From an uncultured Ruminiclostridium sp. (GTDB taxonomy: Bacteria; Bacillota; Clostridia; Oscillospirales; Ruminococcaceae): 64,000 bases of DNA. Shown here in pieces: positions 1 through 64,000 of this stretch (position 1 is its first letter; each line of letters starts with the position of its first letter). A program made the position numbers and the translations under genes. The stretch is taken from positions 62,001 to 126,000 of the forward strand of contig CAKSFR010000009.1 of the NCBI GenBank assembly GCA_934454635.1. Reading direction: 5' to 3'. Under the pieces are notes generated by a model. The model saw only the letters and a program-made list of their open reading frames with translations. It made no database searches and was not told the DNA's origin.

Positions 1-352
1 TGAGTGCCTTTTTGATCAGCTCACCTTTGGCATCCAGCAGCTTAGTGAGGTTTCCGACCGAGACCTTTTCGAGCGGGATCTCAATCGTCAGGCCTGTCTC
101 TTCGGTTTTGGCTTCGTCCTTGACCGGGTTGAATCCGGCTGCGGCAAGGGCGATGATGGCCGCTTCGATGGTATCCTGATCCGTGCGCTCGTTCCAGACC
201 ATTGTGCCGTCTTTCTCAACGGTGATGTTGCTGATGACGTAGGCGCAGGTGGGCATGAATTTGTAGACAGCTTTCATGCCGACCACCTTGGAGATGATGC
301 CGACCATCTCTTTGCGATCCTGACCGGTGACGTTGTAGTGTAGTTCTTTCAT
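1..352 (-). CDS. Conserved phage protein of unknown function (3' end outside window)
   Basis: Read from ATG at 352, preceded by an AAGGAGGT ribosome site. The visible 117 residues begin MKELHYNVTGQDRK and contain VGMKAVYKFMPTCAYVI, then a stretch around 'EAAIIALAAAGF' that looks like a helical segment, then an acidic region. There is no transmembrane segment or catalytic motif that I recognise. Short proteins of this type often lie next to methyltransferase and terminase genes in Clostridia prophages, sometimes labelled 'virulence-related', but that label carries no function. It is the last gene of the minus-strand phage operon inside the window, separated from the methyltransferase by a 110-base gap holding an inverted repeat. 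Confidence 0.6.
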   Translation of the reverse strand, partial: MKELHYNVTGQDRKEMVGIISKVVGMKAVYKFMPTCAYVISNITVEKDGTMVWNERTDQDTIEAAIIALAAAGFNPVKDEAKTEETGLTIEIPLEKVSVGNLTKLLDAKGELIKKAL

Positions 353-371
353 GGGGTTACCTCCTTGTTTT

Positions 372-441
372 TTTGGTACTGTATATATCACTCTGAAGCC
401 ACAGAATAGCAAGTCATATCAGCGAAATATATGTACCAAAT
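372..441. repeat. Inverted repeat in a phage intergenic gap
   Basis: TTTGGTAC at 372-379 pairs with GTACCAAA at 433-440, and the TATATAT just inside pairs with ATATAT. The loop is about 40 bases. It lies between the methyltransferase gene and the next gene on the minus strand. It could be an operator, an RNA hairpin or a recombinase site; the sequence alone does not decide. Confidence 0.5.
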
Positions 442-462
442 ATCGCAGGAAAAATGCGGCCC

Positions 463-1698
463 TCATTCGTCTACATTAGCTACTTCGTCGAAGCGGAAAG
501 TCACGCCGTCACGCTGCACTGTCACGCCTTCCGAGGCGCCGACCTGTTCGATGTATCGCTTTACGATGACGTCGCAGAACTTCTCGTCCAGTTCCACGGT
601 ATAGCAGATGCGATCCGACTGCTCACAGGCAATCAAGGTGCTGCCGGAGCCGCCGAAGGGGTCCAGCACTACAGCGTTGCTCATGGAGGAGTTCATGATC
701 GGGTACGCCAGAAGCGTAATCGGCTTCATGGTCGGGTGGTCGCCGTTCTTCTTGGGTTTGTCGAACTCCCAGATGGTGGTTTCCTTGCGGCCCGTGTACC
801 ACTGGTGCTTGCCGTTTTTCTTCCAGCCGTAGAGCACCGGCTCATGCTGCCACTGGTACGGAGAGCGTCCGAGCACCAGCGACTGTTTTTTCCAGATGCA
901 GCAGCCGGAGAGGTAGAAACCAGCATCGGCAAAAGCCCTGCGGAAGTTCAACCCCTCGGTGTCCGCATGGAACACATAGATGGAAGCATCGCCGGTCATG
1001 ACGGTTTCCATATTGGTAAAGGCATCGAGCAGGAACTGATAGAAGGCGTCGTTTGCCATGTTGTCGTTCTTGATCTTCCCGGCAGAGCCTTCGTAGTTCA
1101 CGTTGTACGGCGGGTCCGTGATCACGAGGTTGGCCTTGACGTCGCCCATCAGGGTGTCGTAGGTTTCCTTTTTTGTGGAATCGCCACAGACCAGACGGTG
1201 CCGACCAAGCGCCCAGACGTCACCGACCTTGGTGAAGGTGGACTTTTTCAGCTCCTCATCCACATCGAAATCATCGTCGTGGATGCCGTCCTTCAGGCTG
1301 GCCTTGAAAAGGTCGTTGATCTCGGCAGGATCAAAACCGGTAAGGGAAACATCGAAGTCCTCGCCCTGCAGGTCAGCGATGAGCAGCGCCAGCTTGTCCT
1401 TATCCCAATCGCCGCTGATCTTGTTCAGGGCGATGTTGAGAGCCTTTTCCTTGACGTCGTCCATCTCCACGACCACACAGTCAACCTCGGTGATGCCAAG
1501 GTCGATGAGAACCTTGAGCCGCTGATGCCCACCGACAACACGACCGGTTGTCTTATTCCAGATGACCGGCTCGACATATCCGAACTCCTCGATGGAGCGT
1601 TTCAGTTTTTCATATTCCTCGTCACCGGGCTTGAGGTCCTTGCGAGGATTGTATTCGGCAGGAAGCAGCCCCGCCGTTTTCTTTTTCTCAATCAGCAT
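463..1698 (-). CDS. ParB-like nuclease domain fused to DNA methyltransferase
   Basis: This 411-residue protein probably methylates phage DNA, most likely at adenine N6 or cytosine N4. An N-terminal ParB/sulfiredoxin-like domain (about residues 5-95, with the GGHQR motif at 56-60) is followed by a methyltransferase domain with the catalytic DPPY at 195-198 and the SAM-binding DPFGGSGS at 346-353, the beta-class order. The chosen ATG at 1698 overlaps the stop of the SAM synthetase gene by 7 bases, implying translational coupling. An earlier in-frame start at 1710 is less likely. Such ParB-methyltransferase fusions are common beside terminase genes in Clostridia phages and usually protect phage DNA from host restriction; that role is inferred. 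Confidence 0.85.
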   Translation of the reverse strand: MLIEKKKTAGLLPAEYNPRKDLKPGDEEYEKLKRSIEEFGYVEPVIWNKTTGRVVGGHQRLKVLIDLGITEVDCVVVEMDDVKEKALNIALNKISGDWDKDKLALLIADLQGEDFDVSLTGFDPAEINDLFKASLKDGIHDDDFDVDEELKKSTFTKVGDVWALGRHRLVCGDSTKKETYDTLMGDVKANLVITDPPYNVNYEGSAGKIKNDNMANDAFYQFLLDAFTNMETVMTGDASIYVFHADTEGLNFRRAFADAGFYLSGCCIWKKQSLVLGRSPYQWQHEPVLYGWKKNGKHQWYTGRKETTIWEFDKPKKNGDHPTMKPITLLAYPIMNSSMSNAVVLDPFGGSGSTLIACEQSDRICYTVELDEKFCDVIVKRYIEQVGASEGVTVQRDGVTFRFDEVANVDE

Positions 1699-2477
1699 AT
1701 CAGGCCCCACTCAGCGAATTTCTCGAAACCGCCGATGCGGTCGATGAAGGCTCTCGCTGTTTCTACGATTCTCTCGTATGGAATACCGTCCACGGCATCA
1801 TTACCGATGGCGCAGACAAGCTCGACCGGCGCACCAGTTTCCTGTGCTTTGAGCCATGCGTAGATGTTGATGCTGACGTCGGCTTTGGAGAGGTCCTTGC
1901 CGTGCAGACCGCCGCCGGTTACGGAGTCGCCCATGTCAGAGCCGAGCTTCCTGTTGGTAGCACCAGAGTCAACATCCGTGCCGCCGGTCCAATCACCGAG
2001 CGGATTGATCTCGGCATCCGGGAAGACCTCCCGCAGATGGCCGGTCTGGGCGTTGCTCTGGCAGAGGATCAGGCGGTCGCCGTCCAGAATGTATTTGCCG
2101 TCGCTGCAGTAGGTTTCATAGAGCTTCTTGGCGATGGTGGTGAGCTCCTTCTGCTCATCGGTCACAGGAACGCCTTTGAAGATGCCATTATCGCCGCAGT
2201 GAATGCCGTCGATCTGGTTGTCAGCCAGATGTTCGTCCTGCGAAACCTCACGGTAGTCCACCAGCAGGTTCCCGGCGATACGGGAAACCGCCGCCGCCAC
2301 CTCATCAGGAGAGAGGGTCACCGAGGTTTCGGTGATAATATGGCAGATGCCGTGGCCGATCAGGACCTCGACAGCGATCTTCGGGTTATTTTCTTTTTGA
2401 TACGCAAGGTCGACAAGAGCACCGGCGATGCGGTCGGCCACCTTATCGGGATGCGCTGGGTTTACTTTTTCAAACAT
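1692..2477 (-). CDS. metK: Short phage-type S-adenosylmethionine synthetase
   Basis: It makes SAM from methionine and ATP. The 261-residue protein keeps the N-terminal HPDK motif (residues 9-12) and, near residue 200, a GGGLHGKDLSKAD segment matching the GGGAFSGKD phosphate-binding loop of MetK. It is far shorter than the usual 380-400 residues. The region matching NPxG...GGxxD just before that loop is also present, so the active-site framework seems kept while peripheral segments are lost. It sits between the small terminase gene (1-base gap) and the methyltransferase, which it overlaps, so it may supply SAM for phage DNA methylation. Whether this minimal form is catalytically active is unknown. 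Confidence 0.8.
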   Translation of the reverse strand: MFEKVNPAHPDKVADRIAGALVDLAYQKENNPKIAVEVLIGHGICHIITETSVTLSPDEVAAAVSRIAGNLLVDYREVSQDEHLADNQIDGIHCGDNGIFKGVPVTDEQKELTTIAKKLYETYCSDGKYILDGDRLILCQSNAQTGHLREVFPDAEINPLGDWTGGTDVDSGATNRKLGSDMGDSVTGGGLHGKDLSKADVSINIYAWLKAQETGAPVELVCAIGNDAVDGIPYERIVETARAFIDRIGGFEKFAEWGLIC

Positions 2478-2478
2478 A

Positions 2479-3018
2479 TCAGTTTCCTTTCCGAGCGGTG
2501 AGCAGCCGCTCCATCAAATCATCTTGTGGATTTCTGCCGCCGTACTCCACGGCACAGTTTTCTTTCACGATCTGGTAAATCTGATACCAGACCTGATTGA
2601 CCTGCTTCATGTAGGTCTGGCTCATCGCCACATACGGTGAAGCGATGGCATTGCCGGTGGTGGGATGCTTGGCCAGAAAGCCGAACTCGGAGATCGCTTC
2701 CTCGCACTGAATCCATCGGGAGACTGACATGGCGTACTGCTCGATCAGCTGGTTGTTTACTAACATTTCACAGCCACGGGCCTTGAGCCAGTTCCAAGTG
2801 TCTCGGTAGACCTCCTCGGCACACAAGTCCTTGCCGTTCTTCTGAGCAGCCCTCAAGTATTCTTTGAGCGGAGGAATATCCACTCCTTCGATTTCTGACG
2901 GTTCCGGGAGAACCATCGCACCGTTTAGTCTGCCGTCAGCGATTTTATCGGTCAGAGCCTTGGATTTTCTTCCGGCACCGACACGCTGACCGCCTCTCAT
3001 AGTTCCGTCTTTTGCCAC
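2479..3018 (-). CDS. Phage terminase small subunit, P27 family
   Basis: This is the DNA-recognition subunit of the packaging motor. The 179-residue product begins MAKDGTMRGGQRVGAGRKSK, the basic Arg/Gly-rich N-terminus typical of P27-family small terminases. It continues with helical segments and the YVAMSQTYMKQVNQVW region. I chose the GTG start at 3018, which has a GAGGTG ribosome site and gives the family-typical N-terminus, rather than an upstream in-frame ATG that would add about 25 unrelated residues. The HNH gene lies just upstream, as in many pac/cos modules. The large terminase gene is not in the window and should lie further left. Confidence 0.85.
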   Translation of the reverse strand: MAKDGTMRGGQRVGAGRKSKALTDKIADGRLNGAMVLPEPSEIEGVDIPPLKEYLRAAQKNGKDLCAEEVYRDTWNWLKARGCEMLVNNQLIEQYAMSVSRWIQCEEAISEFGFLAKHPTTGNAIASPYVAMSQTYMKQVNQVWYQIYQIVKENCAVEYGGRNPQDDLMERLLTARKGN

Positions 3019-3047
3019 ACATTTCACCTCACTTTCCAGGCTGGGGG

Positions 3048-3479
3048 TTAATACCCCGTTTGATTTCTGATTTTTGCGCTCGTGACCCCACACCGCTGTC
3101 CGGGTAGAAAGGTCGTAGAGATTTGACCCGCCCCACGGTCACCGAGCTCGTGATGGATCTTCGTGTGACACGACTGGCACAGGCTCATCAGGTTGCTGGC
3201 ATCGTGGGTGCCGCCTTGGGAAATAGGAAGAATGTGATGAACCTCCTCGACCGATGTTAACCGACCTTCCTTAAGGCACTGCTCACACAGAGGGTGGGCC
3301 GCTGCATACCTGTCACGGATACGCTTCCAAGCCCTGCCGTATTTGCGGTTGACGTCCGGGCTGCGCTCGTACTTGTTGTACCGATCCCGGTCCAGCTTCT
3401 CGTGCTCCTGGCAGAAGCGTCTATCAGTAAGCCTTGGACAGCCGGGGTAAGCGCAGGGTTTCTTCGGACTCCTCGGCAC
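3048..3479 (-). CDS. HNH endonuclease of the packaging module
   Basis: A 143-residue HNH nuclease. The C-terminal half shows VEEVHHILPISQGG, then a DASNLMSLCQSCH segment with the terminal HNH histidine, plus paired cysteines (CEQC and CQSC) expected to bind zinc. The N-terminus MPRSPKKPCAYPGCP with further Cys and His residues is typical of phage HNH proteins beside terminase genes, where they assist in packaging-linked DNA cleavage. The GTG start at 3479 is favoured because a GAGGTGATC ribosome site precedes it and homologues begin MPRSPKKP. It is followed on the same strand by the small terminase gene. Confidence 0.85.
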   Translation of the reverse strand: MPRSPKKPCAYPGCPRLTDRRFCQEHEKLDRDRYNKYERSPDVNRKYGRAWKRIRDRYAAAHPLCEQCLKEGRLTSVEEVHHILPISQGGTHDASNLMSLCQSCHTKIHHELGDRGAGQISTTFLPGQRCGVTSAKIRNQTGY

Positions 3480-3509
3480 ATGATCACCTCGCTTTCCGGG
3501 CATAACAAA

Positions 3510-3529
3510 AGCCCTGCAGGAGTAGGGCT
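3510..3529 (-). terminator. Hairpin terminator before the packaging genes
   Basis: AGCCCT at 3510-3515 pairs with AGGGCT at 3524-3529, and on the minus strand the stem is followed by TTTTG. It lies between the late sigma-like gene and the HNH gene, a sensible point to separate early and late transcription. Confidence 0.5.
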
Positions 3530-3589
3530 CCCACAAGGCTTCCGTAGGTTTTACTTTGTCCATCATAATACTATCATAAGAGGCGACTC

Positions 3590-4015
3590 TCAATCTCTCT
3601 CATTTACTCTCATGATGGCGGCCACACAGGAAAGCGCCGTATCGTGCATCCGGTAAATGTGCTGGATGCTGTAATGCATCTCAACCGCGATCTTCTCCCA
3701 CGAGAGGAAGCACAGATACCGCTTCTCCAGCAGGGTTTGCAGTTCAACATCCGAAACGGCCCGGATTGTGGCCATGATTTCCTTCTTCAGTTCCACCAGA
3801 TCCTCGACGTCGTGTTTCAGGCTTTCCTCAACCTCGATAATCTTCAAAACGGCCCGTTCTATTTTGGAGCCGCCACGATTCGGGTTTCTGGGCATGTCGC
3901 TGTAAACGACGGTGCAGGATGTGGCCAGTTCATTCAAAGACTCGATCTGCTGGAGCTTGGATTTAATCCGCATGTCCAGCGTCCGGGCCTGTGACAAATA
4001 TTCTTTAGCGGTCAT
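3590..4015 (-). CDS. Sigma-like late transcription regulator of phage
   Basis: A 141-residue protein starting MTAKEYLSQA, preceded by a GGAAGGAGA ribosome site. The N-terminal half is a helical, coiled-coil-like segment. The C-terminal half contains DVELQTLLEKRYLCFLSWEKIAVEMHYSIQHIYRMHDTAL-like sequence, which has the shape of a sigma region 4 helix-turn-helix. Proteins of this kind (ArpU/DUF1492-like) switch on late genes in Gram-positive phages. Its place directly upstream of the HNH and terminase genes fits that role. The family assignment rests on pattern, not a search. Confidence 0.7.
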   Translation of the reverse strand: MTAKEYLSQARTLDMRIKSKLQQIESLNELATSCTVVYSDMPRNPNRGGSKIERAVLKIIEVEESLKHDVEDLVELKKEIMATIRAVSDVELQTLLEKRYLCFLSWEKIAVEMHYSIQHIYRMHDTALSCVAAIMRVNERD

Positions 4016-4196
4016 TTTGCTTCTCCTTCCGTAGCTCTTTAATGAGGAATTCCGGATCGACTTTTGACAGGACACCGAACCAGCCGGAACGGAAGAAACA
4101 CTCTATTTCCTGAAGATGCTGTTCGTTGTCGGTCAGCCGGTAAACCTTGACCGCTTGCAGAATAATGGCATTTGCCAGATTCTCGTATGGGTTCAA
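4005..4196 (-). CDS. Small phage protein of unknown function
   Basis: A 63-residue protein starting at TTG 4196, with a strong GGAGGTGAG ribosome site just upstream. Its 3' end overlaps the start of the sigma-like gene by 11 bases. The sequence (MNPYENLANAIILQAVKVYR, then HLQEIECFFRSGWF) looks helical. Similar short proteins commonly precede late sigma-like genes in Clostridia prophages, but no activity is known to me. Confidence 0.6.
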   Translation of the reverse strand: MNPYENLANAIILQAVKVYRLTDNEQHLQEIECFFRSGWFGVLSKVDPEFLIKELRKEKQNDR

Positions 4197-4243
4197 AGTC
4201 TCACCTCCGAATTTGTGATCACTCGGATTGGCGAAGATTGTTG

Positions 4244-5608
4244 TTAGATTTTCAGATTTGCCTTGACCGCAGCGATTAAAGCAGACTGCGTTTTGTCTTT
4301 GGCCTTTAATGCCCGTAGGATTTGCTCATCAATGGTGCCGTCCGTCACAATATGCTGCACGACCACGGTTTCTTCGGTCTGGCCTTGTCTCCAGAGCCTT
4401 GCTATGGTCTGGGAATAGAGCTCCAAGGACCATGTGAGGCCGAACCAGACGATGGTGTTGCCGCCGGTCTGGAGATTGAGGCCATGTCCGGCAGATGCCG
4501 GGTGAATCAGGGCTACCGGGATTTCGCCGTTGTTCCATCTGCGGATACTGTCGGCTTTGTCCAGCTTGGAGAACGGAACATGCCGCTCATGCAGCCGTTT
4601 CATGATCCGCTCCAGATCGTGCTGATACCAATAGGCCACCAGAAGAGGCTTGCCGTTTGCCGACTCGATAATGTCCTCCAGAGCGTCCAGCTTCTGCTCA
4701 TGAATCGGGACCGTATTTCCGGCATCGTCGTAAATGGCACCATTGGCCATCTGGGAGAGCTTACCGGAGAGGGCTGCGGCATTTGCAGCGGATATTTCAC
4801 CTTCGGGAAGGTCCAGAATGAACTGCTTTTTCATCTCATCGTAGGCGTCCTGCTCGTCGGGGCTGAGATAGACCTTGTATTCGCTGGATATGAGTTCTGG
4901 CATCTTCAGGTGGTCCGTAGATTTCATCGAAATGGTGATATCCGAGATTTTCCGGTATATGGCTTGCTCGGCTCCGGGCTTCGGACGGTAGCTGTAAACG
5001 ATCTGTCCGTTCATGGCGTCCGGCACGAAATACTCTTGTCGATAATAGGTGATAAACCGACCGAGGCGTTTTCCCATGTCGATGACCTTGAACTCTGCCC
5101 ACAGGTCCATCAAACCGTTGCTGGCCGGAGTACCGGTGAGCCCAACGACTCGCTTGATTCTGGGCCGCACCTGCATCAGAGCCTTGAAGCGTTTTGACTG
5201 GTGGTTCTTGAAGGAAGAAAGCTCGTCCACCACGACCATGTCGTAATCAAATGGGAGCTTACATTTCTCGATGAGCCACTGGACGTTCTCACGGTTGATG
5301 ATGTAGATGTCGGCTTTCTTCGTCAGGGCAGCTTTTCGCTCAGCCTCGCTTCCGACCGCCACAGAATAGGTCAGGTGGTGGAGCTGATCCCACTTTTGCA
5401 GTTCTGTGCTCCAAGTATCACGAGCCACACGAAGAGGAGCGATGACCAGTACCTTGTGGACCTCGAAGCTGTCGAATAGCAGGTCCGCAATGGCGGTCAG
5501 GGTGATGCTCGTCTTGCCGAGGCCCATGTCCAACAGCACGGCAGCGAAGGGATGGTCCTCGATGTAGTTGATGGCGTACCTCTGGTACTCATGCGGTTCG
5601 TATTTCAT
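4244..5608 (-). CDS. SNF2-type DEAD/DEAH helicase
   Basis: A 454-residue superfamily 2 ATPase, probably used in phage DNA replication or recombination. Walker A is MGLGKTS (residues 28-34) and the DEAH-equivalent motif II is DELS (128-131). It also has a GLTGTPASNG motif III-like stretch and a C-terminal motif VI region ending TIARLWRQGQ. This is the compact phage form with no accessory domains. The ATG at 5608 lies inside the end of the VRR-NUC gene (20-base overlap), so the two are translationally coupled. Together with the primase and polymerase it forms the replication module. Confidence 0.85.
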   Translation of the reverse strand: MKYEPHEYQRYAINYIEDHPFAAVLLDMGLGKTSITLTAIADLLFDSFEVHKVLVIAPLRVARDTWSTELQKWDQLHHLTYSVAVGSEAERKAALTKKADIYIINRENVQWLIEKCKLPFDYDMVVVDELSSFKNHQSKRFKALMQVRPRIKRVVGLTGTPASNGLMDLWAEFKVIDMGKRLGRFITYYRQEYFVPDAMNGQIVYSYRPKPGAEQAIYRKISDITISMKSTDHLKMPELISSEYKVYLSPDEQDAYDEMKKQFILDLPEGEISAANAAALSGKLSQMANGAIYDDAGNTVPIHEQKLDALEDIIESANGKPLLVAYWYQHDLERIMKRLHERHVPFSKLDKADSIRRWNNGEIPVALIHPASAGHGLNLQTGGNTIVWFGLTWSLELYSQTIARLWRQGQTEETVVVQHIVTDGTIDEQILRALKAKDKTQSALIAAVKANLKI

Positions 5609-5870
5609 CAAGTATCCCTACAATCTGCTCCGGGTCATCAAGGACATACACCTTGAAGCCCAGCCGCCGCAGTAATCCGTGTCTGGCTACCTGCAAAGGT
5701 CTCGGTTCCTTGCCCGGTGCCTTGACCTCCACGAAGCCGATCTTGCCTCCGGGCAGCAGCACCAGTCGATCCGGCATCCCGTCAAATCCGGGACTCACCA
5801 GTTTCGGTGCGATGCCGCCGCTGTTTTTCACGGCCTTGACTAAGTGTTGTTCTATGGTTTTCTCTCGCAT
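5589..5870 (-). CDS. VRR-NUC domain nuclease
   Basis: A 93-residue single-domain nuclease of the PD-(D/E)XK-like VRR-NUC family. The PGFDGMPDRLVLLPGG stretch carries the catalytic acid, the GFVEVKA motif supplies the E-x-K pair, and a downstream Gln (in 'PLQVARH') completes the site. In eukaryotes this domain occurs in FAN1. In phages it is found stand-alone next to helicase genes, as here, and is thought to process branched DNA. The start at 5870 has GGAGGAACATT upstream. Confidence 0.85.
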   Translation of the reverse strand: MREKTIEQHLVKAVKNSGGIAPKLVSPGFDGMPDRLVLLPGGKIGFVEVKAPGKEPRPLQVARHGLLRRLGFKVYVLDDPEQIVGILDEIRTA

Positions 5871-5903
5871 AATGTTCCTCCATCAGGGATTAGAGTGGGT
5901 GGT

Positions 5904-5998
5904 GTGCAGGTCGTGTACCTTATTTCCGTAACTTTTCTTATATGTTGTTTTTTCAATGCCATAGGAATAGTTAAGGAAGAGACTATCACGACCTGCAC
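5904..5998. repeat. 12-bp perfect inverted repeat around an AT-rich spacer
   Basis: GTGCAGGTCGTG at 5904-5915 is exactly repeated in inverse as CACGACCTGCAC at 5987-5998, with 71 AT-rich bases between. It fills the only sizeable gap inside the replication gene block, between the primase-helicase and VRR-NUC genes. It could be a replication origin element, an operator pair or a long RNA stem. Confidence 0.6.
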
Positions 5999-6006
5999 TT
6001 TTGCCT

Positions 6007-8265
6007 TTACTCCAAGAAATCAGACTTAAGCTGCAAGCCGGAAATCATGACTCCTGCATTGCTTTTGCGCCGCACGAAACCAGCCGTTTCCAAGGCAGCG
6101 TAAAAATCGGTTGTGCTGCGAATATAGTCGCCCACCTGCATACAGTAGCTGCGGTATGCGGTGTAGAACTCGCCGGATTTGGCCTTGGCGTCAGGATCAA
6201 TCTCGCAGCATTCTTCAAAGAACTGCGAGAGCCAGTCGTTATTCTCCCTGTACTTACGGGTGGCTTCCTCAACCACAGCAGGTTTGACAACGTGGTAGTC
6301 CCGCTCAATCACACGCTTGGCACCGGCCATGATCCATTTGAGAATGGCACCACCGGCCTTCGCATAGAGGTAGTCGGCATAATTCTTGATATCCGACGAA
6401 CCTTCGATCTTGGCGTTGAACGGGATCACGATCAACCTGCGCCATGTTCCGGCATCAAGCGCACCGACCTTCGGCAGGTGATTCGTGTAAAGCACGAGGG
6501 TGTGGCTCGGCACAAAGCTGAACGGGTCCTTGTACTTTTTCTCCGCATAGATCTCGTCCGTGGAACTGAGCTGCTTGACGTTGGCTGTGGAAAGGCGCAT
6601 TCCTTCCTCCAGCTCGGCTGCAATAATGAGCCTCTTGCCCTTGGCTTCGGCCAGCTCCGGCTTCACGTTTCGCTTGCATCCGACGGTCAGGGTATCAGCG
6701 GACATATTGCCGCTATAGGTACCCAGCACACGGGAGAGCGTATTCCAGAAGGTGGATTTACCGTTGCGGCCTTCGCCATAAGCGATGATCAAGGCCTCGA
6801 CGCAGACCTTTCCGATAGCGGATAAACCGGCGACGTCCTGAACATAATTGATGAGCTCGCTGTCGCCGCAGAAGAAGGTATCCAGAGCGTCCTGCCAGAT
6901 TTCAATGCCTTCGTCAGACGGGTCTACGCTCGTCTGCTTTGTGAGGTAGTCCGTGGGGGTGTGCTCGTGAGCCGAGGCGGGACCGATGCGAAGGTCGTAA
7001 GTTGCTGACGGGGTGTTGAGCAGAAATTCGTCTGCGTCAAGCTGCCGCTGGTCAATCTCAACCATCGGGTGTGCTTCCTTTAGGGCAGCGGTGATGTATT
7101 TGGAATCTCTGCGCTTGATGGCATAGTTGCGGTAGGCCGTGGCATTCTCGTACTTTTGGAAGGAACGAGCCTGCTCTGAGCTGAAAGCCATTACCGCTTT
7201 CTTTGGACCCATCGATGCCAGCAGCTCCCATGCGCCGTTCTTCATCATCTCATCGGTGGTCTTCTTGATTTCGGTTTCAGCCTCCTCAAGCTGGCGAGTG
7301 GTGAGCTCCTGCGCTACGGCCTGAGACTTGGGCTTGGATTCCTCCCAGAACCGACCGTTGTAAACAAGGTAGTCGGTCGAGGGCGAATAGCGGAGCTTGT
7401 TTTCGTATTCCCGTGCGAGCACTGTAGCCTGTCCGACATCGGAATAGTCGGTGGGCTTGAGCTGCAGGTCCTGATTGTATTGCTCCGGAGGGATATATCC
7501 TTCCTGCGTGGAAACCTTTTCATAGAACCGCTGTGCGCTGCGCCAGATGCTGTCGAGCTCCGACTGCTCCAACGGCGGCTGACAGCAAGCAGCCACTTCC
7601 GCAAAGTGCTTATGTGCCTCGTCGGTATTGCCGAAGCGTTTCAGAATCCGTCCGGCATAATGGGACATTGTGGCGTTGCGGCTGCCTTCGGGAATGACAA
7701 TGTCGCCGTAGCTGCCGGAGTCCATGTTGGCGTCGAAATCGTCGTCAGAAAGGAAGGTGGTCAGCGTCATCGGGCCGTCGAAGATCTCGACCTCCGGCTC
7801 CTTTGTCCCGAAAAAGAACCGAGCGGCATCGAGGGCTTTGGTGTCGAAATACGGGAAGATGCTGTTGACCAGCTTTTTCATCTCGCTGTACTGGCAGGGA
7901 TCAGTAATCCGGTCAATGGCGAAGAAGACGTGGAACTTCGGCCTCGGAGCCTTGTTGCCCTTTTTCTTCATATGATTGCGGCTGTAGTGGACCGCAAAGG
8001 CCACGCCGGGGAAAGCGTTAGCAACGTCGGAGGGATAGACCCATTCTTCCGGATCGTCGCTGTGGTCATTATCGCAATCGACCGGCAAACAGTCTGAACC
8101 GATGAAGTTATCGTTGCTGCGGTAATTGCCCTGATACTCGGCACAAACATAATCGTGTTTTACAGCTTCGATGAGGCTGTCCTTCCCGGTGACCTCGACC
8201 TTATGAGGGTAGGTACAGTTTTCAGGCACTTCCTGACAGTTGGAGCGGTACAAAGTGAATTTCAT
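6007..8265 (-). CDS. D5-type phage primase-helicase
   Basis: A 752-residue protein expected to prime and unwind phage DNA. The N-terminal third resembles the primase part of VapE/P4-type enzymes. The C-terminal helicase has Walker A GEGRNGKST near residue 500, a downstream acidic motif, and the TNHLPKVGALDAGTWRR sensor/arginine-finger region typical of D5/SF3 helicases. A helical tail follows. The ATG at 8265 overlaps the stop of the upstream gene by 4 bases (ATGA), with GGAGGT nearby. Longer in-frame starts lack a ribosome site. Confidence 0.9.
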   Translation of the reverse strand: MKFTLYRSNCQEVPENCTYPHKVEVTGKDSLIEAVKHDYVCAEYQGNYRSNDNFIGSDCLPVDCDNDHSDDPEEWVYPSDVANAFPGVAFAVHYSRNHMKKKGNKAPRPKFHVFFAIDRITDPCQYSEMKKLVNSIFPYFDTKALDAARFFFGTKEPEVEIFDGPMTLTTFLSDDDFDANMDSGSYGDIVIPEGSRNATMSHYAGRILKRFGNTDEAHKHFAEVAACCQPPLEQSELDSIWRSAQRFYEKVSTQEGYIPPEQYNQDLQLKPTDYSDVGQATVLAREYENKLRYSPSTDYLVYNGRFWEESKPKSQAVAQELTTRQLEEAETEIKKTTDEMMKNGAWELLASMGPKKAVMAFSSEQARSFQKYENATAYRNYAIKRRDSKYITAALKEAHPMVEIDQRQLDADEFLLNTPSATYDLRIGPASAHEHTPTDYLTKQTSVDPSDEGIEIWQDALDTFFCGDSELINYVQDVAGLSAIGKVCVEALIIAYGEGRNGKSTFWNTLSRVLGTYSGNMSADTLTVGCKRNVKPELAEAKGKRLIIAAELEEGMRLSTANVKQLSSTDEIYAEKKYKDPFSFVPSHTLVLYTNHLPKVGALDAGTWRRLIVIPFNAKIEGSSDIKNYADYLYAKAGGAILKWIMAGAKRVIERDYHVVKPAVVEEATRKYRENNDWLSQFFEECCEIDPDAKAKSGEFYTAYRSYCMQVGDYIRSTTDFYAALETAGFVRRKSNAGVMISGLQLKSDFLE

Positions 8266-8684
8266 TGTGTTACCTCCTCGCAGGTCACGCTGAAGTAGCG
8301 GATTCGGTGTCCTTTCCAAGTTGCTCTCTTGATCTCGGCCTCCATGCCTTCGGAGATACGGTCACCGAAGACCCACATTTCGGCACATTTACTCATGATG
8401 GCATTCCCGAAGAACAGTCCCAGCTCACGCTCTGTGGGATTGTTGTCGTCAAGGAACTGTGGAAACAGCAGGTGCGGTGCGATGGGAATGTATCCGGCCT
8501 CCACCGCAAAACGGCTGTAGCGTCTGGCGGCAGCGGTGTTGTTTTCAGTGTCTCCGGCATACGGGCTGCAGATATACACGATGGGCCTGAATGTCCGGAG
8601 AGCTTTTTCTTCTTTTTCAATGGCACAGAAGGCTCCGAATGCTGTGGGATCGGCATAGCCTTCTGCGTTTTTGTATTCGGCCAT
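8262..8684 (-). CDS. DUF4406-like / nucleoside deoxyribosyltransferase-fold protein
   Basis: A 140-residue protein. The segment RPIVYICSPYAGDTENN followed by a helix, the 'PIAPHLLFPQFLDD' stretch and the MSKCAEMWVFGDRISEGM region match the DUF4406 / nucleoside 2-deoxyribosyltransferase-like fold, in which the SPY/SPYxG motif begins the nucleotide pocket. Phage homologues are usually annotated DUF4406 with no proven substrate. The start at 8684 follows GGAGGTGCC. The stop overlaps the primase start by 4 bases, so the two are coupled. Confidence 0.75.
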   Translation of the reverse strand: MAEYKNAEGYADPTAFGAFCAIEKEEKALRTFRPIVYICSPYAGDTENNTAAARRYSRFAVEAGYIPIAPHLLFPQFLDDNNPTERELGLFFGNAIMSKCAEMWVFGDRISEGMEAEIKRATWKGHRIRYFSVTCEEVTQ

Positions 8685-8713
8685 GATAGGCACCTCCAAT
8701 CTAAAGTTCTCAC

Positions 8714-8746
8714 TACCCACTGGAGGGTATAGTGGTATTTGAACGA
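8714..8746. repeat. Phage intergenic repeat, copy A
   Basis: ACCCACTGGAGGG, 11 variable bases, then TTGAACGAA. The same arrangement with identical spacing occurs at 13261-13293. It lies between the polymerase stop and the DUF4406-like gene start. It is a candidate operator or RNA processing signal of the early phage operon. Confidence 0.6.
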
Positions 8747-8753
8747 ATCAGAA

Positions 8754-10736
8754 TCAGTCTTTTTTATAAAACATGGTCTCGTAGCCATCGGCACGGAGCT
8801 TGAGCCCGTCTGCCCACGGCGGGGTCCGGCCCATCTGCTCACAGAGAACCTTCAGGTCGACGTCGGGACTGGCTTCGATGACCAGCTCGTCATGAATGTG
8901 CATGGTGATGAAGCAGTGCGACAGGGTCCGCATGGCATAGCAGAGAATGTCACGGGATATGGCTTGGACGATGTTTTCCACGAGCTTCGGGCCGTAGGTC
9001 TCCAGCCGCGCCCACTTCTTTGTACCGCCGATGCCCTCGTAGGTGATACACTCGCTGCCGAACTGATTTGTACCGAGCTTGGGCTTCACATAGGAAAGGC
9101 GTCTGCCGGACGGGAGCGTAATGAAGAGCATCCCGCTTTGGTAGCAGAGCTTGACTCCGCAGACCTCGCCGTCCATGTGATACTTCACGGCATTCATAGC
9201 TGCCCGGTCGATGTCCCACCAGAACCTCACAATGTTTTGGTTCGAGTTGCGCCAAGCAGTGACCAGCGGCTGAAGCTCGTCTTCCGAAAGGCCCATCTCC
9301 AAGGCTCCCATCGCTTTTAGGGCTCCGACGGAACCGCCATAGCCGAGGGCGAGTTCAGCGATTTTGCCTTTTTGCCGCAGGTGGCCGTTCACGCCGTGCT
9401 TCTCAACAGGGACCTTGAACATTTGCGATGCGGAGGCGCAATAGATATCGCCGCCTTTTTCAAAGACCTCCTGACGCCAGATTTCACCGGCAAACCACGC
9501 CAGCACTCTGGCCTCGATTGCCGAGAAGTCAGAAACGATGAACTTGTATCCCGGCTTCGGCACAAAGGCGGTGCGGATCAGCTGGGATAGCGTATCCGGC
9601 ACATCTTCGTAGAGAAGCTCCACGCCGTCAAAGTCGCCGCAGCGGACAAGGCCACGGGCCTCTGCCAGATCCGAAAGATGGTTCTGGGGCAGGTTTTGCA
9701 TCTGGATAATGCGTCCGGCCCAGCGACCAGTTCTGTTGGCACCGTAGAACTGAAACATTCCACGTGCACGACCGTCGGCGCAGACTGCCTTTTCCATAGC
9801 CTGATACTTCTTGACGGATGACTTGGCCAACTGCTGCCGGAGAAGGAGGACCTTCTGAAACTCTGCCGGAGCAGTCTTGAGCATTTCAGCGACTTCCTTC
9901 TTGCCGAGGGAATCGACCTCCAGACCGTTGTCCGAAAGCCACTGCTTCATCTGCTGCACGGAGTTGGGGTTATCCAAAGCTGTTAGCTTCTTCATGGCAG
10001 CGGTGAGTTCTGCACGGGAGCGGGTGTCCATAGCGATGGCCTGACGCACCAGCTCCATATCGAGGGCGACACCTCTGTCGTTGATTTCCTGATCAAGGTG
10101 GTATTGCTCCCAGACCGCTTCCGGTACCGGGAACTTGGCGAGCTTTTCCTGAATAGACATCTCGACCTCGACGTCACGGACGTTATACCGTTTGAAGGTG
10201 GCCCACTTGTCCGGAGCGTTTTCCGGCAGATTGCGGGTGCGACCGCCATTGACCTTCGTCGGCGCACAGGGCTGGCAGAAATACTTGATGAGCTCTTTGC
10301 CTTCGGTCAGCTTCTGCTTTCCAAGGCCCAGAACAGCACCGACGCCTTCCAGCGAAAGCGGCAAGCCCATATAGGCGGACCAGATCATGGTACATTTCCA
10401 CGAGGTCGGATCGAGGTAGCTGCCCACGGTGTCTTCCGGGATGCTGTAGTGGGCATTATCAAAGCCGCCGTGATCCCGAAGCCAGCGGGAAAGGCATATC
10501 CTCTCGAACTGAGCATTGAAGGCCCACTTCGTCACATCATCATTTGTCAGCGCAGCGATGACCTCCGGAGGGATCGTCTCGCCACAGGCAAGGTCGACCA
10601 CCTGTACGGGGCCGCCGTCCGTGGAATACCCAAAGAGAAGAATGTCGAAATCTGTCGCCTCGGTGTATTTGTAGACGCCGCACTTGGCAAGCTCCACGCT
10701 GCTATAGGTTTCAATATCAATACTAAGTGTTTTCAT
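8754..10736 (-). CDS. Phage DNA polymerase, family A
   Basis: A 660-residue DNA polymerase I-type enzyme that copies the phage genome. The N-terminus (MKTLSIDIETYSS) is the Exo I motif of a 3'-5' exonuclease domain. The polymerase domain has motif A SDFSAIEARVL near residue 402 and motif C HDELVIEA near 617, with catalytic Asp in each. An ANRTGRWAGRIIQMQNLPQN segment typical of phage enzymes lies between. It lacks a 5'-nuclease domain. The ATG at 10736 is preceded by AAAGGA; a GTG two codons upstream is possible. Confidence 0.92.
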   Translation of the reverse strand: MKTLSIDIETYSSVELAKCGVYKYTEATDFDILLFGYSTDGGPVQVVDLACGETIPPEVIAALTNDDVTKWAFNAQFERICLSRWLRDHGGFDNAHYSIPEDTVGSYLDPTSWKCTMIWSAYMGLPLSLEGVGAVLGLGKQKLTEGKELIKYFCQPCAPTKVNGGRTRNLPENAPDKWATFKRYNVRDVEVEMSIQEKLAKFPVPEAVWEQYHLDQEINDRGVALDMELVRQAIAMDTRSRAELTAAMKKLTALDNPNSVQQMKQWLSDNGLEVDSLGKKEVAEMLKTAPAEFQKVLLLRQQLAKSSVKKYQAMEKAVCADGRARGMFQFYGANRTGRWAGRIIQMQNLPQNHLSDLAEARGLVRCGDFDGVELLYEDVPDTLSQLIRTAFVPKPGYKFIVSDFSAIEARVLAWFAGEIWRQEVFEKGGDIYCASASQMFKVPVEKHGVNGHLRQKGKIAELALGYGGSVGALKAMGALEMGLSEDELQPLVTAWRNSNQNIVRFWWDIDRAAMNAVKYHMDGEVCGVKLCYQSGMLFITLPSGRRLSYVKPKLGTNQFGSECITYEGIGGTKKWARLETYGPKLVENIVQAISRDILCYAMRTLSHCFITMHIHDELVIEASPDVDLKVLCEQMGRTPPWADGLKLRADGYETMFYKKD

Positions 10737-10802
10737 ACACACCGGTCCTTTCCCAAGCCTGACAGGGTGGCAGGATTACTCCCACCACCCGCAGGCAGGA
10801 GA

Positions 10803-11054
10803 TTACTTGCTTTCGAGTTCCTTCATTCGGGCTTCGTGGTACTCGACCTCACGAATGGCACGTTCACGTTCAAGCTGCTGACGCTCGGCTTCCCATTTGG
10901 CGTTGCGAGCTTCACGCTCGGCATCGAGTTCAGCATTGCGCTTTTTGGTCTTGCGCTCGTCGATGGTGTCGACGATGGACCTGAAGAGCCAGAAAACGGC
11001 CAGAACAAGATAAAGGGACAGAAGCAGAATGCAAAGAATCGTAGTAGCGTTCAT
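10803..11054 (-). CDS. Small membrane protein with coiled-coil tail
   Basis: 83 residues: an N-terminal transmembrane helix (about residues 5-25, leucine/valine-rich) followed by a highly charged Arg/Glu coiled coil to the end. The start at 11054 follows an AAGGAGGTACG ribosome site. It lies between the DUF2815 gene and the polymerase gene in the replication operon. The shape recalls small phage proteins that tether or organise DNA or replication complexes at the membrane, but no family is recognised. Confidence 0.65.
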   Translation of the reverse strand: MNATTILCILLLSLYLVLAVFWLFRSIVDTIDERKTKKRNAELDAEREARNAKWEAERQQLERERAIREVEYHEARMKELESK

Positions 11055-11067
11055 GGTGCGTACCTCC

Positions 11068-11640
11068 TTAAGACAGGAAATCTTCGTCCGACACGGTTTC
11101 GAAGTCAGACGCTGCGCTGGCCTTGCCGCCGAGGGGTTCGCCGTCACGGATCTTCTGCAGGTTGTTGAGCCCACAGGCGATGCCCTTATTGCCGTTGGAG
11201 TTGAAAGCGTAGAAGTTGATGCTGGCACGACCGTACACGCCGGAGTAAACCTCGGAGCGAGTCAGGATCGGATTGCAGTCAGCGTCCACGATGCCGGGAG
11301 CCGTAGCGGAGTTGGCGTTGATGAAGTAGCTGCCAGCATAAGCCGGATCATCCGGACGCTCGGTGTCGCCGTCACGAAGAGGCGTCTTGATAGCGGTGAG
11401 AGGTGGTACGGTGCGACCGTTGCCCTTGAGCTTGGCCTGACCTTCCTCGTAGGCCGCCTGAATTGCCACCTTGATCTTCTGAACGGTCACGGTGTCAGTC
11501 TTCGGAATGATGAGGCTGACGCTGAACTTCGGGGTGCCGCCATTGATGGACTTGGCCTCCCAGACATTGGCGTAGGACCAACGGGTGTCCTTGCCGGTGA
11601 TAACCTTCATGGGGTTTGCGAGTTTAGTAGAATTTGACAT
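11068..11640 (-). CDS. DUF2815 phage protein (probable single-stranded DNA binding)
   Basis: A 190-residue protein with the pattern of DUF2815: a KVITGKDTRWSYANVWE start, a KFSVSLIIPK strand and RASINFYAFNSNGNKGIACGLNN near the C-terminus. Proteins of this family sit between DUF2800 and polymerase genes in many Firmicutes phages. They are widely regarded as OB-fold single-stranded DNA-binding proteins, which is family inference rather than something seen here. The start at 11640 has AAGGAGGAC upstream. The stop is 13 bases before the next gene. Confidence 0.85.
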   Translation of the reverse strand: MSNSTKLANPMKVITGKDTRWSYANVWEAKSINGGTPKFSVSLIIPKTDTVTVQKIKVAIQAAYEEGQAKLKGNGRTVPPLTAIKTPLRDGDTERPDDPAYAGSYFINANSATAPGIVDADCNPILTRSEVYSGVYGRASINFYAFNSNGNKGIACGLNNLQKIRDGEPLGGKASAASDFETVSDEDFLS

Positions 11641-11641
11641 A

Positions 11642-12766
11642 TTAGTTGTCCTCCTTAAAATCATCGATAATGGTTGTCATTGCCGGTCTCTTATCGCTGT
11701 CCGGCACCAGCGCGGGTTTACCTTGAGGCTTGATGATCATGCCTCCAAGGATGTCGTTGAACTGTTTCTTTCCGAGAAGCGAGATCATAGCAGTGACGCC
11801 GAGGATCTTGCGTTCGTAGGGGTCATACCCGGCAGCGGTCACGGCTGCGATGACGGCATTCTCGTCTGTGTACTTGCGGTTGGAGCGGCCCTCGACCAGC
11901 TTGTAGCCGGACCACTGTTTACCGCTGATGGCTGCCTGAAGCGCATAGTCCTTGATGTCGGAGGCCCAAGCGATCAGCTCGTCGATACGACCGAGGATTT
12001 CTTCGACCTCTTCATCTGTCAGCAGAGGCGGCTGCCTGAACTCGAACTTGGCAAGCTCCATGTTGGCGTTGGCTCTTTCACGGCAGTCAGCTTTGGCCTT
12101 GCAGAACTGGCACCATTCGCCGCAGTGGTATTCACCGTCTCCGTTAAAGGCAAGCTCTGCAGTCGGGGCCAGAACCTGATCGGCCCACTCGTAGAGTTCG
12201 TCCTTTGGGATGGTGAAGGTGCTGACGTTGGAGCGTCGGGGCTGGTAGATGGTCATGCTGACGGCGTCGATGTCGTAGATGCAGTCGAACAGTTCCAGCG
12301 CACCGAGGGCGTACAGCTTCATCTGCGGGTTGTCGTCAGCTTCGACCAGAACGCCTCTGCCGTGCTTGTAGTCGACGATGTGCAGCGTCCCGTCTGCAAT
12401 GATGACGCAGTCGCCGGTGCCGAAGCCCTCTTCAACATACTTGGAGTAGTCGAGCCGCTGTTCGATCAGGACCACAGGGTCCGAGCAGGTCTTCTTGGCC
12501 TCCTCGACCAGCTCCATTACGAAGGACACATACCCGTTGGCACATTCCTCCATTTCGGAGTTGTACCAAGTGAGCTCTTCGGTCGGGTCTTTTGCTTCCA
12601 TACCGAGTGCCGTCCGGAGCTTGAACTCACAGAGAGCGTGGGCGTCGGTACCTTCGGCTGCGAAATTGCTGCCTTTGTCGTCGTAGCCTTCACAGAGTCT
12701 TGCCGAAGGTGGGCAGTTGAGCCACCTGTGCGAAGACGATGCAGAGAGAAGCGCGTGGTTAGGCAT
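11642..12766 (-). CDS. DUF2800 RecB-like nuclease
   Basis: A 374-residue protein of the DUF2800 family, a PD-(D/E)XK fold related to RecB/Cas4-type nucleases. It begins with the conserved SASSSHRWLNCPPSAR segment. The nuclease core includes GTGDCVIIADGTLHIVDYKHG (Asp and the D-x-K pair). A cluster of four cysteines in HCGEWCQFCKAKADC suggests an iron-sulfur cluster as in Cas4/AddB-like nucleases. The start at 12766 follows GGAGGTGC and overlaps the upstream gene by 8 bases. It likely works with the DUF2815 protein in recombination. Confidence 0.85.
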   Translation of the reverse strand: MPNHALLSASSSHRWLNCPPSARLCEGYDDKGSNFAAEGTDAHALCEFKLRTALGMEAKDPTEELTWYNSEMEECANGYVSFVMELVEEAKKTCSDPVVLIEQRLDYSKYVEEGFGTGDCVIIADGTLHIVDYKHGRGVLVEADDNPQMKLYALGALELFDCIYDIDAVSMTIYQPRRSNVSTFTIPKDELYEWADQVLAPTAELAFNGDGEYHCGEWCQFCKAKADCRERANANMELAKFEFRQPPLLTDEEVEEILGRIDELIAWASDIKDYALQAAISGKQWSGYKLVEGRSNRKYTDENAVIAAVTAAGYDPYERKILGVTAMISLLGKKQFNDILGGMIIKPQGKPALVPDSDKRPAMTTIIDDFKEDN

Positions 12767-13067
12767 TTCCGAGCACCTCCGCATCCGCTACCAGAGCCTT
12801 GTAGCTTGCCGGGTCAATCTCGGAGAGCTTCTTGGCACCGTACTTCAGGAGAAGGTCACGAATCTGAGCGGTGAAGCCATCACGAGACTTTTCTGCCAGA
12901 ATCGCTCTGACCTCTTCGAGGGTGAGTGCCTTTTCCGGTTCCGGAGCAGGGGCCGCTTCCTCGGTGCCGCTGAATGCGCCGGTCAGCCAGTTGGCGATGT
13001 CGTTAATAGAAGATGCAATATCCCGCAACTCCCTGATGGTCGCTTCCATTTCGCTCATTTTGCTCAT
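12759..13067 (-). CDS. Small conserved phage protein
   Basis: 102 residues. The N-terminal half is helical (METATIRELRDIASSINDIANWL-like), then an Ala/Pro/Glu-rich linker, then a helical domain around 'LTLEEVRAILAEKSRDGF' and 'LLLKYGAKKLSEIDP' that resembles the C-terminal module of rRNA-biogenesis-annotated phage proteins. A strong GGAGGAAATC ribosome site precedes 13067. It is usually found just before DUF2800 in related phages; function unknown. Confidence 0.65.
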   Translation of the reverse strand: MSKMSEMEATIRELRDIASSINDIANWLTGAFSGTEEAAPAPEPEKALTLEEVRAILAEKSRDGFTAQIRDLLLKYGAKKLSEIDPASYKALVADAEVLGNA

Positions 13068-13212
13068 CGTGATTTCCTCCTTCCTGAGATTGACTTGTCT
13101 GGTTCAGCTGGATCAGCTTCCTCGCCAGACGCTTTGACACTACGCTGATTGCCGTAAGCACTCCGATGAGCTCTTCATCGGTGACGGCCTTGTTGGGTCT
13201 GGACTCACTCAT
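13003..13212 (-). CDS. Small phage protein overlapping the next gene
   Basis: 69 residues starting MSESRPNKAVTDEELIGVLT, with GGAGGAACCGCC upstream of ATG 13212. It contains a helical stretch (SVVSKRLARKLIQLNQ) and ends about 65 bases inside the following gene in another frame, an unusually long overlap for this operon. The overlap may couple translation. No family recognised. Confidence 0.55.
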   Translation of the reverse strand: MSESRPNKAVTDEELIGVLTAISVVSKRLARKLIQLNQTSQSQEGGNHDEQNERNGSDHQGVAGYCIFY

Positions 13213-13260
13213 TGGCGGTTCCTCCTTTCTGAGGACCTGTGTTGTTTTGCTGTCCTCAGT

Positions 13261-13293
13261 ACCCACTGGAGGGAAATCAGGGTTTTGAACGAA
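13261..13293. repeat. Phage intergenic repeat, copy B
   Basis: ACCCACTGGAGGG at 13261-13273, 11 variable bases, then TTGAACGAA at 13285-13293; same layout as copy A at 8714. It lies just after the sigma-like gene stop and before the small gene starting at 13212. Confidence 0.6.
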
Positions 13294-13351
13294 AAAATCT
13301 GAAAAAATTTGACCGCCGCAGAATTTCTTCCACGGCGGTCATTGCGGGGTA

Positions 13352-13852
13352 TTAGATGAAGTCCTTCAGGGCTTCACGCAGAATGGAGAACACCTTGTTC
13401 TTCTGATAGTTGATGGTCGACTGGCGTTTGCCCATGTCGGCAGCGATTTCACGCTCCGTCTTGCCCTGCATGATGAGCTCGCAGATGCGTCTGCCGTCCG
13501 GGTCAAGGCGGTTCAGCTCCTCGTACAGAGCGTCGAGCAGTTCCTTATCCATAAGAATGGATTCCGCAGACGGTGCGTCGTCGGCCAGCGTATCGCCAAT
13601 GGTAAGCTCGTCGTCCTCGCCGCCGATGGGCGTATCGATGGATACCTTCTTACCGGTAACGTAGAACGGGCAGCCGGGGCAAACACCGTCGCACTTCCAG
13701 AGCTGGGCCTTGGTGCAGCGGCACTCGCCGTTCTGTTGGGCATGGTAGCGGGTGTTCCAGATCGGCTGATAGTAAGCCCTGTAAACTTCCTCGCTGACCT
13801 CGATGGGGGTCCTGTTGACCGGGATAAAGTGCTTTTTGTCTCTGTTTTGCAT
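13352..13852 (-). CDS. Sigma-70-like phage transcription factor
   Basis: 166 residues. The C-terminus (LLDALYEELNRLDPDGRRIC, then GKTEREIAADMGKRQSTINYQK) is a clear sigma region 4 helix-turn-helix. The middle has a Cys-rich CRCTKAQLWKCDGVCPGC segment, probably a zinc site, common in sigma-like proteins of Clostridia mobile elements. It is the first gene of the replication operon after the immunity region, so it may drive early or middle phage transcription. ATG 13852 follows GGAGGAAATTTTC. Confidence 0.75.
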   Translation of the reverse strand: MQNRDKKHFIPVNRTPIEVSEEVYRAYYQPIWNTRYHAQQNGECRCTKAQLWKCDGVCPGCPFYVTGKKVSIDTPIGGEDDELTIGDTLADDAPSAESILMDKELLDALYEELNRLDPDGRRICELIMQGKTEREIAADMGKRQSTINYQKNKVFSILREALKDFI

Positions 13853-14110
13853 GAAAATTTCCTCCGTTCGATTTGCTTGGAACGGAGGAAACCTTAATGG
13901 TCAGCTGCAAAATGGGTATAGAAACCTAACCACAGTCCCGACGGAGATTTCTCCGTCCCAGTCTGCAGCTTCCTTATCCAGTAGGCAGCTGTTCGTATTA
14001 ACTTGTCCCATCAGGCGGCACTGGATCGTCCGGGGCCAGCGGACGTACCGCTTGTGGGTGTGAGCTTTCACTCACATGTACTATTTTATTGAGATTTCGG
14101 ATTTTCACGA

Positions 14111-14125
14111 GGAAGCGGGACTTCC
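14111..14125. promoter_or_regulatory. 15-bp palindrome, copy 1 (candidate operator)
   Basis: GGAAGCGGGACTTCC; matches copy 2 at 14222-14236 in 13 of 15 positions (GGAAG-Y-G-S-GACTTCC). Two related palindromes 111 bp apart near the repressor genes suggest operator sites. Confidence 0.5.
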
Positions 14126-14157
14126 GGTTCCGATGGCCGAAAAGCCTGTAAAATAGG

Positions 14158-14200
14158 CAAAAAAAGAAGGCCCTCATGTCTCGAAAGACATAAGAGCCTT
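14158..14200 (-). terminator. Terminator of the ImmA-type gene
   Basis: AAGGCCCTCATGTC at 14167-14180 pairs with GACATAAGAGCCTT at 14187-14200 around a CGAA tetraloop. On the minus strand it is followed by CTTTTTTTG. It ends transcription of the ImmA gene before the sigma-like gene. Confidence 0.8.
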
Positions 14201-14221
14201 GATTTATCTGGGTTTTATACC

Positions 14222-14236
14222 GGAAGTGCGACTTCC
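14222..14236. promoter_or_regulatory. 15-bp palindrome, copy 2 (candidate operator)
   Basis: GGAAGTGCGACTTCC, lying 3 bases beyond the ImmA gene stop codon. See copy 1 at 14111. Confidence 0.5.
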
Positions 14237-14239
14237 GAA

Positions 14240-16183
14240 TTATTTTTCAGGAGCAGTCATTTTGTTCCCGTTTTTGGGTAGTTGCTGCGGAATACCGGCA
14301 TCTTGCAGCTTTGCATTCCACATGAAGATGTTTTCCATGTGGTGGTGTTCTATCAGGTACCGATAAATGAGGTGCTCGTCCTTGGCGGTCATTATGTTAA
14401 AACCAGCCTTGAGGATTAAATCATAAGAGAAAGCCGGTTGCAGATTCAGTCCGATGCAAAGAGCAAGCACGCTTTGTAAGGTGATGTTGGAATCCTTCTT
14501 TTTTCGATAGTCTTGAATCATGCGAGAGCTTATGCCTGTACGTTCTTCCATCTTCTCGTTGGTGTACCCACGACGTTTGATATGATAGTCAAGGGTCCCA
14601 CAAAACGATGAAGGAACCTCAGCAAGGATATCTGCGACTCGCTTTGCTTCTGCTGCGATGGCAGCCATTTCACGGGCACGTTTCTGTACATCTTCATTCT
14701 TGCCTTCCTTCGGATTGAAGCTGGCTTCAACAAAACTCTTTGAATCGGCATCTCTACAAAGGAAGCATATGCGGTAGAAGGAGTCATCGTATTGAGTGCT
14801 GACTCGTGTAGTGCGGTCGAATACCAAACAGCACTCATCGACATGCTCTAAGGCGTATTCGGTAAGGGTTGGCTCAGAATCCTCCACAATACTTACATAT
14901 TGAGGATCATTAATGACGAGTAGACCACCAGCGTGAATAAAACGCCTCGCCGCAATATCCTCAGATAAATCTGGGTTAAGCAGGGACTGAATTATGACAT
15001 TGTTGCGGTCGATGACAAAGGTTTGGCCTTTTTTCAAACTGCCTTTTTTGAAGGAGAATGGCGGGTAGTTCTTACCATCGACAAAGTTGAAAACACCGGC
15101 GGCTTGCTCAAAACCGAGTTCAACAGCACGGATCTTTGCGGCTGTCGTTGAAACCTTGAAAAAATCAGCGAACTCACTGATGGCTAGTTCCATGACGTAC
15201 CCGTCACGTAGATGACCACGATATGCTCTGTGAAGTCTGTTTAGAATTTCGGAGAGTTTTGCCTTACCGGTTTTTGCGGGGATTAGAATTTTGGGAGCCA
15301 GCGCATTAGCTTGCCACTCCATCCAAGACAGCTCATCTGCGAGTTCGTTGGACTTCTTCTTATAATCCTCGACAACAGCGCAGGAGATTGCTTGGATATC
15401 AGGGTTCAAGAGCTTCTGAAGCTCGAAGAACTTATAGTGCTTGTCCCAATGGACACACTCGTGGATTACGGTATTATTTGTCGAACCGATATTTCGCATA
15501 AAAACGACATCGGGGTTAACAAGTATGGTTCCGGGGCGTATAGTCCGATCTTCTGTTTCCGAGCACGTTTTATTTGTAAAAACCTCAACATTAGCGTCAT
15601 TGAAATATGTACGACCAAAGATACCGTCCGGCAGTGGAGCATGATAAACCGTCAGTCCCATATTTTCAACAATCTCCTTGATGGGGAGCGGCATAGGCTC
15701 TTCTAACGCACGGGGACAGTATTTTTCGAGGAACCGCTCGGCATGTTTATCGAGATCTTTTGCGTAGATGTATGGGACCAAGTATTTAGTGAGGGCATCT
15801 TCTGCTCGAAACAGTTCTCTTGAATACTCTGATGCATATCCAATGCTGACTTGTTGGAGCCCATTTCTCAAAGTTGCTGAAAAAGGTATTGAAATCCAGC
15901 ATTCAGTAGAATCGCTTTCATAGTCACGTCGGCCACAGCCGGATATTTCTATTTCCGCACAAACTGTAACTTTGCATTCAATTTTGTCTGTATCGGACTC
16001 GTGGAAATTGACTCCCATGATTTTGAAATCACTCAATTCCACATAAGAAGGGTCGGAAACAACAGAGGTTGATAGGTCCAAGCGACCTTTGCTGTTAAAA
16101 AGATATGATTTAATTTTGCTGAAAATCTGGTTATAGTACACGTCCTCAAGATAGGCCGCAAACGTATCATACTTCTTCGACAA
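14240..16183 (-). CDS. ImmA/IrrE-type metallopeptidase with C-terminal helix-turn-helix
   Basis: A 647-residue regulator. The HECVHWDKH zinc-peptidase motif lies near residue 242 within an ImmA/IrrE domain. In phages and integrative elements this domain cleaves or inactivates the cognate repressor after DNA damage. The C-terminal quarter (YTNEKMEERTGISSRMIQDY) has an XRE-like helix-turn-helix, so the protein may combine peptidase and DNA binding. The protein is unusually long, with about 230 residues before the peptidase motif. I chose the TTG at 16183, preceded by AGGAGGG. It is transcribed divergently from the Cro-like gene at 16376. Confidence 0.8.
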   Translation of the reverse strand: MSKKYDTFAAYLEDVYYNQIFSKIKSYLFNSKGRLDLSTSVVSDPSYVELSDFKIMGVNFHESDTDKIECKVTVCAEIEISGCGRRDYESDSTECWISIPFSATLRNGLQQVSIGYASEYSRELFRAEDALTKYLVPYIYAKDLDKHAERFLEKYCPRALEEPMPLPIKEIVENMGLTVYHAPLPDGIFGRTYFNDANVEVFTNKTCSETEDRTIRPGTILVNPDVVFMRNIGSTNNTVIHECVHWDKHYKFFELQKLLNPDIQAISCAVVEDYKKKSNELADELSWMEWQANALAPKILIPAKTGKAKLSEILNRLHRAYRGHLRDGYVMELAISEFADFFKVSTTAAKIRAVELGFEQAAGVFNFVDGKNYPPFSFKKGSLKKGQTFVIDRNNVIIQSLLNPDLSEDIAARRFIHAGGLLVINDPQYVSIVEDSEPTLTEYALEHVDECCLVFDRTTRVSTQYDDSFYRICFLCRDADSKSFVEASFNPKEGKNEDVQKRAREMAAIAAEAKRVADILAEVPSSFCGTLDYHIKRRGYTNEKMEERTGISSRMIQDYRKKKDSNITLQSVLALCIGLNLQPAFSYDLILKAGFNIMTAKDEHLIYRYLIEHHHMENIFMWNAKLQDAGIPQQLPKNGNKMTAPEK

Positions 16184-16221
16184 GACACACCCTCCTAACC
16201 AGAATTGATTTGAGCTCACAT

Positions 16222-16250
16222 ATTATACCACATCTACGATGAAATTTCAA
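16222..16250 (-). promoter_or_regulatory. Promoter of the ImmA-type gene
   Basis: Minus strand -35 TTGAAA (16245-16250), 17-bp spacer, -10 TATAAT (16222-16227). Near-consensus SigA promoter, facing away from the promoter at 16292. Confidence 0.8.
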
Positions 16251-16291
16251 CTATAATCAGTGGAAATTCGAGCGTTTTCAGAGAAAACCTC

Positions 16292-16320
16292 TTGTGTTTT
16301 GCACACTTTCGTGATATAAT
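16292..16320 (+). promoter_or_regulatory. Promoter of the rightward repressor/defence operon
   Basis: -35 TTGTGT (16292-16297), 17-bp spacer, -10 TATAAT (16315-16320). It drives the Cro-like gene and probably the genes following it. The 40 bases between the two divergent -35 boxes would be the natural repressor target. Confidence 0.75.
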
Positions 16321-16375
16321 ATCTTAGTCGAGCTCTGAAACAGGCTTTTTTTAGATTTAAGGAAGGGAGATCCCG

Positions 16376-16603
16376 ATGGAAGTCAGTTACAAAAAATTAT
16401 GGAAGATTCTGATAGATAAAGATATGAAAAAGAAGGATTTACTTGCTGCGGCTGGCATCAGCTGGGCCTCCGTTACGAAACTGTCCAAGGGAGAAACCGT
16501 GAGCATGGAAGTCTTAATGAAAATCTGCAAAGCATTAGACTGCAATATCGGAGACATTATGGATCTAATTCCGGAGGAGGGAACAAGTAGTGAGCAGCAG
16601 TGA
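16376..16603 (+). CDS. Cro/C1-type helix-turn-helix repressor
   Basis: 75 residues; the whole protein is one XRE-type DNA-binding domain (KKKDLLAAAGISWASVTKLS is the recognition region). It resembles the short Cro-like regulators that accompany ImmA proteins. ATG 16376 follows AAGGAAGGGAG. It is divergent from the ImmA-type gene, and its end overlaps the TcmP gene start by 14 bases. Probable role: keeps the divergent promoters in check and co-regulates the cargo behind it. Confidence 0.85.
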   Translation: MEVSYKKLWKILIDKDMKKKDLLAAAGISWASVTKLSKGETVSMEVLMKICKALDCNIGDIMDLIPEEGTSSEQQ

Positions 16604-17702
16604 TGAAATAATTGGCCATGCGAATCCGCATACTATAAAGAAATTTGAGCTCATTGAGAAGTATGTTGAAGCGTGGGCGCACATACTTCTTCTGAATAAA
16701 TACTGCACCGGACTCGTTTTTATCGATTGTATGTCAAATAGCGGTGAATATGTCGATGATGACGGTCAGCAAGTTTTCGGCACGCCGGTTCGCGTTGCTA
16801 AATATCTCCGTCAAGTTGCAGGACAGTATTACGGAAAACAGATAGATTTGTACTTCAGCGATTTATCCGCTGTCAAAACAGCTCATCTCGAAAGCCTTAT
16901 GCCCGGCGAAACCAGAAATTTTCATTATCATATCACTACCGAGGATGGTAATGACCTCGCAAAACGGATCGGTAAATCGATGGTAAACGGAAAGCACTAT
17001 TTGCTTATTTATGATCCATTCCAAGCGACCATAGACTGGAACGCGCTTTTCCCTTATATCAACAATTGGTGTGAAATCATCATCAATCATATGGTTTCGG
17101 ATTCAATACGGGCCGTAAAAATGGTCAAGAAGGATACGACGAGAAATAAATATGAGCAGACCTATCTGACAGAACTGGAAAATCTTATTCCTTATGGAAG
17201 CGACAAGACTGCTTATGAGAAACGTATTGAAGATATTATCAAGGCGCTTCGCAGAAACAAAAATCGTCAGTATTATATCGCGGCATTCCCGTTTTTCAAT
17301 GAAAAAAATGCTATTGTGTACGATTTGATTCACTGCACAAGTAATCTAAAGGGATTTCAGCTATATAAAAAGAGCGCATGGCAGACCTTTGGAGGAAAGT
17401 CATCCACGAAGAACACTCATGGCAATGAGAATCAGATCATGCTTGATTTTGAAGGAAACGGCTTCTTCAAAACAGTGACTGACGAATTCTGTTATTATAT
17501 AAAGGATATTGCGGAATACCTGCAAACCCGGTTTGACGGGCAAGATGATGTTTCGTTTGATGATTTGTGGGCTGTTCTTGATGAACACCCGGTTTTCCCA
17601 TCAGACGGGTTCAGAAATGATATAAAGAATGAGTTAAAGCAAAACTATGGAGCTTCGGTATCACGTGGCAAAATAAGCTTTGCACGTAGAGGTGCAGAAT
17701 GA
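16590..17702 (+). CDS. tcmP: Three-Cys-motif partner protein TcmP
   Basis: A 370-residue protein recognisable as TcmP: the KKFELIEKYVEAWAHIL start, then FIDCMSNSGEY (a SAM-binding-like GxxxxG region), and the YLLIYDPFQATIDW motif near residue 140, as in TcmP proteins. The family is named for always sitting beside a protein with a three-cysteine radical-SAM-like motif, and that partner follows here with a 4-base ATGA overlap. The fold looks methyltransferase-related, but the reaction is unknown. The GTG at 16590 is used, with GGAGGAGGG upstream. Location in phage cargo suggests a defence or nucleic-acid modification role (inference). Confidence 0.85.
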   Translation: MSSSDEIIGHANPHTIKKFELIEKYVEAWAHILLLNKYCTGLVFIDCMSNSGEYVDDDGQQVFGTPVRVAKYLRQVAGQYYGKQIDLYFSDLSAVKTAHLESLMPGETRNFHYHITTEDGNDLAKRIGKSMVNGKHYLLIYDPFQATIDWNALFPYINNWCEIIINHMVSDSIRAVKMVKKDTTRNKYEQTYLTELENLIPYGSDKTAYEKRIEDIIKALRRNKNRQYYIAAFPFFNEKNAIVYDLIHCTSNLKGFQLYKKSAWQTFGGKSSTKNTHGNENQIMLDFEGNGFFKTVTDEFCYYIKDIAEYLQTRFDGQDDVSFDDLWAVLDEHPVFPSDGFRNDIKNELKQNYGASVSRGKISFARRGAE

Positions 17703-18472
17703 AAAAGGTTAAAGGTTACATCGAAAGGAAAACCATGCTCTACAAAACCGGTGTAGAGTATGGCGACTATACGATGAATCATATTCAAGGCTGCGCTCAT
17801 GGCTGCAAATATCCCTGCTATGCTTTTATGATGAAGAAACGTTTCGGGCAAATAAAATCTTACGAGGAATGGTTGGAGCCATATCTGGTGTCAAACACGC
17901 TTGAACTACTGGACAAGGAGATTCCTCGATTGAAGGATAAAATCAAATCTGTTCAGTTGTGTTTTTCAACGGATCCGTTTATGTATCAGTATCCTGAAAT
18001 TCAGGAAGTGAGCTTGGCATCAATCAAAAAGCTCAATGACGTTGGGATAAAGTGTTCAGTTCTAACTAAGGGCATTTTGCCGATTGAGTTAGCTAAGTTT
18101 TCAAAAGAAAATGAGTATGGCATTACGCTGATTACTACGGATGAGGTGTTTAGAAAGCGCATAGAGCCGGGGTCAGCACCTTTGAAAGAACGACTTGATT
18201 CATTAAGAGCGCTACACGATGCAGGCTGCATTACATGGGTAAGTATTGAGCCGTTCCCGACACCTAACATCGTCAGGCAAGACTTACAGGTGTTGCTGGA
18301 GAAAGTAGACTTCGTTGACCGAATTATATTTGGTCGAATGAACTACAACACCGAAGTTACTGCTTATACGCAACACAAGCAGTTCTTCAATGACAGGGCT
18401 GCAGAGGTAATAGCGTTCTGTAATGAGCGTGGCATAAGTTACCACATCAAGGACGGAACGATAACTGAATAA
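17699..18472 (+). CDS. Three-Cys-motif radical SAM protein (TcmP partner)
   Basis: 257 residues. GCAHGCKYPCYAF places cysteines at 32, 36 and 40 (C-x3-C-x3-C), an altered form of the COG1533/spore-photolyase-like CxxxCxxC that holds the [4Fe-4S] cluster of radical SAM enzymes. A barrel-like series follows: VQLCFSTDPF, KCSVLTKG, GITLITTD, then TWVSIEPFPTPN. It resembles SplB-like and phage Gp37/Gp68 proteins. Translationally coupled to tcmP. Expected to be a radical SAM enzyme acting on nucleic acid or nucleotide, but the substrate is not known. Confidence 0.8.
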   Translation: MKKVKGYIERKTMLYKTGVEYGDYTMNHIQGCAHGCKYPCYAFMMKKRFGQIKSYEEWLEPYLVSNTLELLDKEIPRLKDKIKSVQLCFSTDPFMYQYPEIQEVSLASIKKLNDVGIKCSVLTKGILPIELAKFSKENEYGITLITTDEVFRKRIEPGSAPLKERLDSLRALHDAGCITWVSIEPFPTPNIVRQDLQVLLEKVDFVDRIIFGRMNYNTEVTAYTQHKQFFNDRAAEVIAFCNERGISYHIKDGTITE

Positions 18473-18542
18473 GAGGTACTCAAAAGGACCTGCTGTGTGT
18501 CAGCAGGCTGTATCTCTCTTAATGGAAAGGAATGACAATCCT

Positions 18543-19262
18543 ATGGAATGGACTAAAGAACAAGTGATTCTTCGCTTGAAGGAAGTTGAGAGTAAAGGGT
18601 TTATACCGGTTCCGGCAGGAATGTACCGCAATGATGATGGAATCGTGGGCCAAATACTCGAACGTGAATTTGAGGTTGATGAAAATAACCTTCACATTGC
18701 CGACCTCGGAACTTATGAGCTAAAGGGCATGCGGGTAAAGAAAGGCAAGAGTAGCACGTTGACACTGTTTCATCAAACATCAACGGAAGGAATGACTCCG
18801 CTTCAGATCTTTGATAGGTTCAGTTATGTCAGAGCATCTCAACGTGACGGAAGCCTTAAGAGAAAACTGTTCACGACAATATATGGGAATAAGGAAAACT
18901 CACTTGGATTCATTTTAAGGCCGAGCGGTACAAGCAATGTCGATCTGTATTATCATAACGAATATTTAGCTCGTTGGGATTTGACAAGCGGCTTGGATAA
19001 GATTCAACAAGTTCTCTTGGCGTTTGCCGAAACCATCGGCCCAAGGAACACCGCAGAAGAACAATTCCATTATATCAGGGCCTACATATTACGTTCTCCA
19101 AAGAATATATATAACGCTATTAGCGAAGGAGCCGTTGTCATGGATTTGTGCATAGACCAACCTGCAGACGGTTCTAAGCCGGTACATGACAGAGGACCGC
19201 ATATTCGGATTCCAATTAGAAAACTTAATGCCTTGTTCGATGTCGTGGAACAAGTTCTTTAA
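18543..19262 (+). CDS. MvaI/BcnI-family restriction endonuclease, copy 1
   Basis: 239 residues. The N-terminal pattern GIVGQILEREF followed by HIADLGTYELKGMRVKKG is the MvaI/BcnI signature: a glycine-rich Glu element, then the D...ELK catalytic pair of the PD-(D/E)XK fold, then a short loop and TLTLFHQTS. The C-terminal half would carry DNA recognition. MvaI cuts CC(A/T)GG and BcnI CC(G/C)GG; the specificity here cannot be read from sequence. ATG 18543 preceded by AAAGGA is preferred over upstream in-frame ATGs. It is followed directly by a second member of the same family. Confidence 0.82.
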   Translation: MEWTKEQVILRLKEVESKGFIPVPAGMYRNDDGIVGQILEREFEVDENNLHIADLGTYELKGMRVKKGKSSTLTLFHQTSTEGMTPLQIFDRFSYVRASQRDGSLKRKLFTTIYGNKENSLGFILRPSGTSNVDLYYHNEYLARWDLTSGLDKIQQVLLAFAETIGPRNTAEEQFHYIRAYILRSPKNIYNAISEGAVVMDLCIDQPADGSKPVHDRGPHIRIPIRKLNALFDVVEQVL

Positions 19263-19282
19263 TGCGAGGAGGTACAAATAAT

Positions 19283-20065
19283 ATGAGAGAACACGATCTG
19301 GATTTACTAAGAATCAGACTGCAAGAAATCAAAGAAATGGGCTGGGTCAGGAATCAACGCCCCGGTAATGCCGGTGGCGTCGGTAACACGCTGGAAGATC
19401 TTCTTGATGTTGCGGAAAACAATCTTCAATTGCCCGATTTTGGAGATTGGGAGTTGAAAAGCCAGCGAGCTGAGACGGGATCGTTGTTAACACTATTCCA
19501 CAGTGAGCCTAAACCTCGAAATGCACGGATAGTTCCGCAGATACTGCTTCCGCTTTATGGGTGGCCTCATCAAGATGCGGGGACCCTCTATCCGATGAAC
19601 GAAAGAAGTTTCCGTCAAACTATTAATGCAACCTCCTGCAGCGACCGAGGGTTTAAGGTCAATGTTGACTGGAACGCTGAATGCATTTTCATTTCCTTTG
19701 ACTACCAAATGATTGATGATCGCCATGCTGAGTGGCGCAGATTCATAAGAGATGGTGTTGGCACAGGAGATATTGATCCGAATCCGTACTGGACTTTTGC
19801 TGACATTTCTCAAAAACTGAGCACAAAACTCAACAACCTCATGTATGTAAAAGCTGAAACACGCTATATCTCCGGCAAGGAGTGCTTTAAGTACAACGAG
19901 ATCGAGGCCTATGTCGATCCTACGCTGGAGAGATTCTTGGACCTCATCGAAGCTGGAGCAATTTATGTCGATTTTGACGCGCGTACTGGACACAATCACG
20001 GGACGAAATTCCGGATCAGGCCTTCGGCAAAAACCGACTTATATCAGCAGCACATAATTGTTTAA
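19283..20065 (+). CDS. MvaI/BcnI-family restriction endonuclease, copy 2
   Basis: 260 residues. It has the same signature as its neighbour (GGVGNTLEDLL, then PDFGDWELKSQRAETG, then LLTLFHSEP), with the D and E-x-K catalytic residues kept. Outside the motif the two are quite divergent, so they probably recognise different or complementary sequences rather than being a recent duplication. ATG 19283 follows GAGGAGGTAC. The pair may act as two half-specific nickases or target two sites; see the two methyltransferases downstream. Confidence 0.82.
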   Translation: MREHDLDLLRIRLQEIKEMGWVRNQRPGNAGGVGNTLEDLLDVAENNLQLPDFGDWELKSQRAETGSLLTLFHSEPKPRNARIVPQILLPLYGWPHQDAGTLYPMNERSFRQTINATSCSDRGFKVNVDWNAECIFISFDYQMIDDRHAEWRRFIRDGVGTGDIDPNPYWTFADISQKLSTKLNNLMYVKAETRYISGKECFKYNEIEAYVDPTLERFLDLIEAGAIYVDFDARTGHNHGTKFRIRPSAKTDLYQQHIIV

Positions 20066-20111
20066 CGGGTGCCCTTCAAGAAAAGTTCAAAATTAATGCG
20101 GCTTGGTCGGG

Positions 20112-20140
20112 TTGATTTTAGACTGAAATAGTGCTATAAT
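20112..20140 (+). promoter_or_regulatory. Promoter of the methyltransferase operon
   Basis: -35 TTGATT (20112-20117), 17-bp spacer, -10 TATAAT (20135-20140). It gives the methyltransferases a promoter separate from the nucleases. Confidence 0.75.
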
Positions 20141-20143
20141 GGT

Positions 20144-20155
20144 CCTAAATTTAGG
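20144..20155. promoter_or_regulatory. Palindromic candidate operator CCTAAATTTAGG
   Basis: A perfect 12-bp palindrome at the expected transcription start, 4 bases after the -10 box and just upstream of the small AbrB-like gene. It is a good candidate autoregulatory site. Confidence 0.55.
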
Positions 20156-20171
20156 GCGAAAGGAGACCGAC

Positions 20172-20360
20172 ATGGCTAAAGAACCTATTTATCTTGATAC
20201 ATATGCTTTACAGCAAGATATGCGCATCCGCTTGCCAAAATCGATTCTGAATAACCTTCCGGTCGAAAAGGGCATAACAAGGTTCTCTATTTATTTAGAC
20301 CAAGAGAAGAGTGAGCTAATCTTGCGTATTGCAGAGGCTCCGAAGGAGGAATCGGAATGA
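20172..20360 (+). CDS. Small AbrB-like regulator of the restriction-modification locus
   Basis: 62 residues starting MAKEPIYLDTYALQQDMRIR; the ribosome site AAAGGAG precedes ATG 20172. The pattern RIRLPKSILNNLPVEKG, followed by a short beta-strand region (RFSIYLDQEKSELILRI), resembles a single AbrB/SpoVT swapped-hairpin domain, though it is too short to be sure. It lies between a promoter with a palindrome and the first methyltransferase (4-base overlap), the position taken by controller proteins in restriction-modification systems. A controller role is inferred. Confidence 0.6.
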   Translation: MAKEPIYLDTYALQQDMRIRLPKSILNNLPVEKGITRFSIYLDQEKSELILRIAEAPKEESE

Positions 20361-21244
20361 AACACTTGATTGCTTGTGGCGATACCCTTGAGTTAATAAA
20401 ACAGGTAGAACCTGCTTCAATTGATCTGCTGGTAACGTCGCCGCCGTATTGGGCCAAACGAGTTTATAATGGCGAAGGAGAGATAGGTTCAGAGGAAACT
20501 CCTGAAGCCTATGTATCAAGGCTTGCAGACTTTTTTGATGAGCTTCGTCCGTACCTGAAACCGACCGCTAATATTTTCATTAATGTTGGAGACACGTATT
20601 TTGGGTCAGGGGCCGGTGCATGGAGCAAGTATTTAGACGACGAAGGAAACATTACGCAAGCTCAAAAGGATCGTAAAGAGAAGTATTTTACTACTAAACC
20701 GCTTCAACCGAAGATTAAGCAAAACGGGAAGTTATACCAAAACAAGCAGCTTCTGCTCATCCCATCTCGGTTTGCTATTGAGATGCAGGAGCGAGGATGG
20801 TTGTTGCGTGACGATATTATTTGGCAGAAACCTAATAGGATTCCTGCCAGCGTCACTGATCGCCTTAACAACACATATGAACACGTCTTCCATTTTGCAC
20901 TAAACAAGAAGTATTTTTTCGACTTGGACGCAATCAAGATTCTTGGTGCAAATGGTCGCATGAAGAATCCGGGCGATGTCTGGCCCATCAATACACAACC
21001 TCTTAATGGCAGTCACACGGCAACATTCCCAGAGCAACTTGTTGAACAGATTGTGCTGTGTGGAAGCCCGAAAGATGGCGTTGTGTTTGATCCTTTTTTA
21101 GGAACAGGCACAACTTGGATAGTAAGCGACCGGCTTGGTAGGAACTGTATCGGGTTTGAAATAAATCAAGAGTTCTTTGATTTTGCACAGAGCAGGTTTA
21201 AGGAAAGCAGGGAATTTGAACAATGTCAACTACCGATTTCATAA
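20357..21244 (+). CDS. DNA methyltransferase (N4-cytosine type), copy 1
   Basis: 295 residues. Catalytic motif IV is TSPPYW at 27-32, near the N-terminus, and the SAM-binding FxGxG motif is FDPFLGTGTTW near residue 245, the beta-class order. SPPY is typical of N4-cytosine methyltransferases. It is expected to protect the site cut by one or both nearby MvaI/BcnI-like nucleases. Overlaps the small regulator by 4 bases and the next methyltransferase by 22 bases. Confidence 0.88.
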   Translation: MKHLIACGDTLELIKQVEPASIDLLVTSPPYWAKRVYNGEGEIGSEETPEAYVSRLADFFDELRPYLKPTANIFINVGDTYFGSGAGAWSKYLDDEGNITQAQKDRKEKYFTTKPLQPKIKQNGKLYQNKQLLLIPSRFAIEMQERGWLLRDDIIWQKPNRIPASVTDRLNNTYEHVFHFALNKKYFFDLDAIKILGANGRMKNPGDVWPINTQPLNGSHTATFPEQLVEQIVLCGSPKDGVVFDPFLGTGTTWIVSDRLGRNCIGFEINQEFFDFAQSRFKESREFEQCQLPIS

Positions 21245-22137
21245 GCATTGATAACGCAAGGCTTTGTGATTGTAAGAAAGGCTTCCTTTCTTGCATAGAA
21301 GCCAGAGATTGGATGAAGAATCAAATAGGCGTATGGCAGTTTATGTACGAGCCAAGGGACATAAGGGACAAGTCAGTTCACCCCGCCGTATTTCCTATTG
21401 CTATGGCCAAAAGAGTTATTGAACAGTTTACCCACAGAGGCGAACTTGTATTAGATCCTTTTGTCGGATCTGGAACTACTCTTCTTGCCGCACAAGATCT
21501 GGATCGAAACGCATTAGGTTTCGATCTAAAGCAAGAATATGTTGATCTTTCAAATTCTCGTGTTTCGGAACCGCCCGCTGACTGTCATTGCAAACAAATG
21601 GCAGTTTGTGATGATGCCAGAAATATCGTGAACCGTGTTGCGCCGGGGACGGTCAAGCTGGCTTTTACATCACCACCGTATGCCAATATACTGAACAGAG
21701 AGCGCAAAAACAAAAGTCGCCGTGGTGATCTGCGTGAAAACGAACAATTCGGCAAGGTTGAGCAGTATAGCCAAGATCCCCGTGATTTAGGAATACTCGA
21801 TGCTGAATCATTCGAGAAACAAATATCCGATATCTTTCGAGATATGATGCCCGTCTTTCAAGAGAAAGCCCATATCCTTATAAATATTACGGATGCATGG
21901 ATTGATGGGAAACGGGTGCCCTTGCACATAAACATTATCAATGCCATGCGTGCAGCCGGTTATGAATTTAGAAACACAATTATATGGGACCGACGCAACT
22001 TGGTAAACAAGATCGGAATATTTGGATGGCCGAGCAGCTATATCACCATGGGCACAACGTTTGAATACATTCTTGACTTTACGCTTCCTGCTCCTGCAAA
22101 GAAAATCAGAGCGAACTCAAAAGAGCAGAATATGTAA
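21223..22137 (+). CDS. DNA methyltransferase (N4-cytosine type), copy 2
   Basis: 304 residues. Here the SAM motif LDPFVGSGTTLL (about 77-88) comes before catalytic FTSPPYANIL (about 147-156), so its domain order differs from copy 1 and the two are not simple duplicates. A large insertion (after SPPYAN) carries charged residues. Paired methyltransferases with one nuclease family are known for BcnI, where two N4-cytosine enzymes each treat one form of the site; that precedent fits this locus. Start overlaps the previous gene. Confidence 0.88.
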   Translation: MSTTDFISIDNARLCDCKKGFLSCIEARDWMKNQIGVWQFMYEPRDIRDKSVHPAVFPIAMAKRVIEQFTHRGELVLDPFVGSGTTLLAAQDLDRNALGFDLKQEYVDLSNSRVSEPPADCHCKQMAVCDDARNIVNRVAPGTVKLAFTSPPYANILNRERKNKSRRGDLRENEQFGKVEQYSQDPRDLGILDAESFEKQISDIFRDMMPVFQEKAHILINITDAWIDGKRVPLHINIINAMRAAGYEFRNTIIWDRRNLVNKIGIFGWPSSYITMGTTFEYILDFTLPAPAKKIRANSKEQNM

Positions 22138-22198
22138 GGCATCTTGTGCTGTTTTTTGATGAACGGTTCGACAAAATATTCAAGGATGTGAGAATGCC

Positions 22199-22396
22199 GT
22201 GGACACAGATTTTGAAAAACGTGAGTGGGAGACTCTCACATATGAGGAAAAGAATCAATTGCTTTTTCTCAGGCAAAAAAAGTTGCTCGACATGTTTCTT
22301 GAAAGGAATGCCATTTCTAAGGCTCAATATGAGAAAAGCCTTACAGATCTGACATTGAAAATTGGGCCAAGTGTCGAAGCAATTAAGGAAAAATGA
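22199..22396 (+). CDS. Small SHOCT-like element protein
   Basis: 65 residues starting with GTG 22199. The C-terminal LLDMFLERNAISKAQYEKSL segment is a short helical hairpin like SHOCT domains. Small proteins of this pattern (EWETLTYEEKNQLLFLRQKK) usually sit next to the large serine recombinase of Clostridia prophages and integrative elements. No recombinase is present here, which supports the idea that the element's end is close by. Confidence 0.65.
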   Translation: MDTDFEKREWETLTYEEKNQLLFLRQKKLLDMFLERNAISKAQYEKSLTDLTLKIGPSVEAIKEK

Positions 22397-22505
22397 TGAA
22401 CTTTTTAATTATTCCACACTTTTTAATTATTCCTCCGACAGCCGTTTTTGAAGGGTAAGTTCCAAAAGCCATAGAACCGGCCAGCAACAATCGAATAAAC
22501 AGAAA

Positions 22506-22558
22506 AGGGGCTTCCGAAGCTCTGCTGTAAAACACAGCGGAACCTCGAAAGCCCTTTA
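22506..22558 (+). terminator. Terminator near the element's right end
   Basis: GGGCTTCCGA...GCTGT pairs with ACAGC...TCGAAAGCCC around an AAAA loop, followed by TTTATTT. Just before it, 22410-22435 has a tandem CTTTTTAATTATTCC repeat. It separates the methyltransferase unit from the truncated hsdM. Confidence 0.65.
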
Positions 22559-22582
22559 TTTCAAGCCTTTTTCAGAACTTAT

Positions 22583-23644
22583 GTGCCGGAGAAGGCTTTT
22601 TCTGTTTGTATCAAAGACAGCGTTTACATAGACCCCTGCTGTGGATCCGGCGGTATGTTCGTACAGTCCCATAAGTTTGTAGAAAGTCACCACGGGAACC
22701 GCAAGAATATCTCTGTTATCGGACAGGAGAGCGTCCAGGAAACCTGGCGGCTGTGCAAAATGAACCTTGCTATTCGTGGCATCTCTCATAACCTCGGAGA
22801 AAAGAACGCATCCACCTTCACCGAGGACCTGCACAAAGACAAAAAGGTTGATTTCATTATGGCAAATCCTCCGTTTAATCTTAAGGGATGGCGCGGAGAA
22901 GACCAGTTGCTTAATGATCCGCGCTGGCGGGGTTATGGTATTCCACGTGCCTCTAATGCTAACTATGCCTGGATTCTCCACATGATTTCCAAATTAGATG
23001 TTAATCACGGTATTGCCGGATTTCTTCTGGCAAACGGTGCATTAAATGATCCCGATGATTATGAAATCCGTAAGCAGCTTCTTTTGAATGATAAAGTTGA
23101 GGCTATTATCGTCCTGCCTCGTGATATGTTCTATACCACCGATATTTCCGTAACGCTGTGGATCGTAAACATGAACAAGAAGGCTGGTACTGTCAATGGG
23201 CGGCAGGTGCGTGACCGCCGTGGCGAAGTGCTATTTATGGATTTGCGTCGTTGGGATCAAAATGTCGAAGAAATTGTTATTGACAAGGGCAAGAAAAAGA
23301 AAAAGACCGTTCTGACTCCTGCGCAGATTGCGGAAGTTAAAAAGGTCTATGATGCGTGGCAGAGCGTGAATACTACTCTCTATGCGGATGTGCCGGAATT
23401 TTGCCAGTCTGTGAAGGTTCTGAAAAAGGACAAGGTGCACGCTGAGGATATTTCCATCGAAGACAAGGATTTTTCTCTGGCTCCGAGTAAATATATCGAG
23501 TTTATCGATCATGACCTCGATATTGATTATGCCAAGGAAATGGCTCGTATTCAAAACGAAATGCGCTTACTGATGGTGTCCGAGGAATTGTCGCAGTCAA
23601 TGCTCAAAGATGCATTTAGGGGGATTGGCTATGGCATCGACTAA
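22583..23644 (+). pseudogene. hsdM: Type I restriction methylase hsdM, 5'-truncated
   Basis: HsdM methylates the type I site with HsdS. The reading frame from GTG 22583 gives 353 residues, opening 13 residues before SAM motif I, DPCCGSGGMF (17-26). NPPF is near 95-98, and the C-terminal helical domain is complete. A full HsdM is about 500 residues; the whole N-terminal helical domain is missing, and the upstream bases do not encode it in any frame I can find. The 3' end overlaps hsdS normally. Loss most likely reflects insertion or recombination at the phage border. It is probably inactive as a methylase, which would make an intact HsdR dangerous unless another M subunit exists. Confidence 0.8.
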
Positions 23645-24752
23645 ACTGGGATTGTATATAGAGCAATTAGATACACGCAATGCTGATAATTTTTATGGGG
23701 AAGATTCTGTCGTGGGACTTTCTACCCAAAAGCAGATGATTAGAACAAAAGCAGATTTGTCGGGGGTTAATCTGACTTCGTATAAACTGATGGAGCCGAG
23801 TTCTTTTGCGTATGTTCCAGATACCTCCCGACGTGGCGATAAAGTTTCTTTGGCGTTTAATTCGACAGAAGAAACATTCTTAATTTCGTCTATTTCTGTG
23901 ATATTTCGCGTTAAAGAAAGCTGCGGGTTACTCTCATCTTATCTGTTTATGTATTTCAACCGCCCGGAATTTGACCGATATGCCCGTTTCAATTCTTGGG
24001 GGTCTGCCCGCGAGACATTTTCGTGGGATGATATGTGTGATATCGACATCGAATTACCGCCCATCAGTATCCAGCAGAAATATGTGGATATCTATAATGC
24101 TATGCTCGCCAACCAACGTAGCTATGAGCGGGGGTTGGAAGATTTGAAGCAAGCTGTATTTTCTGAAATTGATATTATCAAGCATTCTGCTCCCAATGTA
24201 TCCGTAGGAAAACTGTTGGAAGAAATTGATGTTCGGAACACAACCGGAACTTTAACAAATGTTCATGGTATTAATATTGAAAAACAATTTATGCCGTCCG
24301 TTGCAGATACCACTTCGGTGAATCTCAAAAATTACAAAATCGTTCAAAATGGTCAGTTTGCATACAGTTCAATGCAGACTGGACGAGATAAATGCATTCG
24401 TATTGCTCTGTATGACAAAGACGAACCCACCTTGATTTCTCCCGCTTATTCAGTGCTCCAAGTAAAAAATACATCTGCTGTGGCAGAATATATTATGCTA
24501 TGGTTTTCACGCCCAGAGACGGACCGATACGGATGGTTTGCCAGTGATGCTAGTGTCCGGGCGAATTTGGACTTGGACAGATTTTATGAGATTCAAATTC
24601 CGCTTCCAGATCTCGACAAGCAGCATTCTGTTGCAAATATTTATATCACCTATATGTTACGCAGAGAAATCAATGAACAATTGAAGAATCAGATAAAAGA
24701 TATTTGTCCGATTCTGATAAAAGGGTCCTTGGAGGAAGGAGAGAGAACATGA
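23631..24752 (+). CDS. hsdS: Type I restriction specificity subunit HsdS
   Basis: 373 residues beginning MASTKLGLYIEQLDTRN at ATG 23631, inside the end of hsdM. Two target-recognition domains are visible: about 5-165 (with YVPDTSRRGDKVSLAFN) and about 190-350 (with YSSMQTGRDKCIRIALYD). Each is followed by a helical spacer (QQKYVDIYNAMLANQRSYER and KQHSVANIYITYMLRREINE). The duplicated layout is the standard HsdS form, so the half-sites are probably bipartite. Overlaps the next gene by ATGA. Confidence 0.88.
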   Translation: MASTKLGLYIEQLDTRNADNFYGEDSVVGLSTQKQMIRTKADLSGVNLTSYKLMEPSSFAYVPDTSRRGDKVSLAFNSTEETFLISSISVIFRVKESCGLLSSYLFMYFNRPEFDRYARFNSWGSARETFSWDDMCDIDIELPPISIQQKYVDIYNAMLANQRSYERGLEDLKQAVFSEIDIIKHSAPNVSVGKLLEEIDVRNTTGTLTNVHGINIEKQFMPSVADTTSVNLKNYKIVQNGQFAYSSMQTGRDKCIRIALYDKDEPTLISPAYSVLQVKNTSAVAEYIMLWFSRPETDRYGWFASDASVRANLDLDRFYEIQIPLPDLDKQHSVANIYITYMLRREINEQLKNQIKDICPILIKGSLEEGERT

Positions 24753-25642
24753 TGTTATTTTCTAAACGATATAGCAATCTGATCGAATTTGGAAATGGCG
24801 AATCCAAAGATCATATTTGTGGAGAAATAGAGTATCAGGTTAAAGTGAAAATAGCTTCTGTAATGTATGACTTTGCGGAACCCACCATCATACATCCAAA
24901 TCGATATGACAGCTATGAGGAGAGAACCGATGCTCTCGACCTTGCAGTTCGAGTATTTAATGATGAAAAAGGAGCGTCATATATTTCGCTGACACACAAT
25001 GTTTTTGATGGCCCTGCATTTAACCCTTTGGCCGCTGCTTTTACACCATTCCTGTTCGATGTAATAGAATTACAGTATAAAGAATTATCCGATGGAGAAA
25101 AAGTAAAATTTCAGTCTGAGCTAAACAATGTATTTGAAGATAGTGATATACCTTGGTTACTACACGATGGGCGAATGATCAAGGTAGACTCACAGCAATT
25201 TGAACAGGATTTGAAGCAAAAGGCGCTACTACAATTGCATGAAATTACAGCTTCTGCCCCAATATTTCAGTCGGCTTATGATGAGTTTATGAAATCAATC
25301 GAGTTTTTTCAAAAAGGTGATTACGCCGAGGCAATATCAAACGCCGGAAAAAGCTATGAAAGCGTGATGAAGGTTATACTTCAGGTTGATCGCGGAAATG
25401 CCGATAAGCTAACCAAAGAGCTTATTGACCGTGGTGGCTTGGATTTTCCCGAAAGTATGGCTGGTGATGGATTCCGGGAAAAAATTCTTATGTCTTTACC
25501 CTATATTCGAAATAACTCTACCGCTTCCCACGGCGCAGGCCGAAGCACTGTTAAAGTATCAAAAGATATGGCTACCTTAGCAATTAATCTTGCTGCGAGT
25601 CTCAATTCTTATTTAATTGATGTATTTAGAGAAGTAATGTAA
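24749..25642 (+). CDS. STM4504/CBY_0614-like protein with abortive-infection-type C-terminus
   Basis: 297 residues starting MMLFSKRYSN, with a strong GGAGGAAGGAG ribosome site. The C-terminal part (SIEFFQKGDYAEAISNAGKS, YESVMKVIL, then RNNSTASHGAG) resembles the Abi C-terminal helical domain found in abortive-infection and RiboL-PSP-like proteins, with the conserved R-N...HG pattern. The N-terminal half matches STM4504/CBY_0614-type proteins. It lies inside the type I operon between hsdS and hsdR, a known place for extra defence genes. Function unproven. Confidence 0.75.
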   Translation: MMLFSKRYSNLIEFGNGESKDHICGEIEYQVKVKIASVMYDFAEPTIIHPNRYDSYEERTDALDLAVRVFNDEKGASYISLTHNVFDGPAFNPLAAAFTPFLFDVIELQYKELSDGEKVKFQSELNNVFEDSDIPWLLHDGRMIKVDSQQFEQDLKQKALLQLHEITASAPIFQSAYDEFMKSIEFFQKGDYAEAISNAGKSYESVMKVILQVDRGNADKLTKELIDRGGLDFPESMAGDGFREKILMSLPYIRNNSTASHGAGRSTVKVSKDMATLAINLAASLNSYLIDVFREVM

Positions 25643-25658
25643 GGAAGGAGGCGCCTGC

Positions 25659-28600
25659 GTGGACTATACATTCATAAAAGGTCAATTTACCGAAGCACAG
25701 TTGGAAGAGGCCATCATTGCTCTGCTTGAGCAACAGGGGTATACTTATGTCCACGGTGAAAGTATCCACAGGAAATATGAGGATATTTTACTCTTGGATG
25801 ATCTCCGTGCATTTATGCAGGATCGTTACGCTAATGATGGATTGGGCGAGGTTGAATTACAAAAGATCATTAATCGGCTGCAGTTGATTCCTGCATCCCC
25901 TTTATACAGCGGAAACCGGGAAACCTTTTGGCTCATCAACGAGGGTTTTGACCTTGTGCGCGATGATGTCAGTAAGGTGGCTCTGCATATCGATTACATT
26001 GATTTTGATAATCCGCAGAACAACATTTTTAAGGTTGTGAACCAATATTCCGTTCAAGGTGAGCGTCTGCGTCGCCCGGATCTTTTGGTGTTCATCAACG
26101 GTATCCCTGTTGTCATCTGTGAATTCAAATCGGCCATCAGCGAGGATACCACTGTACATGATGCATGGGAGCAGATTACCATTCGCTATAACCGAGATAT
26201 TCCGAAATTGATGAAGTACTGTTTCTTGTCCGTGATTAGCGATGGTGCCAATACAAAAATGGGCAGCATTTTCACACCGTATGCCTATTATTATGCATGG
26301 AATAAGGCGAATGACCACGACAAAGTTTCTAACGGCATCAGTTCGCTTTTTACGATGATTTCCGGTGCTTTTGCCAAGAACCGAGTTATTCCACTGCTCC
26401 GGGATTTCGTATTCTACCCGGATGACAGCCAAAAGAGTGAAGCCATTGTCTGTCGGTATCCTCAGTTTTTCGCCGCCGAGAAAATGCTTACGAATATCAA
26501 AAAACATCTGCGTCCTGCCGGTGATGGTAAGGGCGGTACATACTTCGGTGCGACCGGCTGCGGCAAAACGTACACCATGCTGTTCCTATCCCGTATGATT
26601 GCCTTGCGTGACCCGGATACCTTTAATAATCCCTCCATCGTCATCATCGTTGACCGTGAGGATCTGGACACGCAGACTGCAGAACTGTTCGCTACGGCGA
26701 AAAAGTTTCTGCACGAAAGTGACGTCCGCAGTATTGAGTCCCGTGCCGATGTGGCTCAAACCCTTGGTGGCAGACCAAGTGGTGGTGTGTATATCACCTC
26801 CATCCAGAAGTTTTGCGAAAAAACAGGCCTGCTCTCTGACCGTAGTAATATCATCTGTATTTCTGATGAGGCTCACAGAACGCAGACTGGTGTGGGTGCA
26901 AAATTGAAAAAGACCGATAAGGGTGTGTTTACCACATACGGTTTTGCAAAGTATCTGCGTGACAGTTTTCCCAATGCGACCTACTGCGGTTTTACTGGCA
27001 CCCCCGTAGATGAGACCATTGCTGTTTTCGGTGATGTAGTTGACAGCTACACCATGAAGGAATCCAGCGATGACGGCATTACTGTACGCATCGCATATGA
27101 GCCACGCCTCGCTCGTGTCATCCTCTCGGATGAACAGGCAAAAGAAATCCAAAAGTACTATGACCGTTGTGCCGAACAAGGCTCTACGCAAGAGCAGATC
27201 GAAGAGAGCCAGCGGGCAATGTCACAAATGAGAGCTATCCTCGGTCACCCGGACAGGCTCAAAAAACTGGCAACAGACATTGTACTCCACTACGAAGCGC
27301 TATGTGCAGAAAAACCGGAAATTGTACAAAAGGTTATGATTGTATGCTCTGATAGAGCAGTTGCATTCCGTTTGCTAAAGGAAATCCTTGCTGTGCGACC
27401 AAACTGGGGTGAAAAACATCGCGCAGAGAATGAGTCTGAATTGACTGAGGAGCAGTTAGATAAGCTGATGCCTCTTCCGAAAATCAACCTTGTGGCTACG
27501 CAAGGTGCAAATGATGAAAAAGACCTGTTCGATGCTTGCGGTACGAAAGAATACCGCAAAATGCTCGATAGGCAGTTCAAGAATAATAACTCCAATTTCA
27601 AAATTGCCGTGGTTGTTGATATGTGGATCACCGGCTTTGATGTACCGTCCCTTGCTGTTATGTACATCGATAAACCGTTGCAGAAGCATACACTCATACA
27701 GACCATTTCCCGTGTAAATCGTGTGTTTGATGGTAAGGACAAGGGGCTTGTAGTTGACTATATTGGTATCAAAAACGATATGTTGGAGGCAGTCAAAAAA
27801 TACGGTAGCCCACAGGAAAGCCCGGTTGATGAACTGAATATTACGCTGGGCATTTTTCGTAATCATCTGGTCATGATAGATGAATTGCTCATTGGATTCA
27901 ATGACACCAAATTCTATGCCGGTGAGCCATTGGAACGATTGACCTGTCTGAATATGGCGGCAGAATATGTGCAGAGTAGCAAAGAGATGGAAACTCGTTT
28001 TATGGGTCTCTCCCGTAGGCTGAAGAGCGCATACACGATTTGTTTTCCATCCGGTGAATTGACTGATATGGAAACTGCTAAAGCGCAGTTCTATTTGGCT
28101 ATCCGCTCCATTATTTACAAGCAAACCAAGGGCGATGCTCCGGATGCCGAAATTATGAATCATGTGGTTGAGGAGATGGTGCGTAATGCCATCGCCTGCA
28201 CTGGCATTGAAAACACTGTGGACGAGAACAAATCTGTAGATCTGTTTAGCGATGAATTTATTGCTGAGCTGGATACAGTAAAAATGCCAATCACAAAATT
28301 CAACGCTTTACTTAAACTACTCCGTAAGGCTATCAGCAGCTATGGACGTACCAACAAGGTAAAGGCACAAGAATTTGATGAGCGTCTGCGCAATGTGGTA
28401 GAAGCATATAACAGCCGTGACAAACTGGTATTTACCAGTGAGGTCGTTGCAGATTTTGTTAATGATTTGTCTGATCAGCTGTTGCAGATTTTGAAGGATT
28501 TGCAAGATGATAAGACCTCTTTCGAGAAGTTGGGCATCAACTTCGAGGAAAAAGCATTCTACGATATTCTGGTCAAAGTACGCAATGATCACGGATTCCC

Positions 28601-28826
28601 TTATACTGACGAAAAGTGTTTGGTTCTGGCAAAGAAAATCAAAGAACTCGTTGACGATAAGGCTCAGTTTGCGGACTGGTCCACCCGGGATGACATCAAA
28701 AATCAGCTTAACATGGAACTTACCGTTCTTTTGTACCAGAACGGCTATCCGCCGGAATGGGACGAAGAAGTATTCGAGAAGGTCATGGAGCAGGCTGAAA
28801 ATTTCAAAAAGTATTCTGACAGATAA
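25659..28826 (+). CDS. hsdR: Type I restriction subunit HsdR
   Basis: 1055 residues, full length. The N-terminal nuclease domain has the PD-(D/E)XK pattern (RRPDLLVFINGIPVVICEFK: D...ExK). The superfamily 2 translocase has Walker A GATGCGKT near 297, DEAH near 402, GFTGTP motif III and a TISRVNRVFDGK motif VI. A helical C-terminus that binds HsdM follows. It pumps DNA toward the bound complex and cuts at collision. GTG 25659 follows AAGGAAGGAG. All key residues are present even though hsdM is broken. Confidence 0.92.
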   Translation: MDYTFIKGQFTEAQLEEAIIALLEQQGYTYVHGESIHRKYEDILLLDDLRAFMQDRYANDGLGEVELQKIINRLQLIPASPLYSGNRETFWLINEGFDLVRDDVSKVALHIDYIDFDNPQNNIFKVVNQYSVQGERLRRPDLLVFINGIPVVICEFKSAISEDTTVHDAWEQITIRYNRDIPKLMKYCFLSVISDGANTKMGSIFTPYAYYYAWNKANDHDKVSNGISSLFTMISGAFAKNRVIPLLRDFVFYPDDSQKSEAIVCRYPQFFAAEKMLTNIKKHLRPAGDGKGGTYFGATGCGKTYTMLFLSRMIALRDPDTFNNPSIVIIVDREDLDTQTAELFATAKKFLHESDVRSIESRADVAQTLGGRPSGGVYITSIQKFCEKTGLLSDRSNIICISDEAHRTQTGVGAKLKKTDKGVFTTYGFAKYLRDSFPNATYCGFTGTPVDETIAVFGDVVDSYTMKESSDDGITVRIAYEPRLARVILSDEQAKEIQKYYDRCAEQGSTQEQIEESQRAMSQMRAILGHPDRLKKLATDIVLHYEALCAEKPEIVQKVMIVCSDRAVAFRLLKEILAVRPNWGEKHRAENESELTEEQLDKLMPLPKINLVATQGANDEKDLFDACGTKEYRKMLDRQFKNNNSNFKIAVVVDMWITGFDVPSLAVMYIDKPLQKHTLIQTISRVNRVFDGKDKGLVVDYIGIKNDMLEAVKKYGSPQESPVDELNITLGIFRNHLVMIDELLIGFNDTKFYAGEPLERLTCLNMAAEYVQSSKEMETRFMGLSRRLKSAYTICFPSGELTDMETAKAQFYLAIRSIIYKQTKGDAPDAEIMNHVVEEMVRNAIACTGIENTVDENKSVDLFSDEFIAELDTVKMPITKFNALLKLLRKAISSYGRTNKVKAQEFDERLRNVVEAYNSRDKLVFTSEVVADFVNDLSDQLLQILKDLQDDKTSFEKLGINFEEKAFYDILVKVRNDHGFPYTDEKCLVLAKKIKELVDDKAQFADWSTRDDIKNQLNMELTVLLYQNGYPPEWDEEVFEKVMEQAENFKKYSDR

Positions 28827-28837
28827 ACTAAATGAAA

Positions 28838-28880
28838 AATACCACACAGCCGACGTTGTAGTCAGTTGTGTGGTATTTCT
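28838..28880 (+). terminator. Terminator of the type I operon
   Basis: AATACCACACA at 28838-28848 pairs with TGTGTGGTATT at 28867-28877, followed by TCTGTTTT. It lies 12 bases after the hsdR stop. Confidence 0.85.
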
Positions 28881-28929
28881 GTTTTGCGCCGCTTGAGGAC
28901 GTCACTCAAAAAATCGTTGTTTTCAATAA

Positions 28930-29295
28930 TCCCTAAGTGAACGCCCCAAAAGCCTGCCGCGCGAGCCGCAGCTGCGAAGTCGCACTATCTCGGCAGGCGC
29001 GGCGTTTCGATAAGGCTGCCCAGACAGCAAAGAAATTGAAAGCCGCGGCACTCACCGACGAGGGGCGAGCAAAGCAGGACGCGAAGCGGCCTGCTGCAAG
29101 CTCCCTCAGGAGGCGAGTGCTTTTGATAGCACGCTTCTTTCGGCGCACTCCGGCAAAACTCCCACGGGTCGGGCGCACGCGCAGCATTTTTCTCCGAAAA
29201 ATGCTGCGGCAGCGCGGCTTCGCCGCGCCGCCCGTATACTGCGCTTTGCGCAGTATACGGCGTGCGCCCGCCCCTGCCCCATGCAAAACGCCGGG
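28930..29295. repeat. GC-rich palindromic dispersed repeat, copy 1
   Basis: About 370 noncoding bases packed with stem-loops: GCAGCATTTTT/AAAAATGCTGC at 29181-29207, GCGCGGC/GCCGCGC at 29212-29228, and CGTATACTGCGC/GCGCAGTATACG at 29233-29259. The left half shares phrases (GAGCCGCAG, GCGGCGTTTCGA, ATTGAAAGCCGCGGC) in the same order with the region at 37712. Chance reading frames cross it but have no gene-like features. Confidence 0.7.
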
Positions 29296-29296
29296 C

Positions 29297-29608
29297 TTAT
29301 TTTATATACGGCAGTATCGCCTTGAACGCGTTTTCGGCTCTTATGCGCTGTTCTTCGTCAAGCTGATCGAGCTGCTCGGAAAGCGAAACCCCGCCCGCGT
29401 TCTGATTTCCGAAAAGAATATAATCAGTTGACAGCTTCAGCGATTTCGACAAGTTCATGAGCGTTTCAAGCGACGCAGATTTCATGCCCCGCTCTATCTC
29501 GTAGATATAGTGCGGCGATACGAATATCATTTCCGCAAGCTTCTCCTGAGAAATTCCCGTACTTTTGCGTTTTGCCTTTATTCTGCCGCCTATTTCAATA
29601 AGATTCAT
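29297..29608 (-). CDS. XRE-family transcriptional regulator
   Basis: 103 residues from ATG 29608. An N-terminal helix-turn-helix (TGISQEKLAEMIFVSPHYIY) is followed by a short helical tail (QLDEEQRIRAENAFKAILPY) of the kind that mediates dimerisation in SinR-like regulators. It is divergent from a zinc-ribbon membrane protein gene, and the shared gap has two inverted repeats that may be its operators. A longer start at 29644 is possible but adds an unrelated basic stretch. Confidence 0.85.
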   Translation of the reverse strand: MNLIEIGGRIKAKRKSTGISQEKLAEMIFVSPHYIYEIERGMKSASLETLMNLSKSLKLSTDYILFGNQNAGGVSLSEQLDQLDEEQRIRAENAFKAILPYIK

Positions 29609-29649
29609 AGCTTTTACCGTCCTGTGCAAATGTTTTCTAAACACAGTAT

Positions 29650-29700
29650 ATAGCCGTCAGCTATAATTTTACACTAACTTTTGGCTATATTTACTATAGC
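29650..29700. promoter_or_regulatory. Paired TATAGC/GCTATA inverted repeats
   Basis: Between the divergent XRE and zinc-ribbon genes: TATAGC-cgtca-GCTATA near 29650-29666 and GGCTATA-tttac-TATAGC near 29683-29700. The same half-sites appear in both orders, as expected for operators of a dimeric repressor such as the adjacent XRE protein. A TATAAT-like -10 follows near 29718. Confidence 0.5.
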
Positions 29701-29773
29701 AATAAGCAACATATTGTGATATAATGGCAAAAGAGCCCGAATTGGGAAATATATGCATGAAAGGGAGAAAAAT

Positions 29774-30229
29774 ATGTATTGTAATAAGTGCGGGAGTAAA
29801 CTCGCCGACGGAAGTATTTTCTGTTCGAAGTGCGGAGCAAAAACAGCCGCAGAGAATGTCGGCGCGGAAGAAACCGAAATAACCGAAAAGCCGTTATCCG
29901 ATAAAGCAAAGAAAGCTAAGATAAGTCGGAAAGTGTTTTTTATCTCAGGCTCTGTTCTTTTAGTTTCGATTCTCTTAGCTTTTATATTGGACTTTAGCCC
30001 CATATTCGCGGCTACTTCCGGTATGTCATTTATGGTGGCGCTTTTCTCATTTGTTGCCATGTGGGGGTATACCGAAGACATTCCCGACAGCGAGAAAACA
30101 AAAGGGCAGAAAATTCTGATTGCTATATTAAGCATAATCGGGTCAATATTAGCTATATTCTTCTTCTGGTATCGTTTTTTGGGTGGGCAAGAGGTTATAA
30201 TGAACCTGATAAAAAAATCAATGAAATAA
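29774..30229 (+). CDS. Zinc-ribbon membrane protein
   Basis: 151 residues. MYCNKCGSKLADGSIFCSKC is a classic double-CxxC zinc ribbon. A linker leads to two or three hydrophobic helices (about 58-80, 85-105 and 118-140). ATG 29774 follows GAAAGGGAG. Proteins of this layout are common in Firmicutes, and the ribbon is thought to be a cytoplasmic interaction module. The lipoprotein gene 39 bases downstream is probably co-transcribed. Confidence 0.75.
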   Translation: MYCNKCGSKLADGSIFCSKCGAKTAAENVGAEETEITEKPLSDKAKKAKISRKVFFISGSVLLVSILLAFILDFSPIFAATSGMSFMVALFSFVAMWGYTEDIPDSEKTKGQKILIAILSIIGSILAIFFFWYRFLGGQEVIMNLIKKSMK

Positions 30230-30268
30230 AAACCCGAATGGTTTTTAATAAAAATAAGGAGAACTGAA

Positions 30269-31681
30269 ATGAAGAAAAGAATTTTATGCATGGCACTCAT
30301 AGCGGCGCTTATCGTCAGCGCGGCGGGCTGCGGCGAAAAAGCGCCCGCAGAAACAACGGCAAAGACCGAAACAACGACTGCTGCGACCGAAACGGTAAAC
30401 GAAACCACAGCAAAAGAAACGGCGGCGGACGAAAACCTGACCGAGGAAACCACGACGGCGGAAACCACAACCGAAGCGACAACCGAAGCGCCGCCTAAAG
30501 AAGTCGAGAAAATCAAGGACTACAAGTTATTTCAGCACGGCTGTCTGGTGTTCGATATTAACAACGATTACCATGTTTATAACGCAGTCGATAATAAAAT
30601 GTATGAGCTTAGCGGCGATATAACGGCAAGAGATATTGACCATATAAACGGAAAGATCATCACTACGGGAACATACCATAACGAAATATACAATATCGAA
30701 ACAGGTGAGACGTATGATTTTAAAGCTGCCGGAAATACAGGGTTAAAGCTTAAATCTATTCCCGTCTATAAAGTTGAAAAAAGTTTCGACGGCGACACTT
30801 TATATTTTGGGATAATCGACAATAACGGGGACTGGGTTCTTCCGTTATCTGCGGATTATGCTGTGTGTAAAACAGATTATTTCGATATTAGCTCTAACTC
30901 TGTTAATGTAGTAGGAGAAAACGACACTTACCTGTTTATTGATTACGGAAAATCAATCTATGCTTATGACTATAAGAATGATAAGTTGTTGTCTGCTGAA
31001 GATTTGAACTGCACGGAAATAAAATATCCGGAATATAAATATATACCGGGTAATAACTTATTGTTATATGGAGTTGGTGGCAAGTCAAATATAGGCTTAT
31101 ACAACACACAAGCCGGTGAAACCAAAATATTTGATGAGATAGTTTTAGTCGGTTATTATACCAGCATTTTGAACCGCAACGAGAAATATGCCATATTTCT
31201 TTCTCGTGATACTACTACAATAGATCAATTTGCAATTCTCGACGGCAATGGCAATCTGTTGGATTGTGATTTATCTGAATATTCTGTTAGAACGATATAT
31301 GATGCAACAGAGGACTACATACTATTTTCTGCCGTTAATCCTAATGGAAATCGCTATACTTTAATTACAGACAAGAACGGAAAACGTATAGTAGACCCGA
31401 TAGAGGGGGCGGATATATATCAGGATTCGCAACGTGGCGTAATATATTACAGAGCATATATCAGAGGAGATTATGCGATATGCCTGTTATCCAGCGGAGA
31501 CGGATACATTGTTAACTGCAAAACAGGCGAAGTCAAGACATATTCCGATGATAATCTTAGCATTGAAGCCTTTGACAAGGATTCGGGAATGCTGCTTATG
31601 AAATCCGACGGCGCGTACTACCTCGCCGACCCCTCAGACCCCGACACCCTCTTAAACCCCTTTGAGCTCGTGCAGAACTGA
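30269..31681 (+). CDS. Secreted lipoprotein, Thr/Glu-rich linker and propeller-like domain
   Basis: 470 residues. A signal peptide ends in a lipobox (VSAAGC, Cys 21), so the protein should be lipid-anchored outside the cell. Residues about 24-75 form a low-complexity Thr/Glu/Ala linker, a common surface spacer. The remaining 390 residues have repeated short hydrophobic strands with Asp/Asn/Gly turns (for example GKIITTGTYHNEIYNIETGE and NRYTLITDKNGKRIVDP), suggesting a beta-propeller. Preceded by AAGGAG. Ligand unknown. Confidence 0.75.
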   Translation: MKKRILCMALIAALIVSAAGCGEKAPAETTAKTETTTAATETVNETTAKETAADENLTEETTTAETTTEATTEAPPKEVEKIKDYKLFQHGCLVFDINNDYHVYNAVDNKMYELSGDITARDIDHINGKIITTGTYHNEIYNIETGETYDFKAAGNTGLKLKSIPVYKVEKSFDGDTLYFGIIDNNGDWVLPLSADYAVCKTDYFDISSNSVNVVGENDTYLFIDYGKSIYAYDYKNDKLLSAEDLNCTEIKYPEYKYIPGNNLLLYGVGGKSNIGLYNTQAGETKIFDEIVLVGYYTSILNRNEKYAIFLSRDTTTIDQFAILDGNGNLLDCDLSEYSVRTIYDATEDYILFSAVNPNGNRYTLITDKNGKRIVDPIEGADIYQDSQRGVIYYRAYIRGDYAICLLSSGDGYIVNCKTGEVKTYSDDNLSIEAFDKDSGMLLMKSDGAYYLADPSDPDTLLNPFELVQN

Positions 31682-31696
31682 TAAAATATAACGGCT

Positions 31697-31730
31697 AAGC
31701 CCGCAGGTATATCGCCTGCGGGCTTTTTAT
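31697..31730 (+). terminator. Terminator after the lipoprotein gene
   Basis: AAGCCCGCAGG pairs with CCTGCGGGCTT around a 7-base loop, then TTTTATTATT. The next gene converges from the right and ends here too. Confidence 0.9.
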
Positions 31731-32656
31731 TATTCAGCTTCATCTATAAGGTCGGGTATGTCGTGAACTATATCGTCGCCAAAATAATTCACAAAAGGCA
31801 CAAGCTCGTTCGTGCCTAGATCGGACTGATAAAGCCAGTTCAGGTCGAGCGAATAGCGGTTTTCCTCGTCGTCGGCAACAAAGCTTATTTCGCCGAAGTT
31901 ATACGGCATATCTGAAAGCGCCTGTACGATTCCGCGGCAGTACCCCGCAAATTCATATGTACTCATCTGCGCGTCGTTATATTCGACCGAGAGGTTTATC
32001 GTATCGCTGTCGGTAAGGTCGCGGATAGTTTCATAAGCCTCTGGATCCTCGCCGTAGAGCAGTATCTCGATATTCACGTTGCGGACGTTGTCCGACGGGA
32101 TAGCCCTGCGTATTTCCCGCGCAAGCATATTCTGAAGCCGCTCCTGCGCATAGTGCCGCTCGCCGCCCGTGACCGAATTTGTAACGGAGATTATCGACAT
32201 GAGGAACGTCACCGCGATAAGCGAAACAGTCAGTATAAGGCTTTTCGGGTCGAACCGCAGCCGCGTGCTTTTATTGACAAAAACCGAAAAAGCGATCTCG
32301 ATTCCGAGAAAAATCAGCATTATCGGCGCAAGTCTGAACGCTCCGAGAATGCCTATCGGCGAGAAAAGCGAAACCGTCATTGCGATTCCCATAAAAACAA
32401 GCGAGGCAATCGACGAAAATGTCCCTATGCGGAAAAATCTACGCTTTCTGACGGGCTTTTCTTCGGGCTGAACCTGCGCGAACCGCTGTTCAAGCGCGGC
32501 GTTCTCCTGCTCTATTTCCTCCGTCATGCGGCGCACAGCCTCCATGCTCTCCTGTATGATCTCCTCGGGAGCGGTCGGCTGTTCTTCCGCCTGCTCAACT
32601 TCCGTTTCTTCATCATTGGTCTTTTTTCCGAGAATTGCTTCTTCAAGCTCCGTCAT
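31730..32656 (-). CDS. Membrane protein of unknown function with acidic N-terminus
   Basis: 308 residues from ATG 32656 (GGGGAG upstream; a GTG three codons earlier is possible). Residues 1-75 are acidic and helical with coiled-coil character. Three hydrophobic helices follow (about 80-105, 108-130 and 140-160), then a roughly 150-residue soluble domain with alternating strands (NVRNVNIEILLYGEDPEAYE, YDLDLNWL-like) and no recognised family. Its promoter is separated from the gene by a MITE-like insertion. Confidence 0.65.
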   Translation of the reverse strand: MTELEEAILGKKTNDEETEVEQAEEQPTAPEEIIQESMEAVRRMTEEIEQENAALEQRFAQVQPEEKPVRKRRFFRIGTFSSIASLVFMGIAMTVSLFSPIGILGAFRLAPIMLIFLGIEIAFSVFVNKSTRLRFDPKSLILTVSLIAVTFLMSIISVTNSVTGGERHYAQERLQNMLAREIRRAIPSDNVRNVNIEILLYGEDPEAYETIRDLTDSDTINLSVEYNDAQMSTYEFAGYCRGIVQALSDMPYNFGEISFVADDEENRYSLDLNWLYQSDLGTNELVPFVNYFGDDIVHDIPDLIDEAE

Positions 32657-32694
32657 TTTTCTCACTCCCCGCTTTTGCAGTGTGTCATTTTTTA

Positions 32695-32855
32695 GGAAGT
32701 GCTGATTAAATCGGGTATGCAGATTGCGCAGACAGATTTTTCGTCAGATTGTATGAAAACGACGCAGGAATACTTGATGTATTTCAAGGAGTTTTCGTGC
32801 AATATGGCGGAAAATATGCAAGCAAGATGCGTGCCGCGATTTATTCAGCGCTTCC
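32695..32855. mobile_element. MITE-like element, 161 bp
   Basis: Terminal inverted repeats GGAAGTGCTGATTAAATC (32695-32712) and GATTTATTCAGCGCTTCC (32838-32855) match in 16 of 18 positions. Both ends are flanked by TTTA (32691-32694 and 32856-32859), a likely target duplication. The inside encodes nothing convincing. It sits in the 5' leader of the gene at 32656, between promoter and start codon. Confidence 0.75.
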
Positions 32856-32860
32856 TTTAT

Positions 32861-32889
32861 AGTATACCACATTTTTCCCGAAAAATCAA
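32861..32889 (-). promoter_or_regulatory. Promoter upstream of the MITE-like element
   Basis: Minus strand -35 TTGATT (32884-32889), 17-bp spacer, -10 TATACT (32861-32866). Probably the original promoter of the gene at 32656; the insertion now adds about 160 bases to the leader. Confidence 0.65.
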
Positions 32890-32926
32890 TAGCGGAGCGA
32901 ACATCTGCTCTCTCCGCTATATTTAT

Positions 32927-34702
32927 TTAGTATGTCGCAGGATCGCCCGCGCCGTGCTTATTTCCGCGAACGTCATACCACGTTTCGAGATAATCGAGCG
33001 GGTTCAGCTTCGTCTGTCCCTTACGCACTTCAAAATGCATATGCGTTCCGAGAGCGTAGCCCGTTGCACCCATTGCCGCGATAAATTCGCCCTGCGTTAC
33101 CTGCTGACCTACGGTTACATAAACCGTGCTGCAATGTCCGTAAAGCGTCTGGAAACCGTTTCCGTGGTCGATAATTACGCAGTTTCCGTAGTTTCCGTTC
33201 GGACCTGCAAGTATTACGGTTCCGCTTGCGCCTGCAAATATCGCCGTTCCGTAGCCCTTTACAATATCAACGCCCGCGTGTCCCGGGTATCCGCCGTCCT
33301 GATAGGTATATTCGCTTATGTGTCCGCCGTCAACAGGCCAGATGTAATTTCCGTAGCCCGCGTCCTCGGGTGAATAAAGGCTTTCCGGCGTCGGCTTAAC
33401 ACCCATTGCGATCTTCTCTGTAACAGGCAGAGAAGCCACAACGCTTCGCTTGATATCGCGCTTTACCTCTATGCTGTTCACATATGTAACCTCGGCGGTG
33501 ACGTGATTTACTCCGGGAACGCCCGGAGTAGTAACGCGCGTTACGCCGACGTAAAGCGAAGAATCGTCGTAATATTCGGTTTCGTAGTCGATATATGCGT
33601 CGTAATTTTCAACGACCGTAACATTTACCGAGAGGAAAGGCACTTCCTCTCGGCTCTTTATGCGGTCGCCCGTGTACAGCGGCATATCCGCGAATCCGGG
33701 ATTAAGCAGTTCGAGCTGCGCCTGAGTCATGTTCAGCTTGTCGCATATAAGCGAGTGCGAATCGCCGTCCTCGACAATGTAATATCCCGCCTGTTTTTTA
33801 ACACCGGTGAGCTGCGAGATAAGCCAGTCGGTGTTTATGATACTTCCCGAAAGATAAAGACCTCTCGTGTCGCATTCTATCCTGTCGGCAAAGCTTATCT
33901 GCGCGTCGGGGTACATTGTTTGATATTTGCTTATTATGCCGTCCAGCGCCGCCTTGACCTCTGTGTTGTCAAACACCGCCCCCATGAATGTTCCGTTAAG
34001 ATAAAAGCCGTAGGCATAATCAACGGTAAGGTCGGAATATTCCAGCATTTTATCGGCTACCTGATATTTCGTAAGGGTCTTGGGCGATTCGATAAGCTCG
34101 ATCGAATATTCGGGATCAAGCTGTATATTTTCATCGCTTCCGAGGTAGTTGATACGCTCTTTCAGTATTTTTTCCGCGTCGTAATAAACCTGCTCGTTCT
34201 GTACATAGCCGAGGAACTTTTCGTTTACGGTCAGCTTTACGGCGTAGTTCAGCGAATTTGCATAGGAAATCACATTAAAGCAGAAAAGCACGCATATTAT
34301 CGGCGCGGCGATATTGAACAGCGAAACCGCAAGTCCCGTTTTTCCGAAAATAAATTCGCCGAGGTGTCCCGCCGCGATCTTTATGCCGTTCCAGAGTCCG
34401 CCTTCACGCTTTCCCTCGATAATATCCTGCCGCGCCCGCCCGAGCGCGTGCCATATTTTAAGAAAAGGAGAAGCGATAATAACGCCGAGATAGCTCAGCC
34501 GCGTAAGAATGTCGCCGCGCAGGCTTACCGTCTTGCCCCAGATAAAGCTGAAAAACCGCGCAATGCTGCGCCCCGCGCATATGATAAGCAGAAGAATAAC
34601 GGAGCATATATATCGTCCGAAATCCGACAGATATCCCGCAAGAAATTCAAAAAATTTTCCTTTTGCCGAAGCCTGCGGCGCTGTTATTTCTTCGTTCGGC
34701 AT
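32927..34702 (-). CDS. Secreted LysM/G5/M23 peptidoglycan endopeptidase
   Basis: 591 residues. A cytoplasmic N-terminus and hydrophobic segments (about 30-50 and 125-150) anchor the protein. A LysM-like domain (YYIVEDGDSHSLICDKLNMT) precedes a G5-type domain (TPGVPGVNHVTAEVTYVN, then a basic strand). The C-terminal M23 lysostaphin-like peptidase has HAGVD near 476 and HMHFEVR near 553 as zinc ligands, with the GHCS element between. It should cut peptide crossbridges during wall growth. ATG 34702 follows GGAAGGAGG. Confidence 0.88.
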   Translation of the reverse strand: MPNEEITAPQASAKGKFFEFLAGYLSDFGRYICSVILLLIICAGRSIARFFSFIWGKTVSLRGDILTRLSYLGVIIASPFLKIWHALGRARQDIIEGKREGGLWNGIKIAAGHLGEFIFGKTGLAVSLFNIAAPIICVLFCFNVISYANSLNYAVKLTVNEKFLGYVQNEQVYYDAEKILKERINYLGSDENIQLDPEYSIELIESPKTLTKYQVADKMLEYSDLTVDYAYGFYLNGTFMGAVFDNTEVKAALDGIISKYQTMYPDAQISFADRIECDTRGLYLSGSIINTDWLISQLTGVKKQAGYYIVEDGDSHSLICDKLNMTQAQLELLNPGFADMPLYTGDRIKSREEVPFLSVNVTVVENYDAYIDYETEYYDDSSLYVGVTRVTTPGVPGVNHVTAEVTYVNSIEVKRDIKRSVVASLPVTEKIAMGVKPTPESLYSPEDAGYGNYIWPVDGGHISEYTYQDGGYPGHAGVDIVKGYGTAIFAGASGTVILAGPNGNYGNCVIIDHGNGFQTLYGHCSTVYVTVGQQVTQGEFIAAMGATGYALGTHMHFEVRKGQTKLNPLDYLETWYDVRGNKHGAGDPATY

Positions 34703-34739
34703 AGCCCGTCCTCCTTCCTGTAAAGTCGATACAAAAGTT

Positions 34740-34768
34740 ATTATAGCACATTGCGCAAAAAAAAGCAA
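34740..34768 (-). promoter_or_regulatory. Promoter of the M23 peptidase gene
   Basis: Minus strand -35 TTGCTT (34763-34768), 17-bp spacer, -10 TATAAT (34740-34745). Confidence 0.75.
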
Positions 34769-34809
34769 GTTTTTTATAAGCGCGCCGCAACGGCATAAAA
34801 ATAAAAGTG

Positions 34810-34838
34810 TTGAAATACAGCGAAAAATGTGCTATAAT
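34810..34838 (+). promoter_or_regulatory. Promoter of azlCD
   Basis: -35 TTGAAA (34810-34815), 17-bp spacer, -10 TATAAT (34833-34838). Confidence 0.8.
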
Positions 34839-34898
34839 ATGTGAACGGCACGCGCTATAACGCGCCATACATAAAAGAACATAAAGAAGGTATAGAAA

Positions 34899-35609
34899 TT
34901 GAAATCACATATCGGACCGCATTTTGTCAAGGGAATGTACCACGGAATCCCGATCGCTCTGGGGTATCTGTCGGTTTCGTTCGGCTTCGGCATACTTGCG
35001 TTCAACTCAGGGCTGTCCGTTTTTGAGGCGGCGATGATATCCGTCACCAACCTTACCTCCGCAGGTCAGGCAGCGGGAGTTGCAATAATCGCTGCGGGCG
35101 GAATGCTCACGGAAATGATACTCACGCAGTTCATCATAAATATTCGCTATGCGCTTATGTCGCTTTCGCTTTCTCAGAAGCTTGACAACAGCTTCACAAC
35201 GCCGCACCGCCTGCTTGCCTCTTTCGGAATTACCGATGAGATATTCGCGGTCGCTTCCGCACAACCGGGGAAAATATCACCGCCGTATATGTACGGAATG
35301 ATATTCGTCGCGTGGGTCGGCTGGACGGCGGGAACGATAATGGGCGCGGCTGCGGGAGAGCTTCTCCCCGCTTCGGTAACGAACGCAATGGGAATCGTCC
35401 TTTACGGAATGTTTCTCGCAATAATTATTCCGCCGTCACGAAAAGAGCGCAGCGTTCTGCTCGTTGTGGTTATCGCCGCCGCAATAAGCATAATTTTCAA
35501 GTATCTGATCACCGTCGTTTCAGGCGGATTTGCGGTAATTATAAGCGCGATCGCGGCTTCGGCTGCTGCGGCGCTTATTTTCCCCGTTAAAGAGGAGGAA
35601 AGCGAATGA
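34899..35609 (+). CDS. azlC: AzlC-type branched-chain amino acid exporter subunit
   Basis: 236 residues, highly hydrophobic with about six to seven helices. The N-terminal GMYHGIPIALGYLSVSFGFG and the TQFIINIRYALMSLSLSQKL region are typical of AzlC, the large subunit of the AzlCD/BrnFE two-component exporter. TTG 34899 with AAGAAGG upstream is the likely start. It overlaps azlD by 4 bases. It should form a two-protein pump exporting branched-chain amino acids or analogues. Confidence 0.88.
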   Translation: MKSHIGPHFVKGMYHGIPIALGYLSVSFGFGILAFNSGLSVFEAAMISVTNLTSAGQAAGVAIIAAGGMLTEMILTQFIINIRYALMSLSLSQKLDNSFTTPHRLLASFGITDEIFAVASAQPGKISPPYMYGMIFVAWVGWTAGTIMGAAAGELLPASVTNAMGIVLYGMFLAIIIPPSRKERSVLLVVVIAAAISIIFKYLITVVSGGFAVIISAIAASAAAALIFPVKEEESE

Positions 35610-35905
35610 GCGTTGCAGTTTACATTTTCGTAATGGCGGCGGTAACATACCTTATCCGCATGATACCGTTCACTTTCTTCCGCAAAAAGATAAAATCCCG
35701 CTTTTTCAGAAGCTTTCTTTACTACATCCCGTATGCGGTATTAAGTGCAATGACTATCCCCGCAATTTTTTACAGCACGGGAAATATCGTTACCGCTGTC
35801 GCGGGAACGGCGGTCGCGGTTATTCTCGCGTACTTCAATCTGCCGCTTATCGTGGTAGCGCTTGCCGCCGCAGGAACGGCTTTCGCCGCAGGTCTTTTTA
35901 TCTGA
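35606..35905 (+). CDS. azlD: AzlD-type transporter small subunit
   Basis: 99 residues with about three to four helices; TYLIRMIPFTFFRKKIKSRF and the YIPYAVLSAMTIPAIFY stretch are the AzlD signature. It is the obligate partner of AzlC. ATG overlaps the azlC stop (ATGA), so the two are made together. Confidence 0.88.
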   Translation: MSVAVYIFVMAAVTYLIRMIPFTFFRKKIKSRFFRSFLYYIPYAVLSAMTIPAIFYSTGNIVTAVAGTAVAVILAYFNLPLIVVALAAAGTAFAAGLFI

Positions 35906-35910
35906 ACTTC

Positions 35911-35946
35911 AATCCCCTGTCAGTTTAAATTGACGGGGGATTTTTC
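35911..35946 (+). terminator. Terminator of azlCD
   Basis: AATCCCCTGTCA pairs with TGACGGGGGATT, loop GTTTAAAT, then TTTTC. Confidence 0.9.
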
Positions 35947-36016
35947 ATTCCCGCAGAATAAACGCGGCAGCCTGAACAAAAAAATCATATTTGTATGAAT
36001 TTTTTTCATATTATTC

Positions 36017-36045
36017 TTGCAAAAAACGAATATATATGCTACAAT
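36017..36045 (+). promoter_or_regulatory. Promoter of the symporter gene
   Basis: -35 TTGCAA (36017-36022), 17-bp spacer, -10 TACAAT (36040-36045), about 70 bases before the start codon. Confidence 0.75.
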
Positions 36046-36115
36046 GGGAAATATAGTCATTTCCGCAGCGCGAAAAATGACGCATTCTGTAAAAAATAGA
36101 AGGGACGTAAACAAA

Positions 36116-37666
36116 ATGGCAACTCAACAGATAATTATGCTCGCTACGGTTGCGGTATATCTTATCGCAATGGTAATCGTGGGCGTAATCTGCGCAAAGA
36201 AAACAGACAACGTCGGGGACTTTTATCTCGGCGGAAGAAAGCTCGGTCCGTTCGTAACGGCAATGAGCGCGGAGGCATCCGACATGAGCGGCTGGCTGCT
36301 TATGGGACTCCCGGGACTTGCTTACGCCTGCGGAATCGCAGAAGCAAGCTGGACAGCTATCGGCCTTGCAATAGGAACATATCTGAACTGGCTCATCGTT
36401 TCAAAGCGGCTCAGAAAATACTCGCAGGTATGTAACGCGATAACTATCCCCGACTTCTTCGCAAACAGATTCAGGGATAAGAGCAATATCCTCACATTCA
36501 TTTCCGCTCTTATTATAATAGTATTTTTCATTCCTTATACAGGCTCGGGATTTTCCGCCTGCGGAAAGCTCTTTGAGAGCCTTTTCGGAGCCGATTATCA
36601 CATTGCCATGATAATCAGCGCTGTCGTAATCATCGCATACACCACTATCGGCGGCTTCCTTGCGGCAAGCATAACCGACTTTATTCAGAGCATCATCATG
36701 ACTGCGGCGCTCATAACGGTTGTCGTTTTCGGAATCGTTACGGCAGACGGTCTTGTGAACGTTATGGATTACAGCACATCTATGGACGGCTATCTTTCTC
36801 TCACAAAGACGTTCAACGTGCTTAAACAGGAAACAGGGCAATTCAGCGGGCTAAGCATTTTCTCCACGCTTGCATGGGGACTCGGCTACTTCGGTATGCC
36901 TCACGTTCTTCTCCGCTTTATGGCTATCAACGACAGCAAGAAGCTAAAGACTTCGAGAAGAGTTGCAACGATATGGGTCGTTATTTCCCTCGCGGTTGCA
37001 ATATTCATTGGCGTTGTTGGTCTTGCAATGACGGCAAACGGCTCTATCGCCGACCTCACTCAGAGCGACCCCGAAACTATCATTGTCGTAATCGCAAATC
37101 TGCTTGCAAAAATCGGACCGCTTGCGGCTATTATCGGCGGACTTATCATTGCAGGTATTCTCGCTTCCACAATGTCGACTGCCGATTCGCAGCTTCTCGC
37201 GGCTTCCTCAAGCGTTTCGGAAAATATCATCAGACAGTTCTTCAAGCTTAAAGTAACCGAAAAAACCGCTATGCTTATCGCCAGAATCACCGTAATAGTG
37301 ATCGCAATTATCGGTATAGTTATCGCGTGGGATCCGAACAGCTCGGTATTCCAGATCGTATCGTTCGCTTGGGCGGGCTTCGGCGCAGCATTCGGACCCG
37401 TTGTTCTCACAGCGCTTTTCTGGAAGCGTACCACAAAGTGGGGCGCGTTTGCGGGCATTCTCGCGGGCGGCATCATGGTTTTCGTATGGAAGTTCATCGT
37501 TCGTCCGCTTGGCGGAGCGCTTGATATTTACGAGCTTCTTCCCGCTTTCATCGTTGCGCTTGCCGCAATAATTATCGTTTCGCTCATCGACAAAAAGCCT
37601 TCTCAAGAGATAATCGACGAGTTTGAATCCGTTAAAACATTTGATCCCGAAAAGACAGTTGAATAA
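36116..37666 (+). CDS. putP: Sodium/proline symporter, PutP family
   Basis: 516 residues with about 13 transmembrane helices. It has sodium:solute symporter signatures: GDFYLGGRKLGPFVTAMSAE after helix 1, ASDMSGWLLMGLPG, and GGFLAASITDFIQSIIM in the middle. This places it in the SSS family, closest to PutP (sodium-driven proline uptake). The ATG at 36116 starts directly at the first helix; a longer frame upstream adds unrelated residues and overlaps the promoter. Own promoter and terminator; single-gene unit. Confidence 0.88.
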   Translation: MATQQIIMLATVAVYLIAMVIVGVICAKKTDNVGDFYLGGRKLGPFVTAMSAEASDMSGWLLMGLPGLAYACGIAEASWTAIGLAIGTYLNWLIVSKRLRKYSQVCNAITIPDFFANRFRDKSNILTFISALIIIVFFIPYTGSGFSACGKLFESLFGADYHIAMIISAVVIIAYTTIGGFLAASITDFIQSIIMTAALITVVVFGIVTADGLVNVMDYSTSMDGYLSLTKTFNVLKQETGQFSGLSIFSTLAWGLGYFGMPHVLLRFMAINDSKKLKTSRRVATIWVVISLAVAIFIGVVGLAMTANGSIADLTQSDPETIIVVIANLLAKIGPLAAIIGGLIIAGILASTMSTADSQLLAASSSVSENIIRQFFKLKVTEKTAMLIARITVIVIAIIGIVIAWDPNSSVFQIVSFAWAGFGAAFGPVVLTALFWKRTTKWGAFAGILAGGIMVFVWKFIVRPLGGALDIYELLPAFIVALAAIIIVSLIDKKPSQEIIDEFESVKTFDPEKTVE

Positions 37667-37680
37667 GCCACTTTTGAAAA

Positions 37681-37707
37681 AGGCACGGTCATACACCGTG
37701 CCTTTTC
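37681..37707 (+). terminator. Terminator of the symporter gene
   Basis: GGCACGGT/ACCGTGCC with a CATAC loop, then TTTTCTTT. Confidence 0.9.
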
Positions 37708-37711
37708 TTTA

Positions 37712-38400
37712 TATGCGGACTGCGCGGCGAGCAAAGCGTTTTGCGAAGCAAAATGCCAGCGAGCCGCAGGTGCGGAATATGCACTATATCATGTTAATGC
37801 GGCGTTTCGACGGAGTGCGAAGGAAAACAGAGATTGAGAAAGCCGCGGCGACCGCCGAGTGAAGGGGCTCAGACGCTTGGCGGAGCCATGCGGCAAGTCC
37901 CTTCGCGAGGCGGTCGCTTGGACAGTTTTGGCGGCATGGCGGCTTTCAAGCTGACCTGCCCTTACGCACCTTGCTAAACGCCGCCGTCCGAACGAGCAGC
38001 GTAAAGGCGCACCAGCGCGGCGCGCCGCATTCGGCTTCGCCGAATGCGGCAGGCGGCGGCTTCGCCGCCGCCCTATCGTTGCTGCCCGCAGAGCGGGCAG
38101 CAACGGCGCCGCGCAGATATCCCGCATTTACAAAGCCCGCCGATTTTATTACGCTCTTATCCTCCGACTTACACCCAATACCCCGTGCCAAAACCGCAAT
38201 GCTTGATTTTCACGCGCACCGCGGCTTTCAATTTCTCCGCAATATCTCACACTCGGATAAACGCCGCCGTCCGAGCGAGCAGCGCTTCCCCACTTGCGCG
38301 CACGAGCGCTCGCCGCTTCGCGGCTCGCGCTGTCGGGCGGCTTCGCCGCCCTCCAACCGTGCGTTTGCCTGTAGCAAACGCATGGCGTGCGCGCCGCATA
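37712..38400. repeat. GC-rich palindromic dispersed repeat block, copies 2 and 3
   Basis: About 690 noncoding bases, related to 28930-29295. Stems include CCGCATTCGGC/GCCGAATGCGG (38025-38049), GGCGGCGGC/GCCGCCGCC (38052-38072) and CGTTGCTGCCCGC/GCGGGCAGCAACG (38077-38105), plus CGTTTGC/GCAAACG near 38360. The phrase AACGCCGCCGTCCGA followed by GAGCAGCG occurs twice (near 37978 and 38262), so the block holds at least two units. It is bounded on the right by a short inverted-repeat element. I see no gene here. Confidence 0.7.
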
Positions 38401-38457
38401 ATACTAAGCACCAATTATAATTGATTTTTTGTATAGTTTTTAATTGGTGCTGAGTAT
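38401..38457. repeat. Short inverted-repeat element, copy 1
   Basis: ATACTAAGCACCAATTA (38401-38417) and TAATTGGTGCTGAGTAT (38441-38457) are inverse with one mismatch. A degenerate relative lies at 57895-57958. A palindromic unit of this kind may be a tiny mobile element or an extragenic repeat. Confidence 0.6.
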
Positions 38458-38494
38458 AAAAAAATCCGCTCTCCCTATTGCGGAAAGCGGATCT
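38456..38494 (-). terminator. Terminator of the 46-residue protein gene
   Basis: ATCCGCT (38464-38470) pairs with AGCGGAT (38486-38492); on the minus strand the stem is followed by TTTTTTTAT. Starts 14 bases after the small gene's stop. Confidence 0.75.
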
Positions 38495-38506
38495 TGCTCA
38501 TATTTA

Positions 38507-38647
38507 TCAGCCGCGGCTGCGCTTTGTGGTAAGCTGAAGCAGCTTTGGCGCGTCTTTTAAGCGCTTGGTGTCGTCTGCAAGGATAAGTCTTGCTGAATAA
38601 ATGTAAATAATTGAAAGCATTCTTCGGAAATATTCTATCGTTCGCAT
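38507..38647 (-). CDS. 46-residue basic protein of unknown function
   Basis: Starts MRTIEYFRRMLSIIYIYSAR at ATG 38647, preceded by AAAGGAGCAGC (good spacing), and is followed within 15 bases by a terminator. It has an amphipathic or membrane-binding N-terminal helix (residues 5-22, aromatic and hydrophobic) and a basic C-terminus (KLLQLTTKRSRG). The ribosome site and own terminator argue for a real gene despite its size. It could be a small membrane-associated regulator or peptide signal. It lies downstream of, and on the same strand as, the RiPP-regulator operon, 125 bases away. Confidence 0.55.
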   Translation of the reverse strand: MRTIEYFRRMLSIIYIYSARLILADDTKRLKDAPKLLQLTTKRSRG

Positions 38648-38772
38648 TACGCTGCTCCTTTCGCGCAGTCTTTGGCTTATGTCGTTAAGTTTATCATAAC
38701 AGTCAAAGGTGAAATTCTTGTGAAAAACGGATAATATCGGGATAAAAATCAACGCTCTTTGCACAAATCTGT

Positions 38773-39546
38773 TTAAACAGGCAGATACTTTTCATAAAGC
38801 ATCTTCGCAAATTCACAGCTTGTATAAGCGGCGAACTTCTGATATTTGTCCGACTTTTCACTGTCCGCGAAATCGCATACGCTATTGATTATAAGAGCCT
38901 TTGGCTGCGGTACGTCCGCGTACTGCGCCGCATATGCCACGGCATACGACTCCATATCCAGACCGATAGTGCGCCTGTTATGTACGCGAATGTGCTTATC
39001 GAGAATTTCGCGGTTGGTAATTACCGAATGCCCGCACGCCATCGCCCCGATAAACACATGACACTGATTTTCCTCGGAGCTTATCGCCTGCTCAACAAAC
39101 CCGCGAATATCCGAAAGCAGTTCGACAGACGTAGGACGGGGAATAAACCCAACCGAATCGAAGCGTATGCTCGCCTTTTCGGGGCTAACGAACTTGCCCG
39201 TGCCACAGTTCCATACCTCGTCCGCAACCATAACATCTCCGTAAAACTGTTCGTCCGAATCGGACAAGGCAACGCCCGCCGCAATGCCGACCATGATAAT
39301 ATATTTCGGACGAAATCTTGAAATCGCTTTCATTGAGGTGACCGCCGCAGATATCATTCCCATTTCATTCTGACGCACCGCAATAACGCGAAAGGGCTTT
39401 CCCCCGCGTAAAAACTCCGCCGTGAAATAAGCCTGCGAATCCCCGTCGAATCGCAGCTCCTCCCAGTTGGGATACATACCCGGAACGGCGTTCCATTCCG
39501 CTTCGGTAACAGCCTGAATCACCGCAGCACAGCCGTATTTTTCCAT
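38773..39546 (-). CDS. Nucleosidase/phosphorylase-superfamily protein
   Basis: About 257 residues of the MTA/SAH nucleosidase and purine nucleoside phosphorylase superfamily. Seen features are KYIIMVGIAAGV, GHSVITNREI, and the catalytic-helix region GLDMESYAVAYAAQYADV with the purine-binding Asp in SVCDFADSEKS. The start is uncertain (ATG 39546, or TTG 39567 overlapping the STAS gene stop); either implies coupling to STAS. It is the last gene of the export/sensor operon. Members cleave adenosine-type nucleosides, so it may remove 5'-deoxyadenosine made by the radical SAM maturase (inference). Confidence 0.7.
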   Translation of the reverse strand: MEKYGCAAVIQAVTEAEWNAVPGMYPNWEELRFDGDSQAYFTAEFLRGGKPFRVIAVRQNEMGMISAAVTSMKAISRFRPKYIIMVGIAAGVALSDSDEQFYGDVMVADEVWNCGTGKFVSPEKASIRFDSVGFIPRPTSVELLSDIRGFVEQAISSEENQCHVFIGAMACGHSVITNREILDKHIRVHNRRTIGLDMESYAVAYAAQYADVPQPKALIINSVCDFADSEKSDKYQKFAAYTSCEFAKMLYEKYLPV

Positions 39547-39559
39547 AATCTTGCACACG

Positions 39560-39859
39560 TTATTCAATATCGAGGAAATCGGTAAAGCCGGTTATTTCCA
39601 GAATTTCCATGACCGCGCTGCCGACATTTATAAGCCTAAGACCCTCCTCTTTTTTCAGCTCTTTATGTGCTTTTAAAAGTACGCGAAGTCCCGCAGACGA
39701 TATGTATTCCAGTTTTTCAAGGTCAAGCGTTATCGGCTGCGCATTTCCAAGCGCCTTGTCGAGTTCCTTTTCAAGCTCGGGCGCGGTTACGGTATCAAGC
39801 CGACCGTCCAAAACGAATGTTATGCCGTTTTCGGCTTTCTTTTCAATATTAAGGCTCAT
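39560..39859 (-). CDS. STAS-domain anti-anti-sigma factor
   Basis: 99 residues; MSLNIEKKAENG... then VLDGRLDTVTAPELEKEL and LEYISSAGLRVLLKAH are a complete STAS domain. Ser 54 or 55 is the likely phosphorylation site in the SSAG motif. Such proteins release sigma factors from serine-kinase anti-sigma factors, but no such kinase is nearby. ATG 39859 has GGAGAACG upstream. It is encoded 14 bases after the response regulator. Confidence 0.85.
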   Translation of the reverse strand: MSLNIEKKAENGITFVLDGRLDTVTAPELEKELDKALGNAQPITLDLEKLEYISSAGLRVLLKAHKELKKEEGLRLINVGSAVMEILEITGFTDFLDIE

Positions 39860-39873
39860 TGTCGTTCTCCTTT

Positions 39874-40686
39874 TCAGCAAATATCTCCTATTTTCTTGCA
39901 GTGCAGGCTGTAAATCCAAGCATTGCGATCTTCCGCCCACGAAAAACGCCGCATATATTCACCGCTGTATTTTCGCAGAGCTTCGATATCGCCGCCGATT
40001 ATGCTGTACAAATCACATTCGACCATTTCGCCATCAACGTACCGCTTGCGGCCGTCGGAACAGATAATATCACCTATTCCAAGCTGCTTCAGCATATCGA
40101 GAAGCCGCTTTGAAGTGTTGCGGTACAGCGCGCGCGTATTGTCGTCGGCAGGACGATCCGGCCAGAGGTTTGCTATTGCGTCCCCGACCGTAAGCCCGGA
40201 GTCCGCACGGTCAACCAAAAGTGCAAAAAGCTCCTCAACCTTAGGTCTGCTGAAAGAAATTATCCTGCCGTTTGCGCGGACGACAAAATCGGGTATCGTC
40301 TGTATCTGCACAAGGCTAGCCGCAACAGGCTTTATGCGCGCCGCCTTGTCCAGTTCGTTTCGTATATCGTCGGCGGTGTACGGTTTAAGGACATATCCGA
40401 CCGCGTTCACTCCGAATGCGTCCAAAGCGTACCTGTCATACGCCGTAACAAATACAATGCGCACGTTCGGGTCGATGCGCGTAAGCTGCCGCGCAAGCTC
40501 AAGTCCGTGCATTTCAGGCATTTCCATGTCAAGAAAAGCTACGTCAACGGGATTTTTTTCCGCCCAGAGGCAAGCCTCCTGCGCACTTGAAAAAAGCCGC
40601 AGATCCTCAACGTCGGGAAAATCCCTGACCGTCATACGAAAATTGACGTGCGCAGGCTGCTCGTCGTCCACATAAATCACACGCAT
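39874..40686 (-). CDS. Response regulator with SARP-like DNA-binding domain
   Basis: 270 residues. The receiver domain has acidic residues at 7-8, phosphoacceptor Asp 53 (FLDMEMPEM) and Lys near 102 (VGYVLKPY). The C-terminal half is not LytTR. VRANGRIISFSRPKVEELFALL, a helix with LWPDRPADDNTR and then CDLYSIIGGDIEALRKYSGEY matches an OmpR-like winged helix plus a shortened bacterial transcriptional activation (BTAD) tail, as in SARP-type regulators. Predicted activator of the precursor array, whose promoter carries SARP-style direct repeats. Encoded 2 bases after the kinase gene. Confidence 0.8.
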   Translation of the reverse strand: MRVIYVDDEQPAHVNFRMTVRDFPDVEDLRLFSSAQEACLWAEKNPVDVAFLDMEMPEMHGLELARQLTRIDPNVRIVFVTAYDRYALDAFGVNAVGYVLKPYTADDIRNELDKAARIKPVAASLVQIQTIPDFVVRANGRIISFSRPKVEELFALLVDRADSGLTVGDAIANLWPDRPADDNTRALYRNTSKRLLDMLKQLGIGDIICSDGRKRYVDGEMVECDLYSIIGGDIEALRKYSGEYMRRFSWAEDRNAWIYSLHCKKIGDIC

Positions 40687-40688
40687 AG

Positions 40689-42467
40689 TTACACCTCCCT
40701 CGGAACCGTAACGGTAACAGTCGTGCCTTTTCCGCGTTCCGACGCTGTTGAGATCGTTCCGCCGACCATCGTTTTAAGACGAAATTCAACGTTTGCCAAC
40801 CCTACCGAGCCTTCCTTTTTCGGCGCGGTCATATCAAACCCCACGCCGTCATCGGTTATCGTGATAATGTTGTTTTCTTCATTGCTGAAAGTCCTCACGC
40901 GGATAATTCCGCTTTCCTTTTTTGGAAGTATCCCGTGCTTGACTGCATTTTCAACAATAGGCTGAAGAATCAGCGTTGGAACGTTAAAATCGTCGGCTTC
41001 GGCTTCGGCGATAAATTCGATTTTCGAGCCGTACCGCATCTTTTCAAGTTCTATATAATCTTCAACATGACGCAGTTCCTTTGAAAACGGCACGAGCGAA
41101 TCGTTTCCGAGGATATCAACGTTGCTGCGAAGATAGCGTGCGAAACGCACAACCGTTTCGTCCGCAAGCTTCGGGTCGTATTTGCACATTCCGCTTATCG
41201 CGTTAAGCACATTAAAGATAAAGTGGCTGCGTATCTGACCTGTCGCCAGAACAATTCTGCTGCTTTTCAGCTCTTCTTCAAGCCTGTGCGTCTGCTCAGC
41301 CTTTTCACGGTCAAGAACAATTTTACGCAGCTCCACAACAAGAAATGCCGCAAAAGTCAGCACAAACACGGGCTTTACGACCATTCCCGAAGTGAAAAGC
41401 CCCAAAACGGCGTTTGCAAGCGCAATTACCCACGACATAAGCAGCGGAAGATATAAAAGCTCAAACTTTTTTGTCCTGTCGGTCGAATAATCGACAAAAA
41501 TACAGACGATAAGGGCGATCGAAGCGCACGCCTGTACGGGAATCCATACATACTGCGCGTTGAATATCCCTATCGCGCCGAGCGTAGTGACAATAAACAG
41601 AACGGCTGCCGCCGCTGCCTGCGCATACGCAATATACGCGCCGATTTTTTTCACCTTTCCCCCAAGCGCGTCGGCAACGCAGAACGAAAAAAGCATTCCC
41701 GCCGTCATGACCGTCATAAAGCGGCCTACAGTTCCGAACGCAAGCGCACTGAAATTTATCGAGAAATTTATAGTGTCGAATATCAGGTATGCGCCGGCAA
41801 ATACAGCAAACGCCCCCCAATGAAACAGCCTTTTTGCGTCGCCGTTTTTTCGGAAGCCGAATCCCAGTCCGATAAGCACAAGCGCAATGGCGATAACCGA
41901 AAATCCCGCAAGCCGCGCGGGCAGACTGAGCCGAAGCATATACAGTTCAAATTCCGCGCCCTCACAGACGTAAATATTGTCCAGAAAGCTGCGGAACGCG
42001 CAGCCGTTTCCAAAGCCGTGGAAGTTGTACAGCGTTATTTCAACGGATTCGTCGGGAGAAATTTCACACGACTCCCACCTGCACCACGTCTTTCCGCAAA
42101 GCTCGTCGAATTTGTTCGCGTTAGGCACGTCCGAGCTGCCGCTCCATACCGATTTCCCGCCGACTTTTATTTCCGCGCTTATATGATCCAGAAAAAAGCG
42201 AAAAACATCGCCGTCCGCCGCTCCGCCGCTGTCACCGACAAGCAGCCTGCCGCGCAGGACAAGGCTTCTCCCTGTAAAGACCGAGCTGCCCGAAAGCGGT
42301 CTGAATTTCCCGCCGTCAAGGCTGTATTCTCCCTCAAAAGCGGCTTTAAGCGGCGCGGGAGCCGCCGCCTGAGTGCTCCTCAGCGACGCAGCCACAAGCA
42401 GAATAACCGCAAGCAGCAGCACCATGCCCTGAAATATATACTCGCCGACTTCCTTTTTTAAATGCAT
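40689..42467 (-). CDS. Sensor histidine kinase, LytS/YehU type, with extracellular domain
   Basis: 592 residues. An N-terminal signal anchor is followed by an outside domain (about 35-185) with five cysteines. Seven or so hydrophobic helices follow (about 190-400), resembling 7TMR-DISM sensors. The His_kinase domain has RSHFIFNVLNAIS with the phospho-His near 419, then an HATPase domain (ENAVKHG, DDGVGFD, GLANVEFRL). It probably phosphorylates the adjacent response regulator. It lies 2 bases after the second ABC transporter gene, so sensing and export are co-expressed. It may sense the exported peptide or wall stress (inference). Confidence 0.85.
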   Translation of the reverse strand: MHLKKEVGEYIFQGMVLLLAVILLVAASLRSTQAAAPAPLKAAFEGEYSLDGGKFRPLSGSSVFTGRSLVLRGRLLVGDSGGAADGDVFRFFLDHISAEIKVGGKSVWSGSSDVPNANKFDELCGKTWCRWESCEISPDESVEITLYNFHGFGNGCAFRSFLDNIYVCEGAEFELYMLRLSLPARLAGFSVIAIALVLIGLGFGFRKNGDAKRLFHWGAFAVFAGAYLIFDTINFSINFSALAFGTVGRFMTVMTAGMLFSFCVADALGGKVKKIGAYIAYAQAAAAAVLFIVTTLGAIGIFNAQYVWIPVQACASIALIVCIFVDYSTDRTKKFELLYLPLLMSWVIALANAVLGLFTSGMVVKPVFVLTFAAFLVVELRKIVLDREKAEQTHRLEEELKSSRIVLATGQIRSHFIFNVLNAISGMCKYDPKLADETVVRFARYLRSNVDILGNDSLVPFSKELRHVEDYIELEKMRYGSKIEFIAEAEADDFNVPTLILQPIVENAVKHGILPKKESGIIRVRTFSNEENNIITITDDGVGFDMTAPKKEGSVGLANVEFRLKTMVGGTISTASERGKGTTVTVTVPREV

Positions 42468-42469
42468 TT

Positions 42470-44650
42470 TCAGACCTCTGCCCTCTGCCGCTCGACAAGC
42501 TCCGCAAAAAATCCGCCGTGCGCTATAAGCTCCTCATAAGTCCCGTCTTCGGCGATCCTGCCTTTTTCGATAACTATTATTCGGTCGCACTCCTTTATAG
42601 TTGAAAGGCGGTGCGCCACCACGATTCTTGTGCATTTTAGCTTCGCAAGCGAATCGGAAACCTGCTTTTGCGTAATGTTGTCGAGAGCGCTTGTCGCCTC
42701 GTCGAAAATCAGTATCTTCGGCTTTGGAGCAATGGCGCGCGCTATCATAAGGCGCTGGCGCTGTCCGCCGGAAATTCCGCCCGAGCCTTCTGAAATTATC
42801 GTGTTCATGCCCATGGGCATAGCGCGTATGTCGTCTGCAATGCCCGCAATTTCCGCAGCTTCCCACGCCTCTTTTTCAGTGAGCCACGGCGCAGAAATGA
42901 TGATATTTGAAAGAATATCTCCCTGAAACAGCTTTCCGTTCTGCGTCACAACGCCGAGCCTCTTTCTGAGCGAGCGCAGATCTATGCTCGAAATATCCTT
43001 TCCGTCATAGTAGACCGCGCCCCTCTGCGGCGTTTCAAAGCCGAGAAGCAGACGTATCAGCGTGGATTTTCCGCAGCCCGTTTTTCCGACTATCGCGACG
43101 TACTGCCCGGGGCGTATTTTTAGCGTAAGGTCGTCAAGAACCGGCGGCATACTTTCGTTATATCTGAACGAGATGTTGTTTAGTTCAATTCCGCCCGAAA
43201 CCCGCGTAAGGACCTGCTTGTTCTCGGTTATTTCGGGTTCGGCTTCCATTATCGGCTTCGCCATATCGAGAACAGGACGTATCTGAGCTATGCTCGCGGC
43301 AATTCCCGCAAGCGCCGTAAACGCTCCCGAAACCATGCCGTAAGCCGACTGGAACGCATAGTAATCCGCAACTGAAACTCCGCTTGTTACCGCAAGATAA
43401 TACATCGCTATCATTCCGACAGAAGAAATGAGCATCGTAAAAATCGAGTTCAGCTTCAGCAGCGCGGGCGGATCGTATTCAAACCGCGCATTCTTTGCAT
43501 AAAGCTCGCCCCATTTCGCAAAAGCCCGCTTTTCCGCGCCCGAAAGCTTGATTTTCTGAACGCCCGAAATCATAGCGTAGCTTTCGCCCTCCTCCTTTGC
43601 GGCGAGCTCCATTTGCTGCTTTGAGATCTTCATCTGCACAAATGTCGTGACAAGCGAAAGAGCAATAGTCGCAAGAATAATTATCAGCGCGGGAACCACA
43701 AGCGCAGGCGCATATTTGAATATCTGCGCAATGTAGATAAGCGAAAAAAGCGACGTAAGCCCGACCGACAACACCGTAGACATAATCATCTGACAAAGCA
43801 TTCCTATGTACTGCGAGCGCGCAGAAAGCTCGCCGGCGCTGTACTTGCCGAAAAACGACGCAGGAAGCGAAAGCACGCGCATCACCGTTGCGGACTGAAC
43901 TGACAGCGAGATTTTCGTGCTTATTCTAGAGAAAATCAGCGATTTTACCGAATTGAACAGCAGCGAGCTTATTGATACACATATGCTGAAAACCGCAATT
44001 GCAATCAGCAGCCGCACGCTTTCCGACTCGATAACCGTCGAGAACAGCAGCTGGCTTATTTTCGGCGAAAACATTCCGATAAGCGTTACGACAACGGTTA
44101 TCGCCGCCGTGAGAATAAAATCGGAGACCGAAAGTTGCGCCAGAATATACTTCGCAAGCGATACGACAGTGATTTTTTTCAGCGGGAACGGCTTATAGAA
44201 AGCGAACGCTTCTTCGGCGAAATCATGCTGATTTTTGCTGTTGACTTTCGTTTTCCGCCCGTTTTTGTCAAAGAAATAATACCCCGTTATTTTCGCGGGT
44301 AAAAGCGCGACAACCGAGCCGTCGCTGCGGCGCGAAGCAAGCATTGCGCCTATAGCTTCCTTGTACCAGCCGTCTGTAAGACTGACCTGCCGCCGCATTA
44401 TCCCGTGCGGACGGGTCATATACTCAAGCTGGTCGTTAAGATCGGTTATTTTTTCGGGAACTTCCCCGGGCTTTGCGCCGTAATAACGCAAGATCTGATT
44501 TATCGCGTCAAGCGAGGCTAAACGGTCGTCGTTTGCCGAGGCTGCGGCGCGCTTTCCCGTAACCGCGCGGGAGATTTGCTCAAAAGCGTCGGAAAACGCT
44601 TCATCATCGCGCTTCTGCCGCTCAAGTATCTGTTCATTGAACCAACTCAC
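42470..44650 (-). CDS. NHLM-type ABC transporter, permease-ATPase without peptidase
   Basis: 726 residues. About 150 N-terminal residues have no peptidase motif, followed by a six-helix membrane domain. The ATPase domain has Walker A GKTGCGKST near 528, the GGISGGQRQRLMIARA signature and Walker B ILIFDEATSALD. This matches the second of the paired transporters (NHLM_micro_ABC2) in nitrile-hydratase/Nif11-leader peptide export systems. It probably forms a heterodimer with its neighbour to pump the mature peptide. The stop is 2 bases before the kinase gene. Confidence 0.85.
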   Translation of the reverse strand: MSWFNEQILERQKRDDEAFSDAFEQISRAVTGKRAAASANDDRLASLDAINQILRYYGAKPGEVPEKITDLNDQLEYMTRPHGIMRRQVSLTDGWYKEAIGAMLASRRSDGSVVALLPAKITGYYFFDKNGRKTKVNSKNQHDFAEEAFAFYKPFPLKKITVVSLAKYILAQLSVSDFILTAAITVVVTLIGMFSPKISQLLFSTVIESESVRLLIAIAVFSICVSISSLLFNSVKSLIFSRISTKISLSVQSATVMRVLSLPASFFGKYSAGELSARSQYIGMLCQMIMSTVLSVGLTSLFSLIYIAQIFKYAPALVVPALIIILATIALSLVTTFVQMKISKQQMELAAKEEGESYAMISGVQKIKLSGAEKRAFAKWGELYAKNARFEYDPPALLKLNSIFTMLISSVGMIAMYYLAVTSGVSVADYYAFQSAYGMVSGAFTALAGIAASIAQIRPVLDMAKPIMEAEPEITENKQVLTRVSGGIELNNISFRYNESMPPVLDDLTLKIRPGQYVAIVGKTGCGKSTLIRLLLGFETPQRGAVYYDGKDISSIDLRSLRKRLGVVTQNGKLFQGDILSNIIISAPWLTEKEAWEAAEIAGIADDIRAMPMGMNTIISEGSGGISGGQRQRLMIARAIAPKPKILIFDEATSALDNITQKQVSDSLAKLKCTRIVVAHRLSTIKECDRIIVIEKGRIAEDGTYEELIAHGGFFAELVERQRAEV

Positions 44651-44662
44651 GTTTTCTCCCCC

Positions 44663-46843
44663 TTAATCGCTCGATACAAGCTTTTTATAAAGCCCGTCAT
44701 TTTTATAAAGTTCCTCATGCGTGCCGCGTTCGACCACTTTTCCTTTGTCCATTACGATTATCTCGTCGCAGTCGCGTATAGTCGAAAGCCTGTGCGCCAC
44801 GACAATGCAGGTTATTCCGCGATCCTTTATCGCTTTTACGACCTCATACTCCGTTTTCGCGTCAAGCGCCGAGGTCGCCTCGTCCATTATAACGATCGTG
44901 GGATCCTGCGCAAGAACGCGCGCAATTTCAAGGCGCTGCCGCTGTCCGCCCGAAAGGTCTTTTCCCCCCTCGGTAAGCTTATAGCCGTAACCGCCGTCGC
45001 GCTGCATAATATCGGTATGTATCTGCGCGTCGCGCGCCGCAAGTATCATTTCAAAATCTTCAATTGAATTATCCCACATTTTTATGTTGTTGGCGATAGT
45101 GTCCTCAAAAAGAATTATATCCTGGTCAACAACCGCGAGAGAGCCTGTAAAAATGCTCCTGTTTATTTTATTTATCGGCTTTCCGTCGAAGAGTATCTCC
45201 CCGCTCCACGGCTGATAAAGTCCCGAAATAAGCTTTGCAAGCGTGGATTTTCCGCAGCCCGACGAGCCGACAAACGCAACTCTGCTGCCCGGCTCAAGCG
45301 TCATGCTGAAATTCTCGATAAGCGGCGCCTCAAGCTTTGAATAACCGAACGTTACGTTCTTCATTTCAAGCTTTCCCGAAAGCTTGCCCTCTTCCTCGCC
45401 TATTTCCGCGTTTTCGTTTTCATACGCTGCGTCGGCAGGATACTCCATAACGTCCTCTATTCGCTCCATTTCGGAACGCATTTCCTGTAAAGTCTGACCC
45501 GCGCCTATAAGGCTGAGCGCAGGACCGGTAAACGAGCTGAGAAAGCCCTGAAAAGCCATTATCATACCGACGGTAAAGCTGCCGTTCATCGCAAAATATA
45601 CGCCGAACATAAGCACGGCAGTGCTGCAAAGCGTTGAAACAAGCGACGGTATCATTCCGAGATACTGGTTAAGCTTCAGGAACTTTACCTCCTGCGCGTT
45701 CACGCTTGCCTGATATCCTGCCCACTTCTCAAAAAAACCGTTCTCCGCGCCGCTTGCCTTGATCGTTTCTATCATTTCAATGCCTGCAACGGTCGCTCCG
45801 CTGAGAAGTCCGCGGTCGCGCATCTGCACACGCGTGATGTTCATTCGCTTTTTTGAAATGATCCGCGAAACGAACAGATTCACGATTATCGAAACAATTC
45901 CGATAAGCGTGAGAAACCAACTGTATTGCAGCATAACAACGAGGTAGAATATCATCATTCCCGTATCAAGCACCAGCGGCGCAAGCGTGTTCACGAGATT
46001 TCCCGCGACAGAGGCGTTCGACGCCTGCCGCCCCTGAATATCTCCCGCCATTCTCTGCGAGAAAAACTCCATGGGAAGCCGCAGGACGTGCCAGAAATAC
46101 GTCGCGTTTCCGACTGCGGAAAGCTTTCCGTTTATTTTAAGCGAATACACCGCCTGTATCCATTCGACAATAAGCTGAACTCCCAAAAATACCGCGAACG
46201 CGATAAGAAAAGGATACAGCCAGTCGGGGTTCTGCCCGGTAAGCAGCCTGTCAAAAAAAATTCGGCTGAACGCGGGCGAAATTACACCCATAAGCGCCGA
46301 AATTATACCCGTAAGCGCCACGAAAGCGACCTGTATTCCCGCGCCTTTCAGACGCTTTTTCGCAAACGTCAGAATACTTTTCGGCTTTCCGCCGGGTTCA
46401 AATGTTTCGTTCGGCTCAAACATCATGCAGATGCCTGTAAAAGAGCGATCGAACGTTTCCTCCGAAACAGTGTACGTTCCGCGCGCAGGGTCGTTGAGCA
46501 CCGCCTTTTTGCCCTTAAATCCGTCCAGAACAACGAAGTGATTGAAATTCCAGTGAATTATACAGGGGAATTTTCCGTTTTTGCGGAGCTCCTCGGGTTC
46601 ATAACGATAGCCCTTTGCGTTAAGCCCGTATGAGCGCGCCGCAATAAGCACGTTTTTCGCTTTTGAGCCGTCGCGCGATACGCCGCAATCGGAACGGAGC
46701 TGTTCAAGCGGGATCCATTTGCCGTAATACGCAAGAATCATCGTCAGACACGCCGCGCCGCATTCGAGCGCTTCCATCTGCATAACTACGGGAACCTTTG
46801 CCGCGCCGCGCGTAAGCGGCTTTTTTATCTTTCCTTTACCCAT
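44663..46843 (-). CDS. NHLM-type peptidase-containing ABC transporter (C39)
   Basis: 726 residues. The N-terminal C39 peptidase has catalytic Cys 28 (ECGAACL), His 102 (NHFVVLDGF) and Asp 118 (NDPARG). It cuts leaders after double-Gly-type sites, here presumably VAAG. A six-helix membrane domain and an ATPase with Walker A GSSGCGKST, the LSGGQRQRLEIAR signature and IVIMDEATSALD follow. This is the NHLM_micro_ABC1 form that pairs with the transporter gene 12 bases away. It should remove the 71-residue leader and export the core. Confidence 0.9.
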   Translation of the reverse strand: MGKGKIKKPLTRGAAKVPVVMQMEALECGAACLTMILAYYGKWIPLEQLRSDCGVSRDGSKAKNVLIAARSYGLNAKGYRYEPEELRKNGKFPCIIHWNFNHFVVLDGFKGKKAVLNDPARGTYTVSEETFDRSFTGICMMFEPNETFEPGGKPKSILTFAKKRLKGAGIQVAFVALTGIISALMGVISPAFSRIFFDRLLTGQNPDWLYPFLIAFAVFLGVQLIVEWIQAVYSLKINGKLSAVGNATYFWHVLRLPMEFFSQRMAGDIQGRQASNASVAGNLVNTLAPLVLDTGMMIFYLVVMLQYSWFLTLIGIVSIIVNLFVSRIISKKRMNITRVQMRDRGLLSGATVAGIEMIETIKASGAENGFFEKWAGYQASVNAQEVKFLKLNQYLGMIPSLVSTLCSTAVLMFGVYFAMNGSFTVGMIMAFQGFLSSFTGPALSLIGAGQTLQEMRSEMERIEDVMEYPADAAYENENAEIGEEEGKLSGKLEMKNVTFGYSKLEAPLIENFSMTLEPGSRVAFVGSSGCGKSTLAKLISGLYQPWSGEILFDGKPINKINRSIFTGSLAVVDQDIILFEDTIANNIKMWDNSIEDFEMILAARDAQIHTDIMQRDGGYGYKLTEGGKDLSGGQRQRLEIARVLAQDPTIVIMDEATSALDAKTEYEVVKAIKDRGITCIVVAHRLSTIRDCDEIIVMDKGKVVERGTHEELYKNDGLYKKLVSSD

Positions 46844-46851
46844 CGCGCACC

Positions 46852-47328
46852 TCAGTTAAACACAAAAGAAAGCGGAGAAATTGTTTCTGTAACTATTTCA
46901 GCGTAATATGCGCCCTCGGAAATCGTTCCGCCAATTCCGACGCCGCAGACCCATTCACCGCGCTGAAAATCCGCGATATGAAGCGCGTAGTCGGTAAAAT
47001 CTTCACCGTCCGCCTGAACAGCCTGTGATGAAACCGCCGAAACCGTATATTCCGCGCCGTTTATCCTGACCGTATTCCCTTCGCCGACCGACGCGGCGTC
47101 CGATTCTTTTATATAACAGACAACGCTTTCGCCGTCAGATACCGCAACAGCCTTTACCGTGGTTTCAAGCCGCCCGAACACGCCCCAGACGCACACCCCC
47201 GCAAGCAATATGATAATGCCGAGCAAAACCGCCCATACCCCGGGGTTGGATACTCTTATGTATTGGTTAAGCTGTTCGGGCGAAGCCGCCCTCTGAACAT
47301 TTTTTTCGCGGTACAAAGATGATTTCAT
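46852..47328 (-). CDS. Short HlyD-like NHLM secretion protein
   Basis: 158 residues. A cytoplasmic N-terminus, one transmembrane helix (about 31-52), then a short beta domain (ETTVKAVAVSDGESVVCYIK, ADFQRGEWVCGVGI). It resembles NHLM secretion accessory proteins of the HlyD type but lacks the long coiled coil seen in typical 250-420-residue members, so it may only form a cap or a lipoyl-like adaptor. It starts the export operon, 8 bases before the peptidase transporter gene. Confidence 0.75.
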   Translation of the reverse strand: MKSSLYREKNVQRAASPEQLNQYIRVSNPGVWAVLLGIIILLAGVCVWGVFGRLETTVKAVAVSDGESVVCYIKESDAASVGEGNTVRINGAEYTVSAVSSQAVQADGEDFTDYALHIADFQRGEWVCGVGIGGTISEGAYYAEIVTETISPLSFVFN

Positions 47329-47369
47329 CGTTCAAGTTCCTTTCCTGACTTTGTACTTTTTGTAATTTC

Positions 47370-47397
47370 ATTATACCATATTTTTCCCGAAAAGCAA
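47370..47397 (-). promoter_or_regulatory. Promoter of the export/sensor operon
   Basis: Minus strand -35 TTGCTT (47392-47397), 16-bp spacer, -10 TATAAT (47370-47375). No SARP-type repeat is seen here, so the transporter operon may be constitutive. Confidence 0.7.
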
Positions 47398-47423
47398 CAG
47401 TTTTTTCCATTCTCAAAACAGCC

Positions 47424-47459
47424 GAAAACCGCCCACGGGCGAAAATACCCGTGCGCGGT
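47424..47459 (-). terminator. Terminator of the precursor operon
   Basis: ACCGCCCACGGGC pairs with CCCGTGCGCGGT; on the minus strand it is followed by TTTTC. It lies 10 bases after the 74-residue peptide gene and before the transporter promoter. Confidence 0.8.
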
Positions 47460-47469
47460 CGGTCAACTG

Positions 47470-47694
47470 TCATTTTCTTCTGATTTTATTCTCGTCGTAC
47501 CAGCTCCGCTTTCTTACCGCGCCGCAGTTACGACAAACCGCATAATCTCCGTCGGGCGAAAGCTGCCATGTTGTATCCATATCGCAGCCGTCGCACGGAC
47601 AGAGAAATTCGGAAAAGCTTTCTCCCGCGCCGCCGGTTACGGAATCGAGAACATTATCGTTAAGTTCAAATTCTGAGTGTTTGTTTTCGTCCAT
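47470..47694 (-). CDS. Small double-glycine leader peptide with Cys-rich core
   Basis: 74 residues. The N-terminal 23 residues end in LDSVTGG, a double-glycine-type leader like Nif11 and bacteriocin leaders. The 50-residue core has two paired-Cys clusters (LCPCDGCD and CRNCG) suggesting zinc or thioether chemistry. It shares no core sequence with the seven larger precursors and has a much shorter leader. It lies at the end of the precursor operon, 27 bases after the last long precursor. It could be a second product type or an immunity/helper peptide. Confidence 0.7.
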   Translation of the reverse strand: MDENKHSEFELNDNVLDSVTGGAGESFSEFLCPCDGCDMDTTWQLSPDGDYAVCRNCGAVRKRSWYDENKIRRK

Positions 47695-47721
47695 TTTTCC
47701 CTCTTTTCGGCACGGGTGCGG

Positions 47722-48156
47722 TCAGTTGTTGTGGCGTGCAGGGTGAGTACATAAGTATAACATACCAAAAAGCTTGTAGTATTTGCAGTCTTTGCAAAAA
47801 TGTCCGGTTATAATGCCCGGCGTATGTGTGTCTTTGTGCTTTTCGTTGCGGCTACATTCGCACAGACAGCATCTCCAGCGTTTGCAGGAATTGAGCGCGG
47901 TCACTACAGGCTTTTCGTCGTGATATATCGTCCCGCACTTCTTTCCCGCAGCCACGTTGTCAAGCTCGTCGTCGCTCAGTTCGCCGCTTTCCGTGCCTGC
48001 GCCTTTCATAAACTCGTCAAGCTCTCCGAGCGTGGCTTCACAGCCGTGAGCCTTGAGAAAGTCCTCGATTTTTTCGTTTTCGACAGCTTCTATGTACTCT
48101 TTTTTCAGAGTATCATCAGCGTTTACTTCAATATAAAGTTCCTTTAAAGTTTTCAT
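47722..48156 (-). CDS. Nif11-leader RiPP precursor 7 (last and divergent)
   Basis: 144 residues. The leader is exactly 71 residues ending LDNVAAG and contains the helical Nif11 pattern (YIEAVENEKIEDFLKAHGCEA). The core is 73 residues with 9 cysteines. It is the most divergent core of the seven: it keeps KCGTIYHD and CKDCKYYK but has MLYLCTHPARHNN where others have GLWxCYxxERxNN, so the Trp and Gly-Gly are lost. It may be a decaying or re-specialised copy. It is the last long precursor before the 74-residue peptide gene. Confidence 0.85.
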   Translation of the reverse strand: MKTLKELYIEVNADDTLKKEYIEAVENEKIEDFLKAHGCEATLGELDEFMKGAGTESGELSDDELDNVAAGKKCGTIYHDEKPVVTALNSCKRWRCCLCECSRNEKHKDTHTPGIITGHFCKDCKYYKLFGMLYLCTHPARHNN

Positions 48157-48166
48157 TGTGCGCTCC

Positions 48167-48619
48167 CTAATTATTTACACGCTCTTTACAGTAACAAAGC
48201 CACAGACCGCCCTTGTATCTGCAAAATTCACAGCCGCTGCACATTGCGCCCTGACGGTGACAAGGCGGAGCGAACTTTGAATTTCCTGCGCAGTCCTCCT
48301 GAACCTCAGGCTTGCTTCTTCCGCACGTCTTACAGCGGTAAAAGTCGCAGCTGTTCGCTACGGTAACAACGGGGTGACCGTCCTTGTAGACCGTTCCGCA
48401 CTTCTTTCCCGCAGCTACATTGTCAAGCTCGTCGTCGCTCAGCTCGCCGCTTTCCGCGCCCGCGCCTTTCATAAACTCGTCAAGCTCTCCCAGCGTCGCT
48501 TCACAGCCGTGAGCCTTGAGAAATTCCTCGATCCTGCCGTTTTCGGCAGCTTCAAAATACTCCGCTTTCAGGTTTTCGCCAGACATTACCTCGGTATAAA
48601 TTTCACTAAGAGTTTTCAT
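48167..48619 (-). CDS. Nif11-leader RiPP precursor 6
   Basis: 150 residues: 71-residue Nif11-type leader ending VAAG, then a 79-residue core with 11 cysteines. The core runs KCGTVYKDGHPVV, CKTCGRSK, CxGCEFCRYKGGLWLCYCKERVNN-like. It shares most of the leader with its neighbours (nearly identical from GELSDDELDNVAAG), and the gap to the next gene is 10 bases. Each gene in the array has its own AGGAG-type ribosome site. Confidence 0.88.
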   Translation of the reverse strand: MKTLSEIYTEVMSGENLKAEYFEAAENGRIEEFLKAHGCEATLGELDEFMKGAGAESGELSDDELDNVAAGKKCGTVYKDGHPVVTVANSCDFYRCKTCGRSKPEVQEDCAGNSKFAPPCHRQGAMCSGCEFCRYKGGLWLCYCKERVNN

Positions 48620-48629
48620 TGCGCGCTCC

Positions 48630-49085
48630 TCAATTATTTATGCGCTCTTTGCAGTAGCAGATCCACAGACCGCCCGTATATTTGCAGTGTTTGCAGCGGT
48701 TGCATATTGCCCCGTTGCGGTGACACTCATAAGGACATAATATCGGACCTTTTATGCAGTCCTGACGAACTTCATCTCTGGTTCTATCGCAGGTCTTACA
48801 GCGGAAATGATCGCAGCAGTTCGCGACCGTAACAACGGGGTGACCGTCCTTGTAGACCGTTCCGCACTTCTTTCCCGCAGCCACGTTGTCAAGCTCGTCG
48901 TCACTAAGTTCGCCGCTTTTCCCGTCCGCATTCTTCATGAACTCGTCAAATTCGGAAATGGTCGCTTCACAGCCGTTAGCTTTGAGAAATTCCCCGATTT
49001 TGCCGTTTTCGACAGCTTCAATGTACTCGTTTTTTAACGCTTCATCAGCGTTTACTTCGATATAAAGTTCCTTTAAAGTTTTCAT
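48630..49085 (-). CDS. Nif11-leader RiPP precursor 5 (most Cys-rich)
   Basis: 151 residues, leader 71, core 80 with 13 cysteines, the highest count of the set. It has a CCDHFRCKTC cluster and an extra CPYEC pair in the middle, then CNRCKHCKYTGGLWICYC (with Thr for Lys in the usual KYKGG). The core ends ERINN. The repeated CxxC pairs could bind zinc or iron-sulfur before or instead of radical SAM crosslinking. Confidence 0.88.
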   Translation of the reverse strand: MKTLKELYIEVNADEALKNEYIEAVENGKIGEFLKANGCEATISEFDEFMKNADGKSGELSDDELDNVAAGKKCGTVYKDGHPVVTVANCCDHFRCKTCDRTRDEVRQDCIKGPILCPYECHRNGAICNRCKHCKYTGGLWICYCKERINN

Positions 49086-49095
49086 GGCGTACTCC

Positions 49096-49554
49096 TTAAT
49101 TATTTATTCGTTCTTCGCAATAACAGAGCCACAGACCGCCCTTATATTTGCAATGCTTGCAGCGACCGCACCTTGGTCCGCTGCGGTGACAATTAGGGGA
49201 TAATACCGGACCTTTGCTGGAATCCCGACAAACTTCCGCTCTGGTTTTGCCGCAAGTCTTACAGCGAAAATGGTCGCATTCATAACCGTTCGTAACGGCA
49301 ACAACGGGGTGACCGTCTTTATAGACCGTTCCGCACTTCTTTCCCGCGGCTACGTTGTCAAGCTCGTCGTCGCTGAGTTCGCCGCTTTCCCCGCCTGTAT
49401 TCTTCATAAATTCGTCAAATTCACCGAGCGTCGCTTCGCAGCCGTGAGCCTTGAGAAATTCCCCGATCTTGCCGTTTTCAGCCGCTTCAACATACTCGGT
49501 TTTCAGACTTTCGTCAGCCATTACCTCGGCGTAAAATTCATTTAAAGTTTTCAT
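49096..49554 (-). CDS. Nif11-leader RiPP precursor 4
   Basis: 152 residues, leader 71, core 81 with 11 cysteines, the longest core. A two-residue insertion (NGYEC) precedes the CDHFRCKTC cluster, and an extra Cys appears in EVCRD. It ends CKHCKYKGGLWLCYCEERINN-like. Slightly wider spacing (50 bases) separates it from the upstream gene; that gap contains ATTATACC-like AT-rich bases but no clear terminator. Confidence 0.88.
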   Translation of the reverse strand: MKTLNEFYAEVMADESLKTEYVEAAENGKIGEFLKAHGCEATLGEFDEFMKNTGGESGELSDDELDNVAAGKKCGTVYKDGHPVVAVTNGYECDHFRCKTCGKTRAEVCRDSSKGPVLSPNCHRSGPRCGRCKHCKYKGGLWLCYCEERINN

Positions 49555-49604
49555 AATAACCTCTCAAATTTTTGGTATAATTCGCTTAATCATACGGCGC
49601 TGAA

Positions 49605-50057
49605 TCAGTTGTTTACTCGTTCGGGATGATAGCAGAGCCATAAACCGCCCTTGTACTTGCAGAATTTACAGCCTATGCACATTTCTCCGTGGTCGCTACA
49701 GCCATCGGCGAATCTTATGCCTCTGAAGCTGCCGGTCTGAACTTCGCCTCTGCCCTTTCCGCAGGTCTTGCACTGATAACGGTCACAGACGTTGAAGGTA
49801 GCGACAACGGGACGTCCATCCTTATATACCGTTCCGCACTTCTTTCCCGCAGCTACGTTGTCAAGCTCGTCGTCGCTAATTTCGCCGCTTTGCGTGCCTG
49901 CGCCATTCATAAACTCGTCAAACTCTCCGAGCGTCGCTTCGCAATCGTGAGCCTTGAGAAATTCCTCGATCTTACCGTTTTCAGCGGCTTCAATGTACTC
50001 GTTCTTCAGTGTTTCGTCAGCCATTACTTCAGTGTAAAGTTCGTTTAAGTTCTTCAT
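49605..50057 (-). CDS. Nif11-leader RiPP precursor 3
   Basis: 150 residues, leader 71 (HDCEA instead of HGCEA and GEISDD instead of GELSDD), core 79 with 9 cysteines. Its middle segment differs from the other copies (TGSFRGIRFADGC) while both ends are conserved: KCGTVYKDGRPVV at the start, CIGCKFCKYKGGLWLCY at the end. This pattern of constant ends and variable middle suggests diversification of a functional loop. Confidence 0.88.
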   Translation of the reverse strand: MKNLNELYTEVMADETLKNEYIEAAENGKIEEFLKAHDCEATLGEFDEFMNGAGTQSGEISDDELDNVAAGKKCGTVYKDGRPVVATFNVCDRYQCKTCGKGRGEVQTGSFRGIRFADGCSDHGEMCIGCKFCKYKGGLWLCYHPERVNN

Positions 50058-50076
50058 AATATACTCCTTATTTTCA

Positions 50077-50532
50077 TTAGTTGTTTATACGTTCGTCGTT
50101 ATAGCAGATCCAAAGTCCGCCCTTGTATTTGCAGTAAATACAGTTTCCGCACGCAGCCGAAGCCCAGCATACGCTGCATCTGCCGCCCTCAAATGCATCG
50201 AGCATTTCATATGTAAGGCTCGAATCATCACTTTTGCAGTGCTTGCATTTAAATCGATGGCATTTATTTATGATTGCAACAACGGGTCGATTGTCCTTAT
50301 AGACCGTTCCGCACTTTCTTCCCGCAGCGACGTTATCAAGCTCGTCGTCGTCAAGCTCGCCGCTTTTTTCGCTGCTGTTCATCATAAATTCATCAAATTC
50401 GGAAAGGGTCGCTTCACAGCCGTGAGCCTTGAGAAATTCCTCGATTTTGCCGTTTTCTGCCGCCTCAATGTACTCGCTTCTAAGAGCCTCGTCAGCGTCT
50501 GCTTCCTTATAAAGTTGAATTAAAGATTTCAT
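50077..50532 (-). CDS. Nif11-leader RiPP precursor 2
   Basis: 151 residues, leader 71 ending DELDNVAAG, core 80 with 10 cysteines. The core starts RKCGTVYKDNRPVV, has CHRFKCKHC, a distinct acidic middle (SSLTYEMLDAFEGGRC) and CGNCIYCKYKGGLWICYNDERINN-like end. The leader start MKSLIQLYKEADADEALR departs from the MKxLxELYxEV pattern of the others. Gap to the upstream precursor is 9 bases. Confidence 0.88.
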   Translation of the reverse strand: MKSLIQLYKEADADEALRSEYIEAAENGKIEEFLKAHGCEATLSEFDEFMMNSSEKSGELDDDELDNVAAGRKCGTVYKDNRPVVAIINKCHRFKCKHCKSDDSSLTYEMLDAFEGGRCSVCWASAACGNCIYCKYKGGLWICYNDERINN

Positions 50533-50541
50533 GCTCTCTCC

Positions 50542-50991
50542 TTAGTTGTTTATGCGAATATCATTGTAGCAGATCCACAAACCGCCCTTATACTTGCAGT
50601 ATTTACATGAAGAACAGACGCAGCCGTGACGGTGACATTTCGGAAAATATTCCTCGGATCGGCTCGACTTGAACACCTCGTCCCTGCTTTTTCCGCAGCC
50701 TCCGCAGATAAAATGCTCGCATCTGTTCATAAGGGTTACAACCGGTCTGCTGTCCTTATAAACAGTTCCGCACTTCTTTCCGGCAGCTACATTGTCAAGC
50801 TCGTCGTCGTCAAGCTCGCCGCTTTTTTCGTGCATTTCCGCAAAAAACTTCTCAACGTCCTCGGAATATGCTTCGCAGCCGTGTACTTTCAGAAATTCAT
50901 CGATTCTGTCGTTCTCGGCGGCGGCAACATACTCTCTCTGAAGATTTTCGTCCGCCATTACTTCGGCATAAAGCTCCTTTATATTTTTCAT
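50542..50991 (-). CDS. Nif11-leader RiPP precursor 1 (promoter-proximal)
   Basis: 149 residues, leader 71, core 78 with 10 cysteines. The leader's second half (AYSEDVEKFFAEMHEKSGEL) is the most different of the set, but the end DDDELDNVAAG is kept. The core has CEHFICGGCGKSRDEV and HGCVCSSCKYCKYKGGLW. It is first in the operon, directly behind a promoter with SARP-type repeats, so it should be made in highest amount. ATG 50991 has CGGAGGAATG upstream. Confidence 0.88.
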   Translation of the reverse strand: MKNIKELYAEVMADENLQREYVAAAENDRIDEFLKVHGCEAYSEDVEKFFAEMHEKSGELDDDELDNVAAGKKCGTVYKDSRPVVTLMNRCEHFICGGCGKSRDEVFKSSRSEEYFPKCHRHGCVCSSCKYCKYKGGLWICYNDIRINN

Positions 50992-51023
50992 GACATTCCT
51001 CCGTTTCGTTTTTCGTTGGCTTT

Positions 51024-51055
51024 ATTATAGCTGAAGCACCGTATCTGAACCGTAA
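51024..51055 (-). promoter_or_regulatory. Precursor-operon promoter with SARP-type direct repeats
   Basis: Minus strand: TTACGGT (51049-51055), 4 bases, ATACGGT (51038-51044), 8 bases, -10 TATAAT (51024-51029). The repeats share 6 of 7 bases, have 11-bp pitch and lie 8 bp from the -10; there is no good -35 box. This is the classic layout for SARP activators, which replace -35 recognition. Confidence 0.65.
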
Positions 51056-51070
51056 CCGCACAAAAAGAAA

Positions 51071-51106
51071 AACTGCACAAAAAATAAATTACTTTTTTGT
51101 ACAGTT
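51071..51106 (-). terminator. Terminator of the radical SAM gene
   Basis: AACTGCACAAAAAA (51071-51084) pairs with TTTTTTGTACAGTT (51093-51106), and on the minus strand TTTTTCTTTTT follows. It separates maturase transcription from the precursor promoter. Confidence 0.8.
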
Positions 51107-51122
51107 TTGACTTATTTTACCA

Positions 51123-52508
51123 TTATTTTATTTTCGTGAGGTTTTCCCAATCGGGTAAAGCGGAAACGAACCTGTCATAATACCCGTTTTCCCAGAAAAA
51201 GCATTTCGACGGGTCAACACCGAGCTTATCGCCTGTTATCGCGAGCGCGACTGCGCGGCAGCCTCCGCAGCAATATTCAAAATATCCGCATTCTCTGCAC
51301 TTTTCGTTCTTTTCGCGAAGCGTTCCGACCGTCGTACAGACCTCGTCCATGTATCTTCCGCCCCGCAAAAGTTCTTTAAGGCTGCCCGTCTTGAGATTGC
51401 CGAGAATGTCGCCGTGCTGTTCGTAATAGCCCGACATCTGGTGACACGGAAAGACGTTTCCGTCCGCCGCGACTGCGATCATTCCGCGGTTTCCCTTACA
51501 TACGGGCGCGCTCGCGCGATATTCGCCGGGACAGCACTCAACAGCCGAAAGAACATAGCTTTTGTCGCGCGGAGAGAACGAACCGACCTGCCAGACCGTT
51601 ATCGTCATATCGTGCTTTTCCGAATAATACTGTTTCAGAAAATCAAGCATTCCGTCATAGTATTCCTTTATGGTGAGGGTTGCGTTTCCCGCGTTTTTGA
51701 CCCAGCGCGGGGCTTCGGTCGTGCGGATTATACGCATTTCGTCCACGCCCATTGAGTCCATAAGCCTTGCCGTAGGCAGCATTGATTCAATATTCAGCCG
51801 ATGAACGTTCGTCTGGACCTTTACGGGGAAACCGCTGTCCGTGCAGAGCTTTACAGCGCGCAGTGCGTCCTGCTCCGCGCCTTTGCGTCCGCGAAGCCAG
51901 TCGTGGTGTCCAAGTCCGTCGAAAGATATTTTCACAAGCGGAACGCAGCCCATGCTTTTCAGCCGTCCGAGCGATTCGGCGTTAAGGTAAAATCCGTTCG
52001 TATTCAGCTCGTAGACGTACATATCGCGGGCGTATATCCCCTCGATTATATCAAAAAAATTCTTGTGCAGCATAGGCTCTCCGCCCGTTATCGTGAAGCC
52101 GTTTATTCCGCATTCGCGCGCCATATCGAGCAGGCTGTTCGCCTCATCGAGGCTCCATTCGCTCTGAAGCGGAGCGTTATCCGCCGCGTTGAAGCAGTGC
52201 AGGCAGTTATAGTTGCACTTTCCCGTTATCATCCAGTTCATAGCGGGAAAATAACGATTGTCGCAGACCATATTCTGCCACGCGGTCAGCTTTTTTTCGC
52301 CCTTTTCACACGGAGCAGCCATTCCCGAATCAATAAATTTTTTCAGCAGCGGCGTCTCCGCGAGATCGTGAAGCCCGTCGCACTGCGTAAGCAACTCGTA
52401 TTCGTCCTTTGTCAGCCTCTGCGCGTCGCGATAGCCTTTAATATAGTATGCATACGGCGTTTTGAGCCACGAACGCAGTCCGATATTTTCATTTAAAATA
52501 CAGTACAT
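51123..52508 (-). CDS. Radical SAM/SPASM peptide maturase
   Basis: 461 residues, the likely modifying enzyme for the precursor array. The N-terminal 85 residues (YKGYRDAQRLTKDEYELL-like) resemble a PqqD-type leader-recognition wing. The radical SAM barrel carries CNYNCLHC (Cys 98, 102, 105) and the GGEP motif in ITGGEPMLH. The C-terminal SPASM domain has many cysteines (ECCPGEY, VCKGNRG, FPCHQMSG, then KCRECGYFEYCCGGC) for two auxiliary iron-sulfur clusters. Nif11-linked SPASM enzymes typically form thioether or carbon-carbon links; the product here is unknown. ATG 52508 follows AAAGGAG. Confidence 0.88.
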   Translation of the reverse strand: MYCILNENIGLRSWLKTPYAYYIKGYRDAQRLTKDEYELLTQCDGLHDLAETPLLKKFIDSGMAAPCEKGEKKLTAWQNMVCDNRYFPAMNWMITGKCNYNCLHCFNAADNAPLQSEWSLDEANSLLDMARECGINGFTITGGEPMLHKNFFDIIEGIYARDMYVYELNTNGFYLNAESLGRLKSMGCVPLVKISFDGLGHHDWLRGRKGAEQDALRAVKLCTDSGFPVKVQTNVHRLNIESMLPTARLMDSMGVDEMRIIRTTEAPRWVKNAGNATLTIKEYYDGMLDFLKQYYSEKHDMTITVWQVGSFSPRDKSYVLSAVECCPGEYRASAPVCKGNRGMIAVAADGNVFPCHQMSGYYEQHGDILGNLKTGSLKELLRGGRYMDEVCTTVGTLREKNEKCRECGYFEYCCGGCRAVALAITGDKLGVDPSKCFFWENGYYDRFVSALPDWENLTKIK

Positions 52509-52535
52509 TTCATTACTCCTTTATTTTTTGCCGCA

Positions 52536-52573
52536 GAAAAACTCCCCCGGCGGAAAAGCCCCGTCAGGGGAGC
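52536..52573 (-). terminator. Hairpin between DUF308 and radical SAM genes
   Basis: CTCCCC (52542-52547) pairs with GGGGAG (52567-52572), minus-strand T-run after it. Only about 30 bases remain before the maturase start, too few for a promoter, so this may be an attenuator allowing partial readthrough. Confidence 0.65.
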
Positions 52574-52587
52574 TGTCAGAGCAAATA

Positions 52588-53202
52588 TCAGTCCTTGTCA
52601 ATCGGCACGATCTTGCTTTCATCATTCATATATTGAGCGAACTTTTTACGAAGCGTCATTATACCAATAATCGTCCAGAAGCCGAGCGCCGCTTCAAGAA
52701 CAAGAACTATCCCCACAATTATCATCATTATATCCTCGAAAAATGTCGGGAATATCAGTATTGCCGCGCCGAGAACGACTGCCAGAAGCGAGATAAGAAA
52801 CGGTATCACCCAGCCCGAATATTCAAGCTGCTTCATAAGATATGCGCGGCGGCAGCTTGAAAGTCCCTCAAACACGATAAACACGCCAAGGATTATCCCA
52901 ACTACTCCCGAAAGCGCGTCCGCCTGCACGATCAGCGCAATCCCGACTGCGGTTGAGATAACGCCCGAAAAAAGTCCCTGTCTGAAAGGAACGGTTCTGC
53001 TCATAAGAAATGAGATGATGTTGAACACGCCATAACCCGCAAGTATCGCGCCGAGAACAATGCTTATCATCGCGCTTACCTTCTGCGGATAAATAATCAG
53101 AAACAGCCCGAAAACCAGCTCCAGCACGCACTCGAACACAAATACCGCCTTCGTTTCAAGCAGCGTTTCGTTAATGATGTCGCCGTAGTTCTTTTCTTTC
53201 AC
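52588..53202 (-). CDS. HdeD/DUF308-family membrane protein
   Basis: 204 residues with six predicted transmembrane helices in three pairs, each pair ending in a Gly-rich turn (SIVLGAILAGYGVFNII, GVVGIILGVFIVFEG, MIIVGIVLVLEAALG). That is the HdeD/DUF308 pattern, linked in enteric bacteria to acid stress; here the role is unknown. Encoded 3 bases after the transglutaminase-like gene. Upstream of the radical SAM gene, it could be part of the RiPP locus or a separate unit. Confidence 0.8.
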   Translation of the reverse strand: MKEKNYGDIINETLLETKAVFVFECVLELVFGLFLIIYPQKVSAMISIVLGAILAGYGVFNIISFLMSRTVPFRQGLFSGVISTAVGIALIVQADALSGVVGIILGVFIVFEGLSSCRRAYLMKQLEYSGWVIPFLISLLAVVLGAAILIFPTFFEDIMMIIVGIVLVLEAALGFWTIIGIMTLRKKFAQYMNDESKIVPIDKD

Positions 53203-53205
53203 TTT

Positions 53206-54303
53206 TCATTTCCTCCTGTTGATGATTTTCACGATAAGCGCAGTTCCGAGCAGCACCGCCGCACCGAAAATTGCCGCTGCTATCGGCAGCTCCTGCTTTT
53301 TCTGCGTATCGTTTATATTTTTTTCCGTTTCAGCCGCCTGCGCGGCGCTCTGTTCGGGCAGGCTTTGTTCCGGCGCTTCGGTTTCTGCGGTTTCGGTATG
53401 TTCGGCGCTTTCGTCCGCTTCAAAAACCGCTCCGCTTTTTACCGCTTTCGGAGCAGCCGCCCCGTACCCGCCGTAGCCCTCGTCCATTCCGACTGTCCAA
53501 CCGTAATGCCCAAGCGCTTCAAATTCCTCGTCGCTTTTCAGAAAATAGTCGTATATTACGCCGTCTGCCGTATCGTCCCATGTACAGTCAGCGTGATACC
53601 AATCGCCGTCGATTTTCAGCATTGTCCAGTCGTGGTTCATTTCCACGCTGTTGACAACTACCGCTTCGATACCGCTCGCGCGCAGCAGCGCGGCGTACGC
53701 CGCCGCATAACCCGAGCAGACAGCCTTTCCGTTCAGAAACACTCCCTCGGGGGTATATTCTCCCGCCGAATAATCAAGCGAACCGTCCGCCTGGACCGAC
53801 TTCTCCGCATATTCCGCACGATCGACAACATAGTCGTGAAACGCACGCGCCTTTTCGTATTCGGACATACCGTCGGAAACGATTGAAAGCGCCTCGGAAA
53901 ACTCACGCGAAACCGTTCTTACGTCTTCTCTTAGCCGTCCGATATCGCAGGTACCGTCCGCGCTGATATAATCGGTGCGGTAATACACGGCTGCGCCCCT
54001 GAGAAAATCTCCGCGCTCGTCGCTGCCGTAATCGGGATAATATGTAGCCGCCGCAATGTTTATGTCGCCGACGTGAAACACGCAGCTTTCGTTCCACGCG
54101 GAATTTAACTCCGAAATGACGCGCGAAAATTCCCCGCCGCGTATATCCAGCCCCGAAAAATCAATATATCCGCTTCCGCAGCGGAACGCTTCTTCAGCCC
54201 TCGCCGCAGCTTGACTGCCGACTTCCGCGAAGACAGCCGAAGAAAATGCAAACGCCGCAGATACCGCGGACAAAAGTGCTTCAACAAAAACGCTTCTTTT
54301 CAA
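53206..54303 (-). CDS. Secreted transglutaminase-like protein, C-terminally anchored
   Basis: 365 residues. Signal peptide (1-26), then a papain/transglutaminase-fold domain with catalytic Cys in GKAVCSGYAAAYAALLR near 198, His in MNHDWTMLKIDGDWYH and Asp in the DCTWDD turn. An Ala/Glu/Pro linker and a C-terminal helix (IAAAIFGAAVLLGTALIVKI) followed by NRRK anchor it outward. Such proteins act as cysteine peptidases or crosslinkers at the surface. Its own promoter reads leftward toward the RiPP genes. Confidence 0.85.
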   Translation of the reverse strand: MKRSVFVEALLSAVSAAFAFSSAVFAEVGSQAAARAEEAFRCGSGYIDFSGLDIRGGEFSRVISELNSAWNESCVFHVGDINIAAATYYPDYGSDERGDFLRGAAVYYRTDYISADGTCDIGRLREDVRTVSREFSEALSIVSDGMSEYEKARAFHDYVVDRAEYAEKSVQADGSLDYSAGEYTPEGVFLNGKAVCSGYAAAYAALLRASGIEAVVVNSVEMNHDWTMLKIDGDWYHADCTWDDTADGVIYDYFLKSDEEFEALGHYGWTVGMDEGYGGYGAAAPKAVKSGAVFEADESAEHTETAETEAPEQSLPEQSAAQAAETEKNINDTQKKQELPIAAAIFGAAVLLGTALIVKIINRRK

Positions 54304-54334
54304 ACAAACCTCCGCCTGTCGCTATACTGGATTT

Positions 54335-54363
54335 ATTTTATCATATTTTACGCGATATTTCAA
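54335..54363 (-). promoter_or_regulatory. Promoter of the transglutaminase-like gene
   Basis: Minus strand -35 TTGAAA (54358-54363), 17-bp spacer, -10 TAAAAT (54335-54340). Confidence 0.7.
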
Positions 54364-54393
54364 GCACTTTAACAAAAACTTGCAAAATTCGGA

Positions 54394-54422
54394 TTGACAT
54401 AAACAAGCGGCGGTGATATAAT
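54394..54422 (+). promoter_or_regulatory. Promoter of pyrB
   Basis: Perfect -35 TTGACA (54394-54399), 17-bp spacer, perfect -10 TATAAT (54417-54422). The leader is short, with no room for a PyrR attenuator. Confidence 0.85.
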
Positions 54423-54460
54423 TGTACAGGAAATTCAGCGAAAATTCAAGGAGGATCATT

Positions 54461-55531
54461 ATGACGGGACACGTTATCGACCTTAACGACGTTACGGTAT
54501 CGCAGTGGAATGCGATTTTAAAGCTTGCGCACGACATAAAGGAAGCCCCAATGGTATATGCGGGAGCGTGCCGCGGAAAAATCATGGGAACGCTTTTCTA
54601 TGAACCCTCGACCCGCACGCAGATGAGCTTTCAGACCGCAATGCTTCGCCTCGGCGGCGGCATAATCGGGTTTGATAACCCGTCAACGTCCTCCGTTTCA
54701 AAGGGCGAGAATCTCAAGGATACCACTAAAATAGTAAGCGGATATTCCGATATCCTCGTTATGCGCCACCCTCTTGAGGGCGCTTCAAAGGCTGCCGCGC
54801 TTACGGCGGACTGCCCGGTTATAAACGCGGGCGACGGCGGACATCTTCACCCGACGCAGACCCTCACCGACCTGCTCACGCTTCGCGAAGAAAAGGGCAG
54901 GCTTGAGGGACTTACGATAGGCTTCTGCGGCGACCTTAAAAACGGGCGCACCGTTCATTCGCTGCTCAAGGCGCTGTCCTGCTACCCCGACAACAGATTT
55001 ATACTCGTTTCGACAGATGAGCTTCGCGTTCCGGGCTACATAAAGGACTACATCTCCGCAAGCGGAAAAACCTATGAGGAATATTCTTCGCTTGAAGAGG
55101 TAATGCCCCAGCTTGACGTGCTTTACATGACCCGTATCCAGCAGGAGCGCTTCGCAAGCCGCGAGGAATATGAAGCGCAGAAAAACGTGTTCAGACTGGA
55201 CGCAAAGAAAATGAAGCTCGCTTCAAAGGAGCTTATCGTGCTTCACCCGCTCCCGCGCGTTGACGAGATCGCGGTCGAAGTGGATGACGATCCCCGCGCG
55301 CTTTATTTTAAGCAGGCGAACTACGGTATGTATGTGCGCATGGCGCTGATACTGTCCGTGCTGAATTATAAGCTTGAAAGTCAGCCGCTCCTGCGCGGTG
55401 AAATCATAAACGACGCAGTCTGCACGAACCCGAAGTGCATCTGCCACACCGAAAAGTATCTCCCGCACAGCTTCCGCAGAGCGGGCGACGTGATTATCTG
55501 CGAATACTGCGACAGCAGACAGCTCTTATGA
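54461..55531 (+). CDS. pyrB: Aspartate carbamoyltransferase with fused PyrI-type zinc domain
   Basis: 356 residues. It catalyses carbamoyl phosphate + aspartate to carbamoyl aspartate in pyrimidine synthesis. Carbamoyl-phosphate loop STRT at 50-53, HPTQ near 131, HPLPRVDE near 262. After the catalytic chain (about 305 residues) comes a 45-residue tail with Cys 321, 326, 347, 350 (C-x4-C-x20-C-x2-C), closely matching the zinc site of PyrI (C-x4-C-x23-C-x2-C). The allosteric nucleotide-binding part of PyrI is missing. ATG 54461 follows AAGGAGG. Confidence 0.92.
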   Translation: MTGHVIDLNDVTVSQWNAILKLAHDIKEAPMVYAGACRGKIMGTLFYEPSTRTQMSFQTAMLRLGGGIIGFDNPSTSSVSKGENLKDTTKIVSGYSDILVMRHPLEGASKAAALTADCPVINAGDGGHLHPTQTLTDLLTLREEKGRLEGLTIGFCGDLKNGRTVHSLLKALSCYPDNRFILVSTDELRVPGYIKDYISASGKTYEEYSSLEEVMPQLDVLYMTRIQQERFASREEYEAQKNVFRLDAKKMKLASKELIVLHPLPRVDEIAVEVDDDPRALYFKQANYGMYVRMALILSVLNYKLESQPLLRGEIINDAVCTNPKCICHTEKYLPHSFRRAGDVIICEYCDSRQLL

Positions 55532-55926
55532 TAATTTTTCTGCACTGCACATGGTGCATAATGCAGAATTTGTGCGGACTGGCGGTGCTTGCCGCGTGCC
55601 GTAAGGATAAGCGCTTCCGCTTTGGGAAAGCCGCCGTCGTAACCGTCTGGCGGCTGCCCTACGGGCTTTCTCTCGGGGCGTTCATCTTTGTCCCCGACGA
55701 GAAAAATTTGCAGACACTCAACCACGAATACGGTCACACCGTGCAGTCGCTTATCCTCGGTCCGCTGTACCTGCCGATAATCGCCGTTCCGTCTGCGATT
55801 TGGTGTATTCTCCCGTCATTCATCGGTCTGAGAAAGCGCAGAAACATTTCGTATTACGCATTTTACACCGAAAAATGGGCAAATTACTGCGGAAAGCGGG
55901 CAACCGGCGGAGAAGTTCCGAAGTGA
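55528..55926 (+). CDS. Small membrane protein with HEYGH motif
   Basis: 132 residues. ATG 55528 overlaps the pyrB stop (ATGA). Two to three hydrophobic helices flank LNHEYGHTVQSLILGPLYLP, an HExxH zinc-peptidase-like motif within a membrane region, as in M50-type or DUF-type intramembrane proteins. It lacks the usual second ligand motif, so activity is doubtful. Found next to pyrB; role unknown. Confidence 0.65.
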   Translation: MIIFLHCTWCIMQNLCGLAVLAACRKDKRFRFGKAAVVTVWRLPYGLSLGAFIFVPDEKNLQTLNHEYGHTVQSLILGPLYLPIIAVPSAIWCILPSFIGLRKRRNISYYAFYTEKWANYCGKRATGGEVPK

Positions 55927-55937
55927 ACGGAGTAAAA

Positions 55938-56585
55938 ATGAAAATATATTTTTTAATATATGAAACGGACGGAGCGGAGCTTCTTCCGTTCCTTTCCAAA
56001 GGTCGTCTTGAACGCGCGCAGGCTGCAAAATCATCTGCCGTGCGCAGTCGGACGATTTTTTCTTACGCGCTGCTGAGGCTTGCGCTTCGGGAAAATTTTG
56101 GCATAGCCGAAGCCCCCGAGTTCGGATACGAACCGCTCGGAAAACCGTTTCTGAAAGATTTTCCGAACATTTTTTTCAGCATAAGCCACGCGGAAAACGC
56201 CGTGCTCTGTGCGGTTTCGGGAAACCCCGTCGGCGCGGACGTGCAGGACATACGCACAATCAAGGCGGACATTTCGCGCAGGATATGCACGCCCGCGGAG
56301 CTTGAACGGCTGAACGCGGCAGACGATAAGAACCGCGAGCTTTGTCGCCTCTGGTGCCTTAAAGAAAGCTTCGGAAAGCTTACGGGAAAAGGCTTTGCCG
56401 AGGGATTTACGCAGATAGAAACGCAAAAGCTGCTGAGCGAAAAAAAGGCTTTTATAACTGAGGAGAGCGGCTTTTTCATAAGCGCCTGCGCAAAATCACC
56501 CGAAGCGGTGAAGCTGCGGCGGATCTCAGAACAGGAACTTATTTTCACGCTGTACAAATTAACGGAAAACAGCAGCGAATTTTGA
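55938..56585 (+). CDS. 4'-phosphopantetheinyl transferase, Sfp type
   Basis: 215 residues. It transfers the phosphopantetheine arm to carrier proteins. Magnesium motif GADVQDI near 100 (usually GVDVE), and the WCLKESFGKLTGKG motif near 140 with catalytic Glu-Lys. A SISHAENAVLCAV stretch precedes them. The Sfp-type length suggests action on secondary-metabolite or fatty acid carrier proteins. ATG 55938 is preceded by GGAGTAAAA. It shares no visible link to the RiPP cluster. Confidence 0.85.
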   Translation: MKIYFLIYETDGAELLPFLSKGRLERAQAAKSSAVRSRTIFSYALLRLALRENFGIAEAPEFGYEPLGKPFLKDFPNIFFSISHAENAVLCAVSGNPVGADVQDIRTIKADISRRICTPAELERLNAADDKNRELCRLWCLKESFGKLTGKGFAEGFTQIETQKLLSEKKAFITEESGFFISACAKSPEAVKLRRISEQELIFTLYKLTENSSEF

Positions 56586-56625
56586 CATATTAGCCAAAAT
56601 TATCATAAAAAGTTCATTATAATTG

Positions 56626-56654
56626 TTGACAAAGCCGATATTATAGAGTATAAT
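56626..56654 (+). promoter_or_regulatory. Promoter of the thiamine pyrophosphokinase gene
   Basis: -35 TTGACA (56626-56631), 17-bp spacer, -10 TATAAT (56649-56654). Confidence 0.85.
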
Positions 56655-56674
56655 AAAGGAAAGGGTGAAGAAAA

Positions 56675-57289
56675 ATGGGAAAGGTCTGCTGCTGTTTCGG
56701 CGCGGGAGAATTTTTCGGACTTCACGGCGACATTCCAAGCGACGCACTCGTCGTAGCTGCCGACGCGGGTATAAAAACCGCAGAAAAATGCGGCATTGAA
56801 CCCGATATTGTCGTTGGGGATTTCGATTCTCTCGGGTATCTTCCCGAAGCGAGGGAGCTGGTAAGGCTGCCCGCCGAAAAGGATCAGACCGATATGGCTG
56901 AAGCGGTCGATATAGGGCTTGAGCGCGGCTGTGAGGAGTTTCTTCTGTATGGTGCAACAGGCGGTCGGCTCGACCACACGCTTGCGAACATTCAGCTTAT
57001 CGCGCACCTGTCCGCAATCGGAAAAAGAGGTTTTATCTACGGAAACGGCTTCTTTCTGACTGCTATAACGTCAGACAGCATACGCATAAACGGAAAAATC
57101 GGCGATACGGTTTCGGTATTTTCGCTGACCGACCGTTCGGAGGGCGTTACGCTGCGCGGTTTAAAATATTCCCTTGAAAATCACACCCTTTTGAATACCG
57201 TTGCCCTCGGCGTAAGCAATGAATTTGCTGCTGAAAGCGCCGAAATATCTGTCGGGAACGGTACTCTGCTGATTTATTCGGCATTTTAG
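56675..57289 (+). CDS. thiN: Thiamine pyrophosphokinase
   Basis: 204 residues. It makes thiamine pyrophosphate from thiamine and ATP. Seen: AADAGIKTAEKCGIEPDIVVGDFDSLG (N-terminal catalytic domain with the Asp-rich motif), PAEKDQTDMAEAVD, GATGGRLDHTLANIQLI, and a C-terminal beta domain with thiamine-binding residues. ATG 56675 follows AAAGGGTGAAG. Followed 15 bases later by the cytidylate-kinase-like gene. Confidence 0.92.
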   Translation: MGKVCCCFGAGEFFGLHGDIPSDALVVAADAGIKTAEKCGIEPDIVVGDFDSLGYLPEARELVRLPAEKDQTDMAEAVDIGLERGCEEFLLYGATGGRLDHTLANIQLIAHLSAIGKRGFIYGNGFFLTAITSDSIRINGKIGDTVSVFSLTDRSEGVTLRGLKYSLENHTLLNTVALGVSNEFAAESAEISVGNGTLLIYSAF

Positions 57290-57304
57290 AAAGGTGGTTT
57301 CGGC

Positions 57305-57895
57305 ATGAAAAAAACTGTTGTTACAATCTCGCGTGAATATGGTTCGGGCGGAAGAATCATAGGCAAAAAGCTGGCGGAAGCGCTCGGTTTCAGCTATTAC
57401 GACGGCGAGCTTCTCTCGCTTGTTGCAAAAGAAAGCGGATATACTGAGGATTTTGTTCGTCAGAACGACCAGAAAAAAACGCAGAGCTTGCTGTATCACC
57501 TCTACATAGGCAGCCAGATCCTGCCCGCTTCGGATATGATCTTTATAGCGCAGTCGCGTGTTATAAAGGATTTGCAGAAAAAGGAAAGCTGCGTAATTGT
57601 CGGACGCTGCGCGGATTATGTGCTGCGCGACTGCGACAATGTGATAAATCTGTTTTTCCACGCTCCGCTTGAAAGCCGCGCAAAGCGCGTTCAGGAGGAA
57701 TACGGCGAGAAGGCGGATAACTATAAGGCTTACGTTCAGAAAAAGGATAAGAGCCGTATCGCTTATTACAACTATTTTGCCGACGACGGCTGGGGAAAGG
57801 CACAGACATACGATCTTTCGATAAATTCCGACGTCGGAATCGACAATGCGGTGAAAATCGCAGTAGACTATATCAAGGCTAAGCAGGGCGAATAA
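57305..57895 (+). CDS. Cytidylate-kinase-like protein
   Basis: 196 residues. SREYGSGGRIIGKKLAEAL (residues 9-27) is a modified P-loop of the cytidylate kinase-like family, where GSGG replaces GxxxxGK[ST]. A long helical middle and an R-x-R-x...DKSRIAYYNYF lid region follow. Members often are nucleotide kinases of uncertain substrate; it is not the essential Cmk. Ribosome site GAAAGGTGG. Co-transcribed with thiN. Confidence 0.85.
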   Translation: MKKTVVTISREYGSGGRIIGKKLAEALGFSYYDGELLSLVAKESGYTEDFVRQNDQKKTQSLLYHLYIGSQILPASDMIFIAQSRVIKDLQKKESCVIVGRCADYVLRDCDNVINLFFHAPLESRAKRVQEEYGEKADNYKAYVQKKDKSRIAYYNYFADDGWGKAQTYDLSINSDVGIDNAVKIAVDYIKAKQGE

Positions 57896-57958
57896 TACTA
57901 AACCATAGATAAAAATTCTCACATAATCTATACCCGGTTTTTAATTGGTGATGAGTAT
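57895..57958. repeat. Short inverted-repeat element, degenerate copy 2
   Basis: Begins ATACTA (57895) and ends TTTTTAATTGGTGATGAGTAT (up to 57958), like 38401-38457 but with a decayed left arm. It overlaps the last base of the kinase-like gene. Confidence 0.5.
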
Positions 57959-57968
57959 AAAAAACAGG

Positions 57969-58014
57969 CGCGTTTGTCAATTTTTTCAAAAGGTATTGAC
58001 AAACGCGTTTTTTT
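57969..58014. terminator. Terminator merged with TetR promoter
   Basis: CGCGTTTGTCAAT (57969-57981) pairs perfectly with ATTGACAAACGCG (57995-58007), followed by TTTTTTT: a terminator for the upstream kinase-like gene. The right arm contains the -35 TTGACA of the TetR promoter. Confidence 0.8.
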
Positions 58015-58024
58015 GCGCTATAAT
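57996..58024 (+). promoter_or_regulatory. Promoter of the TetR gene
   Basis: -35 TTGACA (57996-58001), 17-bp spacer, -10 TATAAT (58019-58024). TGTTGAAT (58024-58031) and ATTCAACA (58051-58058) downstream form an inverted repeat that could be the TetR operator. Confidence 0.8.
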
Positions 58025-58072
58025 GTTGAATATAATTTCAATGAATTTTTATTCAACAAACGAGGCAATGAA

Positions 58073-58657
58073 ATGTCGACAAGAGAAGAACAAAAAGAAC
58101 AGCGCCGCAGGCTCATTCTGATGAAAGCGCTGGAGCTGTTCGTAAAAAGGGGTTACTCAGAAACGAAAATCGGCGATATAGCGAAAGCCGCGAACATGAG
58201 CACGGGGCTTATGTTCCACTATTTTGAATCGAAAGAACAACTTTATGAAGAGCTTGTAAAAATGGGGCTTCATGGCACAAACACGCCGCAGGAGATGAAT
58301 TTCAGCAGCCCGCTCGAATATTTCACGGGCTTTCTGAACGCGCTGTTCAGTTACGCAAAGGAGCAGCCGTGGGTTTTCTATATGTTCGTGCTTATGGCGC
58401 AGACGCAGAAAAACGAAGATACCCCGCCGCATATTCGTGAAATCGCAATGCAGGTCAATCAAATCGAAATTTCAGCAAAAATAATTGAACAGGGTCAAAA
58501 GGACGGAACGTTTCGCAGCGGCGACCCGCTGACGCTTTCAACCGCGTTCTGGTGCTGCGTTCAGGGTGTAATGGAATATCTCGCAGTTCGCCCCGATATG
58601 CCGCTTCCCGACCCCGAATGGATAGTTGACATTATCAAAGGAGAAAATGCAAAATGA
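58073..58657 (+). CDS. TetR-family repressor
   Basis: 194 residues starting MSTREEQKEQRRRLIL. N-terminal helix-turn-helix KIGDIAKAANMSTGLMFHYF (about 34-53), then an all-helical ligand domain. The gene overlaps the following oxidoreductase gene by ATGA, so it probably controls it and itself. The 48-base leader between -10 and ATG has an inverted repeat suited to autoregulation. ATG 58073 follows CGAGGCAATGA. Confidence 0.9.
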   Translation: MSTREEQKEQRRRLILMKALELFVKRGYSETKIGDIAKAANMSTGLMFHYFESKEQLYEELVKMGLHGTNTPQEMNFSSPLEYFTGFLNALFSYAKEQPWVFYMFVLMAQTQKNEDTPPHIREIAMQVNQIEISAKIIEQGQKDGTFRSGDPLTLSTAFWCCVQGVMEYLAVRPDMPLPDPEWIVDIIKGENAK

Positions 58658-60135
58658 AAAAAATAATCATAATCGGCGGAGGAATCGCAGGCTTATCTGC
58701 GGGAATATACGCACTGAAAGCGGGATTTGAAGCCGAGATTTACGAAAAGAACGCCGTTGCAGGCGGAGAATGTATGGGCTGGAACCGCGGCGGCTGTCAT
58801 ATCGACAACTGTATCCACTGGCTTACGGGAACATCGCCGACCTCGTCCATGCACAAGGTATGGCGGGACGTCGGAGCGCTCGACGATAACACGCAGTACG
58901 CCGACGTTGATATGTTCTATTCGTGCAGAGTGGGCGGCAGGGAGTGTACGCTTCACAACGACCTCGACCGCACGGAGCGCGAGCTTATTGCGATTTCTCC
59001 CGACGACGAAGCCGAGATACGCAAGCTGATCCAACATCTCAGATATACGGAGGATTGTCAGCTTCCCGCCGAAAAGCCTATGGACATGATGAGCATAAAG
59101 GATTATATCGCGCTCGGAAAAAACATGAGAAATATGCCGAAAGTGATGAAAGAATACGGCAAAATCAGCATTGCGGAGCTTGCTGCGCGGTTCCGCTCAC
59201 CGCTTATCCGCACATTGCTCACCGACTATATGCCCGCCGAATATACGGCATTCTCGTTTCTGATATCATACGCGACAATGACAAGCGGTAACGGAAAAAT
59301 TCCCGCCGGCGGCTCGCTCGCTATGGCTATGAGAATGCTCGAAAAATTCAAGGAAAACGGCGGCAAAATTAACCTAAACGCTCCCGTAAAGAAGATTCTG
59401 ATTGAAAACAAAAAAGCGGTCGGAATCGAACTTGAAAACAACGAAAAAATAACCGCCGATTTCATAATCTCGGCGGTCGATACGAATTTACTTTTTACAA
59501 GGCTGCTTGATGAAAGGCTGATTCCCGCTAAACTTACTCTTCCCTACCGCAGTTCCGAAAAACATCCCACGATGAGCGGTTTTCAGATCGCATACGAAGC
59601 CGATGAGGCGTGCGCGCCCAAAGGAACGATTCTTTTCGGCTGCGAACCGTTCAAAATGAACAAAAAAGAAATAAGCCGTCTCAGTCTCAAAAGCTATTCC
59701 TATGAAAAGTCGTTCGCGCCCGAGGGAAAAACTGTTCTTCAAACAAATGTTGCGCAGTACGACGACGATTTTCTTTACTGGAAAAGCCTTTCGCCCGAGG
59801 ATTACCGTAGCGTAAAAGCGAAGCTTGCCGAAACTGTCACCGTACGAATCACCGCGCAGTTTCCCGAACTCAAGGACAGCCTGAAAATGCTCGACTGCTG
59901 GACTCCGCTCACCTACGAGCGGTACTGCGGCGCATACCACGGCTCGTACATGGGCTTCATTACAAGACCCGGAGTAAAGCAGAGCAAGATAAACGGCGTA
60001 ATCAAAGGAATCGGCGGGCTGTACGTTGCGGGGCAGTGGATAATGAGCCCCGGTGGACTTCCGATAGCGGCTGTTTCGGGAAAATTCGCCGTTCAGAGGA
60101 TACTCAAAAAACTCGGACGCTCGGTTGAAATATGA
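58654..60135 (+). CDS. FAD-dependent oxidoreductase, phytoene-desaturase-like
   Basis: 493 residues. The N-terminal dinucleotide-binding motif is IIGGGIAGLSAGIYALKAG (6-24), followed by an acidic residue (EIYEKN). A Cys-rich GGECMGWNRGGCHIDNCIHW segment comes next, where carotenoid desaturases have GGR. The C-terminal YVAGQWIMSPGGLPIAAVSG motif closes the FAD site. It is of the CrtI/NAD(P)-FAD family; substrate unknown, possibly lipid or terpenoid. Regulated by the coupled TetR. Confidence 0.85.
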   Translation: MKKIIIIGGGIAGLSAGIYALKAGFEAEIYEKNAVAGGECMGWNRGGCHIDNCIHWLTGTSPTSSMHKVWRDVGALDDNTQYADVDMFYSCRVGGRECTLHNDLDRTERELIAISPDDEAEIRKLIQHLRYTEDCQLPAEKPMDMMSIKDYIALGKNMRNMPKVMKEYGKISIAELAARFRSPLIRTLLTDYMPAEYTAFSFLISYATMTSGNGKIPAGGSLAMAMRMLEKFKENGGKINLNAPVKKILIENKKAVGIELENNEKITADFIISAVDTNLLFTRLLDERLIPAKLTLPYRSSEKHPTMSGFQIAYEADEACAPKGTILFGCEPFKMNKKEISRLSLKSYSYEKSFAPEGKTVLQTNVAQYDDDFLYWKSLSPEDYRSVKAKLAETVTVRITAQFPELKDSLKMLDCWTPLTYERYCGAYHGSYMGFITRPGVKQSKINGVIKGIGGLYVAGQWIMSPGGLPIAAVSGKFAVQRILKKLGRSVEI

Positions 60136-60171
60136 AAAAAGGTCGGTATCAATCGCGATACCGACCTTTTT
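60136..60171. terminator. Bidirectional terminator
   Basis: GGTCGGTATC/GATACCGACC with AATCGC loop, A-run before and T-run after; serves the oxidoreductase and the convergent biotin operon. Confidence 0.9.
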
Positions 60172-60178
60172 ATTCGAT

Positions 60179-61576
60179 TTATACGGGCATTACCTTGTTT
60201 GCCTTATCAGCGTGAATGCTGTCAATGCCGTTCTTCTTGTCGCGGCGCTTCTCAAAGAATTTCTCCGCAACCTGTCCGAACATTGCATAGCTGAGAACGT
60301 CCTCGTCCTGTTCGCTCCACTTTGCAGCCTCAGCCCTGAGCTTATCAAGCTCGGGAGCAATAAGGTCTGCGGGGCGACAGTCGATAGGCTTTTCGTCGCC
60401 GAGAATCTTTTTACGGAACTCGGGGTCGATAGGCGCGGGAGTCTTTCCGTATTCGCCCTTTACAATGCCCTTAAATTCCTTTGTAACGGTCTTATAGCGT
60501 TCGCCGAGAATTACGTTGAACACTGCCTGAGTGCCGACGATCTGTGAAGTAGGCGTTACAAGCGGAGGATAACCCGCGTCCGCTCTTACGCGAGGAACTT
60601 CGCGGAGAACTTCCTCGAATTTGTCGGACTTGCCCGCCTGCTTGAGCTGAGAAAGCAGGTTGGAGAGCATTCCGCCCGGAACCTGATAAATAAGCGCGTT
60701 TGCGTCAACCGCAAGCATTTTCGGATCGAGCAGACCGCTGTCAATATACTTCTTGCGCAGCGGCATAAAGTAATCGCGGATTTCGGTGAGCTGCTTCAGG
60801 TCAAGTCCCGTGTCGTATTCCGTACCCTGAAGCGCGGCAACGATAGACTCCGTGGGAGCGTGGGAAGTGCCGAGCGCGAGGGGCGACATAGCGGTATCTA
60901 CCGCGTCAACACCCGCTTCGATTGCCTTTAACAGGCACATTGAAGCAAGACCCGAAGTGTAGTGCGTATGAAGCTGAACGGGGATTTTAACGTTTGCTTT
61001 CAGTGCTTTTACAAGCTCCTCGGTAGCATATGGAGTGAGCAGCGCCGCCATATCCTTGATACAGATCGAATCTGCGCCCGCTTCTTCGATACGCTTCGCA
61101 TAGTTTACATAATATTCGGTCGTGAAAATGTCGCCGAGAGTATATGACATTGCGATCTGCGTGTGCGCGCCCTCTTTTTTAGCCGCCTTTACGGCGGTTT
61201 CAAGATTGCGTATGTCGTTGAGCGCGTCGAAAATTCTGATTATATCAATACCGTTCGCAACAGACTTCTGAACGAAATATTCAACAACGTCGTCGGCGTA
61301 ATGGCGATAACCGAGCATATTCTGTCCACGGAAAAGCATCTGAAGCTTAGAGTTGGGCATTTCCTTTCTTAAAACGCGGAGCCTTTCCCACGGATCCTCA
61401 TTAAGAAAGCGCAGGCAGGCATCGAATGTCGCGCCGCCCCAGCATTCAACCGAGTGGAAGCCTACCTTATCGATAGTGCTTAAAATAGGGCGCATTTCGT
61501 CCGTCGTCATGCGGGTCGCGATAAGCGACTGGTGCGCGTCACGAAGGACGGTTTCGGTAATTTTGACCTTAGCCAT
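60179..61576 (-). CDS. oadA: Carboxyltransferase 5S / oxaloacetate decarboxylase alpha subunit
   Basis: 465 residues. HMGL-like TIM barrel: TETVLRDAHQSLIATRM (8-24) holds the metal and pyruvate site, QLHTHYTSG and GGMLSNL are conserved. It moves a carboxyl group between pyruvate/oxaloacetate and carboxybiotin. Unlike OadA it has no biotin domain of its own, as in the 5S subunit of transcarboxylase. It ends the operon; the biotin protein gene is 19 bases upstream. ATG 61576 has AAGGAAAAT upstream. Confidence 0.88.
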   Translation of the reverse strand: MAKVKITETVLRDAHQSLIATRMTTDEMRPILSTIDKVGFHSVECWGGATFDACLRFLNEDPWERLRVLRKEMPNSKLQMLFRGQNMLGYRHYADDVVEYFVQKSVANGIDIIRIFDALNDIRNLETAVKAAKKEGAHTQIAMSYTLGDIFTTEYYVNYAKRIEEAGADSICIKDMAALLTPYATEELVKALKANVKIPVQLHTHYTSGLASMCLLKAIEAGVDAVDTAMSPLALGTSHAPTESIVAALQGTEYDTGLDLKQLTEIRDYFMPLRKKYIDSGLLDPKMLAVDANALIYQVPGGMLSNLLSQLKQAGKSDKFEEVLREVPRVRADAGYPPLVTPTSQIVGTQAVFNVILGERYKTVTKEFKGIVKGEYGKTPAPIDPEFRKKILGDEKPIDCRPADLIAPELDKLRAEAAKWSEQDEDVLSYAMFGQVAEKFFEKRRDKKNGIDSIHADKANKVMPV

Positions 61577-61595
61577 AGTTTTATTTTCCTTTCGA

Positions 61596-61943
61596 TTATG
61601 CGTTGATAGTCGCAATAAGCGTGCCCGTTTCAACGGAATCGCCCTTGCTTACGTTAATGGAAGCAATTGTTCCCTCGCAGGTCGCGGGAACCTCGTTTTC
61701 CATCTTCATAGCCTCAATAACAACGATAGGCGTGCCGTTGCTTACCTTATCGCCGACCTTGAGCTTAACTTCCATAACCGTTCCGGGCATGGGGCATTCG
61801 ATCTTTACGTTACCTGCCGCGCCTGCGGGAGTAGCCTTTTTCGGAGCGGGAGCCGCGGTCTGTACGGGAGCTGCGGAAGCGTCTGCTTCTTCAACGGTTA
61901 CGTCATAAGCTGTGCCGTTTACTGTAATATTGTATCTTTTCAT
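61596..61943 (-). CDS. Biotin carboxyl carrier protein (1.3S type)
   Basis: 115 residues: a small N-terminal domain, an Ala/Pro-rich linker (28-42), and a biotinyl domain with IEAMKMEN, where Lys 80 carries biotin. The conserved CPMPGTVMEVKLKVGD segment precedes it. It shuttles carboxyl groups between the two catalytic subunits encoded on either side. ATG 61943 follows AGGGAATATC. Confidence 0.92.
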   Translation of the reverse strand: MKRYNITVNGTAYDVTVEEADASAAPVQTAAPAPKKATPAGAAGNVKIECPMPGTVMEVKLKVGDKVSNGTPIVVIEAMKMENEVPATCEGTIASINVSKGDSVETGTLIATINA

Positions 61944-61962
61944 GGTGATATTCCCTTTCTGT

Positions 61963-63339
61963 TTAATATACAAAGTTGATATGCTTTCTCTGCGGAGCGG
62001 AAACGCGCTTGCTGCTCATAAGTTCAACTGCGGATAAAACGGCTTCCTTTGCGTCTGCCGCTTCAACTATACGGTCAATGCTGCCGTATCCCGCGAGCGT
62101 GTAGGGAGAAGCCTCGTTCGCTTCATAATCGCCGACAAGCTGCGCTTCGTTCGAGCCGTTGAGCGTATCGCCCTTGAGCATGATAACGGCAGCCTTGGGA
62201 GCCGCCGCGGAAATAACCGCGTCCTCGTATGCGATAACGAAATCGCTTGCGGGAGCTATCGCGCAGTAAGCCGAGCCGTAAGCTCTGCCCGTGATGAGCG
62301 TGATTTTGGGAGTTGTAGCGCTGGAGTAAACCTGCGCAAGCTTTGCCGCGTCACGGATACTTCCGGAAAGCTCCTTTGCAGCTCCGCCGTCGAAGCCTTC
62401 GCTGTTAAGTACTGTAACCACGGGAATAGAGAAAGCGTCGCAGAACGAAACGAAGCGCGCTATCTTCGCGCTGTCATCGGCAGTGAGCTTCGCCGCAGTC
62501 TTATCGGTTGCAATAAAACCGACGGTTCTCCATCTCAGACTTGCAAACGCGGTATATGCCGCCGTTCCGAAGTCCGCATAAAGCTCTGTAACGCTGTTTT
62601 TGTCGGAAATCGCTTCAACAAGAGCGCCTGCTGTAAGGGTGGAAGTTACCTCCGCGTCGTTTTCAGCGGAAAGGTCATTTCCCGAAATTTCAAGATTGTT
62701 CGAGGGAAGAATGCGGATAAGCTTCTTCACTTCCTCGATTGCGGCAGCCTCGTCCTTTGCGACAATTGCCGCCGTTCCGGACTTTGCCGCGTTTTCAGCG
62801 GTTCCCGCGCCGGGCATATTACCGTCCTCGGCAACAAAGGGTGCGGTCATAAAGAACTCCGAAGCCTCGGTCATTACAACAAAATCAGCCATGCACGCCG
62901 TCATAGCGGCAGTTCCCGCGCAAATTCCAGCAACAAGAGAGATCTGAGGAACAACGCCGGAAAGCTGTGCGCTTGCACAGGCAATATCGGAATATGCGTC
63001 GAGCATTTCCGCGCCCTCGCTTATGTCGCCGCCCTTGCTGTCGTAAATTCCGACAACCGGAGCGCCGTTCTTTATCGCAAGTTCGTAAACCTTTCTTATT
63101 TTCGCTGCCGAAGCCTTGTTCACTGCGCCGCCTTTAACGGAAACGTCCTGTGAAAAGGCGTAAACGGGCGCGCCGTCTACTGTTCCGCAGCCGGTAATAA
63201 CGCTTGCAGGCTCGCCGCTTGCGCTTATGAACTTATCCAGCTCAACAAAACTTTCCTCGTCAAACAGGGAAATAAGTCTTTCTCTGGCTTTACTGTCGGC
63301 GAGCGCCTGTTCCAGTTCAGCCAATGTTTTCTTAGCCAC
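61963..63339 (-). CDS. Acyl-CoA carboxyltransferase (12S-type)
   Basis: 458 residues of the carboxyltransferase family (PF01039): N-terminal RERLISLFDEESFVELDKF, paired crotonase-like halves with VGIYDSKGGDISEG, SLVAGICAGTAA and GRAYGSAYCAIA. It acts on acyl-CoA, probably methylmalonyl- or acetyl-CoA. With the 1.3S and 5S partners the trio matches transcarboxylase. The second half is low in typical CoA-site glycine pairs (GG-x-GG), so substrate is uncertain. First gene of the operon. Confidence 0.85.
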   Translation of the reverse strand: MAKKTLAELEQALADSKARERLISLFDEESFVELDKFISASGEPASVITGCGTVDGAPVYAFSQDVSVKGGAVNKASAAKIRKVYELAIKNGAPVVGIYDSKGGDISEGAEMLDAYSDIACASAQLSGVVPQISLVAGICAGTAAMTACMADFVVMTEASEFFMTAPFVAEDGNMPGAGTAENAAKSGTAAIVAKDEAAAIEEVKKLIRILPSNNLEISGNDLSAENDAEVTSTLTAGALVEAISDKNSVTELYADFGTAAYTAFASLRWRTVGFIATDKTAAKLTADDSAKIARFVSFCDAFSIPVVTVLNSEGFDGGAAKELSGSIRDAAKLAQVYSSATTPKITLITGRAYGSAYCAIAPASDFVIAYEDAVISAAAPKAAVIMLKGDTLNGSNEAQLVGDYEANEASPYTLAGYGSIDRIVEAADAKEAVLSAVELMSSKRVSAPQRKHINFVY

Positions 63340-63408
63340 CTTGGTAATTCCTCCATTCTTGTATTTGAAAGAGGCGGTCCACCCGTCTCAAAAATTTTAC
63401 CATTTTAC

Positions 63409-63437
63409 ATTATACACTAAAACGGCGAAAAAAACAA
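63409..63437 (-). promoter_or_regulatory. Promoter of the carboxyltransferase operon
   Basis: Minus strand -35 TTGTTT (63432-63437), 17-bp spacer, -10 TATAAT (63409-63414). The -35 box lies in the loop and stem of the pheA terminator. Confidence 0.7.
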
Positions 63438-63457
63438 GTGTTTTTTCGCCGTTTTTT
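63421..63457 (-). terminator. Terminator of the prephenate dehydratase gene
   Basis: AACGGCGAAAAAA/TTTTTTCGCCGTT stem, then T-rich on the minus strand. It overlaps the next operon's promoter. Confidence 0.8.
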
Positions 63458-63479
63458 CAAAAAAATTCCATTTTGGGAA

Positions 63480-64000
63480 CTATATTTCCGCATAGTTTCC
63501 GAGAAAACGATAATATTTCAGCTCGTCCTCGAGGTTATTAAGCAGCTTGACAACATCGGCGCTCCTTATGCTTCCGATAAAATCAAGGTAAAAAACAACG
63601 TCGAACGCGTCATCCTTTACGTCTGCAAAGCCCGACGGAATGGGCTTGCTTTCAATGCGCGAGAGGTTCAGCCCGCAGTACGCAAAGCGCGTAAGCAGGC
63701 GGTAAAGACTTCCGGGAGTGTGCGGAATTGTAAGCGAAAGCGAAATCACGGAAGCTTCCTCGGGAACTTCCAGCCTGTTTGAGATAAGGATAAACCGCGT
63801 GAAGTTGTCCTTTATATCGGCGATATTTTCCGCAGCGACCGCAAGCCCGAACATCTTCGCGCAGGAGCGCGAACATATCGCGCCGCAGCTGTCGGCGTCA
63901 AGTCCCGCGACATATTCCGCAGCCTCGGCGGTCGTTCGCATGACGGTGGTTTTCGCGCCGTTTTCCGCGAGAAATCCGCTGCACTGGCGAAGCGCCATTT
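63480..64000 (-). CDS. pheA: Prephenate dehydratase, C-terminal part (5' end outside window)
   Basis: About 173 visible residues. The end of the dehydratase domain is seen (DNFTRFILISNRL, the TRF motif), followed by an ACT regulatory domain with PGSLYRLLTRFAYCGLNLSRIESKPIP, the GALV/ESRP-like phenylalanine-binding region. It makes phenylpyruvate from prephenate and is normally inhibited by phenylalanine. Whether a chorismate mutase domain precedes it cannot be seen. Confidence 0.88.
   Translation of the reverse strand, partial: MALRQCSGFLAENGAKTTVMRTTAEAAEYVAGLDADSCGAICSRSCAKMFGLAVAAENIADIKDNFTRFILISNRLEVPEEASVISLSLTIPHTPGSLYRLLTRFAYCGLNLSRIESKPIPSGFADVKDDAFDVVFYLDFIGSIRSADVVKLLNNLEDELKYYRFLGNYAEI

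What the first reader, a model, noticed from the sequence alone, without database searches (positions are those of the whole stretch)
47470..52508. Seven-member Nif11-leader precursor array with a radical SAM/SPASM maturase
Seven tandem genes encode leaders of exactly 71 residues ending VAAG and cores of 73-81 residues with 9-13 cysteines. The core ends are nearly constant (KCGTVYKD...PVV at the start; in six copies KYxGGLWxCY...RxNN at the end), while the middle varies. A radical SAM/SPASM gene lies directly upstream, and NHLM-type export genes downstream. Constant ends with a variable loop suggest a combinatorial product family. The cores are unusually long and I do not recognise them from any described RiPP class.
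Basis: partly seen in the sequence, partly recalled or inferred. Interest (0 to 1): 0.92.

Follow-up and report, generated by a model that had tools for sequence, protein, structure and literature searches.

The report
Seven exported cysteine-rich mini-protein precursors
A gut-type bacterium carries seven neighbouring genes for small cysteine-rich proteins that are probably trimmed, altered by one shared radical enzyme and secreted; the kind of system is known, but this family of products and its enzyme look undescribed.

Summary
In detail: seven tandem minus-strand genes (47722-50991), each with a 71-residue Nif11-type leader ending VAAG and a 73-81-residue core with 9-13 cysteines, lie behind a radical SAM/SPASM gene and ahead of NHLM export genes. 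The general kind has been in print since 2010-2011. The cores match no Pfam or NCBIfam model above cut-off. The core family recurs in gut and rumen Clostridia: 15 of 15 genomes found through the precursors also hold this radical SAM enzyme, against 1.8-4.1% in six genome samples around some of them.

(1) The middles are not a freely varying loop: core types persist in other strains, mostly better conserved than their own leaders. (2) The same enzyme clade sits beside unrelated cores (two-CxxC, zinc-ribbon-like, acidic single-cysteine, LanM lanthipeptides). Most share a cysteine within four residues of the cleavage site: 41 of 51 cores in enzyme-found loci, 2 of 31 in control loci, with exceptions both ways.

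Best reading: one leader-guided enzyme modifies the junction-cysteine region of small, folded, probably metal-binding proteins that are then cleaved and exported. Chemistry, metal and biological role are inferred.

The parts
51123..52508 (-). radical SAM/SPASM enzyme, 461 aa, with an N-terminal domain that is probably the leader-binding (RRE-like) domain
50542..50991 (-). precursor 1: leader 71 aa, core 78 aa, 10 Cys
50077..50532 (-). precursor 2: leader 71, core 80 aa, 10 Cys; the same core occurs elsewhere behind a precursor-1-like leader (P0011, P0012)
49605..50057 (-). precursor 3: leader 71, core 79 aa, 9 Cys
49096..49554 (-). precursor 4: leader 71, core 81 aa, 11 Cys
48630..49085 (-). 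precursor 5: leader 71, core 80 aa, 13 Cys; the one folded
48167..48619 (-). precursor 6: leader 71, core 79 aa, 11 Cys
47722..48156 (-). precursor 7: leader 71, core 73 aa, 9 Cys; divergent core type that recurs in relatives (0.74-0.97 core identity)
47470..47694 (-). 74-aa ORF ending a short region in VTGG, then a CPCDGC...CRNCG motif; possible eighth exported product of another leader type
   Evidence: only sub-cut-off zinc-ribbon-like Pfam hits; no relative above 40 bits in the 30 loci
46852..47328 (-). short HlyD-like adaptor, 158 aa
   Evidence: TIGR03794 33.5 bits over residues 13-76 only, below cut-off; adaptors of about the same length in relatives
44663..46843 (-). NHLM ABC1 peptidase/permease/ATPase: probable leader cleavage and export
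   Evidence: TIGR03796 951.9 bits, cut-off 853.3
42470..44650 (-). NHLM ABC2 permease/ATPase
   Evidence: TIGR03797 716.9 bits, cut-off 709.4
40689..42467 (-). sensor histidine kinase, 2 bases from ABC2; possible regulator of this operon only
   Evidence: weak kinase hits; no kinase relative above 60 bits in any other held locus
39874..40686 (-). response regulator, BtsR/LytR-like receiver
   Evidence: one relative above 60 bits, in L019

Best explanation
A multi-product maturation and secretion operon. Shown by sequence: seven precursors with a common Nif11-type leader, one radical SAM/SPASM enzyme, a C39-type NHLM exporter. Inferred: the N-terminal domain of the enzyme binds the leader; the enzyme makes one main modification at or from the cysteine that lies just behind the cleavage site (Cys3 of each window core); the rest of the core folds on its own around the conserved cysteines (C20-x4-C25-x2-C28 and C-x2-C-x2-C-x8-C in six copies), most likely round one or two metal ions as in zinc ribbons; ABC1 cuts behind VAAG and the ABC pair exports the product. 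Seven stable products are made for use outside the cell, most likely in competition with neighbouring bacteria.
For: Linkage: 15 of 15 genomes found through the precursors that hold the core family hold this enzyme (13 of 17 such loci carry it on the fetched piece; for the other four, L013, L016, L022 and L029, it is elsewhere in the genome), against 7 of 295, 9 of 394, 7 of 392, 6 of 146, 4 of 148 and 3 of 151 genomes in samples that each include the centre genome and partly overlap. Junction cysteine: Cys in the first four core residues in 41 of 51 cores of loci found by the enzyme (23 of 32 when core-family members are set aside) against 2 of 31 cores of loci found by the leader family without the enzyme (Fisher 1.6e-11 by cores, 0.0056 by loci, 13 of 17 against 2 of 11). 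Of 10 single-Cys cores in enzyme-found loci, 6 have it in the first four and 3 in the last four residues. One clade, many cores: the core type needs at least four changes on the enzyme tree; L070 (acidic single-Cys cores) is sister to L009 (core family) at 97/88. L004 and L005 have a LanM between precursors and enzyme, and their cores begin with or near Cys. Fold: at least two CxxC in 85% of 85 family cores against 24% (at most 34%) after shuffling; core modelled at about pLDDT 90 in most blocks; the profile's C-terminal half hits bL36 zinc ribbons at E 0.06-0.7, weak but repeated and in register.
Against: Cys near the junction also occurs in 6 of 25 cores of genomes without the enzyme (5 in L021, 1 in L026), and in the two dropped control loci with cores, L110 and L147 (2 of 2). 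L069, L071, L073 and L083 have the enzyme but none of their 7 cores has it; three further enzyme loci (L074, L079, L081) show no precursor. No acceptor residue at a fixed distance from the cysteine is common to the cores (Asp at +4 in 28% of family and 11% of other cores, weighted by locus). No zinc family reaches a cut-off and no solved structure matches the model. The enzyme's structural neighbours do different chemistry.
Confidence: 0.5

Rival explanations
1. Multi-crosslinked sactipeptide- or ranthipeptide-like product: the enzyme joins many of the 9-13 cysteines of each core to carbon atoms of other residues, and no metal is bound. This is.
For: Closest solved sequence is SkfB, a RiPP maturase; CteB and SkfB are among the top structural matches; the cores are rich in Cys; Asp at +4 of the junction Cys in 28% of family cores recalls the Cys-to-Asp spacing of freyrasin (the spacing itself is recalled).
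Against: The same enzyme clade sits beside cores with one Cys only and beside LanM lanthipeptide cores; the conserved cysteines form CxxC pairs typical of metal sites; no constant acceptor positions were found.
Confidence: 0.2
2. The cores are unmodified small metal-binding or disulfide proteins exported by NHLM; the radical SAM enzyme acts on something else.
For: The core looks able to fold on its own, and zinc-ribbon-like cores also occur in Nif11 arrays whose genome lacks this enzyme (L021).
Against: 15 of 15 linkage and close neighbourhood, 7 to 1181 bases where both lie on one piece of the A1-found set, one overlapping by 108 bases; core type follows the enzyme tree more than by chance (6 changes against 11.8 shuffled, 0 of 500).
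Confidence: 0.12
3. Same biochemistry but another role: secreted metal-binding peptides for metal uptake, or signals sensed by the two-component system at the end of the operon.
For: CxxC-rich exported products; kinase and response regulator directly downstream.
Against: The kinase pair is not found at the related loci held (one weak regulator in L019); seven stable and different products fit competition better than one uptake task; no receptor or importer gene was looked for.
Confidence: 0.18

Closest known systems
Nif11-derived RiPP precursors (N11P, TIGR03798) with NHLM export, Haft et al. 2010, PMC2887384 (abstract and sections 7, 9 and 10 seen)
   Same: Leader family, paralogue expansion, cleavage motif before the core, ABC1/ABC2 export genes nearby, one enzyme for many precursors
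   Different: Described there with cyclodehydratase or LanM enzymes and with a low-complexity Cys/Gly/Ser-rich region behind the leader; here 73-81-residue structured cores, a radical SAM enzyme and a VAAG end
[quoted passage not shown]
   Same: Same arrangement: Nif11 leader plus a radical SAM enzyme with the C-terminal CxxC-x5-CxxxC motif
   Different: This enzyme's NCBIfam matches are all far below cut-off among the 25 of 71 shown (best 116.9 against 500 bits; nif11_3 78.3 against 725)
Prochlorosins (listing and abstract start of PMC10783134 seen)
   Same: Nif11 leaders, many different cores, one promiscuous enzyme
   Different: Lanthionine synthetase instead of a radical SAM enzyme; short cores (recalled)
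Sactipeptides and ranthipeptides (SkfB, CteB; passages of PMC8326336 seen)
   Same: Radical SAM/SPASM enzyme of the same overall fold, Cys-containing peptides
   Different: Short peptides with several thioethers; here long cores, and single-Cys cores in the same enzyme clade
bL36-type zinc ribbons
   Same: Weak profile match of the C-terminal half, CxxC then Cys-x-N/H-P
   Different: E-values of 0.06 and above; part of the core only

Membership tests
Nif11-leader RiPP precursors (TIGR03798) | leader matches the curated model above its cut-off | tested here: inconclusive
   7 of 7 match, 16.3-29.2 bits against a cut-off of 32.3; 96 of 104 relatives match at E<=0.01; the profile hits Nif11 9zn4 at 1.9e-10
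Nif11-leader RiPP precursors (TIGR03798) | Gly-Gly-type cleavage motif before a different core | tested here: met
   VAAG in seven of seven; VAGG is common in relatives
NHLM export system | ABC1 with peptidase domain and ABC2 above curated cut-offs | tested here: met
NHLM export system | full-length HlyD partner (TIGR03794) | tested here: not met
   158 aa, 33.5 bits against 156.2, residues 13-76 only
radical SAM/SPASM peptide maturases | CxxxCxxC, SPASM domain and auxiliary cluster cysteines | tested here: met
radical SAM/SPASM peptide maturases | N-terminal leader-binding domain (RRE) | tested here: inconclusive
   strands 2-5, 9-13, 20-23, helices 34-41 and 53-61 in the model; alignments to SuiB and SkfB start at residues 1 and 7; no Pfam match for that part
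nif11-class radical SAM maturase 3 (TIGR04103) | score above the curated cut-off | tested here: not met
   78.3 against 725 bits
nif11 radical SAM family TIGR04064 | score above the curated cut-off | tested here: inconclusive
   not among the 25 of 71 families shown
sactipeptides / ranthipeptides | Cys-to-carbon thioethers | not testable with these tools
   needs mass spectrometry
zinc-ribbon proteins | match to a curated zinc-ribbon family | tested here: inconclusive
   only sub-cut-off hits; bL36 E 0.064 at best; no fold match, but the core was not modelled alone

The most novel reading that the evidence does not exclude
This radical SAM/SPASM clade is a junction-cysteine enzyme: guided by the Nif11 leader, it installs one common modification at a cysteine beside the cleavage site (or, in some branches, at the other end), whatever the rest of the core is: a folded zinc-ribbon-like mini-protein, an SH3-like domain, an acidic tail or a lanthipeptide. 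It would be a general end-modification of exported small proteins rather than a crosslinker of peptides.
Probability: 0.35. Interest if true: 0.82.

Novelty: new variant of a known kind. Interest (0 to 1): 0.62.

Why it matters
The enzyme family is large (1640 protein clusters at E<=1e-60) and appears only as 'radical SAM protein' in the few source names shown among the 120 rows listed. If one enzyme modifies the same end cysteine of folded mini-proteins, it would widen what peptide-maturing radical enzymes do, give a tool for labelling protein ends, and open a secreted product family of gut and rumen Clostridia to direct test.

Tried and rejected

Rows dropped before counts: of 14 control loci fetched, 11 were counted; L110 (its genome holds the enzyme), L147 (another radical SAM gene) and L145 (no leader hit) were left out; adding L110 and L147 gives 4 of 33 and Fisher 4e-10. 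L109 was counted although its genome holds the enzyme on another contig, and L140 although it has a 159-bit radical SAM relative. Cores under 12 aa were left out. One core of L066 is cut too early and counts against the reading. L014 and L015 (309 and 284 bits, cut or split genes) fell under the 380-bit line and were counted as without the enzyme on the piece; that mixed A1-found group has 29 of 59. Alignment A2 holds 104 rows: 7 window, 52 database proteins and 45 of the 78 locus cores listed, chosen by me. A3 holds 68 rows. Core classes on the tree, other than F, were labelled by eye. L020 and L068 are the same contig and both enter the 85 cores.
Full report
Observation. Seven minus-strand ORFs between 47722 and 50991 follow one another at 9 to 50 bases. 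Leaders are 71 aa to VAAG in 7 of 7; cores are 73-81 aa with 9-13 Cys. In six copies the cysteine frame is C3, C20, C25, C28, then C-x2-C-x2-C-x8-C (copy 4 is shifted by two residues); copy 7 keeps the first half and departs in the second. The radical SAM/SPASM gene lies 131 bases upstream of the first precursor; a 74-aa ORF, a short HlyD-like gene, NHLM ABC1 and ABC2, a histidine kinase and a response regulator follow on the same strand. It reads as one operon, though no transcript is known.

What the leader is. TIGR03798 matches all seven below its cut-off. With relatives included the family is clear: 96 of 104 rows match at E<=0.01, 45 of 104 match Pfam Nif11 at E<=0.1, and the profile matches the solved Nif11 protein 9zn4 over residues 6-70 at 1.9e-10.

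What the core is. No Pfam or NCBIfam core model is passed. Starting from the window's seven cores, an iterated profile gathers 163 of 319 cores held, 52 of them database proteins. In the non-redundant set of loci plus window, 83 of 85 family cores have Cys in the first four residues and 85% have at least two CxxC, against 24% on average after shuffling (L020 and L068 are one contig counted twice). The typical distant relative reads GC-x3-DGRLVVT...C-x2-W-x-C-x2-CG...C-x2-CKYCSYEKGLWLCNNP. AlphaFold with 104 rows gives the core mostly pLDDT 87-93, with short strands and a helix, and dips to about 72 in the middle and at the end. No solved structure matches the model, but the leader part dominated that search. 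By sequence profile the C-terminal half hits many bL36 zinc ribbons in one register at E 0.06-0.7: suggestive only.

Constant ends, variable middle. Paralogues in the window share 0.56-0.80 of leader and 0.34-0.73 of core residues. Between strains the order is turned round: of eight homologues with a core at least 93% identical to a window core, other than the window's own proteins, seven have a less conserved leader (0.58-0.87), and one (P0009) has leader 1.00 and core 0.97. P0011 and P0012 carry the core of precursor 2 behind a leader like that of precursor 1. dN/dS is below 1 for leaders (21 of 21) and for cores (15 of 15 finite pairs; six are saturated). So each product is kept by selection, and leaders are traded or evened out between copies.

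The enzyme follows the core family. Of 30 loci found with the precursor alignment, 19 carry the radical SAM relative on the fetched piece. Seventeen loci hold core-family members; they come from 15 genomes (L003 and L013 are one genome, L016 and L023 another). Thirteen of the 17 loci have the enzyme on the piece; for the other four (L013, L016, L022, L029) it is elsewhere in the genome. Five A1-found loci without the core family (L008, L010, L021, L024, L026) have no enzyme in the genome. Background in sampled groups, the centre genome included and the groups partly overlapping: 7 of 295, 9 of 394, 7 of 392 (orders), 6 of 146, 4 of 148, 3 of 151 (families). The enzyme family is large: 1640 protein clusters at E<=1e-60.

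But the enzyme also serves other cores. Twenty loci were fetched because they hold the enzyme, so their cores were not chosen. They include plain zinc-ribbon-like cores (L064, L065, L072, L076), acidic single-Cys cores (L070, L078) and others; among the A1-found loci are an SH3-like core (my description) in L019 and LanM clusters: in L004 and L005 a 901-aa LanM lies between precursors and enzyme. On a tree of 35 enzymes the core-family label needs 6 changes, at least 4 forced by well-supported branches, against 11.8 after shuffling (0 of 500 as low): cores follow the enzyme, yet switch several times; L009 (family) and L070 (acidic) are sisters at 97/88.

What these cores share. Cys lies in the first four residues of 41 of 51 cores in 17 of the 20 enzyme-found loci (the other three showed no precursor), and of 2 of 31 cores in 11 control loci found by the leader family (Fisher 1.6e-11 by cores). 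By loci it is 13 of 17 against 2 of 11 (p 0.0056). Without core-family members it is 23 of 32. Cys density is 0.201 at positions 1-4 against 0.074 at 5-24 in enzyme-found loci, and 0.016 against 0.023 in controls. Ten enzyme-linked cores have one Cys: six in the first four residues, three in the last four, one inside. Results against: 6 of 25 cores in genomes without the enzyme have it (L021, L026), the two dropped control loci with cores have it (2 of 2), and L069, L071, L073 and L083 have the enzyme without it. In L014, whose core has its first Cys at position 8, the enzyme appears as two separate ORFs, as if decaying; L008 and L010 have closely similar cores, a LanM and no enzyme.

Known and new. 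Nif11 precursors with NHLM export and one enzyme for many precursors were set out in PMC2887384 (sections 7, 9 and 10 read). A radical SAM protein as sole candidate maturase of NHLP/Nif11 precursors, and a mix-and-match of maturases and precursors, are in PMC3023750 (passages read). The present core family, the enzyme clade and the junction-cysteine rule were in no title or abstract start listed by nine searches. Hence: a new variant of a known kind, with an open and testable enzymatic question.

Noticed in passing
L004:2289-6403, L005:1486-5603: Class II LanM gene directly followed by this radical SAM gene behind Nif11 lanthipeptide-like precursors: a possible doubly modified lanthipeptide.
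   Followed up: partly
L070:7004-7538, L078:8595-8807, L082:6630-6830: Very short enzyme-linked cores with a single Cys near the start, some strongly acidic.
   Followed up: partly
L069:1693-2043, L071:962-1222, L080:8517-8840: Enzyme-linked cores whose only Cys lies in the last four residues instead of the first four.
   Followed up: no
L014:3417-4677: The radical SAM relative appears as two separate ORFs in a LanM locus whose core lacks a junction cysteine.
   Followed up: no
L012:12595-14981, L017:12274-14087: A second, distant radical SAM gene beside Nif11 precursors with Cys-x-Cys and GGGG repeats.
   Followed up: no
L021:7908-14621, L028:8287-12640: Large Nif11 arrays without this enzyme on the piece: amphipathic FFTKDVPEFF cores, zinc-ribbon cores and tiny tails such as MSIWTYH; the L021 genome has no match to the enzyme.
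   Followed up: partly
46852-47328 and NHLM loci L001, L006, L009, L011, L012, L016, L017, L019, L030, L072: The HlyD-like partner of these NHLM exporters is only 157-161 aa at these ten loci and the window, far shorter than the 421-position model, so it is no truncation peculiar to the window; other loci gave 100-180 aa, some at contig ends.
   Followed up: partly
47470-47694: 74-aa ORF with VTGG and a CPCDGC...CRNCG motif between precursors and exporter.
   Followed up: partly
39874-42467: Histidine kinase and response regulator close the operon; not found at related loci except one weak regulator.
   Followed up: partly
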